Of a stretch of 64,000 nt of DNA, positions 1 to 64,000 are shown one piece after another. The position numbers and the translations under genes were made by a program. The notes beneath the pieces are model-generated. The model searched no databases and was not told where the DNA came from. It saw only the letters and a program-made list of their open reading frames with translations. The stretch's first letter is position 1; every line of letters starts with the position of its first letter. The stretch comes from Chlorella sorokiniana. Lineage: Eukaryota > Chlorophyta > Trebouxiophyceae > Chlorellales > Chlorellaceae. The stretch lies in contig CP084620.1 of assembly GCA_025917655.1 (NCBI GenBank), positions 2,542,001-2,606,000 on the forward strand, read 5' to 3'.

Positions 1-32
1 GCCACAGCCAACCACCCACACCAGGCGCCCAC

Positions 33-239
33 CTGCATGAGAGGGTGCCTCAGGAAGTCGCTCTTCTCCTTGATGATCTCCACCTTGGAGCGCTTTGCCT
101 TGTTGGAGGTAGGCGGCCGGCTGGGAGTGGCGACGCAGGTCACCGTGAGCGCGCCCCGCGCGCTGCTGCTGCCCTGGGAGGGCTGGCGGGTGGCAAGCCC
201 GCTAGCGCCGCCCGCAAAGGCGCTGCTGGACGCCTGCAT
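33..239 (-). CDS. SIR: Ferredoxin-sulfite reductase, first exon (gene runs off left edge)
   Basis: Only exon 1 is present, read from ATG at 239 to a GT donor just below 33 (CAG/GTGGGC). It encodes about 69 residues. The first 45 are rich in Ser, Ala, Gly and Arg with almost no acidic residues, as expected of a plastid transit peptide. Then comes KRSKVEIIKEKSDFLRHPL, which matches the start of mature plant ferredoxin-dependent sulfite reductase (KRSKVEI-K-SNF-R-PL). The enzyme reduces sulfite to sulfide in the chloroplast with electrons from ferredoxin, using siroheme and a 4Fe-4S cluster. The cofactor ligands lie outside this window. Nitrite reductase is a related alternative, but the VEI-KE-SDFLR block fits sulfite reductase better. 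Confidence 0.85.
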
Positions 240-785
240 GAGTGCTGCCTGTGCTCGCGACAGCGGGGCTCGCTGATGCACAGGCCTTTAACGAAAATGA
301 CACGAACAACCACGTGCAGCCAGGACGAAGCCAACGGATTCGGGTTTGAGTGGAGGTTCTTTGCTAGCACCTGCTTCCGTGGCCATGCATGGTGGCACGA
401 GAGAAGCGATTGGGCAGCATTGTATCATGCAAGCTAGCGATCAACAATTTGATCGCAAGGAGAAGACTTCGCTCCAAAGCGTGCGGTCAGCGGGACGGTC
501 AAGGGCTTCGAAAGCGTTTCGCAAGCGGGCATGCTGCGGCGTATGAGCTACCTGGGATGCTTCAAGTCTGATGCAGTCGTTGAGGTGGGTTTGCAGGCTT
601 GCCCGTATCCAACACATGCTGAAAAGCGCTGTTCGGGCTGGCAGTGCGGTGATTATCATCTCTGCGCTGCGATTTAGGGCGATTTGAATGCGTGCAAGCG
701 GGACCTGCGGATCGCAGCCAGGCAATCCCTCCCACCTTCTCCGCCACCGCCGTCGCCCAGCGGGCTGCCTCTGGCCCAAGGCAGC
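240..785. other. Divergent intergenic region between SIR and a hypothetical gene
   Basis: This stretch separates the leftward sulfite reductase start from a possible rightward gene. It should hold both promoters and 5' leaders. I see no TATA-like element, RNA gene or repeat in it. Confidence 0.4.
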
Positions 786-2165
786 ATGCACTGTTTCCAG
801 CAGCCGCACAGCCTCGAGGAAGCGCTGGATGCTCTGGAGGCGGAATCAGCAGCAGGATCTTTGTATGACAATGAGTTCAGCTCCAGTGGCGGCAGTGCTC
901 ATGCCCAGGTGTGTGCAGCATTTGCTGCAGGCCAGCTCAGGCGCAGGCTCTCACCCTTGCAGCAGAGCCGCGAGCAGGAGCGGCTGGTTCGCGAGCAGCG
1001 GGATCACATGCAGACAGTTGCGGTCCTGAAGGATGAGCTTCACAGGCGCAGCCTCCCTGCCGCCCGACTGGGTGCTGCTGATGGCTGCTCACGAGTGCAC
1101 GTGCGGGTTGCTCCGGCGCCGCAACCAGCACTTGCCGTGCCGCAAGTGCAGGCGCAGCCATTCAAGCTTGCCCCCATGTTCCAGACTTGCGATGGCAGCG
1201 ACGGCGTCGCCGCAAAGCTGGTGCCACTGCACAGCCTGCAGCAGGGTGCCCACACGACGGGCCAGAGCAGTCTGCCTTCAACGTCTGGCCAGCCAGACAT
1301 CCAGCCAGCAGACGCAACCCCCTGCTGCGGCTGCTTTCGCAGCAACCTCCGCCTGCTCGGTCATCCACAGCGTGGGGAGCCAGCTGGTGCCGCTTGATGA
1401 GGAGGGCAACGGCGGCAGCGCCAGCAGCATGAGGCCCCTGTGGACCGCATCAAGCTGCAGTAATTGGCAGGCTGCGTCTCCACCCGCGGCATTTGCATGC
1501 TTGCCAGGGCGTGCATACGACGGCAAGCATGCGCAGGTCATTGACTTGGCAGCGGTTTCTGCAGCAGCTGCCGGGCGCTCGCTGCAGCCGGCCTCCTCCA
1601 CTGTGTCTGCTGAGGTTTTGGCCCAGCCTACAGCCAGCTTCCTTGACTTTGTTTGGCGTGTGCAGCACTCAGAAGGTGCAGACTGCGCTACGGGAGCAGG
1701 GGACTTAGCGCCGCACGCTGGGCTGGTGCAGCATGCATCGCCACGCCCTCTGCAGGGCGCTTCCTCAGTCACCATCACCGTCAGCCTGGCGGCCGCTTCA
1801 TCTGCACAAACAGTCGGCTCGCAAGAAGTGCTGCTGCAGCAAAGCTCCGCAGATTACAGCATACCTGTGGGACGAAGCAGCGCTGCCAGCATCCACGGCA
1901 GCAGGCGCCGCAGCTGGCGGGCACAGGGCCGGCCCCTGCTGACTGCATGGCGGCACGCGCTCCAGAACCACCTGCCCTCCCGCAGCACCACGCCGCGTGC
2001 TGCTGGGGGCGTCCGCAGGCGCAGAAGGGCCAGCAGGATGGCCCGGCTGTGATACTCGCAGACGCTGCCCAGGATGTGAGGCCAAAGTGGGAGGCGGCCC
2101 TGCGGCGCGGCAGGTGGCAAGCGGCTCCTCGCGGCGGCTGTGATGAAAATGAACCCGTGGTGTGA
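786..2165 (+). CDS. Hypothetical protein, interrupted reading frame
   Basis: I do not recognise this gene. From ATG 786 one frame gives an acidic then basic, Gln/Arg-rich stretch (MHCFQQPHSLEEALDALEAE, later QQSREQERLVREQRDHMQT) that could form a short helix or coiled coil. Near 1350 the plausible coding frame switches; it continues through a Ser/Ala-rich region (PTASFLDFVWRVQHSEG at about 1640) to about 1900. The first frame returns for a reasonable C-terminus ending CDENEPVV with stop at 2163-2165. The switches could be introns or sequence errors. The opposite strand is open in places but shows no better protein. Low-complexity composition limits confidence. Confidence 0.35.
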
Positions 2166-2684
2166 GATGGTGGCTTGCAACCAATCAAAGCAGCAGCTAT
2201 GTTTAGCCCCGCTCAGGTCTACCCGTGCATTTCCTGCTTGGCCATGAGGGCCGTGCCTGGCGCTGGGTTTTCGCCGGGCCTGGGATGCATGCCATCTTCC
2301 CACCCCGGATTCTGCCTGCCCTGCTGTGCTACCTTAATGACCATCAGCATGGCTCTGTACATTTCAAGATGAGGCCAGCAGTTCAGGGATGCAATGAATA
2401 GCAACGGTAAACGCCAGACCGAGGGAGCGAGCCGCGCCGTGCAAGTCACAGAAAAGCGGCTGCCCGGCCGGGTGGGTAAAACACCTGCGCTATGTGGTAC
2501 ATGTGCAGGCTGAGCGAGGCAAGAGCAGGGAAGAAGGCACACGGGTTCTGTCACGGTACAAAAATCGATGACGGAGCATGGGGGATTTTTGGAGTACAGC
2601 GAGAGACAGGGAGTCGTTGCGTTGTGTTTCATACGCGCCGCCGCGCATCCAGCACTTCAGGCGCGGCGGGCACGCTGGCATCAA

Positions 2685-4193
2685 TCATTCGGTTTTGGGG
2701 GCGGCGGCGGCCGTCGCGGCGGCGGGCGGCTTCCAGTTGCTGGTGTCGTAGTGCACCCAGCCGTCGTCGGCGCCGGGCGCCGCCGCCGCCCCAGCCCCCT
2801 CGCCCTCCTCGTCGTCGAAGCCGTAGGGGCCGCAGGGCCAGAAGTCGCTGTTGCAGAAGAGCTGCTGGCGCAGGAGCTGGAACTGGTCTGCGGGGGGCAG
2901 CAGCGGCACACAGTGCGTGGGCTACTGGTTGCTTGTTTGCGGTATGGTTTCGAAATGGGCATGGTTTGTCGTGTGGGGTGGAATGGGGTGGGGGCGGTGC
3001 ATGCGATGTATGGCAGCGCAAAGCTGCCGGGGACATGTTGGCTTTCATAGACTGCTGGCAACGGTGCTGGCGCCATTCAGGTCGCCGCCAGGCTGCGGCC
3101 TGTGAGAGGGCAGCGCATCAGCGGCGGGCGCGCACCGTCGTTGCTGCAGCTGGGCAGCGCCTGCAGGGCCGCCACGTTGGCCTCGTCCTGCCGGGAAAAG
3201 CGAGAGCAGGGGGCAAGCGATTGTGTGCGGCACGGCATTAGCGGTTCGACGGGATGCCGTCTCTACGCGTCTGAGGCCTGCAACCTCGGCTGCCTCCGCG
3301 CCCGCCGCTGCCTGCGTGTGCCAGCCAATCGTGCAGGCAGCACGCGATCTTGGGGCGGCCGCCAGGCACCTGGGCAAAGGAGCCGTCCCCCAAGGCCTCG
3401 TGCTCCTCCTCCGCCCGCGCCAGCACAGCGTCCAGAGCGTACTCGGGGTGCCGCCCTTCTCCAGGTACAGCTTGGAGGCGCTGCGGTACAGGCCGGGAGG
3501 TGTGTGTGTGTGTGTGGGGGGGGGGGGCTGCTCTGCGTGAGTCCTGGGCGGACCAGGTGGCGCTGAAAGGTTGTGGGAGCTGCAGGGAGGGGAGCAGAGG
3601 CCAGGCGCAGCAGTACGACGTGGCCTGCGAGCGTGCGGCCGGCTGCGCGGCGTACCCCTTCTCCAGGCCAGGCACGATGCTGATCATCTGGGACAGCAGG
3701 CGCGGCTTGGGCAGCTGTCGCTGCCGGCACAGGTAAGCCACGGCAGCCATGCAGTTTGCAAAGCCGATGCAGAATGGCCGCGTGACCTGAGGGGCAGGGG
3801 GCCGTGGACGTGTGAGGGCGGTTCCAGCGGCAGGGCGGTGCCCGCAGGCGGGCACCCAAAGTGTGCGCACATGTGGTTGTCAACCCAACCTGCCCACCTC
3901 TATCCGCAGCTCAGGGGGCACGTAGTCAAAGAGATACACCTCGGGATCATGCACTGGCCCGTCACCTGCAACAGTGGGGCAAGGAACGGGGCTGAGCTGC
4001 GCGCGGCGACACCGCTGTGGCAGCCAACGTTGCGAATCGAAAGTTCGGGCGTCCTGCTCACTCCTGATGATATCGCAATGAACATGCACGGCGTCTCGGA
4101 AGGGTGGCAGGTTGCAACCGTGACTGATCAGCACATGAAGAGGGGGGCGAGCACAGAGCGGTCACCTTGCCAGTCCATGGAATCAAGCGCCAT
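2685..4193 (-). CDS. Uncharacterised 197-residue protein, six exons
   Basis: I could not name this protein, but the exon structure is convincing: 4166-4193, 3898-3965, 3656-3786, 3370-3480, 3136-3187 and 2685-2887, all with GT-AG borders. It begins MALDSMDWQGDGPVHDPEVY. Further blocks are LFDYVPPELRIEVTRPFC, FANCMAAVAYLCRQRQLPKP, a charged helix ALDAVLARAEEEHEALGDG, and an acidic C-terminus with FWPCGPYGFDDEEGEG and GWVHYDTSNWKPP. Exon 4 has a one-base frame break in a C run near 3446. Adding one base puts every downstream splice junction in phase to the stop, so the break is probably a sequence error. There is no signal peptide or obvious membrane span. Confidence 0.7.
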
Positions 4194-4712
4194 TTCTGAT
4201 GCACTGGCAGCTGTTTTCTCCACTCTCAGCGCCATACGAGGCGATAAAATACCTGCTATGCACTGGCCGCACGAGCAAACCATGACTACAGTCCAGATTA
4301 CTCACAACAGGGTTGCACGAACTGAGGCAGGCAGCGAAAGCTGGGAAAACAGCCGGCCAGCAATGCAAACTTTGGCGTTGCGGTACACGGCTCTTGGAGC
4401 CGAGCAGACACATGCATTGGGTGGCCTCCCAGCCTTCCTGCATCGCGTGCACAGTGACTCGGTGGAGAGTCCTCCGCCGGACGACCATGCGCCCTGTGTG
4501 CAGCCCTACCAGAGTTCAACCTGCACAGAGGTACTCGTCATTCCACGCGCAGCCTACATCCTCGAAAAGACGGCTGAGGTCCATGACAGTGCAGCAATCG
4601 CAGCGGACCGCCGCCACAGCGCCTCCTGCCGCGGGCGGCGGCGGCGGCGCCCGGCCCAGTCCCCGCGGCGGAGCCGCACGCGGCAGAGCAGGCTGCTGCA
4701 AAGCGCGCGGCC

Positions 4713-7204
4713 ATGGACGCGGCCAGGTACTCAGCGGAGCGGCCGCCGGGCAAGTGCCACTTCTTCCTGGAGCGGAAGCGGCGGTACTGCAGCTTCGACG
4801 CCGCGCCCGGCAAGCGCTTCTGCGGCAACCACCTGTATGAGGGGGAGGGCAGCGGCCCCAGCGCGTGCCCTGCCCCTGGGACCCCACCGGCGGCCACACC
4901 GTGCTGGAGAGCGAGCTGCACAAGCACAAGGCCAAGTGCCCGGGCTACCGCAAGTGGCTGGCGGAGCGCAGCCAGCCGCACTACTGCGCTGACATCAACG
5001 GGGTGCAGGGCCCGAGGTGGAGTGGCCCCAGGGGCTGCAGGCCCTGGCAGCGCAGCAGCAGCAGGAGCGACACGGTGCGGAGGACGATGCGCCAGAGCAG
5101 CAGCGGGCGCAGCAGGGCGCGGAGGGCGATGCGGCCGCAGGGAGGGGCGAGGGACGCCAGGCACGGCGGCGGGTGCCCGGCAGCGCCAGCGCGCTGCAGG
5201 CGGCGTATGCGGCGGCCCTGGGCGAGCAGCGCTTCCTGGAGCTGCTGCGCCGCATTGAGGCTGCCTGTGAGCAGGTGAGCTTCGCTTTCGCTGCTGGCCG
5301 CCTGCCGCTCCTGCTTTGTGCCAGCGTCCATTCACCAATCAATCAATCACGCGGCAGCGGCTGCACCCTGCCGCTCCCGCCCTGCCGGCTCAGCGGCCCC
5401 CCTGCCGCCCTGCGCCGTGCCGCCCTCAGATCTGCGAGGAGGAGCCGCTGCGGGTGGACACCCCTCCCGAGGCTGAGCCCTTCCTGCAGCCCGACTCCGC
5501 CACCGACAACCGCCCCTTCTCGCTGAAGCACGCGCAGCAGCAGGCGTCCATCGTGGGCGGCATGAAGGCGTGGGGGCTGCTGGAGGGCGCCGCCGCCACC
5601 ACCTACGTGGAGTACGGGGCGGGCAAGGGCTACCTCAGGTGGGGTGCAGCGTGGTTCCGTGCTGTTCGCCTCGATTTGGTTAATGGTTTGGGTTTCAAGG
5701 GAAGGGCGCGCGGACAGCGGACGTCTGCCTGGCAAGCACGGCGGTGCCAGCTGCGGCGAGGGTACGGTAGTCAAAGGGCTCTGTGCAGGCCTCATGCGCT
5801 GCTTGCTGCGGTGGGCGGTGCCTGCCGCCGCGACCAACCGCTGCGCCTCCGCCCTTCCCACCGCGCAGCCACATGCTGAGCCTGTGCTGCCCCCAGGCGC
5901 GCAAGCTGGTGCTGGTCGACGTACGCGGCTTCAAGCAGAAGGCAGACAGGCGAGGCAGCCGCGTGCAGTGACAGCAGCGTGGCTGGGGCCTTTGGGGGAG
6001 CTCGCGGCCCGCCCTGACGCGAGCAACAGGCTCGGCACCGGCAGCGGGGCACCTGCCGCTCGTTGGTGGCGGGGGCGGCCGGAGCGAGCCAGCCAGCAGC
6101 TGCCCAGCGCTTGCAGGGCATGCCGTGAAGCATCCTCGCGCGTGCGGCCCCTGCCTCACACGTTCCGCCGACCGGCTGTGCAGGGCCATGCGCCATCTGG
6201 ACCTGCAGCGCCTGCGGGCCGACATCAAGGACTTTGACGTGTCGCGCGTGCGGGGGTGGAGGCGGCGGCGCCTGGGTCGCGCTGGGCAAGCACCTGTGCG
6301 GCGCCGCCGCTGACTTCACGCTGCGCAGCTGCGCCCGCCCGCACGCCGGGCAGCCGACGGCGGCAGCAGCGCAGGCCGGCAGCGGCGGAGGCCCCGCGGC
6401 GGGTGCCCCGGCTGCGGGCGGGCCAGCGCCGCTGAGCGGCGTGCGCGGCCTGGCGGTTGCCACCTGCTGCCACCACCGGTGCAGCTGGCGCCACTTTGTG
6501 GCGCAGCGGGAGGTGCTGGAGCTGGGGTTCAGCCCCCAGGAGTTTGAGGTCATCGCGTGGCTGACGGGTGGGTGGCCAGGGGGCCTGGCGGTGGAGTTGG
6601 CCCTGGCTGCCGGGAGCGCACCGCTCACGGCTCCTGTGCTGCGCTGCATTCCCGCGTGTTGGCCCGCCAGCAACACTGGGGGCTGCGAGTGGCCTGCCTC
6701 GAGCCCGGCTGAACGCGCCTCCGCTGCAACGCAGGCTGGGCACTGTGTGGGCACGAGGCGCCCGCGGGCTGCGGCGGCAGCGACTGCGAGGAGGAGGGCG
6801 TGGAGGGGGAGCAGCCCGGGATGGAGGCCGACGGGCAGCAGGACGAGGCAGCGGCGCAGCAGGAGCATGCGGGGCACAAGCGGCGGCGGGAGGAGCAAGG
6901 CGAGGGCGAGCAGGGACCCACGCCCGCCCTCGCGCCGGCCGCGGCTGCTGCAGCCGAGGACGGCGCCTGGCGGCCGCAGGCGGCGCTGCCTCGGGAGGAG
7001 AAGATGGCTGTGGGGCGGCGCTGCAAGCGGCTCATCGACGCGGCTCGCCTGCGCTGGCTGCGCCGCCAGGGCTTCACCGCGGCTCTCGTGCGCTACGTGC
7101 CCTCCGCCGTCAGTGGAGAGAACCGGCTGCTGCTAGCTGTGAGCCCCGCAGGCGCGGCTGCCCCACCGCAGCAGCAGCTTCCTCCGCTGCGGGAGCAGAC
7201 CTGA
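4713..7204 (+). CDS. TRM13: tRNA 2'-O-methyltransferase TRM13
   Basis: TRM13 makes the 2'-O-methyl mark at position 4 of the acceptor stem of certain tRNAs. The N-terminus has the family's zinc-binding blocks, CHFFLERKRRYCSF with GKRFCGNH, then PCPWDPTGGHTVLESELHKH and CPGYRKWL. A linker and an intron (5275-5429) precede NRPFSLKHAQQQASIVGGM and the SAM-binding motif YVEYGAGKGYL. Later exons give KLVLVDVRGFKQKADR, RLRADIKDFDV, VALGKHLCGAAADFTLR, LAVATCCHHRC and a basic C-terminus ending PPLREQT at 7204. Order and spacing fit the full-length enzyme. Frame breaks occur near 4841-4860, 5005-5012 and 6250-6256, all at G runs, and one more is implied between the exons at 5638 and 5897. Start chosen as the first ATG before the zinc block. 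Confidence 0.9.
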
Positions 7205-8507
7205 GCACGACGGTGCGGCGTGCTTGCAACCAGTTTTCCCTGTGGACTTCCGTCTATCATCGTTTACACATCGTATCGATGGATGCGCATGGGTGCAAGG
7301 GCAATGTGGTGCATGGGAGACAGGTGTGTGTGGGGGGGGCAGGAAGCATGGAAGCGGTATCGAAGCGGGGAATGCGTGCGCTTCAGCGGGTGCAGTGGTG
7401 TACAGGAATCAGAGGTATGACGCTCTACTCGCGAGAACATCTAGGGCAGCTCAAAGTGTGTGCATGTGCATAGGAGGGGAGGGGGGGCAGAAGCAAGGCA
7501 TCAGCATGCAGTCCTATCAGGCGGGCGGAACACAGGACGGGCAGTCAATCGCATCAAGCAGGCAAAGAGAACAGGGTGAACAGCAACGGCAAAGCGGGTT
7601 GGCTCGGTAGGGGTGACATGAATGTGTGGATCAAGCATCAACGAAACAGGCGGCAAGGAACAGCACGGCTCAGCGTATCGGGCATCGTGGGTCGCATCAG
7701 GCATCGGGCAAACAGGGCTAGTACGGTGTCAAAGCATACGTTGACGAGGCATGCGGCGTCTAGGCGTGGGGGCTTTGTACAGGCGCGACCGCCAGCTGAA
7801 CGGCGGGGCAGCGGAGTAAGAAAGCGGTGGGGAGTGGAGTGGAGGGGAGAAGGGCGGGGTGTGGAGAACAGCATGATTCGATCAAAGATTACGGAAAGAA
7901 GAACGACACCGGCTCGTCCAGCAGGCCGGGTGAGGTCAAAACTGGGGCAGGGAGCGGGTGCGGGGGCATTTCGCTGTGGTGGTGGCAACGGGGGCGTGTG
8001 GCGGGGAGCGGCGGGGGAGCGTGGGGGTGGGGGTGCAAAAGAATGTCTGCCTGGCATGGGCGGAGGGTTGCCTCAAGCGAGAGCATGGAACCGCGCAGAG
8101 GTTGAGCGCGGCCGCAGGTTCGTTCAAGGATTTTGAATCGAGCCAGGTAAGGCGGTGCTGGCCGGTCTTGACATCGGCCCAGCGCCGCTGTTGATAAGAG
8201 GGGAGGGAGAGGGGCTGTTTTTGCGGCGTCGCAGGCCAAAATGGAGCGAGGGCAGGCTGGAAAGTGTGGCACGGGTCAAACACAAGTCACGGCGGGCGGC
8301 CCTACATGGGGCGCCCCCAGTCAATCACTAAACAAAGGCGCGGCTGAGGGAACAGGTAGGTGGCGCCGTGCTGTTGCGGGCGCATGGGACAGGCGACGTG
8401 TCGAGCTGGGGTTGGGTTCGGGGGCGTGTCTGCACGGTGCAGCCAGCACTGCTGCCCAGCTGGGCAGCGGCCCGATTATGTTTTGGCACAGTCACGTGTT
8501 GGCACAG
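7205..8507. other. Intergenic region between convergent genes
   Basis: This holds the 3' ends of TRM13 (+) and the TIGR01589-type gene (-). It contains purine-rich, G-heavy sequence with several poly-G tracts around 7330 and 7480 and no protein-like reading frame that I can support. I see no RNA gene or repeat. Confidence 0.45.
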
Positions 8508-9653
8508 TCAGATGTGGATGCGCTCCAGCTCGGCCTGCAGCGGGCAGCGAGCAGGGCAGGTGTGAGCGTCAAGGAAGCCGGCATTCTAAACTGGCAGCGC
8601 CATGTACGGGGCAACACCGCGGCCACAACCAGCAGTGTGCAAGCGCCACCTCGACCGCAGCCTCAATCCAAGCCTATCAAGCTGCTGCAAAGCAGCTAAT
8701 GTTGCTACGCAGCAGAATCAGCCAAGCGGAGCGCGGGGACGCGCGTTTCCCGCCGCTCACCGTCGCCGCCAGCTGACGGTTGTATGCAGCAAAAACTCCT
8801 GGTTCTCAGCCTCCAGGCGCTCCCACACTGCAGCGGGATGACAGTTGCCGGGTAAGAGCTTGTCCAGGCGCTAGGCAGCTTGGACAGCATTACCAAGACT
8901 GGATAAGCTGACACTGGGACGGCGCTGCGTGGGACACCAGCGTGCCGGGGCCTATCCCTGGACTCACCGAGCACCGAGAACTTGGGGGCCACACCGAAGC
9001 CTGCCAGCAGCTGCACAGACTCCAACTTGCTCAAGCCCCGCTGGATGCAGCGCTCCAGAGCGCAGTGCACCTGCGAGGGTATGGGTGACCAGCAGGGGAG
9101 CCGTCAGGCGGACGCGCGGCCGCGGAATTCTGCGCCAAGCGATGCTGATGTGTTTGAGCGAGGCTGGCAGGCGAACAGGCGCCCAGGCGGGGCAGCTTGA
9201 ACCCGGCGGCGGGAGAAGGCCCGGGACGCACCTGCTGCACGTCCTGTGCCGTCACTGGCCTTCCAACGTCTTTGATGCTGGACCTCTCAACTTGCGGGCA
9301 GCATGTTCACGTATCGCGCGATCAGGGGTTGGAGGCGGCGAAGAGGACCGTGTGGGCGCGCGAGAGATGTTCTCGAAAGAGGGTTGGTTTCGAGGGTGAG
9401 GTGGGGAGCGAAACGGACGTTGTTATGGCGCGCTCACCCCCGATCTCTGCAGGATGTGTTGGCCGACTTTCTTGAGTGCCGACCTAGTCAGCACCATCCC
9501 GTTCACCTGAATCGAAACGCATATTTCCGATCTGCGCTCGCCTTCCGGTTCCATCACATTGTTTGAGCTATACAGAAGGCGTAGAATGGTTCCGAAGAGC
9601 ATCTGCTCAAAAACATCCACCGCTTGTGTTGCATCTTGTGGTACCTGCTGCAA
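8508..9653 (-). CDS. Plant-type protein with TIGR01589 domain
   Basis: Three exons join into a block typical of the plant-specific TIGR01589 family, whose function is unknown. The exon from about 9290 to 9232 ends KDVGRPVTAQDVQQ. Exon 8968-9070 gives VHCALERCIQRGLSKLESVQ and LLAGFGVAPKFSVL. Exon 8761-8827 gives VWERLEAENQEFLLHTTV. The family pattern is VQ-LIERCLQLYM followed by VWQKLEEEN-EF, so the match in order and spacing is good. A 27-base exon 8508-8534 (AELERIHI, stop) is a likely C-terminus, but phase suggests another small exon between it and 8761. An upstream open stretch 9423-9653 (FEQMLFGTILRLLYSSNN) is placed here because it ends at a good donor. The true start is uncertain. Confidence 0.6.
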
Positions 9654-9921
9654 GGCGTGCCCGTTGCGACAAGGTATTCATAAACAATTTGCAGGTGACC
9701 ACAAGGGGCAGCAAATGCCAGCAGACAGCAGCGGTCAGCGGGCGTGTGGGCGGACCAGGAACGGCGCCTGCCCAGCAGAGCCAGACCCATCCAGTCCAGT
9801 TGCAGCTCACACCCTCACTCTGGTGGATGCACCTGAGAAGAGGTCTCACAGGCGGAGTTCAAGGAGATAGGGTTGGTGTGACCCAGCAAGTGGCTGTACC
9901 AGGTGGCTGGGCAGCACCCCG

Positions 9922-12900
9922 CTAAATCCAGTCCCCTTCCTGCAGCTTCAATGGCAAGTATGACTGCGAAAGGTACTGGAAGCCAAACGAGCTGAGTGCC
10001 TGGATCTCCGCTTTGACCTGCAGCGCGGGGGAAGCGGCAGCGCCCTCAAGATGCGTTGGAAATCCTGGTCCCAGGTGCCCTCGCTCTGGCAGCGGTGCTC
10101 GACTGTGCGCTCGGACGCGGCCCTGCTGGCCTGCCGCGCAGGCGCTCCCTGAGCCCAGCTGCCAACGGTCGATCCCACCCTGGAGACAATGCACCGGTTG
10201 GTCGTCCTCGCCTGCCTTGCCCTTGGGCAGCTGGCCCACCACCGCCCCGTCACCCCGCTACCCACCTTGGTGCTGACCATGATCTCCAGCTCCTTCACCC
10301 AATCCGGGTTGGCCCTCACAAAGTCTTCCTCCAGCTGCGCACAGCAAACAGGGGAACCAGTGCGTGAGTCATCGCCAAGGGGGGGGGGTATTGGATCGCG
10401 CGTGCATGCCAGGACACCTGCTGCACCCGGGAGCGCCCAGGAGGCCCAACCCAGACGGGACAGACAGCGGCAGCAGCAAGCGGCCCAGCTGCAGGATGGC
10501 CCTGGGCCTTGCACGGGCTGGGAAAGGTGCAGCAACTGGATCCCGGCGGCCGCCTCACGACCCACGCACACGGCAGAAGGGAAGGGGAGGTCAAGGTTCA
10601 AGCACGCAGCGCACCAGCTTGCGCCCCGTCTTGATGTCCTCCTCCGTCATGGGCAGGCGGCACTGCTGCGGTATGCCAAAGCGGTCGAGGTCGGAGGGGC
10701 GCACCCCAGCCCTTGATGTCGGGGGTGGTGAGGTTGGAGGAGTCGTAGGACATGTTCATGGAGCCTGGGGAGGCAGTACGGTGGCGGGGGTGCAGGCAGT
10801 ACGCATTGGCAGCGCGAGGAGCACAGCATGACGCAGGTGCAGCCGGCCATGCAGTACGGGCCCAGGCGGGCCGATCCCTCCTGATAGACCCACCTACAGA
10901 TTGGTACACAGCAGCACAATTCACCAACCTGCCCACAGCGCGCGCGCCCCCCCCCCCCCACACCACCACACACGCACACACTCTTGACACCCACCCACCC
11001 TTCATGTAGACGGACAGGATTTTGAGGCCGTACGGGTCGCTGTCCACCAGCGCCAGCACCGGGATGCGCAGCACCTGCTTCAGCCGCCTCAAGAACAGCC
11101 TGGGGGCGAGGAAGGGGGAGGGGGTGCAAGGAGGGGCGGCGGGCGTAGGCTGGCTGGCTGGCAAGCCGGCCGTCGACACCCGCCCGCTGCAGCCAAGCTG
11201 CCCTCTGCCCACCCTCGCCCCTCTCCCTGGCCTCCCCGCCGCCACCACACCATCCCCTCCGTGCCACCGCCTTCTCAGGAGCAGCCAAACACCCCTCTGT
11301 CCCTCACCGAGTGGCCACGTCTGGCTGGCCCTTGGCGGTGATGATGATGCAGGGGTAGGTGTTGTAGAAGCGGTCCTCGGCCAGGCGCATGAAGGCGGCG
11401 TCCTTCTCCACCAGCAGGATGAACAGGGCGTCCGACGCGATGGAGTCGACCTGCGGGCGGCGAGCAGCGGGTTCTAGCCGGTGAGAGGGTGCAGGGAGCC
11501 AGTGAGAGGGTGCAGCTTGCGCAACTGGCGGACTCTACAAGCCCATCTAACATGTTTGCTTCAATGGGAAGGGGTGGGGAGCAGACCGAGCAGAGCATGC
11601 GGCTCTCCGTGGGCATGGCAGGCCATCCCTGCCATCCCAATGCAGCCGCCGCTGCGCGCGCCTTGTCTATGTTGGGCGGGATGGCCTTGCCCCCACGCCC
11701 ATGCGGCGGCAGTCTATGGGGTCGCCGTCCTCGCGGAAGGTCAGCCGCCCCACCACCACACCCTTCTCAGACGCCACCACTGCGCAACAGGTAAGGGGGA
11801 CCGCTCACGCTGCCGCGCAAAGCCACAGCCAGCGGCTGCAACAGAGCTGGGTGGACCCAACGAGGGAGCCCAGCCGCAGGCGGCACGCTGCCAGCAGGCG
11901 CTTCTGCCGGGGCTGCGCTGTGTGCGCGCCCCAGCCCTGTTGCGCAGCCGTGCGCCCAGGCTGCTGCCCCCAGGCGGGCCCACCGTGCAGGCTCGAGCGG
12001 GTGCACCCCAGCATGCAGGCAAGGTCATCAAGGATGGCGTCCGAGTTTCCCTGGTCCTCAAACAGCTTCACGTCTGGAGGCAGGAGGGAGCAGCCGAGAG
12101 CGGCGGCTCAGCTGGGGCCTGGGCAGCTGAGGGGTGGCGGCTGCCGCTGCTGCCGGACCAACGAAGCAAGCAGGCAGGCACGGCAGCCAGAACCAAAGAG
12201 GGACCAAGGTGCCATGCAGGGCTCCATGCCGACCGGATCCACGCCCCCTGCCCACGCCCACCAGTGTAGAAGAGGTCGCGCTTGGTGACGTGGATGCGCT
12301 TGGTGCAGAGCTCGTGCACCAGCTGCAGGATGCGGGTGGTGATGACGGCTTTGCGGCAGGTGGAGGTGTTGGAGAAGGGGCGGTGCGACTGCGAGTCCTT
12401 CAGCACGATGCGGTCCAGCTCTGACAGAGGGGGAGGGAGGGGGCACCCAGTTGCTTGCATCGCGGCGGAGGGCCCCAGCCGGCCGGCGGCATGGACATCG
12501 CCCTGCCCCGAGCCAGGGTTCCCTGCTGCCGCTGCTGTCGGATGCAGGCGCTTATCGCTGCCTCATGTTGAGCCTGCGCACCCGGCACATACAGCTGGTT
12601 GCCCTTGGAGCGGTTGGGCAGTGTGTAGGTGAAGCCCTCGCCGCGCAGCACCGACGCTGCCACCATCAGGATGGCCGTCTCAATCTCGTCCAGCACCGCA
12701 TCGGCGCTCTTGTCCACCACCTCGCGGCATGCATGTGGCAGGTTGAGCTCCGCGAGCGTCCTGAAGGTGGCAGGGGCAGACGCAAGACTTGAAAAGCACA
12801 CAGCTGAGTGGCGGCCAAAGGACGGCGACCGCGGCCGCTCACTTCTGCACTTCCGGCTCGGCCTTCACGCGCTCCGCTAGCCGTTTCACTTTGCCCAGGA

Positions 12901-13065
12901 TCTCCTGCACCGGCACAAAAGTGCTAAGCTTCAGGTCCCGTCTCGACACAAAAAATGCGTGCAACTGATCAGGAGGTCCCCGAGCCTCACATCAACCGAT
13001 TTCAACTTCTTTTTGTTCGCAGCCACAAGCTCCACCGCAGCCTTCTTTTTCCCCGCCCCAGACAT
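9922..13065 (-). CDS. TOP6A: DNA topoisomerase VI subunit A (SPO11-3 / RHL2 type)
   Basis: This is the A subunit of plant-type topoisomerase VI, which with a B subunit passes DNA duplexes through a transient break and in Arabidopsis is needed for endoreduplication. From ATG 13065 ([13 protein letters not shown]; exons 12991-13065 and 12843-12904) the protein reads [47 protein letters not shown] with the catalytic Tyr, [41 protein letters not shown], the Toprim Glu in [19 protein letters not shown], the Toprim Asp pair in [49 protein letters not shown], and a C-terminus ending [13 protein letters not shown]. It is nearly colinear with the plant SPO11-3 protein rather than meiotic SPO11-1/2. 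One frame break lies near 10705-10715. The B subunit is not in this window. Confidence 0.93.
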
Positions 13066-13130
13066 GGCTGCTATACTGGCGTCATTCTCGCTGCAGCTTG
13101 GTTACTGGAACCCACGAATAAGTACACTTA

Positions 13131-13139
13131 TTATATAGT
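13131..13139 (-). promoter_or_regulatory. TATA-like element upstream of TOP6A
   Basis: On the minus strand this reads ACTATATAA, 66-74 bases before the TOP6A start codon, inside one of the few AT-rich stretches of the window. The position suits a core promoter. No experimental support. Confidence 0.4.
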
Positions 13140-13714
13140 AAAATCAGTGAACTTGCAGATACATCCAGCTATCTACACAGAAACTGGCATTGGCCGCCAT
13201 GCGGGGTTACCTTCAACCAGATGGCTGCGACGGCTGCGAAGGAACCCACACCAGACAGAGCACTGACAAAAGAAATGCCTGTGCCCCGCTAATTTGCTGC
13301 TTTGTGATGCAATATCTGAGACTCAACGTCACCAGGGCAGCGCAGAAACCGAGCTCCAGGTCAGGAGGTGGCGTGTCGAAGAGGCGGCACCCGCCGACCC
13401 TGCTGCCAGCCCGCCCTCATGTCCATCTATTGCGGGCAGAGCAGGCTGTGAAGTGCCTTGAATGTCATGCACGCAATAACCGGGCAGCCCTTGTTCCCTG
13501 CACGCTTGTTTTCTTCTTGCAATGGTGGTCTTGTTGGCAGAGTGTTGGCGAGCCAAGGGACCGCAAAGGTATGCTAGTACGGTGCATCAGAGGCATAGGC
13601 TGTGCAAGGCGTGCATGCATGCGCAGTCAGAACTGGTATGATCCAAAGAGCGTACTGGTTGGCAAGGGTTAGGGGAGCAGGAGGCAGAGGAGGCAGCACT
13701 GCGCTGGCCGACAG
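13140..13714. other. Intergenic region between TOP6A and the Ctr-like gene
   Basis: This lies upstream of TOP6A and downstream of the Ctr-like gene, so it should contain the TOP6A promoter and the Ctr-like 3' end. I see no open frame, RNA gene or repeat I can support. Confidence 0.4.
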
Positions 13715-16700
13715 CTAGTGGATGCGCACGCCCAGAGAGTTGGGCGGCAGCGGCTGAGGGGGCGGGGAGTAGTGGGCCATCTCCCCCTCAGCCAGCGGCT
13801 GCAGGCTGCTGCGCTGCACCATGAACGGCTGGGGCGATGCAGCGCTTGCCGCTGCCGCCGCCGCCGCCCCCGCTGTGGCAACGGCTGCCCGCTCGCCGAC
13901 GTGGCCTGCGGCAGGAAGGGAGGATGACGTCGCGCAGCAAACTTCGTGTATTCCTAAGCAACACCTGGCTGCAAGCCGAAGGGCATTTTCTTTAACAACT
14001 GGATTTCGTAGCTGCCGGAACCACCGCCCCCGTGGCTCGCCCAGCATGCAGCGCAGCGGCCGCCAACCGCCCCTTGGCCCTGCGCTCACCGAAAGCCAGG
14101 GCCCCCAGGCCCACCCCCAGCACGGCCGACAGGAGGAGGCCCAGGTTGAATGTGACCACCACCAGAAGCAGGCAGTACTCCAGCAGTACGGTGCCGCCTG
14201 CCAGCAGGGAGCGCACCGCGTTGCGGCCCAGCTGCAGAAATGGCGGCAGAGCAGCAAGGGGGTGTAGTTGCAGCCTCTGGTGGGGGAAAGGGTGGAGCGA
14301 ACCGAAGGTGAAGGCCCGGGATCGGCAACGGCACACGGGCGGTGCTTGGATGGGGTGGCCCGCTCCAGGCAAAGCGGGCGAGCCCCCCCCACCCACCCAT
14401 GCCCGCCTCACCTCCCCACGCGTGACGAGCTGCCGCGGCTGCTGCAGCTCAAACACCGGCGGCGACTGCCCCGTGCTGCTCTGCCGCATGCTGCTGCGCA
14501 GCATCGGCACCAGGCTGGACATGGAGCTGCGGCGCGGGTTCTTGGCGGGGCTGCTGCCCAGCTCGGGGCTGCTGCCGCCGTCGCCCGCACCCCCTCCGAG
14601 GGGACCAGCTGGCGCACCGTCCAGCGCGCCTCCAGGTGCTGGGAGAGGGCTTTCAAGGCCTGCAGGGCGGTGCAGGAGAAGAGGTCAGATCCGAGCTGGC
14701 CCACAGCCTTGAGCACAGGTCAGCATCGGGGCAAGAGAAGGGCAGCAAGGGCGGAGCTGGCAGGCTCGCCTGCACGGCCACCCCAAGGGCGATGACGGCC
14801 AGGCAGGATGCCACGTAGGCGCCGCCTGAGGTTGGCACCCAGGACTTGAACAGGATCACGGCTGCACAGGCGGCAAGGGGTGCAGGCACACTCAGCAAAG
14901 GAGCAGCACCAACATCGGCTTGGGGCAGCAAAAGCTGTTGGAAGCACGGTCGTTGATGCTTGCGAACGCAGCCGGTCACCCACCCGACGTGGAGGCGTGA
15001 AGGTACATCTTCACAGCCTGCTGCGTACCGCTGCCGCCGCCGCCGCTGCCGCCGTCGCCGCTGCCGTTGCTGCTGCCGCCTATGCTGCTGCCGTTCACCT
15101 TCTCCCCATCGCCGTCGGGGAACACGCTTGCCGCCGCTGCACGCACCGCGTTGCCGCACAGGCCCGCAAACGTGGTGCCCCCTCGGCGCACATGCGCGCA
15201 AAGCTGAAGCACTGGGGGCAGCGGCGCGGCCTGGCACAGCCGCCCCAACAGGGTGAGGGGGCGGAGCACGCGCTCCAGGCGCCTGGGCTGCTGCACTTGT
15301 CGCAGCCCGCCACGCCAGAGTGGGCGGGGTCCGAGCACAGCTGGAACAGGGCATCCATGGCCTGGCTGGTGCTGAGCACGCTGCGCAGGGGGCCGCTGCA
15401 CCGAGGCAGCAGGCCGACAGAGCAAAGCGCACGGGTCAGGTGGGAGCGGGGGTGCGGCGGGACGGCGGCAAGCGGGCTTGCACGCAGGGGGTCCAGTGGC
15501 AGAGGGTGCTGCCGCGCCCGGCCTGGCTGGCCCTTGCCCCCACCACCACCCACGCCCCCCCCTCACCCGTTATGCACTGCTGCACCGTGCTGCCCGGCGT
15601 TTCGCACAGCGCGGCCCAGCGCTGGCAGCCGTCGGCGGCGGGGCTGGCCAGGCAGATGGAGCCCAGCACGGAGAAGGGCTGGCAGTAGGCGCCGTCGGCG
15701 GTGCCCGAGGAGCACTCGATCCACAGGCCGCAGCCCGCCAGGCTGGGCAGGCTGTCGCACAGGCGCTGCACGTCGCCGATGGAAGCCTCGTCCGGCTGCT
15801 GGAAGGCGGCGCAGGCGGGCTGCCGCGGGTCCTCGTAGCACGTGGGAGCGGCGGCGGGCGGGCTGGCGCCGCCCTGGCTGCCGCTGGGTGGCGGCGGCCG
15901 CCGCTGGCCCACACCCTGCGCCTCCGCCCGCTGCGGCGGCTCCTCCGGCGGGTAAGGAGACGGGGGAGGGGGCAGGGGTGAAGGGGCCGGGGCCGGGCGG
16001 GCGAGGGTGCCCGCGGCGACGGCGCGGGGCGCTTGCTGCCGGTGCCTGGGCCGTGGCGTTGCCGCTGCACAGGCCCCAGAAGCCGCCGCCCGCGGGCGAG
16101 GCGCAGAAGCTGGCCCACAGGCTGCAGCTGTCGGTCTGGTTGCCGGCGGTGGCGTCGGCGGGGAGGGGTTCGCCGGCGCCGCTGGCCTGGCGCTCCAAGC
16201 ACAGCGCGGACAGCGTGCCTGCAACGAGGGGCGAGCAGCGGCGGCAGGGTTCAGCGGCAGGCCGCTCATACAGTGCCATTCTTTGCGGACCGCGCTGCGG
16301 GCAGAGCGGCGGTGCGAGGGCGGGGCTGCTGCGCGGGAGGGAGGCTCAGGGGGCAGCCCCTCCGCGCCCCTGGCTCCAGCTCACCCAGCGGGTCGGCGCA
16401 GTTGCCCTGCAGCGCCTGCACCGTCACTTTGTCGGGGTCAAAGGACTGGGCGCTGCAGCGCTGGCAGGCGGGCTCCTGCGACGGCGCGCTGCCGTTGCCC
16501 ACGCACAGCTGCTGCACCGAAGAGTAGAGCTGCATGGAGGGGCGCAGCTCGCGGAGGGGCGGCTGGGCGGCGCACTGCTCCACCACCGACAGCGGGGCGC
16601 ACATGAGCAGGTAGCTGCAGGGAAGCAGGGGGGCAGACGGGGGCCAGGGCCGCTGAGCAGGTGCTGCAGCAGTGGCGAAGCTGGCATGGGGGTGAGTGCA

Positions 16701-17087
16701 GGAACAGGGGCGGCCCAGCAGGCAGCGTCAGCTTCCGGGCGGCTGCTCACGGCATGCACGCCTCCAGCTCGGGCGTCTCGTTGCAGGCGGTTTGCAGCAG
16801 GGCCAGGGGGCCGCAGCTGGCGGCCGCGGCGCGGCCCTGCTGGCATTCGTGCCACAGCGTGCAGGCCGCGGGCCAGCCGCTGTAGGTGGCGCCGCCCAGC
16901 TGCGCCCCAGCGCAGATGCGGCCGAGGTCCCGCTGCAACACCTCCTCAGCCACCGTGTAGCTGCGGCAAGCATCCAGCGTGGGGTTGGCCTCGCACTCGC
17001 TCTGCGCGCTGCCTGGTGCCGCAAGTGCTGCGAACGCCAAGAGCGCCAGCAAGAGGTGCGGCAGCTCCGTGGCGCTTCCCGCCGCAT
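13715..17087 (-). CDS. Ctr-family copper transporter-like protein with Cys-rich ectodomain
   Basis: Ctr proteins are trimeric membrane copper importers. A signal peptide (ELPHLLLALLAFAALAAPGS) follows ATG 17087, with one base apparently missing in a GGG run just after the start. A long ectodomain in several exons follows, with regularly spaced Cys: SECEANPTLDACRSYTV, CGPLALLQTACNETPELEAC, QRCSAQSF, DSCSLWASFCASPAGGGFWG, PTCYEDPRQPACAAF, CGLWIECSSG. The Ctr domain comes next: VKMYLHAS, then TM1 (VILFKSWVPTSGGAYVAS), a cytoplasmic loop, TM2 (VLLEYCLLLVVVTFNLGLLL) and TM3 with GxxxG (VLGVGLGALAFG), and a hydrophilic tail ending NSLGVRIH. Chlamydomonas CTR proteins have the same Cys-rich ectodomain plan. 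The TM2 MxxxM copper motif reads LxxxV here, so transport activity is uncertain. Confidence 0.8.
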
Positions 17088-17274
17088 GACGACGCCACGC
17101 CCACAGATGCTGCGCAGATCTTCGGCCACCGGCGCCTGGGCGGGCAGCACAACGCCGGGCACGTCTAACGCGGCCGCCAGCACCCAGACGGCTCGCGAAA
17201 GAACTTCTGGTGAGCAGGAGCAGATCCCCTGGTGTCGCGCCGCCGTGCAAAGCGCCCGCGGCAGCCTCTGCGCA

Positions 17275-17284
17275 CTTTATATTT
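17275..17284 (-). promoter_or_regulatory. TATA-like element upstream of the Ctr-like gene
   Basis: The minus strand reads AAATATAAAG about 190 bases before the start codon at 17087. This is the only AT-rich core-promoter candidate in the upstream region. I searched 17088-17852 for GTAC, the core of the Chlamydomonas copper-response element, and found none. Confidence 0.35.
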
Positions 17285-17852
17285 GCTACGGGGAAGAGAA
17301 GTGGGGTATCCGATACTTTGGAATGCCCGGTGCCGCTTTGAGGCGTCAAGCCCCTGTCGCCGTGAGAGGCTGTAGGCCACCCAACCACTTGCGAAGATGA
17401 TTGAAAGATGGAATGCGACAAGATGCTGACCTCAGCCGCCCGCCGGGAGCTGCAAAGCTTGAAACGGTCGAAGGCCGCCCCGTCAGCAAAAGTTAGCTGT
17501 CGACGATAGCACGTTTGTTGATCGCTGAAGCGTCCTGTTGATTGATCCTAGCTATGACCGCAGTGCTGGCGAGCTCACGATGCCTCACTGCTTGCTGCCC
17601 AATGCCTGCCGATTTTATAGGCCCCTTGCGCTGCATAAACTGCGTCACAACATCAGAAATGCAGTCATAGAAGATTGCAAGCAGCGAAGATGGGTGGCAG
17701 CACGGGCAGGTGCCAACCAAGCGGCAGTAGCGGCGACGGCGAGGTGGGCGGTTGATGGCGCTGCGAGCAGCCTGCCTGGTGAGCCTCAGCACCATCACGT
17801 GATGCCTCACTTCCTCATCGGCTGTCTGCATCCTCTGTTCCGCAGCGCTTTC

Positions 17853-18777
17853 ATGACGCTGGCCGAGCCATGCAGCGGTGAGACGGAGGTGAAGAGGAGC
17901 AGGTTTGTTGCACACGCCTGGCCCTGCTCCTCCGCCGCCGAAGCCGCGCAGCAGATCGACGCGCGGCGAGACCCCTCCGCCTCCCACAACTGCTGGGCAT
18001 ACAAGGTGCGGTGGGCGGCACCCCTGCAGCACCCATGCACCACAAGGGAGTGCGCATGAAGTTGGCTGCCTGGAGACCAGCCGTTGTGCCATCCCCGCTC
18101 ACGAGACAGCCTGCTCCTGCAGGTCGGGCAGCAGTACCGCAGCAGCGACGACGGAGAGCCCAGCGGGACCGCGGGGCGGCCCATCCTGGCAGCCATAGAG
18201 GGGGAGGGGCTGGACGGCGTGGCGGTCCTGGTCATCCGGTAGGTCACTCGATGAGTCGCTGCTGCCACTGCGTGCTGGCAGGCGCTGACGTGCAGAACCG
18301 CGCTAAAGCCCTGACCTGAGGGCCAGATGCTGATTGCAGGTTCTATGGCGGCATCAAGCTGGGCGCCGGCGGCTTGGTGCGAGCGTATGGCGGCGCGGCG
18401 CGCGACTGCTGCTGCGAGCGGCAGCGAGGCAGCGGGTGACGCCACGGATAGGGCTGCAGCTGCAGGCGAGCTGCAGCTGTGGGGGCGCTGCAGCAGCCGC
18501 TGGCCTCCACAATCTTGTGCCGATGGCGACGGGGGGTTGGGGGGATGAGAAACGGCAAGCACATGCCTCCTTGCCACATGTGCAGGTGCCCTTTGAGCTG
18601 CTGGGCCCCGTGTACCCCCTGCTGGAGCATCACGGCGCCATGAAGCAGCAGGAGAGCTACGATGCGGCAGAGGGCGTCAGCCTGGTGGTCAGCGTTGAGG
18701 CGGGACGGGCGGCCGCCCTGCGGCAGGACCTGGCGGATGCGACCAGCGGGCGCGTGGTGGCAGAAGAGGCTGCTTGA
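17853..18777 (+). CDS. IMPACT/YigZ (UPF0029) family protein
   Basis: The UPF0029 fold is shared by bacterial YigZ and eukaryotic IMPACT/Yih1, the latter a modulator of Gcn2 signalling. Exon 1 reads [19 protein letters not shown] and ends [14 protein letters not shown]. The next exon reads [20 protein letters not shown] then [19 protein letters not shown], and the third opens with [20 protein letters not shown]. These are the diagnostic family blocks ([33 protein letters not shown]). A last exon gives [19 protein letters not shown] and stops at 18777. There is no RWD domain, so it resembles YigZ more than IMPACT. An upstream in-frame open stretch from 17538 could encode a targeting peptide; I chose ATG 17853 because it sits directly before the conserved block. 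Confidence 0.85.
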
Positions 18778-19030
18778 ACCCTGCTGCCCGCTTGGTGGAA
18801 CCTTGCTTGAATTTCATGACCCCACGTGACCCGTGCTTGTCCGTTCAATGCGTCCAGCAAGGGCCGTCAGCTCGCTCGCACGCACCGCCAAGCGCACATC
18901 TGCTTGGCACAGGCTGCTGCGCTCAAAGAGCGGAGCAAGGACAGTCTGGGTTTGTTGGTGATTGTTCGTCGCTCCAGTGAAGCTGCTTTTGAGTCCTTCA
19001 GACCGCTACTCAGGCGCCTCCCCAGAGGCC

Positions 19031-19038
19031 TATTTAAA
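19031..19038 (+). promoter_or_regulatory. TATA-like element upstream of SLBP
   Basis: TATTTAAA stands out in GC-rich sequence about 280 bases before the proposed SLBP start. It would imply a leader of roughly 250 bases. Assignment is by composition and position only. Confidence 0.35.
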
Positions 19039-19314
19039 CGTCGACGTGCTGCGCCTGTCGTGACGATACATGCCATCACGGCACGCAGGCTGCTCGGCAT
19101 CATCATGGCCAGCTTTCTGTTGTCCGGCATTCTTCGTATAACTGATTTGCTGCCCGAAACCTCGCCGGGAGTACAGCTGGTTTCAAAGGCACGCGCTGCG
19201 GCTCTTCCGGCCCGCTTGCTGTCTCATACTCGGCGCCACGCATTCTGCAGTAGCAAATATACCATTTGCGCATTCCGAGTCATCTTTTACCAGCGGCGAA
19301 GGGAACACCAGGCC

Positions 19315-21323
19315 ATGAGCGGGGCCGGGGTGAAGGACTTCACCGATGTGTTCATGGTGGAGGATGCGACGCGTGAGTGTCACGGGGAATGCGCTGGGCG
19401 GCGTTGGCAAAGGGTAGCGGGGTGTCGGGCGGCAGCGCGGCGGGGCTGCCTATCAACTGCCAAAAACGGCTGCTTGCATCCTGCCCCATCCATCCGGGAC
19501 ACGATGTGCACCCTCTTCCCCTGGCGCAGCTGCTCGTGGGCAGCAGCAGCACGAGGTGCAGCGCGAGACGGACCAGCACCGCATCGCGCAGCGCACAAAG
19601 CAGATCGACCTGGGCAAGAACACGCTTGGGTACCAGCGCTATCGCCAGGCGGTGCCCAGGTGTGGCCCGCTGCTGGGCGGGGTCTGTCGGGGTCGGGCCA
19701 ACAGCTGCGTCCATCTCCGCGGCACTGCCTCGCCGCCCTGCTCCGGGGAGCGCTGGCCTCGCCTTCCCCCTGGCTGTTGGCCGGCCGCCTGCGCCCCAAA
19801 CGCCTTGGCTCACAGCCGTCGGCGCGTGTTGGTGCGTTTGGCAGGGAGAGGCGCAACAAGAGGACAGACCCCATGACGCCAGACGTCTATCAGGTGGGCC
19901 CAGGATCTCAGGCGCACTGCTCCCGGCTGCTGCCGCTCTCTGCTTCTACGGTGTGCAGCCGGACAGCACGCACCCCACCATGCCCCTCAAGCCGGCCCCA
20001 CCCCTTGCCGCCCCGCAGCTGTGCAGCAAGCGTGCGTTTGAGGGGCAAGTGAAGAAGTGGCGGCGGCAGCTACACGTGTGGGACCCTCCAGAGGTGCGGC
20101 CCGCCCAAACCCTGAGCGCTGCCCCGCCACCACTGACTTGATGGGTGGTGGCGGGGAACACCGTGCTTCAAGCGCCAGCCCATGCTCTGCTGTTGCCCAG
20201 GAGGGCATGTGGCCTGGCAGAGTCCCTCAAGCGCGGCTGGTGCTCCCCCGCAGGAGGGAGAGCCGGCGCTGCTGCCGGTGCACCCTGAAGCGGCGGGGCC
20301 ATCTGGGAACCCGCCGCCCCGTGCACAGCCCTCGGACGACTTTGAGCACGTCACACATGCGGGTGGGTGGCCACGACGTCGCTGCGGTGATGGCAGGCGG
20401 CAGCAGCTTGCACTGCCGGAGGCAGGCTTGAAGGGCAGCGATTCGATGCCGGCTTGGTCGTCGCATGACGGTCAGCCTCTTGCGCCTGGCTGCAGATGCC
20501 GCGAGCGAGCGGAGCGGGCGCACTCCACACATGGGCAGCCCCAACCCCGGGCCAAAAAACGGGGGTGCTGCGGCCAGGGGCGCCAGGCCTGCCGCTGAAG
20601 ATCCCGTCGGCCATGCGCAAGCGGCCGTACGACGAGACCCAGGGCGCGGTGAGCTGCGGCGGGCTTGGCGCCTGGGAGCTGCCTGCATCTCGCTGGGGCT
20701 TGTGTGTATACGCTGAGAGGTGTGTGCACAGGGAGTTCGTGTGGGGAAAGGCAGGCTGCACCAGTCACTTCAAGCCTGACCCTGAGTCTTCCTTACCCAT
20801 GTCTGTAAGCAACTTCACCCAGCCCCCTGCCCCCACTCCACAGGCCAACGAGAACCTCCAGCCGCAGCACAACCAGGCGAGGCGGGGCACGGTGCACGGC
20901 GCCAAGCAGCAGAGGCGCTCGGAGGAGGGGGCGGCGCCGCGGGCGGCAGCGCCACCAAGCGCCCCAAGCTGGGCTGACCAGCGCTTCCAAGACCCTGAGC
21001 TGGATTATGGGTGGGGAGGGTGGGGGTTGGGCAGTGCATCTACAACTCACAACGGAGCACTGGGACGACCCGCCCTTTGTGATGCATGTCTGGATCCAGC
21101 CAAGTTTTGCACGCAATCCACGGCAGCCTCACGCCATCATCCACCCACACACACTGAGGCACACGTGTCTGTCTTTCGCCATGCGTGCAGCGCGAGCGAG
21201 GACGAGGACGAGGGCGGCTGGCAGCATGTGGCGGCCCCTGCGGGCGGGCTGCCGGGCCAGCACATGACCGTTTACAACAACGTGCTGGTGCAGGATGACT
21301 GGCAGCTGGATGTGCAGCTTTGA
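19315..21323 (+). CDS. SLBP: Histone mRNA stem-loop binding protein
   Basis: SLBP binds the 3' hairpin of replication-dependent histone mRNAs and drives their processing and translation. Exon 1 starts MSGAGVKDFTDVFMVEDAT. The RNA-binding domain is split over three exons: RETDQHRIAQRTKQIDLGKN continuing TLGYQRYRQAVP; then RRNKRTDPMTPDVYQ; then LCSKRAFEGQVKKWRRQLHV continuing WDPPE. These match the family's R-KQI-YGKNT--Y--Y---VP and SW---I--WR--LH-WDPP. The usual TPNK motif reads TPDV. Downstream exons give MRKRPYDETQGA, a polar Ala/Pro-rich linker and an acidic C-terminus (SEDEDEGGWQH) ending NNVLVQDDWQLDVQL at 21323. The neighbour to the right is convergent. Confidence 0.9.
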
Positions 21324-21678
21324 GGAAGCTTCTGCGCGTGCCCACCAGTGTATGCCCTGCCACGCGGCAGCCTGCGGCAATGCCTCGCAGCAGCATGGCG
21401 GCGGCTTGCGCCTCATCCCTGGGGAAGGGAGGGAGCCACCAGACGCTGTTGTACTGCCAGCACTGCCATCTGTACTCTACGTCCCATCTCAGCTGCTTTT
21501 CGGGAAACATGGAGACCCTCCCTGCATGCATTCTTTCCCCCATCCCCATGTGCAACAAACGTCATCTGGTAATTCTCACAGGTCATTGATACATCCAGCC
21601 AATAGGCTGGCCGGGCAGCCCCCATACCAGTCCTTTAACGTCACAGGCAGGAGAGCAGTGGAATTCTTGTGTTTATGG

Positions 21679-24499
21679 CTATCGCAGAGCGGGGATGGTC
21701 CCCTGTGTTGCAGCCATGGCCGCCTGCACCTCCCGCAGCAGCTTGGCGTTGAGCTTGCGCTCCGTCTCTGTCATGCAAACCACACCGCGGCGGGCCTGCA
21801 GCTGTGCGGGGTGCAGCGCGCAAGGTGAGTAAAGCACGTGCCTTCGGGCAGCCAAGGGGTCCACCAGCACAGGCGTGGGCGGTGGTGGGGCAGGGCAGTG
21901 GTCGGCCGCCTGGAAGCCTCAAGTATACTGCTGCCGAATGCCGCTCCCAGGCAACGTCTGGCACACACAAGCAGCCTGAAGAGCCGCACCTGGTTGTCAG
22001 CAATCTGCTCGTCCAGCTGCGCCTTGAAGGCCCGCATGTTGGCCAGCTCCGCCGCCTTGGCAGCAGCCTCGGTCTTCTTGCACACCTTTGTTGGGGGGTG
22101 GGGGTGGGGGTGCACCTCCATTGGGCCGCCATTCTGCGCTCTGCTGCTGGACGCAATCTGCCAGCGATCTGCGAGCATTCCTGCCCTGCCCTGCCCTGCC
22201 CTGCCCCGCACAACCCAGGGTCCCCAGCCTGCCCATGATGGCCGCAACTCAGGCCCCGCGTCCCCCTCTCCTCCCCTCCCCACCTCCAGGTCAGCCATCA
22301 GCCTGACCAGCTCCTCCCTCTTCCCCTCCAGCTCAGCAAGGCGCGCCGCCTCCTTCTCCCGCTGCTGCGCCGATGTCGGCGCGCAGGCGGGCAGCGGCGG
22401 AGGTGACGGCGGCCTTGCGGCGCGCCTCCTCCTGGGCCAGCGCCGCCTGCTTCTCCCTGAAAGACAGGCCGCGGGAGGAGTCGGTTGATGGGAGGCTGTG
22501 TATCTATCGTGAATTGATAGAGCGGTGCCCCTCGGAAGTTGGTTAGTTTAGTTATGAAATGAAGCTTTCTGTGAATCAACAACTCTCACTGGAACTGGCG
22601 CTCAATGACCTCCTCCGCCACCCAGCGCTTGAAGGGCGGCCGCTGCGCCGCATCCTGCGCCTGGCGGTTCTGCGGCAGCGCAGCAACAGGCACGCAGCGA
22701 GCTAGCTTGGCTACGTGGCTAGCCCAACTCCAACACAGTCCCTCAGTATGGCCGACCCCCCCACCACCAGCACGCAGGCAGCAGTTCCTTGAGCTGTCTT
22801 GTCGGCCAAGCGCTGCCCCCGACCTCCGCCGCCACCCAGTCCTGTGCCCCGTCTTAGTGCCAGGTGACCGGCAGCTTGGGCCCCACCTGCACCGCCCTCA
22901 CGCGCTCCAGCAGCTGCTGCCGCTCCCGCTCCTGCCTGTCCAGCTGCGCCGCCTGCTGCTGCATGTAGCGCACGTCCTCCTGCCGCTCCCTCTCTGCCTG
23001 CTCCTCCTTGATCTGCGGCGGCGGGTGGGGGGTGGGTAGAGGTGGAGTGTGTGTGTGTAAATGTGTGTGTGGGGGGGGTGGGGGGAAAGGGGGGGGAGAA
23101 GGGGGAAGGGTGTGGAGTGTGTACTAATGTGTGGGGGTGGGGGTGGGGGTGGGGGTGGGGGGTTGCAGGGCGAGCGGCTGCTTCCGACTGAGATGAGCCT
23201 CATCCTTCAAGCACAGCATGTGCTGTCATCGCGGGTGGCCCCTGCTCTGCCGGCCCCACCTTCTTGTTGACCTCGTTGCTGAGCAGGAAGGCCTTCAGGT
23301 CCTCCTTGGCCTTCGCCCGCTGCTCAGCCTCGGCCTGGGGGGAGGAGGAGAAATGGGGCGTGTAAGGATGGCGGGCCGAGCGCCGCAGGCATGCCGCAGT
23401 CGGCTCGGTCGACCGGTCGGTGCCTGGCTGCCAAGCATAGCTGCAGGCAGGCGGCAGACCCCATGCCGCCGCCCGCGCGCCTCCATCTGCTTCTTCAGAT
23501 CGAGAGCCACCCGCGCCGCCACCTCCTCCTCGCCCCTCCGCCGCAGCTCGGCCGCCGCTGCGCGCCGGTTGGCCTGCTCCTCCAGCTGTACCGCCCGATC
23601 GTCCCGCAGGCGCTGCACGTCCTGCTCGCGGCGGGCCCGCTTCTCGCTTTCCTCGCGCTCCCACTGCCGCACCTCGCGGGACACGCCCGCCAGCTCAGCC
23701 CGCTTCTCCTCGCGCTCGGCCACCCTGCAGGAGAGGGGCGGGTCCAGAAGCAGGTGGGCTGTGGTAAAAGTAACGGAAGAAGAGGCTGGTACCGCTGAGG
23801 CAGGGCAGTTCAACCGTGGGACAACATGTTGACTGGCCAAGCGGATGGGAATCGCATAGGTGCTGTGCCACCCCCAAAGGCGCCCTCACTTCCTCTGCTT
23901 CGCCTGCGCCACCTGGCCCGCCAGCAGCGTGCGCGTTTCGCGCTTCTGCGCGCGGGCCGCGGCCGCCGCCCGCCGCTCGTCCTCGCGCTCCATGAAGGCC
24001 ATGTAGGTGGCGATGCGTGCCCACTCGTCGTTGGAAAACAGGCTCCTCTTGGCGCCCAGGCGCTCAGAGCGGCCGCTGGTGCCGGTGCGGGAGGCGAGGC
24101 GGTTGCGGATTGCCTCCTCCAGGCAACTGATGTCCTGGTCCTGCAGGGGTGGGCTTGGGAGAAGGCTGAACAGCGACAGAGCCGACTCAGACCTCCACAG
24201 AGCACAGGTCAGAACCATGCGGCTGACGGGAGCTGTCGACGCCCCACAGCCACCAAAGGGCTGGCTGCGTCCGCACCTCGCCGCCGCAGCCTTCCCGGAT
24301 GAACCTCATCACCTCCTCGCTAATGATGCGGCGGCTGGTCTCGCTGGTGGCCTCCTGCAGGGGCCCGTTGCCCACAGGCGCAGATGAGCGACAGAGGCAG
24401 GCAGGCACACAGCCGCCAACACCCGGCGCCCGCCGCTCCCCGCTTCACCGGGAAATTGGCTTGGAGGCGCCGGATAACATTTTCCGTAGAGGTGTCCAT
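21679..24499 (-). CDS. Coiled-coil protein, function unknown
   Basis: From ATG 24499 (MDTSTENVIRRLQANFP) the exons read TSRRIISEEVMRFIREGC, LEEAIRNRLASRTGTSGR, SNDEWARIATYMAFMERED, then long Glu/Arg/Ala/Gln-rich helices: REVRQWEREESEKRARREQD, AEQRAKAKEDLKAFLLSNEV, EEQAERERQEDVRYMQQQAA, FKRWVAEEVIERQFQ, LAQEEARRKAAVTSAAARLR, EKEAARLAELEGKREELVRL. It ends METERKLNAKLLREVQ-type sequence with stop at 21679. The pattern of repeated charged helices is that of basal-body or flagella-associated coiled-coil proteins, but no family motif is decisive. One frame break lies near 22378. The introns carry G-rich and CTGCC repeats. Confidence 0.7.
22182..22206. repeat. Short CTGCC tandem repeat
   Basis: Five consecutive CTGCC copies lie in an intron of the coiled-coil gene. 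Confidence 0.7.
23041..23163. repeat. G-rich microsatellite with GGGGGT repeats
   Basis: An intron of the coiled-coil gene contains GT runs, poly-G tracts, and several GGGGGT copies ending at about 23160. On the plus strand it has well over four G-runs of three or more, the usual G-quadruplex pattern. The transcribed strand is the complementary one. Confidence 0.8.
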
Positions 24500-24984
24500 G
24501 GCGCCCAAACACCTGAGGGGGCGGGAAGAGTTGAGCACATGGCGCGGATGACCAGGTCAAGGAGGGGCTGTGACCTGCACGGTGGTATAGCTGGCCTGTG
24601 GGCCTCGTATCAATACGACTCACCTCCAGACGCCCTGCCCGAAAGCCTATGCCCCACAGGCAAGGTCTGCGACACAGTGGTTGGCTGGGAGTAGCGGACG
24701 GGGACGGCTGCAATTATCAGTATCAAAAAAGAGATCAATTACTCTATTTCATCACTTGACAGCCAATGCCTGCCCCTCGGCGCAAACCCTGCCAGCTGGA
24801 CTCATAGTTGGATGCCCCCCTCGAGCTTAGGCTGTCCTTACAGTATTCGCCTTTGATCTGATCGCTTGCTGGTGCAGCCTTGCAGCAAAGCAGCATTGCT
24901 GGAGCTCTTGTCTGCGCCTATCCTCTCGGTCCCCTCTCCTGCCCTCAGCGGCTGTCCCAAGCATTTTCAGGTCGTCTGCTGGGC
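24500..24984. other. Divergent promoter region
   Basis: This separates the coiled-coil gene (-) from the single-pass membrane protein gene (+). An A-rich patch around 24722-24750 is the only clear departure from GC-rich composition. No RNA gene or repeat seen. Confidence 0.4.
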
Positions 24985-27459
24985 ATGGTAGCATCGACCG
25001 TCCTGCTGAAGGTGCGCCTGCTGGCGTCCGTTGCCCGCAAGGAACGACAGCCCGCAGCTGCGCCTGGCTGTGCCAGCTGCCCTGGGCCTGGTGCTTTTCA
25101 CCGGCCCCAGAGCGTACCGCCAGTTGCGAATCGCCTGACGGCCACTGTCGGCCGGCCGCACCCTTGCTCCGCCGACGGCCTACCATCCGCCCTCCGGGCC
25201 GCCTGCTGAGGCTCGAGGTGTTCTCGCTGTGCAGGCTGGCGGCCGCCGCCTGCTCTCCGACTGCGATGTTCTGGGCAGCGTGGGCAAGGGCGGCAGCATT
25301 GCCATCCTCCTCCTCGTCGGCTTTGTGCTTGGCGGCGCCTGCTCTTGGCTGGTGTTCTGGTGGCGCCAACGCCGCGCCCTGCGCATCGAGGTGGGCCAGC
25401 CGCTGAGCTGCGCCGCCTGCTCTGAAAGCGCACATGTGCAGGATCTGCAACGGTTCCTGCTTGTTGTTTTACAGCTCGAGTACCGCGGTCGTTACGGCGA
25501 CGCCGTGAAGCACGGCATGCCAGACGTGTCGGCCATGGTCAAGGTGGGGGCCGACAGCTGCCACGCCATGACCCCCCACTTGCTCCGACACCATTCGCCG
25601 CTGTGGCTGCAGCAAGCACCCGCCGCACCGTCCTGCTCAGCGGTCTCTCGCACACTCTTGTGACGGAGCGCCCACCCCCCGCAGGCGGCACACACGCCCA
25701 CCATCGCCCGCGCGCGCGGCCAGCGGGCTGCTGCCCCTCGGCTCCCAGCTGCCCAAGACGGCCAGCTCGATGGCCGAGGGCCCGCTGGGCATGGGGGTGG
25801 CAGGATCCTTCAAGCACGACCCGCTGGGCCAGGGGGCGGCGGCCAAGGCCCGGGCGCACACCAACCCCGTGGCAGGCATGGCGCGGAGCCACAGCGGCAA
25901 CCCGTTCGCCGGCGAGGTGCGGCCTGGGGCCAGCAGCGCATCGCCCCAGTGCATCTGCTGCGGAGCGTGGCGGCAAAAAGGCGGGCGGGGGCCCCACCCC
26001 CATGCCGGTCAGCGCTGCTCCTCTGCCGCTGGTCCAGCCACTCTTTGCGGGATGCTCCCCCTCCCTCGCAGGTGCCCTCCTTCAACGTGCGCAACAACGA
26101 CATCTGCTCCCTCAACAACACCCCTTCCCCCGGCCGCGACGGCCAGCCTGGCGTGGGCGGTGGCGCAGACGCCGACCAGGGTGATTGGGCGGTGGTGTGA
26201 CTTGGGGTGTGTGTGTGTGTGTGTCCCGGGAAACATGATGGTGTGGGGTTGTGTGTGTTGAAGGGGCGTATGTAATGAGATGAGGGCAAGAGCGCGGCTG
26301 GCACCGGCGAGGGCCATACGAGGGAGACAGTTGCCCGCCGGCTGGCATCCTGCCTGCCCTCGTGACCCCTCGCCTTCCCTCCAGCAGGCCTGATTAGTAC
26401 TGACGTGTACCGCCCAGCCGCCGACCCCGACTCGCCTCGCATCACCAAGCCTGGGGCGGCAGCACCCTCGGCAGGACCGTCGGCCGGCGCGGCCATGGCC
26501 TGGCCGGGCATGCAGCCGCAGCTGGCCAGCGCCGCCGCTTCAGCGGAGCAGGGGAGGCTGTGGACCCGCGCAGCGCCTCGGTGGTGGTGAAGCCCACAAC
26601 GGGCGGCGCCGCGGCTGCGGCTGGCGGCGGCGGCGGCGGCGTGCCCGGCGGCGGCGACTACCTGGCTGCGCTGCACAGCACGGCCAGCAACCCTTTTGAG
26701 ACGCCCGCGCTGCAGCAGGAGGCGCTTGCCGGGCTTGCGGCTGGGGACAAGGCGGCGCAGAAGCAGGAGCTGCTGCAGCAGGTGGGTGGCCCCTCGCCGG
26801 GGCTCAGCGCTGGACCTGGGCGGCTCATGCCGCACATGTGCGTGCAAGGCCGCCAAGCCCGCCCGCCCTGGTCGTGTCATGAACGCGCTTGGCCCTGGCC
26901 TGCACAAGGTTTCCCTGCATGCGTCGTGCCTTTGTCACTTCCTTCGCACCCCACACACCCACACACGCACCGAACCACACACTCACGCAACCGACTTGCA
27001 CACACAGACACACGCACATACACACACACACCACCGCCATTACCACCACCCCCGCTGCATCAGGTCCAGGGCGAGGAGTACGGCGATGATGACCTGGACG
27101 CCGAGTGGGCCGCCCTGCTGGCGGACCTGGACGCCGCCTGCAGGCCAGCCGCTGCCTGCTCGCCCCGCCTCCGCTCCCACCAGCCTGCGCCCAAACGCCC
27201 CGGGCCTGCTCAGCCGGCCTACGCAGCTTGTCCTGCCCCGCACGGCTGCCGGCCCGTGCGCTGTGCCACCTGGCGCCCTTCCCTTCCTGCCGTGCAGGCT
27301 GCGGGACACCCCCTCCTGAGCACTCGTGAGCGCGCGGTGGCCATCCGCTCCCTCATCGTGGCCACAGCCAGCCAGAGCGCTGACGCGGCCCTGGCCAAGG
27401 CGCTGCACGATGTCACCGCCTTCCGTCGCGCGCAGTCCTTCCGTGCGGCGGCCGCGTGA
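24985..27459 (+). CDS. Predicted single-pass membrane protein, function unknown
   Basis: A possible start at 24985 (MVASTVLLK) is followed by a short Cys/Pro-rich region. An exon from about 25210 then carries a clear membrane span, GGSIAILLLVGFVLGGACSW, followed by the basic stop-transfer FWWRQRRALRIEV. Later exons read LEYRGRYGDAVKHGMPDVSA, SFKHDPLGQGAAAKARAHTN, MARSHSGNPFAGE, VPSFNVRNNDICSLNNTPSP, GLISTDVYRPAADPDSPRIT, SNPFETPALQQEALAG, and an acidic EYGDDDLDAEWAALLADLDA. The C-terminal exon reads RERAVAIRSLIVATASQS and stops at 27459. The two NPF tripeptides (SGNPFAG, SNPFETP) resemble EH-domain ligands used in endocytosis; this is inference only. The Gly-rich tract near 26620 and the start are uncertain. 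Confidence 0.6.
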
Positions 27460-27718
27460 CGCCGGCGACCATGGATGGGGCAGCACTGCCGGCCGGCAGC
27501 CGGCCCTGCCTCAGCCCCATGCCGCACTGCACTGCTCTTCCGCCTCCCGTGACTCAACTCCGCGGATTCATACGTTACCTCGCTTCCCTGCCCTCCCCTG
27601 CTGCCTCTCTTGCTGAGCCCCGGCATGGCTGCCACGTTTCCTTCCACACTGTGCCCTTTGGAGCACTGGCTGGCGTCACATCGCCGGCTCTTGTCACTTG
27701 TGCTGCAGCTGTTTGAAA

Positions 27719-30700
27719 CTATTTGTGAGCGAGTCTTCGGCCAGTCCCCGTCACGGCGACCAGGCCCGCCGCCGCCAGCAGCGGCAGCAGCAGGCTGCCC
27801 AGCAGCAGCAGCACGAGCGGCTCGACCCGCCGCCACGCGCGCCGCAGGGCCGCCTGCGCCGCCGTCTCCCCCCGGCACACGCCGTCGTTCAGCACGAGGG
27901 CTGCGCTGTCGCAGGGGGCCATCGCCGCCAGGGCCGCTGCCGCCGTGGAGTTGAGGAACTTGCGAGCTAGGAGGCGGCAGCGGGGTCCCAGCGGCTGGTA
28001 CCGCTGCCGGTACCGCGCTGCCTGCGACTGCAGCTGCCGGCAGAAGCCGCCCAGCTCGGCTGCCAACGCATCTGGCGCCCCTCCAGCTTCCAATCGAGGA
28101 GCGCGGCTGCCGGGCGAAGCCGTCGCGCGCAGCGGCTGCAGCCCGCGCCGCATGCCCACACCCGGGAGCTCTGTGTGCCGCAGGCGGTGCAGCAGCCGCT
28201 CCGTGACCTCGCCTGCAGCAGGTGCAGAGGGGGAGGCTGTGTGCGGGCCGGCGCCGACGGGCAGGCTGGCCAGGCATGGACAACTGTGGGCGGCATGCCG
28301 TCGGCCCCTGCTGGCCAGCCTGTGCGGGCTGCAGAGCCAGGCAGCGCGGCGGCCCTGCTGCTTGCCTGGGCGGTACTGCCAAGGATGCGGGGACAGGTGG
28401 TCCACGCGCGACCAGTCTGTGTCTGCAGCAGGAGAGGGAGGGGCATGAGCGGAGCGGCACCGCGCTGCCACAAGGCCGGAACATCAACGAGAGCACCCAG
28501 GCGGCGGCGCACCCATGAGCCAGCCCTGGCAGTCGGTCTCGTTGTCCCGCCCGTGTACCGCCAGCAGGGTGGGGATGTAGTGCTCGTCTGTGGGGAGCGA
28601 GGAGGGGGGCGTGCTGTGCTGGGGTGGCGCTGTGCCGCCACGCCGGCACCGCTTCTGCCGCCGCACCTGCGCCAGTGGCCATGTGGCGATGCCTTCGCCC
28701 CCTCTCCCAAGCACAAGCACATGCCCGCGCGCACGCACCGCTGTAGCATTCGCGCTCCTTGCCGCGCTCCGGCTCGAACATGGTGCGGCAGTGGGCGCGG
28801 AAGGGCGCGTCCACCGCCGCATCCGCCAGCACCAGGTCGGCGTGGGGCCGGGTCAGCGCAAACCACTGCGGGCGAGCGGGTTATGGGGGCACAATGCACA
28901 GCATGTGAGCACTGCGTGCGCTGGGTGCTGCATATGCCCATGATGGCAGTGTGTTTGCGGGTCAGCGGCAGAGCGGGCTGCCTAGGACGGCGGCTGGAGA
29001 GGCCGGCAAGTGGCTGCGCTGGCCGCTGTGGTTGCCAGCAGCGCGCCATTGGGATTGTCAAGAGCCGGCTTGCCCCGCCCGTGCCCCTCCGACACTCACC
29101 TGCCAACTCTTGCGCCAGTGGTGCGCCTGCAGCACGTCGCTGGCCATGCGGTCGACCCAGCGGTGGTCAAACAGGCGCCAGCCGGCGGTGGTGTTGCATG
29201 CGTTGATGCGGGACAGGCGCTCGCCAATCAGCTGCGTGGTGGGTGTGACAGGTGTGGGGTTTGGATGGGTGGGTGGTTGGGGGTGGGGGTGGGGGTGGGG
29301 GAGTTCAGCAGGCAGACGCGATCCAGGGGAGGCGGGCTGTGACAGCCCGCTCCGAAATATGGCACCTGGACTGTACCAAACACCTCACATTCCCCCCTCC
29401 AGCACAACTCCTGTCTGCCGCCACCCACCTGTGCATAGACCAGCTGCGGCCCGTACAGCGGAAGGTCACTCTCGCTGAGCAGCACAAACTTGGCGGCGCG
29501 CGGGTTGCGGCGCGCGGCACGCAGCAGCGCCCGCGCCGCATCCACCAGCGAGTGCTGTCCCCACTCGGTGGCCACGCGCTCGCTGCCGGGCAGCTCCCGC
29601 CCCTGGAATAGGCTGCCGGGCGGGTACCCTGCGCAAGGGTGGGGCAAAGCGCCGGCAGCAGGTGACTGAGCCTCGATGCTCAGAAGGCAGGGGGAGCAAC
29701 AGCGTCGCTTGCGCTCAACTTTTAGTGGCGCCCAGGCGACCTGCCACTGCGCGCAACCCGAGCAGCCCCCCTTCCCTCCGTTTCCCAGCTTGCCTTCAAA
29801 GCTGGGGTGGGGGTGGACGTAAACATCGAACAGCTGCTGCTGCCCCAGGACGCCCGCAGCGCTGCCCGCCGCAGCACCGCCCGAGGCGGCGGCGACAGCC
29901 TCCGCCTGCGTGCCCTCTGCCCTGCGCTTCCGCTGCAGCAGCCGCCTGCGTTGGTCGGCGGCGGTGTCCGAGCTGTTCCCCAGCGCTGCTCCTGCTGCAT
30001 CGGCTGGCGCGCCGCTGCCCGGTGCAGCGCTGCCGCAGGCTTGCAGAACCTCCAACAGCTGCTGGGGCAGTTCGCTGCCGCCATCTGGGCTCCTGCTGCC
30101 GCACAGGGCTGCGTGCAGGGCGTCCGTCGGCAGCAGGCCTGCCGCCGACTGGAACCAGAGCCGCCACAGGGTCTCATGATGGATGGGGCCCTTCACCAAA
30201 AACAGGAGGGCCACCTGCAGGCATGGGCGGGGCAGTCGGCATCGGCTGGCGGCCGCTGATGTCGGCAAACAAGAAAGCTTGGATGGGCGGATGCAGCGAG
30301 ACGACAGCACCCGGCCAGGGCAGGCCGGCCGGCAGCGGCTGGCAGATGCTCGCTTGGGCAGGCTGAAAGGGCTCGTGCTGCACAGCGGCGAGGCGACAGC
30401 AAGGCAACACCGGGCCTGCTGACCTGCGGGAGCTGCAGCGCCTCGCCGCACCGCTCAGCGTCTGCAAACTCGGTCGATGGACCAGCGCCCAGCGCCGACT
30501 GCGGCGCCTCGCCACCGTGCCCAGCGCCGGCGAGCAGCTGCTGCGCAAGCACGTGGTTCCTGTGCTTGCGCTGGAGGATGTCGCCGGCCGTCAGCAGAGT
30601 CAGGGCTGCCAGCCAGGCGGCATGCGCGAGCAGCATGGTCCGCCGCCGATGGCTGGCTGGACGTCTGGCGGCGGCAGCGGCAGGTTCGCCACCAGCGCTG

Positions 30701-30798
30701 CCATCGCCATTTGTGACGGCATCTTCGCGCTTGGCAGATGCGCCAATACCACGCCTGGGCCGCAGAAGCCGCAGCATCGATGCAGCTAGCCGGAACAA
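27719..30798 (-). CDS. GT14 glycosyltransferase (core-2/I-branching family)
   Basis: This family contains Golgi type II enzymes adding GlcNAc or similar sugars. From ATG 30798 a basic cytoplasmic tail leads to a membrane anchor (MLLAHAAWLAALTLLTAGDI). Catalytic blocks then follow in family order: ALLFLVKGPIHHETLWRLWF, QQLFDVYVHPHPSFEG, ERVATEWGQHSLVDAARALL, AKFVLLSESDLPLYGPQLVY, SRINACNTTAGWRLFDHRW, WRKSWQWFALTRPHADLV, CRTMFEPERGKERECYS, DEHYIPTLLAVHG and WSRVDHLSPHPWQY. The S-SD-PL and DEHY motifs are typical of the Branch domain. Unusually, the C-terminus carries a second hydrophobic span (VEPLVLLLLGSLLLPLLAAA) before the stop at 27719. Translation could instead start at 30636, directly before the anchor. 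Polyglycan role unknown. Confidence 0.85.
29277..29302. repeat. GGGGGT repeat in a GT14 intron
   Basis: GGGTGGGGGT repeats, about four copies, give a canonical G-quadruplex pattern on the plus strand, in the intron just downstream (gene sense) of the LVYAQ exon. Confidence 0.75.
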
Positions 30799-30999
30799 AC
30801 TCGCTTACGAGCACATCACCGCTGGCGACCCTTACATCAGAAGCACACCGCTAAAGGCGTGCACATAGGAGCAGTCCGGCGCCAGCGCTTTGATTCCATT
30901 CTGGGCATCACTGTGACCGCCGCTGCCTGCTGCGCTGTGCCGTCTTGACCCTTGCGGGCACCCGGCCAGGCAGCAGTCTATGTCTACTGAAAAATCTGT

Positions 31000-33900
31000 T
31001 TACACGGTGTGTATGCGCCCATAAGGAAGAGCCCGTGCAATAAGGAAAGCGCTACATTGAGACTGCGGCTGTGCTGGCGTGACAGCAAAATGGGGAGAGC
31101 AAGGCCATGACAGCAATGATAGCTTACTAGTAAATTTGCCGAGATGCAGAATGTCAGTGTACCAGAAATACAACAATTCAACAATTTCAACATCAAGACA
31201 GCGCCTCCACTGATTTGCCGCCGCCGCAGCAGCGGGCGCAGGCGTCTGCTTGCCGCCGCCGCAGCATCCGCCGCCGCCTGCGGCCGGGCCGGCGCCGCCG
31301 CCGTGCCCCGCGCTGGCGCAGCCCGCGCAGCCTGCCAGGTGGCTTGCGTTGTCAGGGCTGCAGCAGCAGCACTTGCCGCTGCCGCCGCCGCAGGTGCCTT
31401 GGGGCCGGTCGCAGCCGTCGTCGCCGCCCTCCTCGTCGCTGTCGCTGGAGCAGCACGCGCACCTGTAAGGGCGTTGAGGGGAGCGGTACAGCGATGATTC
31501 GACTCCTCGATTCGACTTCAGCACTGACGGTGCTCGCACAGTGCAGGCATGCAGCGACGGAGGAGGATGACACCCAAGGGTGCCTGCTGCGCATTGTGAA
31601 ACAACCGCACAAGGCGGCCCCACCTCACCTGTCCAGCAGGGCGCAGGGGCAGCCCGGGGCACACAAGCAGCCCGGGTTCTTGCGCGGCGTGCCGGGCTGC
31701 ATCTCGGGAGCAGCGGGCGCAGCCTCAGCACTGCCTGCGGGCGCCTGGGCAGCGCAGCAGGCGGCAGCAGCGCCGCCGCTCGCTGGCTTGGACCGCTGCA
31801 GCTGGAGGCGCGAGATGGCCGGCGGGGCCGGCGCCGCTGTCTGCACAGGCATCTTAACGGCCAGCTGCTGCTGCCGCTGCTGCTTCTCCAGCAGCCGCCC
31901 GGCCTCAGCCTCCAGGGACGCGGCGGCGGCGGCCCCGCCCTCGCCGCCGCGGGCGGCAGCCGCCGCCGCGTAAAAGGCGGCGGGGGACTGCCCATCCGCG
32001 GTGCAGGCGGCGGTCCAGGCGGCGGCCCCGGGGGCGCAGCGCGCCAGCAGCAGCAGGGCCGTGTGACGCGCCGCCGCTGCATCCGGCAGCAGGGCCGCCA
32101 GGTGCAAGGGGTGATGCCGGCGGGGCCGGCGAGGTCGCAGCGCCAGCCGCCGCCCGCCTCCTCGCCCCAGCCCAGCGCTGTGCGCAGCGTGGCCCCGCAC
32201 CCAGACTGCACAGCTCGGTGCAGGAGGGATAGGCCGTCGCGGCAAGCCAGCTGCGCAGGAGGGAAAAGGGGGGAACCGAGATGACGGTCAGGAGCTTGGG
32301 CGAGAGACGTGGAGATGGGACAGCACTTGGGGCAGAGGCGTAAGAGCAGTGGCGGTGAGCCTGCGGCCCAAGCCAGCCCGCAGCGAGTCTGCAAGAAAGC
32401 AGACGTCAGGAGGCATCGGCGCCCCCACACACCTCTGCTGCGCGCTGCATGGCGGCGGCCGCCGTGGCCTGCGCGGTGAGGTGCAGCTGCGACAGGCTGT
32501 CCAGGGAGGCCAGGGCGGCCGGGGGGCCGTCGTGCGGCGCAGACGGCCGCAGCGCGCTCTGAAGCACACGGGCCGCCGCCGCCGCGCTGCTCCCCCTGAG
32601 CCTGGAGCACCGACAGGAGCAAGTCGGCGGTGGCGGGTAGGCCGCTGCCCACAGCCCAGTAGAGCAGCCTGCAAGCAGAGGGGTCGGGAGAGGAATGGGC
32701 ACGGCGCAGACAGACAAAAACAACGCTGCGCTGCAGGAAGCAGGCACGCTTGGTTCAGGGGAACACAGCAGCTTGTGACCCGGTGTGCGCGAGTACTGCA
32801 CAGCTGGCAGGCGGCTGCATCGGTGCAACGGAAGCTACCTGGCAGCCACGGCCTCCACGATCTGGTACTGCATCTTCTCGGGCGCCCCAGCCACTCATGC
32901 ACCACGCCCAGCTGCACAGCTCATCCAGCGGGAGGCATGCCAGCAGTCAGCAGCTGGTTGCGGCAGCGCTCCGACAGCAGCACAAGAGTCCGCAGCAGCG
33001 CGCCGACGGCAGCACAGCGTCCGCAGCAGCGCGTCGCGACGGCGGCGCCTCTGTGTGGCAACAAGCGGGAGCCAAGCCGGCCAGGGGCTCGGCTCCTTAG
33101 CACAAGCGCCAGCTGGCAGCAGCCCACCTCGTCCACCAGCCGCTGCGGCAGCGCGCCGCCGCCCCGCTGCGCCACCCGCATCAGCTCTCCGTGCACGGCG
33201 GGGGGGAACGACGAGGACGCGGGCGCCTGCGCAGGGAGGGGGGGGGGGGTTGTTGAACAAAGGGGCGAGGCGGTGGGCTTTGGCAGAGCGCGAGTGGCTC
33301 AAGGGCGGCGGGGTTCGAAAGAAAGGGCAAGGCGATGGGCTTTGGCGGCAGCGCGAGTGGCTCGAGGGCGGCAGGGCGGCGCTCCAGCACGGGACCCAAG
33401 GCGAAAGAGAGCCTCGGGGGCAACGCAGCGTGCAGGCGACGGCAGCGGCCAGCCGTCAGCGGGGTGCGCGCGCTTGCCTTGGGGCGCGGTGAAGGCCCTG
33501 CGCTGCACATCCAGGTGCAGCAGCCCGGGCAGCAGCGCCTCCTGCTGCTCCTGCTGCTGCCGCGCGTCGGGCAGGCGCAGCCTCACGCCCTGCAGCGCCG
33601 GGCGCCCCCGCCACCACGCGGCGGCTGGGGGCCTTGGGGCCGGCCTTGGCGCAGGTCTCGCCGCCGCAGCGGCAGTCAGCGCGGTGGCCTGACGCATGCT
33701 CCTGCTGGCCTTTGCAGCAGCGGCCTGCTTGCTGCAGGGCTGCCTGTTCTTCGGAGGGCTGCTCTGCCGCTGGCGCGGGCTCTGCCGCCTGGCAGCAGCT
33801 GGGCGGCCGGGCCGCCGGGTCGGGCCGCGCCCCGTTGGCAGCAGCCCCGCCAGCTGCAGCTTGCCCACGCAGCAGCCGCAGCAGCGCTGCTCGAGCGCGC

Positions 33901-36900
33901 GGCGTCGGCCGCGGCGGCCGCCTGCCCAGCGGCGCTCGCGCCGCTGCCCGGGTGCACGGGGCGGCGCAGGCGCAGGCATCGCAGGCCGCCGCGGCGGGCT
34001 GCACGTAGCGGCCCTGCAGGCGCAGCAGCAGCCGCGCGTCGTTCTGCAGCATGTTGATGCCCTGCACCAGCAGCTCCCGGGGTCGCCGGCCAGCAGCAGC
34101 GGCGGCGAGGCGCGCAGGATGGCGGGCACGGCGCGGGCAGAGGCGCTGGCCACGTCCCAGGTCTGTGGTGGTGGTGTGTGGGGAGGGGGAGGGGGCGGGG
34201 GAAGGGGCAGGGGAGGTGAGGCGCAGAGGGAAAGGAGGAGGGCAGGGACGTGAACCGCAGACGAGAGGGAGAAGGGGGATGAGGGGCAGAGCACGATGCA
34301 GCGGATGCTGCAAACAGCCAGGCCGCCGGGCACAGAGGGGCAAGAGCAGCCTGGGCGTGACGCGCCGGGGCAGGATGTCCGCAAGCAGCGAACTGTGCCC
34401 CAACCCACCTGCCGCAGGCGCCCCTGGTGCACCAGCGCCACGTGGCAGCCAGCCTGCACCAGCATCGTCTTCGAACGCCACAGCGCCTCGCCTGCGGGGA
34501 GAGGAAGGGCAAATATATGGGCGGGATGCGTTGAAAATACCGCTGCGGGCAGGGTTCAGCCATCCCGGCCTAGCCCCTCGCCGCCGCTCAACTCCCCAGA
34601 TGACGCCCTGGCAGCAGCCGCGGTGGAGAGGCTGCGCTCACCGGAACGGAGCATGCACTCCACCACCCGCCGCACGGCAGAGTCGCTGCCGCCGGCCCCG
34701 GCAGGGCCCTCCGCCGCACGCTTGCGCCCGCAGCAGGGCGGCTTGGAGCCGCCGCTGGGCGGCGCTGCAGCCGCAGCTGCAGCTGCGCCGTCGCCAGCCC
34801 CCGCTGCAAGGCGTCCGTCTGCACACGCCGCGGCGGATTTCGGACGGATTGCAGCCGGCGCAGTCTCAGCTGGTGCACCGGCATCTGTGGCGGCAGCGCC
34901 GACGGCGCCCTGGCCTGGCTGCCCCAGCTGCTGCGCCGCGTACGAGCCCAGCAGCGCCTGCACCGTGAGGTGCACGCAGCCGGGCGCAGGTAGCCATCCA
35001 AGCTGTGCACAGCGCCATCGAACCAGCCCCTGCGAGGCAAACGCGGCGACATTGGAATGAGCAGGCGAGCAGGGAGGGTCCGGCAACAGGCGGAGGCGCG
35101 GCATGCCAGCAACAACGACGCCCCTTAGCCGGCATGGAGGAGGTGGAAGCGGCATGCCAGCAGCAATGCCCCTCGGCCAACAACCAGCGCAGGCGAGAAG
35201 GAGGCAGGGGCGGAGCTCACTTGAGGTGGTCCCGCAGCCCTGAAGGCAGCTCCGCCGGCGTGCAGCCGAACAGCTTGACGCTGACGGCGGCGAGGGTGGG
35301 GCCCGGGACGCTGGGTGGCAGCGCGGGTGCCGCCGCCGCCGCACCCGTCGGCAGTTGGGGGTGTCGATCGCGGTGTGCTGCTGCTGCTGCATGGCTGGCT
35401 GGTGCTGCTGCATGGCTGGCTGGTGCTGCTGCATGGCTGGCTGATGATGCTGCTGCTGCAGGTGGTACTGCTGGTACTGCAGGCTCTGGGGGTGCAGCCG
35501 GGGCCCGGCGCCTGCGCTTGCTGCGGCGGCTCGCTGTACGGCAGCGGCAGCGCCTCCTGCCACATGACGCTCTGAGCGAGCTGCAGGCTGGCGGGCGGCG
35601 GCGCGCCGCCCCGGGCTGCCACCCCGCAGCGCTGTGCTGCCAGCCCGCCGGCTGCAGCGAGGCCGGCAGCAGCGAGGCCGCCGCATCGTCGGCTGGTTGC
35701 GGCGCCGCGCTGTCTTCGTCCGCCGCCAAGTTGGCGGTGAGCCAGGCCGCCAGGTCATCCGCCAGCTCAGCGTCGTCGGGCAGCAGCGGCCGGGAGCAAA
35801 CACGTCCTCAAAGGGCGTGGGCTGCAGCTCCAGCGGCAGGTCAAAGTCCAGGAGGGGCAGCGGGGGAGGGCACGGGCAGCGGCGGCCGCGGCGGCGCTGC
35901 TGCCGACGGCGGGAGCGACGTCGCCACGGCGGAGGCGGAGGCGGAGGCATCCGGGCCGGAGCTGGTGTTCGGGCTGCTGCATGGGGGCGCAGCCGCGGCT
36001 GCCGCTGGCAACTGCCGGGCCGCTGCCTCCGCTGCTGCACCTGCCAGCGGCGCGACCTCCTCGCCCTGCTTCTTGCAGCAGGCGCGGGGGCGGCCTCGCC
36101 GGCGCTGCCGCTCCCCTCCTGCAGCTCTGAGGAGCGCCAGCTGGAGCTCTCGGGGCAGCCGCAAAGGCTCCCAGCACCTCGGCGGGCGGCGCGGCCGCGG
36201 CCACACCCAGAGCCTCTGCCGCTGCCGCAGGCGGCGTGCCACGCCGGCCCCTGCTGCGCTTGGCGGCCGCGGGCCGCTGCGAGACGCCGCGGCCGGCGGG
36301 CGCCGCTTGGGCAGGCGCCGCAGAGGGGTCGCCCGCTGGCTGCCCGCCCGCCTGCTCCTGCTGGCGCTTGCGCCGCCGCGCATTGTGCTTCTCCAGCTGC
36401 TTGCGGCAGCTGTGCTTCCCAGGGTCGAACTCTGCGAGCGGCGGCAGCAGCGGGGGGACGCATTCAGCAGCATGTCTCCCTCACGTGTCCAGAGCACCTG
36501 GTAGCATCGAGCGAGACCCACATCATGCAGGGCAGTGCAGGGCAGTAGGCACGTGCTCAGCCCCCCGGGTTCCCCTTCCACCCACCCGCCAGCTCGTGAG
36601 GGTGCCCGCAGCGCTGGCAGAAGCGCAGCTGCTGGCCGCCGCGCAGGAAGGTCTCGGCCTTGATGTGCACAGAGCAGATCCTGCGAGGGGAGAGGCCCCC
36701 AGCAGAGTCGCAAGGTTAGCTGGGGTGGGACAGGGACTCTCGCAGCAGGACTTGGGAGCACAAGGCATAGCGGGTCGACGAAATGCTTGCGTCCAGCAGC
36801 TGCGGCGCGCATCCCCCCCCCCAAACACATTGTCGACCCCCACCCCACCCACTTGTTGCGCTGGTGGTAGTAGGTGTGGCTGCTGAGGTCCACGCCACAC

Positions 36901-37285
36901 CCGTCAGCCATGCACACGCTGGGGCCCACAGCAGCGCTGGCCTTCTTGCCGCGGCCCCCGCCACGCCCACGCGGCTGGGCAGGCGCGGGCTTGGGGCGAC
37001 CGCCGCACCGCCACCAAGCGCGGCGGAAGGCGTGGCGCCGCTGCTGTGCCCCGGGGTGCCGGCGGCGGGCAGGTACGGTACGGCCCCGCCTATCGCCTCC
37101 ATTTTGACGCTGTCCCCGAAGTGGGCCAGGAACTGCGTCTGCAGGCTGCCTGCCGCGGAGCAGCTGCGCGGGTGAGCGGCAGCCTCACACGAGCCGCCGG
37201 GCGCGGCGCTCTTGCCCTTGGCGGTGGCCGTCAGCGCCACGGGGTCCCACTGCCAGTCCGCCTCGCTCCAATTGATGCTGTCCAC
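31000..37285 (-). CDS. CRR1: SBP-box transcription factor with ankyrin and Cys-rich regions, CRR1-like
   Basis: Start 37285 reads MDSINWSEADWQWDPVAL, like the SPL1/CRR1 N-terminus. The SBP DNA-binding domain is split over three exons (about 36912-36300): VCMADGCGVDLSSHTYYHQ, ICSVHIKAETFL, LRFCQRCGHPHELAEFDPGK, and the basic nuclear signal SCRKQLEKHNARRRKRQQ. A long low-complexity region with a Gln/His repeat follows. The SPL1-type middle has VKLFGCTPAELPSGLRDHLK, LPAPGCVHLTVQALLG, MLVQAGCHVALVHQGRLR and LLVQGINMLQNDARLLLRLQ. Ankyrin-like LSLLHRAVQSGCG and ITPLHLAALLPDA come next. The C-terminus is metallothionein-like: RCACCSSDSDEEG, GKCCCCSPDN, CAGCASAGHG, GGGCCGGGK. Chlamydomonas CRR1, the copper and hypoxia regulator, has this same plan. 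A one-base break in a C run near 36990 separates N-terminus and SBP domain. The last exon's end is uncertain. Confidence 0.85.
35385..35462. repeat. Coding minisatellite in the CRR1-like gene
   Basis: About three copies of a 24-27-base unit encode HQPAMQQ repeats within a Gln/His-rich stretch of the CRR1-like protein. This is a likely site of length polymorphism. Confidence 0.8.
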
Positions 37286-38106
37286 TGCAGAAGAATAGCG
37301 AAAGATGCTCTTGAAAGCAAGCTCAGGCGTTGCTGGCGGCCAGCGAGCAGTGTGCCGCCTCGGTTACCAGCGACACCAGCAGCAGCAGCCAGCCTGCCCT
37401 CCGCGTGGAGCGCCTTGAGCGGCCATCAGCAAGAGTGCATTCGCTTTCGAACCCATCGGCCGCAACAGGGCCGCGGCTGCTAAGCAGCAGCAGGGGCTTG
37501 CCTGGAGGCGGCAGAGCCTCCTCCCACGAGGTGGCGCCCGGGGTGGGCATGATTGCCGGTTGCACCAGACTCTGGATGTCTCAGGTTGCTCAGGTTCAGA
37601 AGCAGCACGGCTCGACAGTCACAGACGCCCTGCGACCTCCTACACGCTGCCGCAGGCTTCAATACGCTCAGAGCGCATTATTGCAATCGTAGAGGGAGAT
37701 ACAGAGACCTCAAGAGGCCCACACTGCAAGCAGTGGCTGGCTGGTACATTGGCAGAGGAGGGACTTTTATTCCCTGTGTGGGGCATTTGCTGTCGCAATC
37801 CGACGTTCACGAGTTTGAGTTTGATCAGCAGCTGTTTGGGAGCTTTACGATCTCGAACGAGGGGCCTTGCACGGTGAGGGTTTTGTTGAGTTTGCAGGAT
37901 GAATGCAGCGCCATTTACGCCTTCCTTTACATTTTTGCAGACATTTGGCTGTGCTTTAGCACACCGTAGGCTACAGAGCTACAAAGTTGACCGCCCCTGC
38001 TTGTTGACTGCATTGCCCGCAGCTCTTCTGGGCTGCTGGTGGCGCTGCTCGCCCCGTTGAGCTCCCCAGTCACCATCTGAGCAGCAGCAGACCAAGCCGG
38101 GCGCCG
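37286..38106. other. Divergent region between CRR1-like and ubiquitin-like genes
   Basis: About 820 bases without a supportable gene. One GTAC occurs at 37744. A small plus-strand open stretch near 37740-37970 has no family resemblance. The region should hold both promoters. Confidence 0.4.
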
Positions 38107-39320
38107 ATGACCAAGCCCGACGAGAAGGCGGTAGTGGCTGCGGAGGAGGCCGGCGGCGGCGGCGCCGTGTCGCTGGGCAAGGGCGCCTGGGACTGTGACA
38201 CCAACACAGGCAGGGCCCGCTGTAGCCACAAACTTGCTCCAACATTCCGGGGCTCATAAGCATACTGCAAGCGTTTTTGACCAGCAGTTGCCATGCGCAA
38301 CGTGTGCCCTCCCCGGCTGCTGGCCGCAGAGATTCCCCCGAGAAGGAGGCCATCGTGTTTGAGGAGATTGCCACCATGGACTTCCCATTCGAGGGCATCC
38401 CCACGGTGCCCCCGCAAGGACATGGACCACATGGCCTTCTTCTGCAACGGATGCAGGTGGGAACCGCCAGGCGCGCGCGTTTCCGGGAGCGCCTCTGCCG
38501 TCACACCCCGTGCAGGCCTGCGGGTGCGTTTTCAACCAAAGCCAGCCCCGGGCTGCGCCTGCAGGTACCGGGTCACCGCCTATCCCGACTGGACGGTGGA
38601 GCGCGTGAAGCGGGCGCTGTTTGACGGCGGCATCCAGCGCGCCAACAAGCCCGAGGGCGTGCGCAACACGCCGGGCATACAGGCACGGGCGGCCAGCTGC
38701 GCTGCGCTGCAGGCCACAGGAGCGTGCCGCATGGGGCAGCGCCGTGCCCAGCTGTGCGGAGTCGAAGCAGTGCGTGCTCAGATAGATGAGGGGACGACCC
38801 TTCACCCACCGCTGCCCTGCCCTGCCCTGCAGAAGTGGGAGGACCTGGAGCTGATTTACGCGGGGCAGCGCATGGCCGACCCCCGCCAGCTGGAGGACTA
38901 CCACGTGCCGCCGGTGGGCTAAGGATGTTTATCATATAAATCTCTGGGAGGGGGGCTCGGCAGCAAGCGGTGCTGTTGTACACGGCCCACCTGCCATGTG
39001 GTCGAGGCATCGGCGGGTGCTAGGCTGGAGGCAGCCATGCGCGTTGCACAGTGCAAGGCAGCCGGCCGACCGGTCCTGTGCAGGGCTGCAAGGTGCTGAT
39101 CGCCATTGAGCGCGCCAAGCTGATCCTGGGCAAGCCGGACCCGATTCCGCCTACTGGAACTGAGCAGGGCGCGGCCCGGCAAGGGCGGCCAGCGGTCAGA
39201 GGACCCCTGGCGCCAGCTGGCGGCTGTGCACGACCTTGGACGCTTGCTGGCTCTGCTGTGTCTGCTCAGCAAAATGGCGGGACCCACGTTCCACTATTTT
39301 ATTCTTGCCAACAGTACTAG
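38107..39320 (+). CDS. Protein with ubiquitin-like fold
   Basis: Start 38107 reads MTKPDEKAVVAAEEAGG then VSLGKGAWDCDTNT. Further exons read SPEKEAIVFEEIATMDFPFE, DMDHMAFFCNGCR, YRVTAYPDWTVERVKRALF, GGIQRANKPEGVRNTPG, and KWEDLELIYAGQRMADPRQL continuing EDYHVPP. The exon from about 39082 reads GCKVLIAIERAKLILGKPDP. LELIYAGQ-M-D-R-LEDY--P-GC---IAI is the second half of a ubiquitin-like beta-grasp domain (compare LIFAGKQLEDGRTLSDYNI). There is no C-terminal diglycine, so it is a domain protein rather than a conjugated modifier. A frame change near 38405-38412, and a first-exon donor that would have to be GC rather than GT, are unresolved. The stop at 39320 is provisional. Confidence 0.6.
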
Positions 39321-39446
39321 CTTTTATTTCAAGCTGATTGCTGGTCGTTCTTGATGAAGTTTCGATGAATGAAAGACACACTGCTGCGTTCAACCAAGCG
39401 TAACTCGAACCCAGGCTGGCAAGCAAGGGCAGCAACGACACAGCAA

Positions 39447-40437
39447 CTAGTCCAGTCCTGGACGCAGCTCGTGCATGCGCTGCCGCTCCTGTTCCCGCTC
39501 CAAGTAGCCCCCAGCGCAAACACGCCGGCTGCAGCAAACCCAGCGCCCGCAGCCCGCTGGGCATGGATCAAGGGGTGCATCGTGTGGGCGGCCTCTGCCA
39601 ACAGGGTGCGCACTGCGCCGGCCTGCAGCATGCGGGCGTTGTGGTGAGACACCTGAACCAACACGCGCTGCTTGGGTGGTGAGCAGTGCAACCATTTGAG
39701 CGCTCACCACGGTCCCCGCCACTCCTGCAATCGCGGGTTGGTCCAATGGCGGCAAATTGCCCACCGCGTGCTGCTCCTGCTCCTGAGGATCACGGCTGCT
39801 GATGCTCCCCCTTGCTGCAGCTGCCGCTGGTGCCACCAGCAGCGCATGCCGGCATGGCAGCCCATGAACGTCGCCACCACCGGCGCCGTGGTTGCGCCAC
39901 GTCGCATGATGCCAAACAGCTGAGTGGGGCACTCCCGCAGGTGGTAATCCTTTACACAGTTGCGAAGCACGAACTGCAGGCACACTGGGGAACAACATAG
40001 GCTTTTGACCACTGCTCGTTTGTCACACATTGCTCAAGAAAAACAATTGATGAAATACAGCTCCGCACCTTCTTTTCTTCCCAAACTCCCCACAAGATTC
40101 CCAGCATCAGTCCTGTGTACATGCCCTTCACGGCACCCCGATAGCTGCACTGCCTGGGCTCTCGGGCTGCGGCGACCACGCCTGCAGAGCAGCAGCAGCC
40201 AGCAGTGAAGCCAACGCCGCTGACCAGCAGATATCATGTTTTTCTTCATTATATGACCTTCAACAAGCCTGTGTGCTCGACAACGCGAGGGAACAACTCA
40301 CCATGTTGCAGCTGAGGGGACGTGCCGGGACCTGCGCAATCCAGAGCTGAAGATAACCAGTAGAACGGCTTTATGTTGTGATGTAAGACTGAGAAGACAG
40401 CCCTCGGCACTCGTTGTTGGCATCTGGCGTGGCTCAT
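39447..40437 (-). CDS. Small membrane protein, possibly Tim17/22/23 superfamily
   Basis: Exons read from ATG 40437 (MSHARCQQRVPRAVFS) include VVAAAREPRQCSYRGAVKGM then YTGLMLGILWGVWEEKK, a GxxxG-rich helix; VLRNCVKDYHLRECPTQLFG then IMRRGATTAPVVATFMGCHA, a second; and AEAAHTMHPLIHAQRAAGAG then FAAAGVFALG with the tail GYLEREQERQRMHELRPGLD (stop at 39447). Short Gly/Ala helices with RGA motifs recall the Tim17/Tim22/Tim23 family and its relative complex I B14.7, but no diagnostic motif is complete. A one-base break in a G5 run near 39509 separates FALG from GYLE; six Gs would restore the frame. First exon and start are uncertain. Confidence 0.5.
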
Positions 40438-40611
40438 GGAAACCGCGCGCTTCGCACTGTCGGAGGCATTTCAGTCCCTAGTTTGGAGTGCAGTGGGCTA
40501 TGGGCCACATGTTGGAGGCAGTAAGCCCCGGCCGCTGGCAGGCGTCACTCCGACACTCTCGCAAGACTGGCCAGGCTGCTGCTGCATACTCAGGATCGGG
40601 AGCTGACCGGT

Positions 40612-41454
40612 ATGCTCAGTCGCAGAGCACGGGTGAGCCCTGGCTTGGAGTCCTTACAGCACCATTACACAGCCGCCGCTGCTGCCAAAGCCGACGCGTG
40701 CCTCTGCTGCCCCTGTGCCGCAGGCTCTGCAGGCCACGCCCTTCCAAAGCTTGGCTCCAGCATAGCCATGCAGCGTTTGGAAGCATCTGCAGCATCTCAA
40801 GTCGCCATGAGCGCACCCATGCGGTGGGTACACGCAGCGACGGTGGCCGGTGGTTGGCAGCTCTGCCAAGTTTCCCTTTGTCAAGGTTCCTGCGTCACCT
40901 TCCCTCCTGCAGGCAGCGCGTGGTGCAGCACTTGGCAGACCGCTGCGCTGCTCCCATGGCACACACTCTGGCTGCCGCCTTGCAGCGCGACGACGGCTCC
41001 ACCGAGCACAACCCCAGCAGCCTCGCCGCAAGCTGCCTTTGGCAGAGCGACGCGCTACGCGGCTACAGCACATGTGTGGCACAGGGGATGTCTGGTGCTT
41101 GCTCAAGGCGGCCCAAATCCACTTTGAGCAGGCGGCGGCCACCAGCACGCAGCCGCTGCGGCGCCAGCGGTATGCGGCAAGCCGCCTGCTGGTGCAGCGC
41201 GCGGCGAGTGCAGTGCAGGGCGCTGCCCCGAGTGGGACACCTGGCTGCACGGCGGCGCCAGCGCCGCGCTGGGCAGCTTCGTGGTGCTGTGCAGCAGCGC
41301 CGGCCTGGGCCATGCAGTGCAGCAGTTGGCGACGGTGCAGGCGCTGGTGACTGATGCGGTGGCCGAGGAGGGCGGGCAGGAGCTCTGGGCGCTGCACGAG
41401 CTCCTGCAGCGCCAGGAGCAGCGCCTGCGGCTGGCGCACAGCGCCTCCGCCTGA
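40612..41454 (+). CDS. Uncharacterised protein
   Basis: I do not recognise this protein. Exons read HYTAAAAAKADACLCCPCAA and SSIAMQRLEASAASQVAMSA, then after a GT-AG intron QRVVQHLADRCAAPMAHTLA, LQRDDGSTEHNPSSLAASCL and WQSDALRGYSTCVAQGM. Next come LLKAAQIHFEQAAATSTQPL, RQRYAASRLLVQRAASAVQG, RCPEWDTWLHGGASAALGSF, VVLCSSAGLGHAVQQLATVQ, and a C-terminus ELWALHELLQRQEQRLRLAH ending SASA, with TGA at 41452-41454. The body looks alpha-helical with one moderately hydrophobic stretch. A one-base break in a GGG run at about 41218-41220 precedes RCPEW. The start is provisional; the frame is open upstream. Confidence 0.5.
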
Positions 41455-41802
41455 CAGCCGAGAGACCCAGCGAAGCAGCCAGCGAAGCAGCCAGCGCACG
41501 TTGCCGTGCCGATACTCTTACCGAGCGTTGAGTGTCCCAAGAGCTGCGAAAACTGCCCACAGCGCGCGTCTGCCGCTACCTCAGGGCAGAGAACTGGGCA
41601 GCGCTGCCGCCCATACCCATTTTGCCCCTGCCACCAGTTCCCAGCGAGAGTCAAGGAGTTGACGAGGGTTTTCAAGAGCGATGATGCCGCGATACTGTTG
41701 AGCCATGAACGGAAAGCCAGCTCAAGCAGCCGTGTGTCAATAATGCTGCACATTCTCAAATGGTTGAAGGGTGCGACTGGGGACACGACAGAGAAGGACA
41801 GC

Positions 41803-42606
41803 TCAGGCGAGCCAAGGCGGAACACTGGCCTGCGGATCAACGTCCAGTGTATGTGGCAAGCTTGCCCAACGGGGCTGCAGAGCGCTGCGGCACGGCTGCT
41901 GCCAGCAGCGGGGCTCAGAGCTTGCCCTCGCTCTCGGTCGACCGCGGCATGCCCTCCCCTTCTTCACCAGCGCCTCCAGCTGCTTGCTGATGTCCGCCTT
42001 GCTCAGGCCGTCTACCTTCACAGCCTCTTCCACGCCAAAGTCTGGGCGGAGGCGGCAGCAGCGCAGGCTGTTGGGCTCGCAGCGCCACTTGAGCCGCACG
42101 TCACCGTGCTTGCGGGAATGCACAGCTGGAAACGCCAGCGCGGCCAGCCGGCCAGTCTGCTGCATGTCTATGCGTCTCATGCAACAACCCTCACAGCAAA
42201 TCTGGCCATGAGCAGGGCAGGCGCACCATATCGAGCAACAAGCTTGGCCTCCACGCCGCTGCACTCCCGCACCAAGATGGGGAAGGTGGGGTTGGCCTTC
42301 TTGAGCTCCTGATAGCTGCTCATGACGAATTCTCTGCAACAGTTATGCATACGGTTCGGTTCAAAACAAGGTGGCTGCAAAGAAGGCTGCTTTGGCGAGC
42401 AGGGGGCTTCGCACCTGGCACCCTCGCTCGCCTTGGAGGTTTGACACAAGTGTATCCTACAACAGGGATGAAACGGTAGCCTTGCTGTCCGCCGCTGGGT
42501 TCACGGGAGCAAGAGCAGAATGCAGGTGCAGCTTGAGGCTCCGCAACACACTGCAGCCCCACCTTAACTCCTGGAGATTATTGCTTAGCGCACTACGCCA
42601 CGCCAT
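41803..42606 (-). CDS. NDUFA2: Mitochondrial complex I subunit NDUFA2 (B8)
   Basis: NDUFA2 is a thioredoxin-fold accessory subunit of respiratory complex I. Exon 1 from ATG 42606 reads [15 protein letters not shown], close to the plant start MAWRGQLSKNIKELR. Exon 2 gives [14 protein letters not shown], exon 3 [20 protein letters not shown] then [16 protein letters not shown], and exon 4 [20 protein letters not shown] then QLEALVKKG. The [23 protein letters not shown] block is diagnostic. Length to this point, about 98 residues, equals the family. As written, the frame runs on to 41803; one extra G in the GGGG run after VKKG would instead give an early stop at about 41918, which fits the family length better. 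The Cys pair of some NDUFA2 proteins is represented by one Cys in LCQ. Confidence 0.88.
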
Positions 42607-42994
42607 CGTGCGGTATGTGCGCCCAGCCACCCCCAGCAAACGCTCCTCGACTGCTGCAAGCGCCAATTGCGACACTTCCCTGTCAGATCAGCTGTAGAGG
42701 CTCCAGCGACAGCGTCGGAGGTTGGGTTGCACGATCTAAGGCGCGCTCGTTCTCTCTATCCGACATGGAGCTGCGTGGCACTGAGGTGACGTTTTGGGAG
42801 CTTCCACTGTCGCTCTCCTGCGAATCTCACTTTGAATTTCTCCTGGCTATGTTGTGGCGCCGATATGAGTCTTTAAGAGGCAAGCACTTCCCACTGCGTA
42901 ACCCGTCACTGCCAGCACCGGGTTTGTGTACCTCAGAAGGCTCAGAACAAGCTCTGAAACCTCGGTCGCCATCGTCAGTTGACCTGGCGATGTC

Positions 42995-43504
42995 TTGCGT
43001 GGCCTGGGCTCCAGTGGCACATGCCGTACCACGCACATCCCGCCTCCTCGGCAGTGCGTTTCCCCGTTCAGTGGCTCAGTTGCCCCTGTGCACCAGTTGA
43101 AGCCTCTTCTGATCCCAGGTATTGTCCATTGGCGTGCACGAGCCCAATGGTCTGGCTTGGCTTCCAAACGCCGCAATATTCGTTGCCCCGGGCAGCAGCG
43201 GGCTTCTTCAATCTCCAGCATGCAGTCAAGACCGCTTGGCACACGTCGCCTGGCTGGGAGGCGAGCCTGTGGGCATGCCCTGGAACCAGAAGCACATCTG
43301 GTGGTGTGCGATGCCTCCATGCGGGCGGCGCCCTTTGGGCTTTTCCACATGTGCAGTGCCCTTTCGTGCTGCTTTGTGCGCTGGGTGCCGCATGAGTGCC
43401 TGTGGTTGATTGCTCCGTCCGGCGGCACCATGACGGTGCGCTTCCGGCTGGCCCAAAATAGTCTTATGCTTGCTGGCCGTATCACTGGCACAGCATGCCA
43501 GTGA
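42995..43504 (+). CDS. Fragment of local VRFRL-motif family, C-terminal part
   Basis: The end of this frame reads CLWLIAPSGGTMTVRFRLAQ, which aligns with LPLLTHGGIVTVRFRLDPRS at 54.8 kb and LTLLEEGGPVQVRFRLDRWH at 63.1 kb, both C-terminal parts of larger genes. Upstream sequence (VVCDASMRAAPFGLFHMC) is less clearly related and no kinase domain is visible nearby, so this is a partial or decaying copy. It lies on the opposite strand from the other members. Stop at 43504. Confidence 0.35.
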   Translation: MRGLGSSGTCRTTHIPPPRQCVSPFSGSVAPVHQLKPLLIPGIVHWRARAQWSGLASKRRNIRCPGQQRASSISSMQSRPLGTRRLAGRRACGHALEPEAHLVVCDASMRAAPFGLFHMCSALSCCFVRWVPHECLWLIAPSGGTMTVRFRLAQNSLMLAGRITGTACQ

Positions 43505-43604
43505 TACTGATCCTGCATCACGCAACTAGCAGATAGCATGGTTAAAAGTATGCAGGTAGATGGACCACTGAGGTAGTTTCAAACAAAAGAGCGAGATATA
43601 CATT

Positions 43605-43793
43605 TCAAATGCACAGGTGGCAGAGGCCGGCACAGCGCCGCCCGCATGGTGACAACCTCTGGCAGCTGGGGACCTTGCCCTGTTTGCTATGCATGTATTT
43701 CAGGAAGGCTTGGCGTGCGTTGCAGCGCAGCTGCTCCCCATGACTGCTAGGCGGCCCTAGTAGGCGTACTTTCAGCTGTGGTCGTGGCGGCAT
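43605..43793 (-). pseudogene. Decayed copy of the VRFRL-motif family
   Basis: The minus strand reads QLRCNARQAFLKYMHSKQGK, matching ERCDARQAFLAYVHSKQGK in the 54.8-kb gene. After KVP the frame degrades: another frame gives LPEVVTMRAAL in place of GGIVTVRFRL. Most of this copy is one arm of the inverted repeat at 43671-43901. Confidence 0.4.
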
Positions 43794-43901
43794 GAGGAGA
43801 AAGTACGCCTACTAGGGCCGCCTAGCAGTCATGGGGAGCAGCTGCGCTGCAACGCACGCCAAGCCTTCCTGAAATACATGCACAGCAAACAGGGCAAGGT
43901 C
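43671..43901. repeat. Inverted repeat, two 103-bp arms, 25-bp spacer
   Basis: Arms 43671-43773 and 43799-43901 are reverse complements with a single mismatch that I can see (position 43690). Each carries the same family coding fragment (NARQAFLKYMHSKQGKV) in opposite directions. The right arm runs almost directly into the first degenerate unit of the large tandem array. Confidence 0.95.
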
Positions 43902-43942
43902 CCAGGCTGCGGAGGCGGTGGTTGCCGCCACTGCGATGTCAA

Positions 43943-46900
43943 AGGGCGGTTGGACGAAGAGGCCCTGCTGCACATGCTGCTGCATATGCCATGCGCCGCC
44001 CTGCACACTCATGAGATGGTATCAGTCACAGCAGAAGGCCTGGGAGGGCCCCAGCAGGCCCGGCAGACGAAACGCCCTCGCCCCACGAAATGCCCTCCCC
44101 CACGAAATGCCCTCGCACCTGGCAGCAGGGCGGTAGGATGGTTCTGGCCTGCTGCGCATGCCCTGCACCTCTCTGCACACACACGAGATGGTATCAGTCA
44201 CAGCAGAAGGCCTGGGAGGACCACAGCAGGCCCGGCAGACGAAACGCCCTCGCCCCACGAAATGCCCTCCCCCACGAAATGCCCTCGCACCTGGCGGCAG
44301 GGCGGTTGGATGGTTCTGGCCTGCTGCACATGATGCTGCGCATGCCCTGCACCTCTCTGCACACACATGAGATGGTATCAGTCACAGCAGAAGGCTGGGA
44401 GGGCCACAGCAGGCCTGGCAGACGAAACGCCCTCGCCCCACGAAATGCCCTCCCCCACGAAATGCCCTCGCACCTGGCGGCAGGGCGGTTGGATGGTTCT
44501 GGCCTGCTGCACATGCCCTGCACCTCTCTGCACACACATGAGATGGTATCAGTCACAGAAGAAGGCCTGGGAGGGCCACAGCAGGCCCGGCAGACGAAAC
44601 GCCCTCGCCCCACGAAATGCCCTCCCCCACGAAATGCCCTCGCACCTGGCGGCAGGGCGGTTGGATGGTTCTGGCCTGCTGCACATGATGCTGCGCATGC
44701 CCTGCACCTCTCTGCACACACATGAGATGGTATCAGTCACAGCAGAAGGCCTGGGAGGGCCACAGCAGGCCCGGCAGACGAAACGCCCTCGCCCCACGAA
44801 ATGCCCTCCCCCACGAAATGCCCTCGCACCTGGCGGCAGGGCGGTTGGATGGTTCTGGCCTGCTGCACATGCCCTGCACCTCTCTGCACACACATGAGAT
44901 GGTATCAGTCACAGAAGAAGGCCTGGGAGGGCCACAGCAGGCCCGGCAGACGAAACGCCCTCGCCCCACGAAATGCCCTCCCCCACGAAATGCCCTCGCA
45001 CCTGGCGGCAGGGCGGTTGGATGGTTCTGGCCTGCTGCGCATGATGCTGCGCATGCCCTGCACCTCTCTGCACACACATGAGATGGTATCAGTCACAGCA
45101 GAAGGCTGGGAGGGCCACAGCAGGCCTGGCAGACGAAACGCCCTCGCCCCACGAAATGCCCTCCCCCACGAAATGCCCTCGCACCTGGCGGCAGGGCGGT
45201 AGGATGGTTCTGGCCTGCTGCGCATGCCCTGCACCTCTCTGCACACACATGAGATGGTATCAGTCACAGAAGAAGGCCTGGGAGGGCCACAGCAGGCCCG
45301 GCAGACGAAACGCCCTCGCCCCACGAAATGCCCTCCCCCACGAAATGCCCTCGCACCTGGCGGCAGGGCGGTAGGATGGTTCTGGCCTGCTGCGCATGCC
45401 CTGCACCTCTCTGCACACACATGAGATGGTATCAGTCACAGGAGAAGGCTGGGAGGGCCACAGCAGGCCTGGCAGACGAAACGCCCTCGCCCCACGAAAT
45501 GCCCTCCCCCACGAAATGCCCTCGCACCTGGCGGCAGGGCGGTTGGATGGTTCTGGCCTGCTGCGCATGCCCTGCACCTCTGCACACACACGAGATGGTA
45601 TCAGTCACAGCAGAAGGCCTGGGAGGGCCACAGCAGGCCCGGCAGACGAAACGCCCTCGCCCCACGAAATGCCCTCCCCCACGAAATGCCCTCGCACCTG
45701 GCGGCAGGGCGGTTGGATGGTTCTGGCCTGCTGCGCATGCCCTGCACCTCTCTGCACACACACGAGATGGTATCAGTCACAGCAGAAGGCCTGGGAGGGC
45801 CACAGCAGGCCCGGCAGACGAAACGCCCTCGCCCCACGAAATGCCCTCCCCCACGAAATGCCCTCGCACCTGGCGGCAGGGCGGTAGGATGGTTCTGGCC
45901 TGCTGCGCATGCCCTGCACCTCTCTGCACACACATGAGATGGTATCAGTCACAGGAGAAGGCTGGGAGGGCCACAGCAGGCCCGGCAGACGAAACGCCCT
46001 CGCCCCACGAAATGCCCTCCCCCACGAAATGCCCTCGCACCTGGCGGCAGGGCGAATGGATGGTTCTGGCCTGCTGCGCATGCCCTGCACCTCTCTGCAC
46101 ACACACGAGATGGTATCAGTCACAGGAGAAGGCCTGGGAGGGCCACAGCAGGCCCGGCAGACGAAACGCCCTCGCCCCACGAAATGCCCTCCCCCACGAA
46201 ATGCCCTCGCACCTGGCGGCAGGGCGGTAGGATGGTTCTGGCCTGCTGCGCATGCCCTGCACCTCTCTGCACACACATGAGATGGTATCAGTCACAGCAG
46301 AAGGCCTGGGAGGGCCACAGCAGGCCCGGCAGACGAAACGCCCTCGCCCCACGAAATGCCCTCCCCCACGAAATGCCCTCGCACCTGGCGGCAGGGCGGT
46401 TGGATGGTTCTGGCCTGCTGCACATGATGCTGCGCATGCCCTGCACCTCTCTGCACACACATGAGATGGTATCAGTCACAGCAGAAGGCCTGGGAGGGCC
46501 ACAGCAGGCCCGGCAGACGAAACGCCCTCGCCCCACGAAATGCCCTCCCCCACGAAATGCCCTCGCACCTGGCGGCAGGGCGGTTGGATGGTTCTGGCCT
46601 GCTGCACATGATGCTGCGCATGCCCTGCACCTCTCTGCACACACACGAGATGGTATCAGTCACAGCAGAAGGCCTGGGAGGGCCACAGCAGGCCCGGCAG
46701 ACGAAACGCCCTCGCCCCACGAAATGCCCTCCCCCACGAAATGCCCTCGCACCTGGCGGCAGGGCGGTTGGATGGTTCTGGCCTGCTGCACATGATGCTG
46801 CGCATGCCCTGCACCTCTCTGCACACACATGAGATGGTATCAGTCACAGCAGAAGGCCTGGGAGGGCCACAGCAGGCCCGGCAGACGAAACGCCCTCGCC

Positions 46901-49900
46901 CCACGAAATGCCCTCCCCCACGAAATGCCCTCGCACCTGGCGGCAGGGCGGTTGGATGGTTCTGGCCTGCTGCACATGATGCTGCGCATGCCCTGCACCT
47001 CTCTGCACACACATGAGATGGTATCAGTCACAGCAGAAGGCCTGGGAGGGCCCCAGCAGGCCCGGCAGACGAAACGCCCTCGCCCCACGAAATGCCCTCC
47101 CCCACGAAATGCCCTCGCACCTGGCGGCAGGGCGGTTGGATGGTTCTGGCCTGCTGCGCATGATGCTGCGCATGCCCTGCACCTCTCTGCACACACATGA
47201 GATGGTATCAGTCACAGCAGAAGGCCTGGGAGGACCACAGCAGGCCCGGCAGACGAAACGCCCTCGCCCCACGAAATGCCCTCCCCCACGAAATGCCCTC
47301 GCACCTGGCGGCAGGGCGGTTGGATGGTTCTGGCCTGCTGCGCATGCCCTGCACCTCTCTGCACACACACGAGATGGTATCAGTCACAGCAGAAGGCCTG
47401 GGAGGGCCACAGCAGGCCCGGCAGACGAAACGCCCTCGCCCCACGAAATGCCCTCCCCCACGAAATGCCCTCGCACCTGGCGGCAGGGCGGTAGGATGGT
47501 TCTGGCCTGCTGCGCATGCCCTGCACCTCTCTGCACACACATGAGATGGTATCAGTCACAGGAGAAGGCTGGGAGGGCCACAGCAGGCCCGGCAGACGAA
47601 ACGCCCTCGCCCCACGAAATGCCCTCCCCCACGAAATGCCCTCGCACCTGGCGGCAGGGCGAATGGATGGTTCTGGCCTGCTGCGCATGCCCTGCACCTC
47701 TCTGCACACACACGAGATGGTATCAGTCACAGGAGAAGGCCTGGGAGGGCCACAGCAGGCCCGGCAGACGAAACGCCCTCGCCCCACGAAATGCCCTCCC
47801 CCACGAAATGCCCTCGCACCTGGCGGCAGGGCGGTAGGATGGTTCTGGCCTGCTGCGCATGCCCTGCACCTCTCTGCACACACATGAGATGGTATCAGTC
47901 ACAGCAGAAGGCCTGGGAGGGCCACAGCAGGCCCGGCAGACGAAACGCCCTCGCCCCACGAAATGCCCTCCCCCACGAAATGCCCTCGCACCTGGCGGCA
48001 GGGCGGTAGGATGGTTCTGGCCTGCTGCGCATGCCCTGCACCTCTCTGCACACACATGAGATGGTATCAGTCACAGCAGAAGGCCTGGGAGGGCCACCGC
48101 AGGCCCGGCAGACGAAACGCCCTCGCCCCACGAAATGCCCTCCCCCACGAAATGCCCTCGCACCTGGCGGCAGGGCGGTTGGATGGTTCTGGCCTGCTGC
48201 GCATGCCCTGCACCTCTCTGCACACACACGAGATGGTATCAGTCACAGAAGAAGGCCTGGGAGGGCCACAGCAGGCCCGGCAGACGAAACGCCCTCGCCC
48301 CACGAAATGCCCTCCCCCACGAAATGCCCTCGCACCTGGCGGCAGGGCGGTAGGATGGTTCTGGCCTGCTGCGCATGCCCTGCACCTCTCTGCACACACA
48401 TGAGATGGTATCAGTCACAGGAGAAGGCTGGGAGGGCCACAGCAGGCCTGGCAGACGAAACGCCCTCGCCCCACGAAATGCCCTCCCCCACGAAATGCCC
48501 TCGCACCTGGCGGCAGGGCGGTAGGATGGTTCTGGCCTGCTGCACATGATGCTGCACCTCTCTGCACACACATGAGATGGTATCAGTCACAGAAGAAGGC
48601 CTGGGAGGGCCACAGCAGGCCCGGCAGACGAAACGCCCTCGCCCCACGAAATGCCCTCCCCCACGAAATGCCCTCGCACCTGGCGGCAGGGCGGTAGGAT
48701 GGTTCTGGCCTGCTGCGCATGCCCTGCACCTCTCTGCACACACATGAGATGGTATCAGTCACAGGAGAAGGCTGGGAGGGCCACAGCAGGCCTGGCAGAC
48801 GAAACGCCCTCGCCCCACGAAATGCCCTCCCCCCCACGAAATGCCCTCGCACCTGGCAGCAGGGCGAATGGATGGTTCTGGCCTGCTGCACATGATGCTG
48901 CGCATGCCCTGCACCTCTCTGCACACACATGAGATGGTATCAGTCACAGCAGAAGGCCTGGGAGGGCCACCGCAGGCCTGGCAGACGAAACGCCCTCGCC
49001 CCCACGAAATGCCCTCCCCCACGAAATGCCCTCGCACCTGGCGGCAGGGCGGTTGGATGGTTCTGGCCTGCTGCACATGATGCTGCGCATGCCCTGCACC
49101 TCTCTGCACACACATGAGATGGTATCAGTCACAGCAGAAGGCTGGGAGGGCCACAGCAGGCCTGGCAGACGAAACGCCCTCGCCCCACAAAATGCCCTCC
49201 CCCACGAAATGCCCTCGCACCTGGCGGCAGGGCGGTAGGATGGTTCTGGCCTGCTGCGCATGCCCTGCACCTCTCTGCACACACATGAGATGGTATCAGT
49301 CACAGCAGAAGGCCTGGGAGGGCCACCGCAGGCCCGGCAGACGAAACGCCCTCGCCCCACAAAATGCCCTCCCCCACGAAATGCCCTCGCACCTGGCGGC
49401 AGGGCGGTTGGATGGTTCTGGCCTGCTGCGCATGCCCTGCACCTCTCTGCACACACATGAGATGGTATCAGTCACAGAAGAAGGCCTGGGAGGGCCACAG
49501 CAGGCCCGGCAGACGAAACGCCCTCGCCCCACGAAATGCCCTCCCCCACGAAATGCCCTCGCACCTGGCGGCAGGGCGGTAGGATGGTTCTGGCCTGCTG
49601 CGCATGCCCTGCACCTCTCTGCACACACATGAGATGGTATCAGTCACAGCAGAAGGCCTGGGAGGGCCACAGCAGGCCCGGCAGACGAAACGCCCTCGCC
49701 CCACGAAATGCCCTCCCCCACGAAATGCCCTCGCACCTGGCGGCAGGGCGGTTGGATGGTTCTGGCCTGCTGCACATGATGCTGCGCATGCCCTGCACCT
49801 CTCTGCACACACATGAGATGGTATCAGTCACAGCAGAAGGCCTGGGAGGGCCACAGCAGGCCCGGCAGACGAAACGCCCGCGCCCCACGAAATGCCCTCC

Positions 49901-52900
49901 CCCACGAAATGCCCTCGCACCTGGCGGCAGGGCGGTTGGATGGTTCTGGCCTGCTGCACATGCCCTGCACCTCTCTGCACACACATGAGATGGTATCAGT
50001 CACAGAAGAAGGCCTGGGAGGGCCACAGCAGGCCCGGCAGACGAAACGCCCTCGCCCCACGAAATGCCCTCCCCCACGAAATGCCCTCGCACCTGGCAGC
50101 AGGGCGGTTGGATGGTTCTGGCCTGCTGCGCATGATGCTGCGCATGCCCTGCACCTCTCTGCACACACATGAGATGGTATCAGTCACAGCAGAAGGCCTG
50201 GGAGGACCACAGCAGGCCCGGCAGACGAAACGCCCTCGCCCCACGAAATGCCCTCCCCCACGAAATGCCCTCGCACCTGGCGGCAGGGCGGTTGGATGGT
50301 TCTGGCCTGCTGCGCATGCCCTGCACCTCTCTGCACACACACGAGATGGTATCAGTCACAGCAGAAGGCCTGGGAGGGCCACAGCAGGCCCGGCAGACGA
50401 AACGCCCTCGCCCCACGAAATGCCCTCCCCCACGAAATGCCCTCGCACCTGGCGGCAGGGCGGTAGGATGGTTCTGGCCTGCTGCGCATGCCCTGCACCT
50501 CTCTGCACACACATGAGATGGTATCAGTCACAGGAGAAGGCTGGGAGGGCCACAGCAGGCCCGGCAGACGAAACGCCCTCGCCCCACGAAATGCCCTCCC
50601 CCACGAAATGCCCTCGCACCTGGCGGCAGGGCGAATGGATGGTTCTGGCCTGCTGCGCATGCCCTGCACCTCTCTGCACACACACGAGATGGTATCAGTC
50701 ACAGGAGAAGGCCTGGGAGGGCCACAGCAGGCCCGGCAGACGAAACGCCCTCGCCCCACGAAATGCCCTCCCCCACGAAATGCCCTCGCACCTGGCGGCA
50801 GGGCGGTAGGATGGTTCTGGCCTGCTGCGCATGCCCTGCACCTCTCTGCACACACATGAGATGGTATCAGTCACAGCAGAAGGCCTGGGAGGGCCACAGC
50901 AGGCCCGGCAGACGAAACGCCCGCGCCCCACGAAATGCCCTCCCCCACGAAATGCCCTCGCACCTGGCGGCAGGGCGGTAGGATGGTTCTGGCCTGCTGC
51001 GCATGCCCTGCACCTCTCTGCACACACATGAGATGGTATCAGTCACAGCAGAAGGCCTGGGAGGGCCACCGCAGGCCCGGCAGACGAAACGCCCTCGCCC
51101 CACAAAATGCCCTCCCCCACGAAATGCCCTCGCACCTGGCGGCAGGGCGGTTGGATGGTTCTGGCCTGCTGCGCATGCCCTGCACCTCTCTGCACACACA
51201 TGAGATGGTATCAGTCACAGAAGAAGGCCTGGGAGGGCCACAGCAGGCCCGGCAGACGAAACGCCCTCGCCCCACGAAATGCCCTCCCCCCCACGAAATG
51301 CCCTCGCACCTGGCGGCAGGGCGGTAGGATGGTTCTGGCCTGCTGCGCATGCCCTGCACCTCTCTGCACACACATGAGATGGTATCAGTCACAGGAGAAG
51401 GCTGGGAGGGCCACAGCAGGCCCGGCAGACGAATCGCCCTCGCCCCACGAAATGCCCTCCCCCACGAAATGCCCTCGCACCTGGCGGCAGGGCGGTTGGA
51501 TGGTTCTGGCCTGCTGCACATGATGCTGCGCATGCCCTGCACCTCTCTGCACACACATGAGATGGTATCACTCACAGCAGAAGGCCTGGGAGGACCACAG
51601 CAGGCCCGGCAGACGAAACGCCCTCGCCCCACGAAATGCCCTCCCCCACGAAATGCCCTCGCACCTGGCGGCAGGGCGGTTGGATGGTTCTGGCCTGCTG
51701 CACATGATGCTGCGCATGCCCTGCACCTCTCTGCACACACACGAGATGGTATCAGTCACAGCAGAAGGCCTGGGAGGGCCCCAGCAGGCCCGGCAGACGA
51801 AACGCCCTCGCCCCACGAAATGCCCTCCCCCACGAAATGCCCTCGCACCTGGCGGCAGGGCGGTTGGATGGTTCTGGCCTGCTGCGCATGCCCTGCACCT
51901 CTCTGCACACACACGAGATGGTATCAGTCACAGCAGAAGGCCTGGGAGGGCCACAGCAGGCCCGGCAGACGAAACGCCCTCGCCCCACGAAATGCCCTCC
52001 CCCATGAAATGCCCTCGCACCTGGCGGCAGGGCAAATGGATGGTTCTGGCCTGCTGCGCATGCCCTGCACCTCTCTGCACACACATGAGATGGTATCAGT
52101 CACAGCAGAAGGCCTGGGAGGGCCACAGCAGGCCCGGCAGACGAAACGCCCTCGCCCCACGAAATGCCCTCCCCCACGAAATGCCCTCGCACCTGGCGGC
52201 AGGGCGGTAGGATGGTTCTGGCCTGCTGCGCATGCCCTGCACCTCCCTGAACACACACAAGATGGTATCAGTCACAGGAGAAGGCCTGGGAGGGCCACAG
52301 CAGGCCCGGCAGACGAAACGCCCTCGCCCCACGAAATGCCCTCCCCCACGAAATGCCCTCGCACCTGGCGGCAGGGCGGTTGGATGGTTCTGGCCTGCTG
52401 CGCATGCCCTGCACCACTCTGCACACACATGAGATGGTATCAGTCACAGGAGAAGGCCTGGGAGGGCCACAGCAGGCCCGGCAGACGAAACGCCCTCGCC
52501 CCACGAAATGCCCTCCCCCACGAAATGCCCTCGCATCTGGCGGCAGGGCAAATGGATGGTTCTGGCCTGCTGCGCATGCCCTGCACCTCCCAGAACACAC
52601 ATGAGATGGTATCAGTCACAGGGGAAGGCTGGGAGGGCCACAGCAGGCCTGGCAGACGAAACGCCCTCGCCCCACGAAATGCCCTCCCCCACGAAATGCC
52701 CTCGCACCTGGCGGCAGGGCGGTTGGATGGTTCTGGCCTGCTGCGCATGCCCTGCACCTCCCTGAACACACACAAGATGGTGTCAGTCAAAGGAGAAGGC
52801 CTTGGGGGCCTCAGCAGGCCCGGCAGACGAAACGCCCTCGCCCCACGAAATGCCCTCCCCCACGAAATGCCCTCGCACCTGGCGGCAGGGCGGTAGGATG

Positions 52901-54179
52901 GTTCTGGCCTGCTGCGCATGCCCCTGCACCTCTCTGCACACACACGAGATGGTATCAGTCACAGGAGAAGGCTGCGAGGGCCACAGCAGGCCCGGCAGAC
53001 GAAACGCCCTCGCCCCACGAAATGCCCTCCCCCACGAAATGCCCTCGCACCTGGCGGCAGGGCGGTTGGATGGTTCTGGCCTGCTGCGCATGCCCTGCAC
53101 CTCTCTGCACACACACAAGATGGTATCAGTCACAGGAGAAGGCCTGGGAGGGCCACAGCAGGCCCGGCAGACGAAACGCCCTCGCCCCACGAAATGCCCT
53201 CCCCCACGAAATGCCCTCGCACCTGGCGGCAGGGCGGTTGGATGGTTCTGGCCTGCTGCGCATGCCCTGCACCTCTCTGCACACACATGAGATGGTATCA
53301 GTCAAAGGAGAAGGCCTGGGAGGGCCACAGCAGGCCCGGCAGACGAAACGCCCTCGCCCCACGAAATGCCCTCCCCCACGAAATGCCCTCGCACCTGGCG
53401 GCAGGGCGGTTGGATGGTTCTGGCCTGCTGCGCATGCCCTGCACCTCCCTGAACACACACAAGATTGTATCAGTCACAGGAGAAGGCCTGGGAGGGCCAC
53501 AGCAGGCCCGGCAGACGAAACGCCCTCGCCCCACGAAATGCCCTCCCCCACGAAATGCCCTCGCACCTGGCGGCAGGGCGGTAGGATGGTTCTGGCCTGC
53601 TGCGCATGCCCTGCACCTCTCTGCACACACACGAGATGGTATCAGTCACAGGAGAAGGCCTGGGAGGGCCACAGCAGGCCCGGCAGACGAAACGCCCTCG
53701 CCCCACGAAATGCCCTCCCCCACGAAATGCCCTCGCACCTGGCGGCAGGGCGGTTGGATGGTTCTGGCCTGCTGCGCATGCCCTGCACCACTCTGCACAC
53801 ACATGAGATGGTATCAGTCACAGGAGAAGGCTGGGAATGCCACAGCAGGCCCGGCAGACGAAACGCCCTCGCCCCACGAAATGCCCTCCCCCACGAAATG
53901 CCCTCGCACCTGGCGGCAGGGCGGTTGGATGGTTCTGGCCTGCTGCGCATGCCCTGCACCTCTCTGCACACACACGAGATGGTATCAGTCACAGCAGAAG
54001 GCCTGGGAGGGCCACAGCAGGCCCGGCAGACGAAACGCCCTCGCCCCACGAAATGCCCTCCCCCACGAAATGCCCTCGCACCTGGCGGCAGGGCGGTTGG
54101 ATTGTTCTGGCCTGCTGCACATGATGCCGCGCATGCCCTGCACCTCTCTGCACACACATGAGATGGTATCAGTCACAGA
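43943..54179. repeat. Tandem satellite array, about 58 units of 172 or 184 bp
   Basis: The sequence GAGATGGTATCAGTCACAG, or a near variant, recurs 59 times from about 44014 to 54160, a mean spacing of 175 bp. Units fall in two main classes differing by a 12-bp insertion (CATGATGCTGCG type): about 172 and about 184 bp, with one-base-shorter variants. Each unit contains two copies of CCCCACGAAATGCCCTC in tandem, a G/C-rich core (CCCGGCAGACGAAACGCC) and a CA-rich end. The first unit (43943-44014) and those after about 52240 are more diverged than the centre. All units point the same way. There are no spacers of unique sequence, so it is not a CRISPR array, and no transposase, tRNA or rRNA sequence is visible inside. 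Confidence 0.97.
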
Positions 54180-54315
54180 ATTGCAGCCGCTCCGAGTCGG
54201 TTGGATTTGTCGCCTGATGCAGCGCCGCCGTGGCGCCCCCAACACACGGCTGCCTTGTTGGCGGAGTGCTGCCTCATTTCTTACGCTTTCCACATTCGTC
54301 CTGCTATATAATTGA
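51349..54315 (+). other. Longest open stretches inside the satellite array
   Basis: Two long plus-strand frames occur here, 51349-52896 (515 codons) and 52918-54315 (465 codons). They exist because the unit has few stops and a length of 1 modulo 3, so a frame passes through all three readings of the unit every three copies. The resulting peptide is Pro/Arg/His/Cys-rich (HTHEMVSVTAEGLGGPQQAR, TKRPRPTKCPPPRNALAPGG). Comparable frames occur elsewhere in the array. I see no start context, intron or conserved domain, and treat coding as unproven. Confidence 0.3.
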
Positions 54316-54785
54316 GAAGGCGCGTCGCTGCGGCTGGCGACGCCCACGTTGCGCCTCTTAGCGGCCTGAACCCAGCTTTTGCGCTACAGCGTTGATCATT
54401 CACATCTTGAACGAATGATTGCGTAAAAGAGCCACCTCTATAGGGTTACCTTGACACGCAGCCCGGCCCAAACCTGCTGCTGACCATACCGCCGCACACA
54501 TGTGCATGGAAAGCGAGGTACTATCAAATGCATACAGGGTGATTGGCAAAGCTAGAATGTGTGCCCACATACGATGCCATGAAGGTTGCGGGCAAGCTGA
54601 GGGCTCTTGCAAGCCAAGGTGAAGCGCTGGTGTGCGCATACCACCCACCTTCCCAACCTTTGCCTGCTTGTGCAAACCCAGCTATCCGCCAAGGGTTGCT
54701 GGTTAGCATATGTGAACACGGCTGGGACCTCAGCACTTGGACACCTTCTGGCATGCCCACCCATGTCTACATCACCGTTTCAACA
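54180..54785. other. Right flank of the array
   Basis: Unique sequence between the array and the 3' end of the kinase gene. It includes CTATATAATTG at about 54303 and otherwise nothing I can assign. Confidence 0.4.
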
Positions 54786-57700
54786 TCATGTCATCACTAC
54801 TGTGCAGGCAGAGTCACCCTCGCTGTGCCAGGATGAGTTTGTGATGTGAGCAAACAAAAAGCTGCGAGGGTCCAGGCGGAAGCGCACCGTCACGATGCCG
54901 CCGTGCGTGAGCAGGGGCAGCTTCCCCTGCTTGCTGTGCACGTATGCAAGGAAAGCCTGGCGCGCGTCGCAACGCTCCTGCGCCCTCATGCCTGCCAGGC
55001 GGCTGCAATCCGCATACTCGCGGCTCACGGCACCCTTTGTTGCAGCGGCAGCCGCCGCCTGTGCATTGTCGCCGCCTCCCGCGTCGCGCTCAACATCGTC
55101 CAGCCTGTCCCCAGCAAACTCCAGGCGGAAGACGGTGGTGGGCATGGCTGCGGCAGCGCTGGGGTCGTCCTCCAGCAGGCAGGCCAGGTCCACCTCGATG
55201 TGATCTGCAGACAGTGCTGGAGGGAAAGATGGTGCCACATCTGTTGCAATCTCACAACGCGCCAGAGGCTGGCATGATGGGCGCCGACAGGCACATGGGC
55301 GCCCAGCGACAAGCCAAAAGCAACCACATCTTGCCTGTAATGGTTTTTGCCTGGCGAACGTTCTCCATCTCCACGCCCTGGCTGGCAGCGAAGGCTTGCA
55401 GCGCGCTGTCGGGCTCGAGCACTGAGCCAATGGCAGCCCGCAAGGCCCTACTGCCATACCACTGCAGCAGCATGCATGAATGGTGGTGGATGCAGCTGGT
55501 TCGGCATGATAGCGTGTGCACAGACACCAGCACGCTCACATGGAACCGCTCAGGCTTCAAGGGTTCCGGCACTTACCAGGAGCACCGCGATGTCTGCTTT
55601 GTACAAGCGGTTGAGCAACCTCAAGCCAGAACCCAGCAGCAGGACGCGGGCTGGAAGGTTGTGGGATGAGCACTTCTTGATGAGCGGAACAAGCAGCTGC
55701 CAATGGGGGAAAGAGCGCAGGTCAGCCGTGAAGGAAAGAACTGCCCGTGGATTGACAGCCGGATGATGGGCGCCGCACGACAGAATTTCCCTTCTAGATG
55801 AAGAGCTCACCTGGTTGGGCAGAACCGCGTTCAGCTTGGAAAGACTGGCAATTTCCTGTTCAGCCCAGCGACCTGCGCGCTGTGCATTGCTGGTATCTTC
55901 CAGCACCCCAGCGATGCCGCGCTTGGTGCGTGACTGGCTGCTTGCTGCAGCTTGCCGAACAAGGCGAGGCCGCATGTCATTAAAACCGGCACCGCCATCT
56001 GCAGGGATGGGATGCGACGTCGCCAGACGCGCATTGGGGAACGGGCACCACCGTTCCATGTCAGCCTCCAGGCCTGCAAGTGTAGGCCCGCCAAAGGCTT
56101 CCTGCACTAACATGCAAAACACAGCGTCAAGGAGGCATGCACTGGCAGGGTTTTGCCAAGATTTGTGCCGCTTCATGCTGTCAAGAACCCTTTCCTGCAG
56201 CAGGGTTGGTGATGTCTCTGGCAGGGGCTCGCCAGCCTGGCGCGCAGCTGCCAGTGCCCCTGCTCCTTCAAGCAGGCACGTCTGGCGATGTTGGGTAACA
56301 TGCACAGGTTCCGCCTGGCGAGCAGGCGATGCGCTCGTGCCGCCCATGATGCGGTTGCGCACGTGCTGGACAGCTGCTCGCCTCGCACAAGTCTGCAGGA
56401 GGTGCTCCGCGTCCTGAGGTGACAACATGGGCTGCAGCGTCAGCTGGTGGGCAGGTCTCTGCGTGGGGTTGGGGGGCTTTGGCAGGGCAGGCGGGAGCTG
56501 GCCAACGTTCAGCTGTCTAGGCCGCAGCGGTGACCTTGCGAGGCACTCGCGCTGAGCAGCCGCATCCTGCTGCTGTCCCACAATGGGGCTGTCAAGCGAG
56601 AGGCCTGGGAGCCTCAAGAGCTCCTGTAAAAATGCAGTTGAATGTGCTGGCATGGGAACACTGGTGGTGGGCTGACCAGCGATGCCAGCAGATGGGTCTT
56701 TCGGTGTAGTAGCAGCGCCGACTGCAGCAGGAGCGCCTTGGCCAGGCGTACCCCCTCGCTGGCCTGGAGCATGGCGCTGCATGCTGTAGTTGCAGCTGCT
56801 GAACCTGTCGCCACTGCTAGCTCGTGGGGGGGAGGGGCGGCAGCCGCTGTCGCTGCTGCTGGCTCTTGCAGGGCAGGGGCGGCTGCTGTCGCCGCTGCTG
56901 GCTCTTGCGGGGCAGAAGCGGCCGCTGTCGCAGCTGTTGGTGGGGCTTGAGGCAGCTGATCCTCCAGGAGGGCATCCACCATGTCAGCACATCGTGCCTC
57001 CAATGAGGCATTCATGCTGCCCTGCGTGGGGACGTGCTGCTGCCCCTCTGCATGGCCCAAAGTGACGTTGGCCAGCAATGGCAGTTGCGGCAGCACAATC
57101 TGGGGCATGTGATCCGCTGACGCAGCAGGAAAAGCTGGTGCTGCTTCCACGTGCTGCGCTGGCAGCTGCTGGGTGTCAGCGACAGGCGCGACAAGGATGG
57201 GTGGTGCAGGTGCCGTGAAGGGCGGCGGCACAGCCTGCTCTGCGAACAGAGGCTGAATAGCCACTGCGGCAGGCAGTGCCGCCACAAAGAGCCGCTGTGC
57301 TGGGGTTGCTGCAATCTGGACAGCAGGCGCATCTTGAGGCGCTGGAGGAGCTAGCGACGGGTCAACCACGGCGTATGGCATGGCAGGGGATGGGGTTGGC
57401 GCCTGGAAAGGCTGGCGTGCAGGGGCCAGCGCATACAGCGGCGGCGGGTTTGCAACGTCAATGAGCTCCGTCAGGAGTTGACGCACTGTGTACGAGTGTG
57501 TCATGCTCATGACTGGCCCGCCCTGCATCCGATGCCGAATCTCATCCAGCTTGTGCTGCAAGCGCAGGAGGATGACATCCGACTCCCTTGAGATGTCAGC
57601 CAGGAGGCCATTCACGCGATCAGTGGTCCACTTGTCCAGGTAGGCGGTGAGGGTGAACTGCAGCTGATGCCAGCACACCAGAGCGGCAGACGAGGTGGCC

Positions 57701-60700
57701 AGCACGGTTGTGTCCCAGGCTGCGCAGCAGGCCAGAGGGGTTGCTGCTCAGCATCAACTGGTAGAAGCTCAGGGTGCTTGGTTGGGGGTCGGAACAGACA
57801 AAGCACAGCTGACCAGGACACAACGCAAGATTGCGAGAACACCCCCTACCGGTTGCGCCTGCACTCACTGCTTGTGTCAAGGCGGAAGCCGGGCGGTGCC
57901 GCCTCTGCCCGGTTCCGCAGCAGAGCATAGGTGCGTGCCAGCTCGGGGCCACCAGCTTCAGCGCAAAGGTTGTAGCCAGCGAGGCGCAAAGCCATTGCAA
58001 GTCGGTGCCCGTGCCGTCGTCGTGCGGCGCCAGCCGCGGCAGCACAACAAACTGGAGGAACTCTGCAGGCTCCAAGATGCCAAGGTCCACCGAAGCCGAG
58101 CCAGTGCCATCCAGCATCAGGCCTGGCATCTCATATGGGAAATTTGAATTAAATGAGCAGTACACGGACAGGTGGAGCTTGTCCAATAAACTTGGCTCTT
58201 GCGTCCAGTCCGGCATCCAGGCCTGCATGCTGGCCACTGCAGGAACAGATGGTGTTGCCGTCACAGGTGTCATGGGCCTCTCTTTCAATGCATTGGGTAG
58301 AGTTCCTGCCTTGCAGCAATCCCACCTGTGTTCGCGCAAGCGCTCTGCACCAGCATGGCGATTGTTGGTGCGCTCCTGTCGCACCACAGAGCAAATAGCG
58401 GCCCTGCCCTACTGTGCAGCGGCAGGCCATCAGTCTGCCATCCAAACTGCAGGTATTTGTCGTACTGCGGCACTGGGTACATCTCTGTAACCGGCTGCAT
58501 TGCCGCCGCAAAGGCACTGCAGGGGAGTGGTAGCTCTGTCAGCCACCAACACAAGCAGCCGCCAAGCCCTTCATGTGATGCTGCTCCTCACATGATGTCC
58601 ATGACTTCAGGGAGGGCCTGAGTGCGGAAGCACAGCCGAATGGGGCGAGGCTGCAGGGCATGTGAACGTATTGGTAAAAGGTGCTTTGCCAAGCGAGATG
58701 AGAACAAGATCGACTGTCTTTCAATGACCACTGACATGAATAAGAGGCTCCCAATTTACCGTGTCATCGCTGTCGTCCTGCAGGAGCCGGTTCAAGTGTT
58801 CCAGCTGGCTGCAGCCCCAGACGTAAATTGCCACCGCCTTGGCGCGCACCCTGGCCGGCAGCAGGGAGGCCACCTGCGTCGGGGGCAGGGAGAGACAACA
58901 ATTTCACCAGAATGGCACCCAGCCATAAAGTTGCTGGCCAGTTCTGGGCTTGCTGCATTATGGTTGCAGTCATGCACAGCAGCACACCTCTGGGCATGCG
59001 AGGGTTGTCCACGCTGACAGGGCTCCCCTCACAAGGGTGCATTGGTTGTAGGCCTGCAGGCCATGCAGCCTCACGCAAGTGGTACTTGACGCCTTCTCAC
59101 TGGCTGAGAAGAAGAGACGGTTTGGGGCTGGTTTCTCACCTCAGCTCCAGTTGCCCAGCTTGCTGCCAGCACCTCCGCCAAGGCGGTGATGGTGTCTGCG
59201 TGGTGCCTCAGGTTACCACGCATGTTGGGAGACAAGCGCATAAGCAATGCAAGGACGACCTGCGCCAGCTGCAGCATCTGCAGGCCGAAGACAGCCAGCA
59301 CAGCAGTCTTGCAAGGCATGCTGTGGACACATTGCAACCAAAGGCATATGACGTGCAGTGCACCTCTCGCAACATCCCTCAGCAAGACCTACCATACTGT
59401 GGACTGGGCATCCCCGACGGAAGCCGCGCTTGGCCGTGTCCGGCGTCCACAGGCAGCCGTTGGCAACCAAGTGGCGCAGCAGGAGGTCTGCCAGCTTGTT
59501 AGGCTGCTTCATGGCTACAGGTAGGAATGCACCCCAAGTCTGGTAAGCACTTCTGCTTGACTTGAACATCCACAACGCCAGCAACTGCTACATGCATCCA
59601 CAGCAACACAGTGCAGGCCTACCATTGGCATATCCTGGTATGCCCCACAGCAGCTCCACGCAGATAAACCCAAAGCCAACCAGGTCAGAGGAACTTTCCA
59701 ACTTGTGTTCCACGTACAACTCGGGTGCCAACGCCACCTTGTTGCCGCGAAATAGCACGTGGCCACGACTGCATGAGTAGTGGCGTTGGGGCATGCATGA
59801 GCAAGGGCCTAGCACAGTAGCTCTCGCTAAAGTGCAGCAATACTGCTCAAGGTACGCAGAGCGGGCATCCCCGACCAAACAGAGCACAACCAAAGAGAGC
59901 ACAACACTTCAGCCCGCTCTGCATCACGAAACACACGCCGCTGCAGCGATGCCCACCTGAGGAAGTCCCTGCTGTCATCAGGTAAGCTGGGTGCTGGGAT
60001 GCCCGTGAGCTCCTTTGGCATGCCCCAGTACTGCACAAGGCCAGCATCTATTAACCGCACCTTCTTGCCACCTTCCTCCACCTGCAGTCAACAGGCCCAA
60101 ACCGGCTCAAACAAGGCAAAAGCCTGGCACGCTGGTAGTGCTGCTGCAGGGGCAGCCTTGGTGGTTTGCTGAAGCAGCAATACCATGACATTATCATCCT
60201 TTAGGTCCCTGTGCACCAGCCCATGCTGCTGCAAGAACTTGAGGCTCTTGGTCAGGCCGCAGATGACGCTGAAAAGGGACTTCTCACGTAGCACGTAGCT
60301 GTACTTGCAGCCCTCGCACTCCCGCATCCTGCAGGTAAGGATGAGGTAGGGATGATTTGCACAAGCCAGACAAATTTGATGGCATTGGGAATAAGGATAA
60401 AGGCAGGACGCAGGGGGAATGTGTGCCAAACTGGGTGCTACAAACAACATCTAGTTTCAGCAGCACCCACATGGTGGTTGGCTCACATGCGCACATGCAT
60501 GTAGCCCGCCCACTATATAAGCAGCACAGGACGGGAAAAGGCATGCCCTCAGGCAGGGGCAGCTTGATTACTCACCTTCCCAGGCGCTGGAGCGTGTCTT
60601 GGCCCAAGTACTCAAGCATGATGGCAGAGGGGAGCGAGTCTTGGGTGCCGCAGTGGGCGGCAAGAAGCCCTGGAAAGATGAAGCGTTTGACGTCAAGGGC

Positions 60701-61400
60701 CAGGACCTCCACCTCATGGTGCATTTCAGCGCTGTCGTTATACAGCTTTACGGCCACCAGACGGCTCTCGTCGATGCCTGCGCAGCGACAGATAGAGGAG
60801 CAGGAGGGCAGGCTTGACCTTGCGCAGCTTGCGTAGCTTTCATCAAACTGGTGAGCACCCAAGTCACGAGATCTGACATCCACCCCATGTTGTCCTTTAC
60901 GGAAAACACAAGGTCCGCCATTCCTCACCGAGTGCTACGGTGCCAAAGCTTCCAGCACCCAGACGCGCCGCTCGCTCAAGGTTGAAGGGCAGGTCCCAGA
61001 CTTCAAGTCCCCGAGAGGTAGACGGGTTGAGGTTGAACTCCAGTCCACGAGCAATCGCGTCGCCTATACGGTTCCATGTGGTAAGGAGCTGTGCCTGCAT
61101 GGCGCATGCCAAGAAAGAGCAGGGGCGGGTTAAGATCGGCAGCAACGCAGGCGGGTTGCGCGACATCAGCGGTGCCTGCAGCTCGCCCCTATGCACCGAG
61201 GGCCATATCAATATTGTCTCATCGTCGAGCCTCACCTTGCAGCTGTCAAGGTTGAGGTGCAGCTTCAGCAGAGCGGCCTGTTCCGCCTGCTGCAGTTGCG
61301 CAGCCATCACCCTCGCCGGCACTCTGCGCCCCTCGGACTTTGTAAGGTGGCCCGACAGGCATATACAGGCCGATGCCGGGCTTTTGTTGAAGTCCGGCAC
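54786..61400 (-). CDS. Large protein kinase with family-specific C-terminal region
   Basis: From ATG 61400, a helical N-terminus (LQQAEQAALLKLHLNLDSCK) leads to a kinase domain: Gly loop LGAGSFGTVAL (60931-60969), LVAVKLYND with the ATP Lys, LPSAIMLEYLG, GLVHRDLKDDNVM (60182-60220), LIDAGL (about 60040) with DAG for DFG, LAPEL (about 59730) and SDLVGFGFICVELLWG. The Mg-binding Asp and the catalytic Asp and Asn are kept, so it is probably active. After VRAKAVAIYVWGCSQLEHLN, a GTGAGG donor near 58591 joins EVMDI in phase to AFAAAMQPVTEMYPVPQYDK. The C-terminal part includes DKWTTDRVNGLLADISRESD, an Ala/Pro/Gln-rich repeat region (56.7-57.4 kb), LKRHKSWQNPASA-type sequence, HIEVDLACLLEDDPSA and the VRFRL block. 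If that donor is unused, the kinase ends at 58588 and a second gene follows. Confidence 0.65.
56850..56940. repeat. Ala/Pro/Gln coding repeat in the kinase gene
   Basis: Two to three copies of a roughly 42-bp unit encode QEPAAATAAAP-like repeats in the low-complexity linker of the kinase protein. Confidence 0.65.
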
Positions 61401-62001
61401 CTGCTAGCCCTCTGCTGGCGAAGTCTGCACAGCTCGGCGAAAGCACCCGCCAGAGGGCCACAGTGACGGCATAAGCGCGTTTTAGAATGTACTGAGCGAT
61501 TTAAATGTGAATCAAGGCTGGTTGCAAGCGTGGGCGTGTATCTTCTGGTCCAGTGCTGAGTTGGCTCAAATGGCAGGCTCAAATGCCGACATCCGTTTGG
61601 CGTTCCCGATATTTGTAGATGCTAAGTGCAAGCTATTTGGACCACCAGGAGGGCCTGAAAAGGACGCCTCCCCTTTCCGCACAGTCCCGCTGCAAGCAAT
61701 GCTTCCAGCATAGTCTGAGGTGTGCCATACCGTCACTAAAAGTGAGCTTGACCGGGATTATGAACGGCCATCAGAGCCACGCCCTTGCAAGTCCATGTCG
61801 TGCTACTCTGGTAGTTGGCCTCAGACGATTCGCTCTCATTTGTTTTACAGCCCATGCAAACTTGTGCGATCAGATACAGCCGCTAATGCGCACTATGCAG
61901 CATGGCCGCCCACCCCCGCCTTGCCGCTAAGTGGTGCGCCGCTCCACGCAGGAGCCTCGCATTCATTGTGCCGCCGCCTGCCGAATCTGCCCATTCTCTG
62001 C
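61401..62001. other. Divergent promoter region, kinase gene and MOCS2B
   Basis: About 600 bases of mixed composition, with weak open stretches but no protein I can support. It should hold both promoters. No TATA-like element is obvious. Confidence 0.4.
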
Positions 62002-62852
62002 ATGGAGCAAGCAGCTGCGGAGCTGCATGAAGGCCCTTGCTACGCAGAGGTGACCCCTGCCCCGCTGGACCAGGCCAAGTATGTGGGCCTGGTGAGCGAC
62101 CCGGGGGCGGGCGCCATCGCCACCTTCCTGGGCGTCACTCGTAACAACTTCGAGGGCAAGGCCACAGAGCGGCTGGAGTACGAGGCATACGTGCCCATGG
62201 CTGCCAGGAAGCTTATGGTGAGTAGGTGAGGGTGTGCCAGCCTGCAGCACAACAGCGCTCAGTGCGGCATGTGCTGTTGCGTACAAGAATCTGGCTGCTG
62301 TCGTGCTTCCACAGGAGCTGTGCCAGCAGGCGTGCCGGCAATGGCAGCTGTGCAAGATAGCTGTGGCGCATCGTTCTGGGGCGGTGCTGGTTGGGGAGGC
62401 GTCTGTCATTATTGCCGTGTCGTCTGCACACCGCAGGGAGGCACTGGAGGTGGGTGGCAAGGCTTGCTCGAGTGTTGGTCCTCCTCCTTTGCTGTGATTC
62501 AGGCAGCAGATGGCATTCTGGTTTGGTTGTATGCCAGACATTATTTGGGCCCAGTTGCACGCGGTCTGGCATAATGCAGGCTTGCCACTGGGCCATCGAT
62601 GAGCTGAAAGCCACAGTACCCATCTGGAAGAAAGGTGGGTTCAGCGTTTCTGCCCGCGCATCGCAATCTGCTGCAAGGGCTACCCCACAGCTGCTCATCA
62701 CTGCCTCATGCGCCCTGGATTCAATTTCAGAGTTCTTTGAAGGTGGCGAGGTGTGGAAGGAGAATGAAGAGTGGCGGCAGCAGCAGCGAGCGCAGCGACT
62801 CCAGCAGCAGCAGCAGCAGCAGCAGCAGGCCGCTGCTACGGCTACACAGTAA
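62002..62852 (+). CDS. MOCS2B: Molybdopterin synthase catalytic (large) subunit
   Basis: The large subunit (MoaE, plant CNX6) works with the sulfur carrier MOCS2A to convert cyclic pyranopterin phosphate to molybdopterin in the cytosol. Four exons, 62002-62217, 62315-62449, 62580-62634 and 62731-62852, join in phase to 175 residues with GT-AG introns and no frame break. Motifs in order: GAGAIATFLGVTRNNFEGK, LEYEAYVPMAARKLM, KIAVAHRSGAVLVGEASV, IIAVSSAHRREALE, ACHWAIDELKATVPIWKKEF and GGEVWKENEEW. The Lys residues of KATVPIWKKE include the conserved active-site Lys. The C-terminus adds an unusual Gln-rich tail (QQQRAQRL, nine Gln, AAATATQ) from a CAG tract. Start 62002 directly precedes conserved sequence. 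Confidence 0.95.
62802..62828 (+). repeat. CAG triplet tract in the MOCS2B last exon
   Basis: Nine CAG codons in a row encode polyglutamine near the C-terminus of MOCS2B, outside the conserved enzyme fold. Confidence 0.9.
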
Positions 62853-63038
62853 CGCAACATGGCAGCTTCCAGAAGATTGAAGCTGAACGAGAAACGGAAG
62901 GAGCCCACACACCCTCTGGTATACCTTACAGCGGTTCATTACATCTGCACTTCTGCTGATGTGCATCTGTGCTGCATCTTGCAGTCTGTGCAATTGGTAG
63001 AAACACACGCAAATGAGAATGTTATCGTAGTAGCGCAA

Positions 63039-64000
63039 TTACTCGGCCGAGCGCGGCAGGTTGACGGTGATTGTGTGCCAGCCGCCCTTGGCAGCAAACT
63101 CCAGCACCTTGTGCCAGCGGTCCAGGCGAAACCGCACCTGCACAGGGCCGCCCTCCTCCAGCAAGGTCAAGTTGCCCTGGCTGTCCTGCAACCAGGTCAG
63201 AAAGGCCCTGCGCGCTGCCTGCTGCTGGGTTGGGGAGCTGGGCCAGCCTAGAGCACTTGGCCCAGAGCTGGATTGGGCCGCCGCCCTTCACTGGCTCTGC
63301 CAGGGTTGCCTCAGCCCCGGACTTAAGCTCAGGGTGTCCCTGCCGCACGCTGAATGGCATTGCCAGCGCTGCGATGGGGTCGGCCACCATCCAGGCCATG
63401 TCAACTTCAAAATAATCTGCACAGAGAAAAGAACATTCACGCCGTGAGTGGGCACGCTGTGAGCGGAGGCATAAGTGTACAGTTATGCACATCTGCTTTA
63501 CCTGAAAACTGCACTGCTGACATACAGTTGCACAAGCGGCGCAGGTCGACTTCCAACATCCCCTGACTTTTCGCCAGCTCCTGCAGTGTCCCTGCGCTTC
63601 CAAGAGCCCCATAGAGCTGCTCCGCCATGGCTGTGCGAACCAGCGCGTCACCCGCCACCTGCACGGGCGAAAGCCAGCACCAGGTGAGCAGCGCTTGACA
63701 ACGGCACCCTGAGGAGCGCCCTGCAGCAAGAGTAGCGCGCAAAGTTGGGCGCTTACCATTTGTCGCCGGAAAGTGGCTTCGCATGGGCGTAGAGACTTCT
63801 GCAGCTGGTCGGTGGCAAGCAGCATCCCAGGGAGAAGGGGCATGCGCTTGTTCGCTGCCAGAAGCCGCACCAGGCACTGCGGGAAATGACGATTTGATGA
63901 ACGCATGTTTGAAGGGGTGCACTGACCAATCAAACACACCTGGTCGTTAGGCAGCACCACTGGCAGCCTGCTGAAAGCTTCAAAAGTGCTTGCGGCCACC
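63039..64000 (-). CDS. C-terminal part of a kinase-gene paralogue (runs off right edge)
   Basis: Exons in order: AASTFEAFSRLPVVLPNDQ; QCLVRLLAANKRMPLLPGML then LATDQLQKSLRPCEATFRRQ; VAGDALVRTAMAEQLYGALG then SAGTLQELAKSQGMLEVDLR; DYFEVDMAWMVADPIAALAM; and, after a frame break near 63247, RRAFLTWLQDSQGNLTLLEE, GGPVQVRFRLDRWHKVLEFA and WHTITVNLPRSAE with stop at 63039-63041. Each block has a counterpart in the 54.8-kb gene: LLVPLIKKCSSHNLPARVLL, ALRAAIGSVLEPDSALQAFA, ADHIEVDLACLLEDDPSA, and ARQAFLAYVHSKQGK followed by GGIVTVRFRL. The function of this region is unknown. Any kinase domain would lie beyond the window. Confidence 0.65.

What the first reader, a model, noticed from the sequence alone, without database searches (positions are those of the whole stretch)
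43943..54179. Ten-kilobase satellite of about 58 units embedded in a gene family cluster
A GC-rich, single-orientation array with 59 recurrences of GAGATGGTATCAGTCACAG replaces gene sequence between NDUFA2 and a kinase gene. Unit size near nucleosome length (172/184 bp) and high homogeneity are features of centromeric or heterochromatic satellites, but it sits among ordinary genes and is not AT-rich. It could be a centromere-like element, a heterochromatin seed, or an amplified piece of coding sequence.
Basis: partly seen in the sequence, partly recalled or inferred. Interest (0 to 1): 0.85.

Follow-up and report, generated by a model that had tools for sequence, protein, structure and literature searches.

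The report
Single-locus satellite array in green alga
A ten-kilobase stretch of 58 near-identical noncoding DNA repeats on one chromosome of a Chlorella-like green alga looks like an ordinary local repeat expansion rather than a centromere, with a small relative of it lying nearby.

Summary
The array is real. Window 43943-54178 holds 58 units (32 of 172 bp, 12 of 184 bp, the rest 169-185), one orientation, mean pairwise identity 97.6%. The 59 recurrences are 53 exact plus 6 with 1-3 substitutions.

The centromere reading is not supported. Unit patterns searched over the 38.8-Mb genome occur only here and at two small sites 49-55 kb away, inverted. Copia-type RT matches form one block per contig on 11 of 15 contigs, as in published Chlorella centromeres (PMC11005252); on this contig the block lies 223 kb from the array.

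It is not coding: every frame has at least 23 stops. A 2.3-unit relative, 85-88% identical, lies nearby; some right-hand units keep alleles shared with it, though one shared allele sits elsewhere. Identical multi-unit blocks reach 824 bp. Best reading: a young satellite amplified locally, with no evident function. A 112-bp near-perfect palindrome lies 32 bp to its left; any causal role is inference. Reads, chromatin and the base rate of such arrays were not tested.

The parts
43943..54178 (+). Satellite array: left pseudo-unit (43943-44012), 58 units of 169-185 bp (44013-54159) and a last 19-bp anchor, single orientation
   Evidence: TRF; anchors and unit lengths; unit alignment
43943..44012 (+). 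Divergent left-edge pseudo-unit (43943-44039 is 85% identical to the 184-bp form, 62% in register with the 172-bp form), where the array decays into flank
   Evidence: the repeat finder; alignment
51915..53975 (+). Right-hand units u46-u57, more divergent among themselves (96.4% against 98.1% for u1-u45), holding some alleles shared with the small relative 55 kb away (junction CCTGAACACACACAAG at 52246, 52761, 53448)
47127..47950 (+). 824-bp block identical to the one starting at 50099 (offset 2972 bp); related 773-bp block 45628/47235
43662..43910 (.). Palindrome: 112-nt arms with 3 mismatches and a 25-nt spacer, with two oppositely oriented fragments of the neighbouring gene family; 32 bp between its end and the array. 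Belonging to the array's origin is inference
   Evidence: predicted RNA hairpin -250.6 against -92.0 +/- 5.3 kcal/mol for mononucleotide shuffles
54786..57747 (-). Three overlapping or adjoining minus-strand ORFs taken as one neighbouring gene whose 3' end faces the array; no Pfam match at E up to 1
   Evidence: ORFs, Pfam, family search with one 123-aa piece; that they are one gene is inferred
42177..42500 (-). NDUFA2-type exon (L51_S25_CI-B8 domain), left neighbour transcribed away from the array
   Evidence: Pfam PF05047 E 9.3e-12; PDB complex I B8 subunits

Best explanation
The array is a chromosome-specific, noncoding satellite made by local tandem amplification. Shown: at the searched sensitivity the unit occurs only here and in a 2.3-unit relative plus a fragment 49-55 kb away in opposite orientation; the array carries duplicated multi-unit blocks; its right-hand units are more divergent and some keep alleles shared with the relative. 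Inferred: a few units of a pre-existing neighbourhood repeat grew to 58 by unequal exchange between sister chromatids or by replication template switching, copying several units at a time. The unit's own 17-bp subrepeats and 12-bp duplication point to small-scale slippage as well, giving the 172/184-bp forms. It probably does nothing specific and persists as a neutral array in an intergenic gap.
For: Genome-wide pattern counts equal the local counts exactly: 53+0, 57+3 and 113+2. A DNA search found the relative at C4:2530786-2531201 (84% and 75% pieces) and a fragment at C4:2536676-2536757. The relative's two full units are 84.8% (171 columns) and 88.1% (168 columns) identical to the array consensus, insertions not counted. 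Alleles 175C/179A occur only in u47, u49, u50 and u54 and are in both relative units; 0A occurs only in u48, u51, u53 and u55 and is in the second relative unit. Identical blocks of 824, 773 and 716 bp lie at offsets near 17, 9 and 26 units. No frame is open through the array: 23-30 stops on the plus strand, 38-42 on the minus strand. No Rfam match at gathering score over 42000-56000.
Against: At column 38 the allele C, in both relative units, is kept in u01, u18 and u45, not in the right-hand block, and overall identity to the relative's second unit does not differ between u1-u45 and u46-u57 (0.874 against 0.872); so an older right side is only weakly supported. No reads or expression data were available; a transcribed or chromatin function would not be visible here.
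Confidence: 0.85

Rival explanations
1. The array is the centromere, or a centromere-competent satellite, of contig C4.
For: Unit length 172/184 bp, homogeneity and multi-unit repeated blocks resemble centromeric satellites. The LINE-type RT clusters seen on other contigs have no strong counterpart on C4: only two weak hits at 677.9-680.0 kb, none.
Against: C4 carries 34 of the 89 listed Copia-type (RVT_2) matches, all inside 2268858-2362689; the other 55 lie in one block (1 to 12 matches) on each of 10 further contigs. TE clusters of this kind are the reported Chlorella centromeres (PMC11005252, sections 6 and 8 read). The array is 10 kb long, 223 kb away, between genes, with the unit on one contig only. 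The blocks here are centromeres by analogy only.
Confidence: 0.03
2. The array is a local heterochromatin or silencing seed: the adjacent palindrome makes a hairpin RNA that is processed to small RNAs and silences the locus.
For: 112-nt arms with 3 mismatches lie 32 bp from the array, with a very stable predicted hairpin. A Piwi-domain gene is present (four exon-like pieces at C1:3585026-3586341). Array CpG o/e is 0.56 against 0.73 and 0.64 in the 5-kb flanks.
Against: No repeat of 15 nt or more between the palindrome and the first units is listed, so its RNA would not be aimed at the array. It shares no exact 15-mer with the 54786-55535 ORF, though 83 nt match at 79.5%. CpG enrichment among variable columns is not significant (p 0.057). 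Four of the ten 1-kb windows from 54001 to 64000 have CpG o/e of 0.50-0.56 too.
Confidence: 0.05
3. Assembly artefact: copy number inflated or collapsed.
For: Tandem arrays are a known assembly hazard (title and abstract start of PMC6868369 seen); no reads were available to me.
Against: There are 43 distinct sequences among the 58 units, and the longest exact internal repeat is 824 bp, so reads of a few kb could place the units.
Confidence: 0.05
4. Amplified coding exon giving a repetitive protein.
For: ORFs of up to 522 aa run through parts of the array, and the 189-aa open frame at 43764-44333 joins a gene-family fragment to the first unit.
Against: At least 23 stops in every frame. Unit lengths of 172 and 184 shift the frame at each unit. 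The small relative follows what I read as a stop codon.
Confidence: 0.02

Closest known systems
Chromosome-specific satellite or long minisatellite arrays grown by unequal exchange (general class, recalled)
   Same: Head-to-tail units, homogenised core, divergent edges, copied multi-unit blocks, one locus
   Different: Nothing in kind; the unit has no match outside this chromosomal neighbourhood at the searched sensitivity
Alpha-satellite-type centromeric arrays (monomers of about 171 bp; abstract start of PMC9221937 seen)
   Same: Unit length and repeated blocks
   Different: 10 kb, one contig only, 64-65% GC, genes close on both sides, putative TE centromere elsewhere on the contig
TE-cluster centromeres of Chlorella, Coccomyxa and Chlamydomonas (PMC11005252 abstract, sections 6 and 8 and passages; PMC8226300 passages)
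   Same: Such blocks are found in this same genome, one per contig on 11 of 15 contigs for Copia-type RT
   Different: No listed match or 38 falls in the array, and the array lies outside the block

Membership tests
Local tandem satellite array | Head-to-tail copies of a unit over 100 bp with high identity | tested here: met
Local tandem satellite array | Confined to one locus or neighbourhood | tested here: met
   hits on C4 within about 66 kb; one search's list was cut, but its totals equal the local counts
Local tandem satellite array | Multi-unit block duplication and homogenisation | tested here: met
Local tandem satellite array | Copy number confirmed by reads | not testable with these tools
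   no reads
Centromeric satellite | Present on all or most chromosomes | tested here: not met
Centromeric satellite | Lies in the region identified as centromere | tested here: not met
   Copia-type block at C4:2268858-2362689; the block is a putative centromere by analogy, not by ChIP
Centromeric satellite | CENH3 binding | not testable with these tools
   no ChIP data
Heterochromatic satellite | H3K9 or DNA methylation | not testable with these tools
   sequence proxy (CpG) inconclusive
Repetitive coding exon | Open frame through the units | tested here: not met

The most novel reading that the evidence does not exclude
A satellite caught soon after birth. A young near-perfect palindrome in a rearranged gene fragment repeatedly stalled or broke replication forks, and repair by template switching copied the next-door noncoding repeat into a 58-unit array, while its 2.3-unit relative, at the edge of a segmental duplication 55 kb away, stayed small. 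The locus would then show palindrome-driven birth of a satellite.
Probability: 0.1. Interest if true: 0.5.

Novelty: new member of a known kind. Interest (0 to 1): 0.2.

Why it matters
As it stands, it is a clean example of a locus-restricted satellite with a partly readable history in a compact green-algal genome whose centromeres look transposon-based. It shows that satellites with nucleosome-length units in such a genome need not be centromeric. If the palindrome link held, it would give a testable system for how satellites start.

Tried and rejected
Centromere: rejected on unit distribution and on the position of the Copia-type block. Coding amplification: rejected on broken frames. Known RNA family: no Rfam match at gathering score in 42000-56000. 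tRNA-like unit: ARAGORN (bacterial code) found 0 in the window. Stable unit RNA structure: unit folds are within about one standard deviation of 100 mononucleotide shuffles (172-bp unit -63.8 against -60.6 +/- 4.8 on plus, -76.5 against -72.5 +/- 4.1 on minus; 184-bp unit -67.2 against -64.3 +/- 4.8). Bacterial promoter and terminator scan of 43600-44400: 0 promoter-like and 1 terminator-like site, and not suited to this organism. CpG decay as a methylation mark: 9 of 21 transition columns lie in CpG, Fisher p 0.057, inconclusive. Hairpin RNA against the neighbour ORF: no shared exact 15-mer. Other Pfam scans: of 15 window ORFs scanned, the NDUFA2-type exon alone passed its cut-off; one weak Fer2 hit (E 0.044, below its cut-off) fell on the ORF at 43764-44333. 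Literature: eight searches (one search found 0 papers). I saw listings only, except PMC11005252 (outline with abstract, find passages, sections 6 and 8) and PMC8226300 (find passages). No listed title or abstract start mentions such an array. Base rate of similar arrays in the genome: not obtained.

Full report
What is there. The window is contig C4:2542001-2606000 of a 38.8-Mb, 15-contig genome. TRF finds one array at 43977-54178, period 172, 58.3 copies. The anchor GAGATGGTATCAGTCACAG occurs 53 times exactly, never in reverse complement, and 59 times when substitutions are allowed (6 sites with 1-3), bounding 58 units. Lengths are 32 of 172, 12 of 184, 9 of 171, 2 of 185 and one each of 169, 174 and 183. 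There are 43 distinct sequences among the 58 units. Mean pairwise identity over ungapped columns is 97.6%, range 91.8-100%. 15 of 58 units carry a 12-bp duplication; long and short forms, the long ones a base shorter, are also seen in the relative described below. Each of the 58 units also contains 2.4-2.8 copies of a 17-19-bp subrepeat (58 TRF rows). GC is 0.64-0.65, like the rest of the window.

Organism. A PsaD gene is present. The 85 aligned residues of its main exon are nearly identical to chain D of PDB 6ZZX, the best single-domain chain (a three-domain chain, 9VFJ, ranks first by E-value). I recall 6ZZX as the Chlorella ohadii photosystem I. The genome is therefore taken as a Chlorella-like green alga; the species is not established.

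Distribution. Three patterns were counted genome-wide and reconciled with local counts: the anchor 53+0; a 23-mer from another part of the unit with up to 3 mismatches 57+3; and a 19-mer with up to 2 mismatches 113+2. The listing was cut, but its totals equal the local counts in the window array (113) and in the relative (2). The control reading of the 23-mer (read backwards) gave 1 chance hit. The reverse-strand copies of the 23-mer are at C4:2530834, 2531013 and 2536682. A DNA search with the left end of the array gave the same places. So within these sensitivities the unit exists in the array, in a mini-array of about 2.3 units at C4:2530786-2531201, and as a fragment at C4:2536676-2536757. 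One search did not list the array itself, since that search skips very common words, so it alone would not have been enough; more diverged relatives elsewhere could have been missed.

History. The two full units of the mini-array are 84.8% and 88.1% identical to the array consensus. The pair 175C/179A is found only in units u47, u49, u50 and u54 and is in both mini-array units; 0A is found only in u48, u51, u53 and u55 and is in the second mini-array unit. Joined, they give the junction CCTGAACACACACAAG, which occurs 3 times in the array (52246, 52761, 53448) and once on the minus strand of the 17 kb upstream. Units u46-u57 are less alike (96.4%) than u1-u45 (98.1%). Against an older right side: at column 38 the allele C, in both mini-array units, is kept in u01, u18 and u45, and overall identity to the second mini-array unit is the same for both groups (0.874 and 0.872). 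Exact blocks of 824, 773 and 716 bp recur at offsets of 2972, 1607 and 4579 bp, about 17, 9 and 26 units, so several units were copied together. The reading is growth by unequal exchange or template switching; the process itself is inferred, and an older right side is a weak lead.

Not a centromere. A search for the Copia-type RT (RVT_2) gave 89 matches. By my count they lie in a single block on each of 11 contigs (C2-C10, C12, C13; one match only on C9), and 34 of the 89 are on C4, all within 2268858-2362689. LINE-type RT searches (the name RTE-like for the query is mine) show clusters near the same places on C2, C3, C5, C6, C7, C8, C9, C12 and C13, and a cluster on C1. They also show scattered hits elsewhere (for example C1:3445124, C2:850084, C3:931121, C6:2285997, C10:1826683). 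On C4 there are only two weak hits at 677.9-680.0 kb, away from both the Copia-type block and the array. All these counts are lower bounds by the tool's own note. In Chlorella sorokiniana NS4-2 the predicted TE-cluster centromeres, 28-104 kb long, agree with CENH3 ChIP-seq, and Chlorella centromeres hold Copia, L1 and RTE-X elements in varying mixtures (PMC11005252, abstract and sections 6 and 8). The 94-kb C4 block fits that range. The array at C4:2585943-2596178 is 223 kb from it and between genes. The blocks are putative centromeres by analogy only.

Not coding. Each of the six frames has 23-42 stops across 43943-54178.

Neighbourhood. To the left, transcribed away, is an NDUFA2-type exon (PF05047; PDB). 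To the right, with the 3' end facing the array, are minus-strand ORFs taken as one gene without a Pfam match. A kinase-like gene lies further right at about 59.8-61.4 kb; I call it so from motifs, recalled, in ORF translations, and those ORFs were not sent to Pfam. A 123-aa piece of the right neighbour matches itself, two oppositely oriented fragments at 43836-43970 and 43665-43736, and an exon at 63117-63227. The two left fragments lie in the palindrome 43662-43910: 112-nt arms, 3 mismatches, 25-nt spacer. A genome search with 43000-43960 gave only itself and this self-match. The array starts 32 bp further. Whether the palindrome helped the array to grow is open.

Verdict. This is an ordinary kind of feature, a young chromosome-specific satellite, with a partly readable local history. 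What I could not test: read support, base rate of such arrays, chromatin, transcription, related species.

Noticed in passing
window 43662-43910: Near-perfect 112-bp palindrome of a gene-family fragment; predicted RNA hairpin of -250.6 kcal/mol.
   Followed up: partly
L014 and L015 (C4:2531199-2536757): Two pieces of a segmental duplication (91.7% and 97.1%) whose outer ends abut the satellite mini-array and the satellite fragment, as if satellite units sat at the breakpoints.
   Followed up: partly
G000 C5:1463366-1474943: Seven Copia-type RT fragments spaced 1908-1910 bp apart: a tandem array of a retrotransposon piece inside the putative C5 centromere block.
   Followed up: no
G000 C2-C10, C12, C13: One Copia-type block per contig on 11 of 15 contigs, a putative centromere map for this genome by analogy with published Chlorella.
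   Followed up: partly
G000 C1:3585026-3586341: Piwi-domain gene in four exon-like pieces, so small-RNA silencing may exist in this alga.
   Followed up: no
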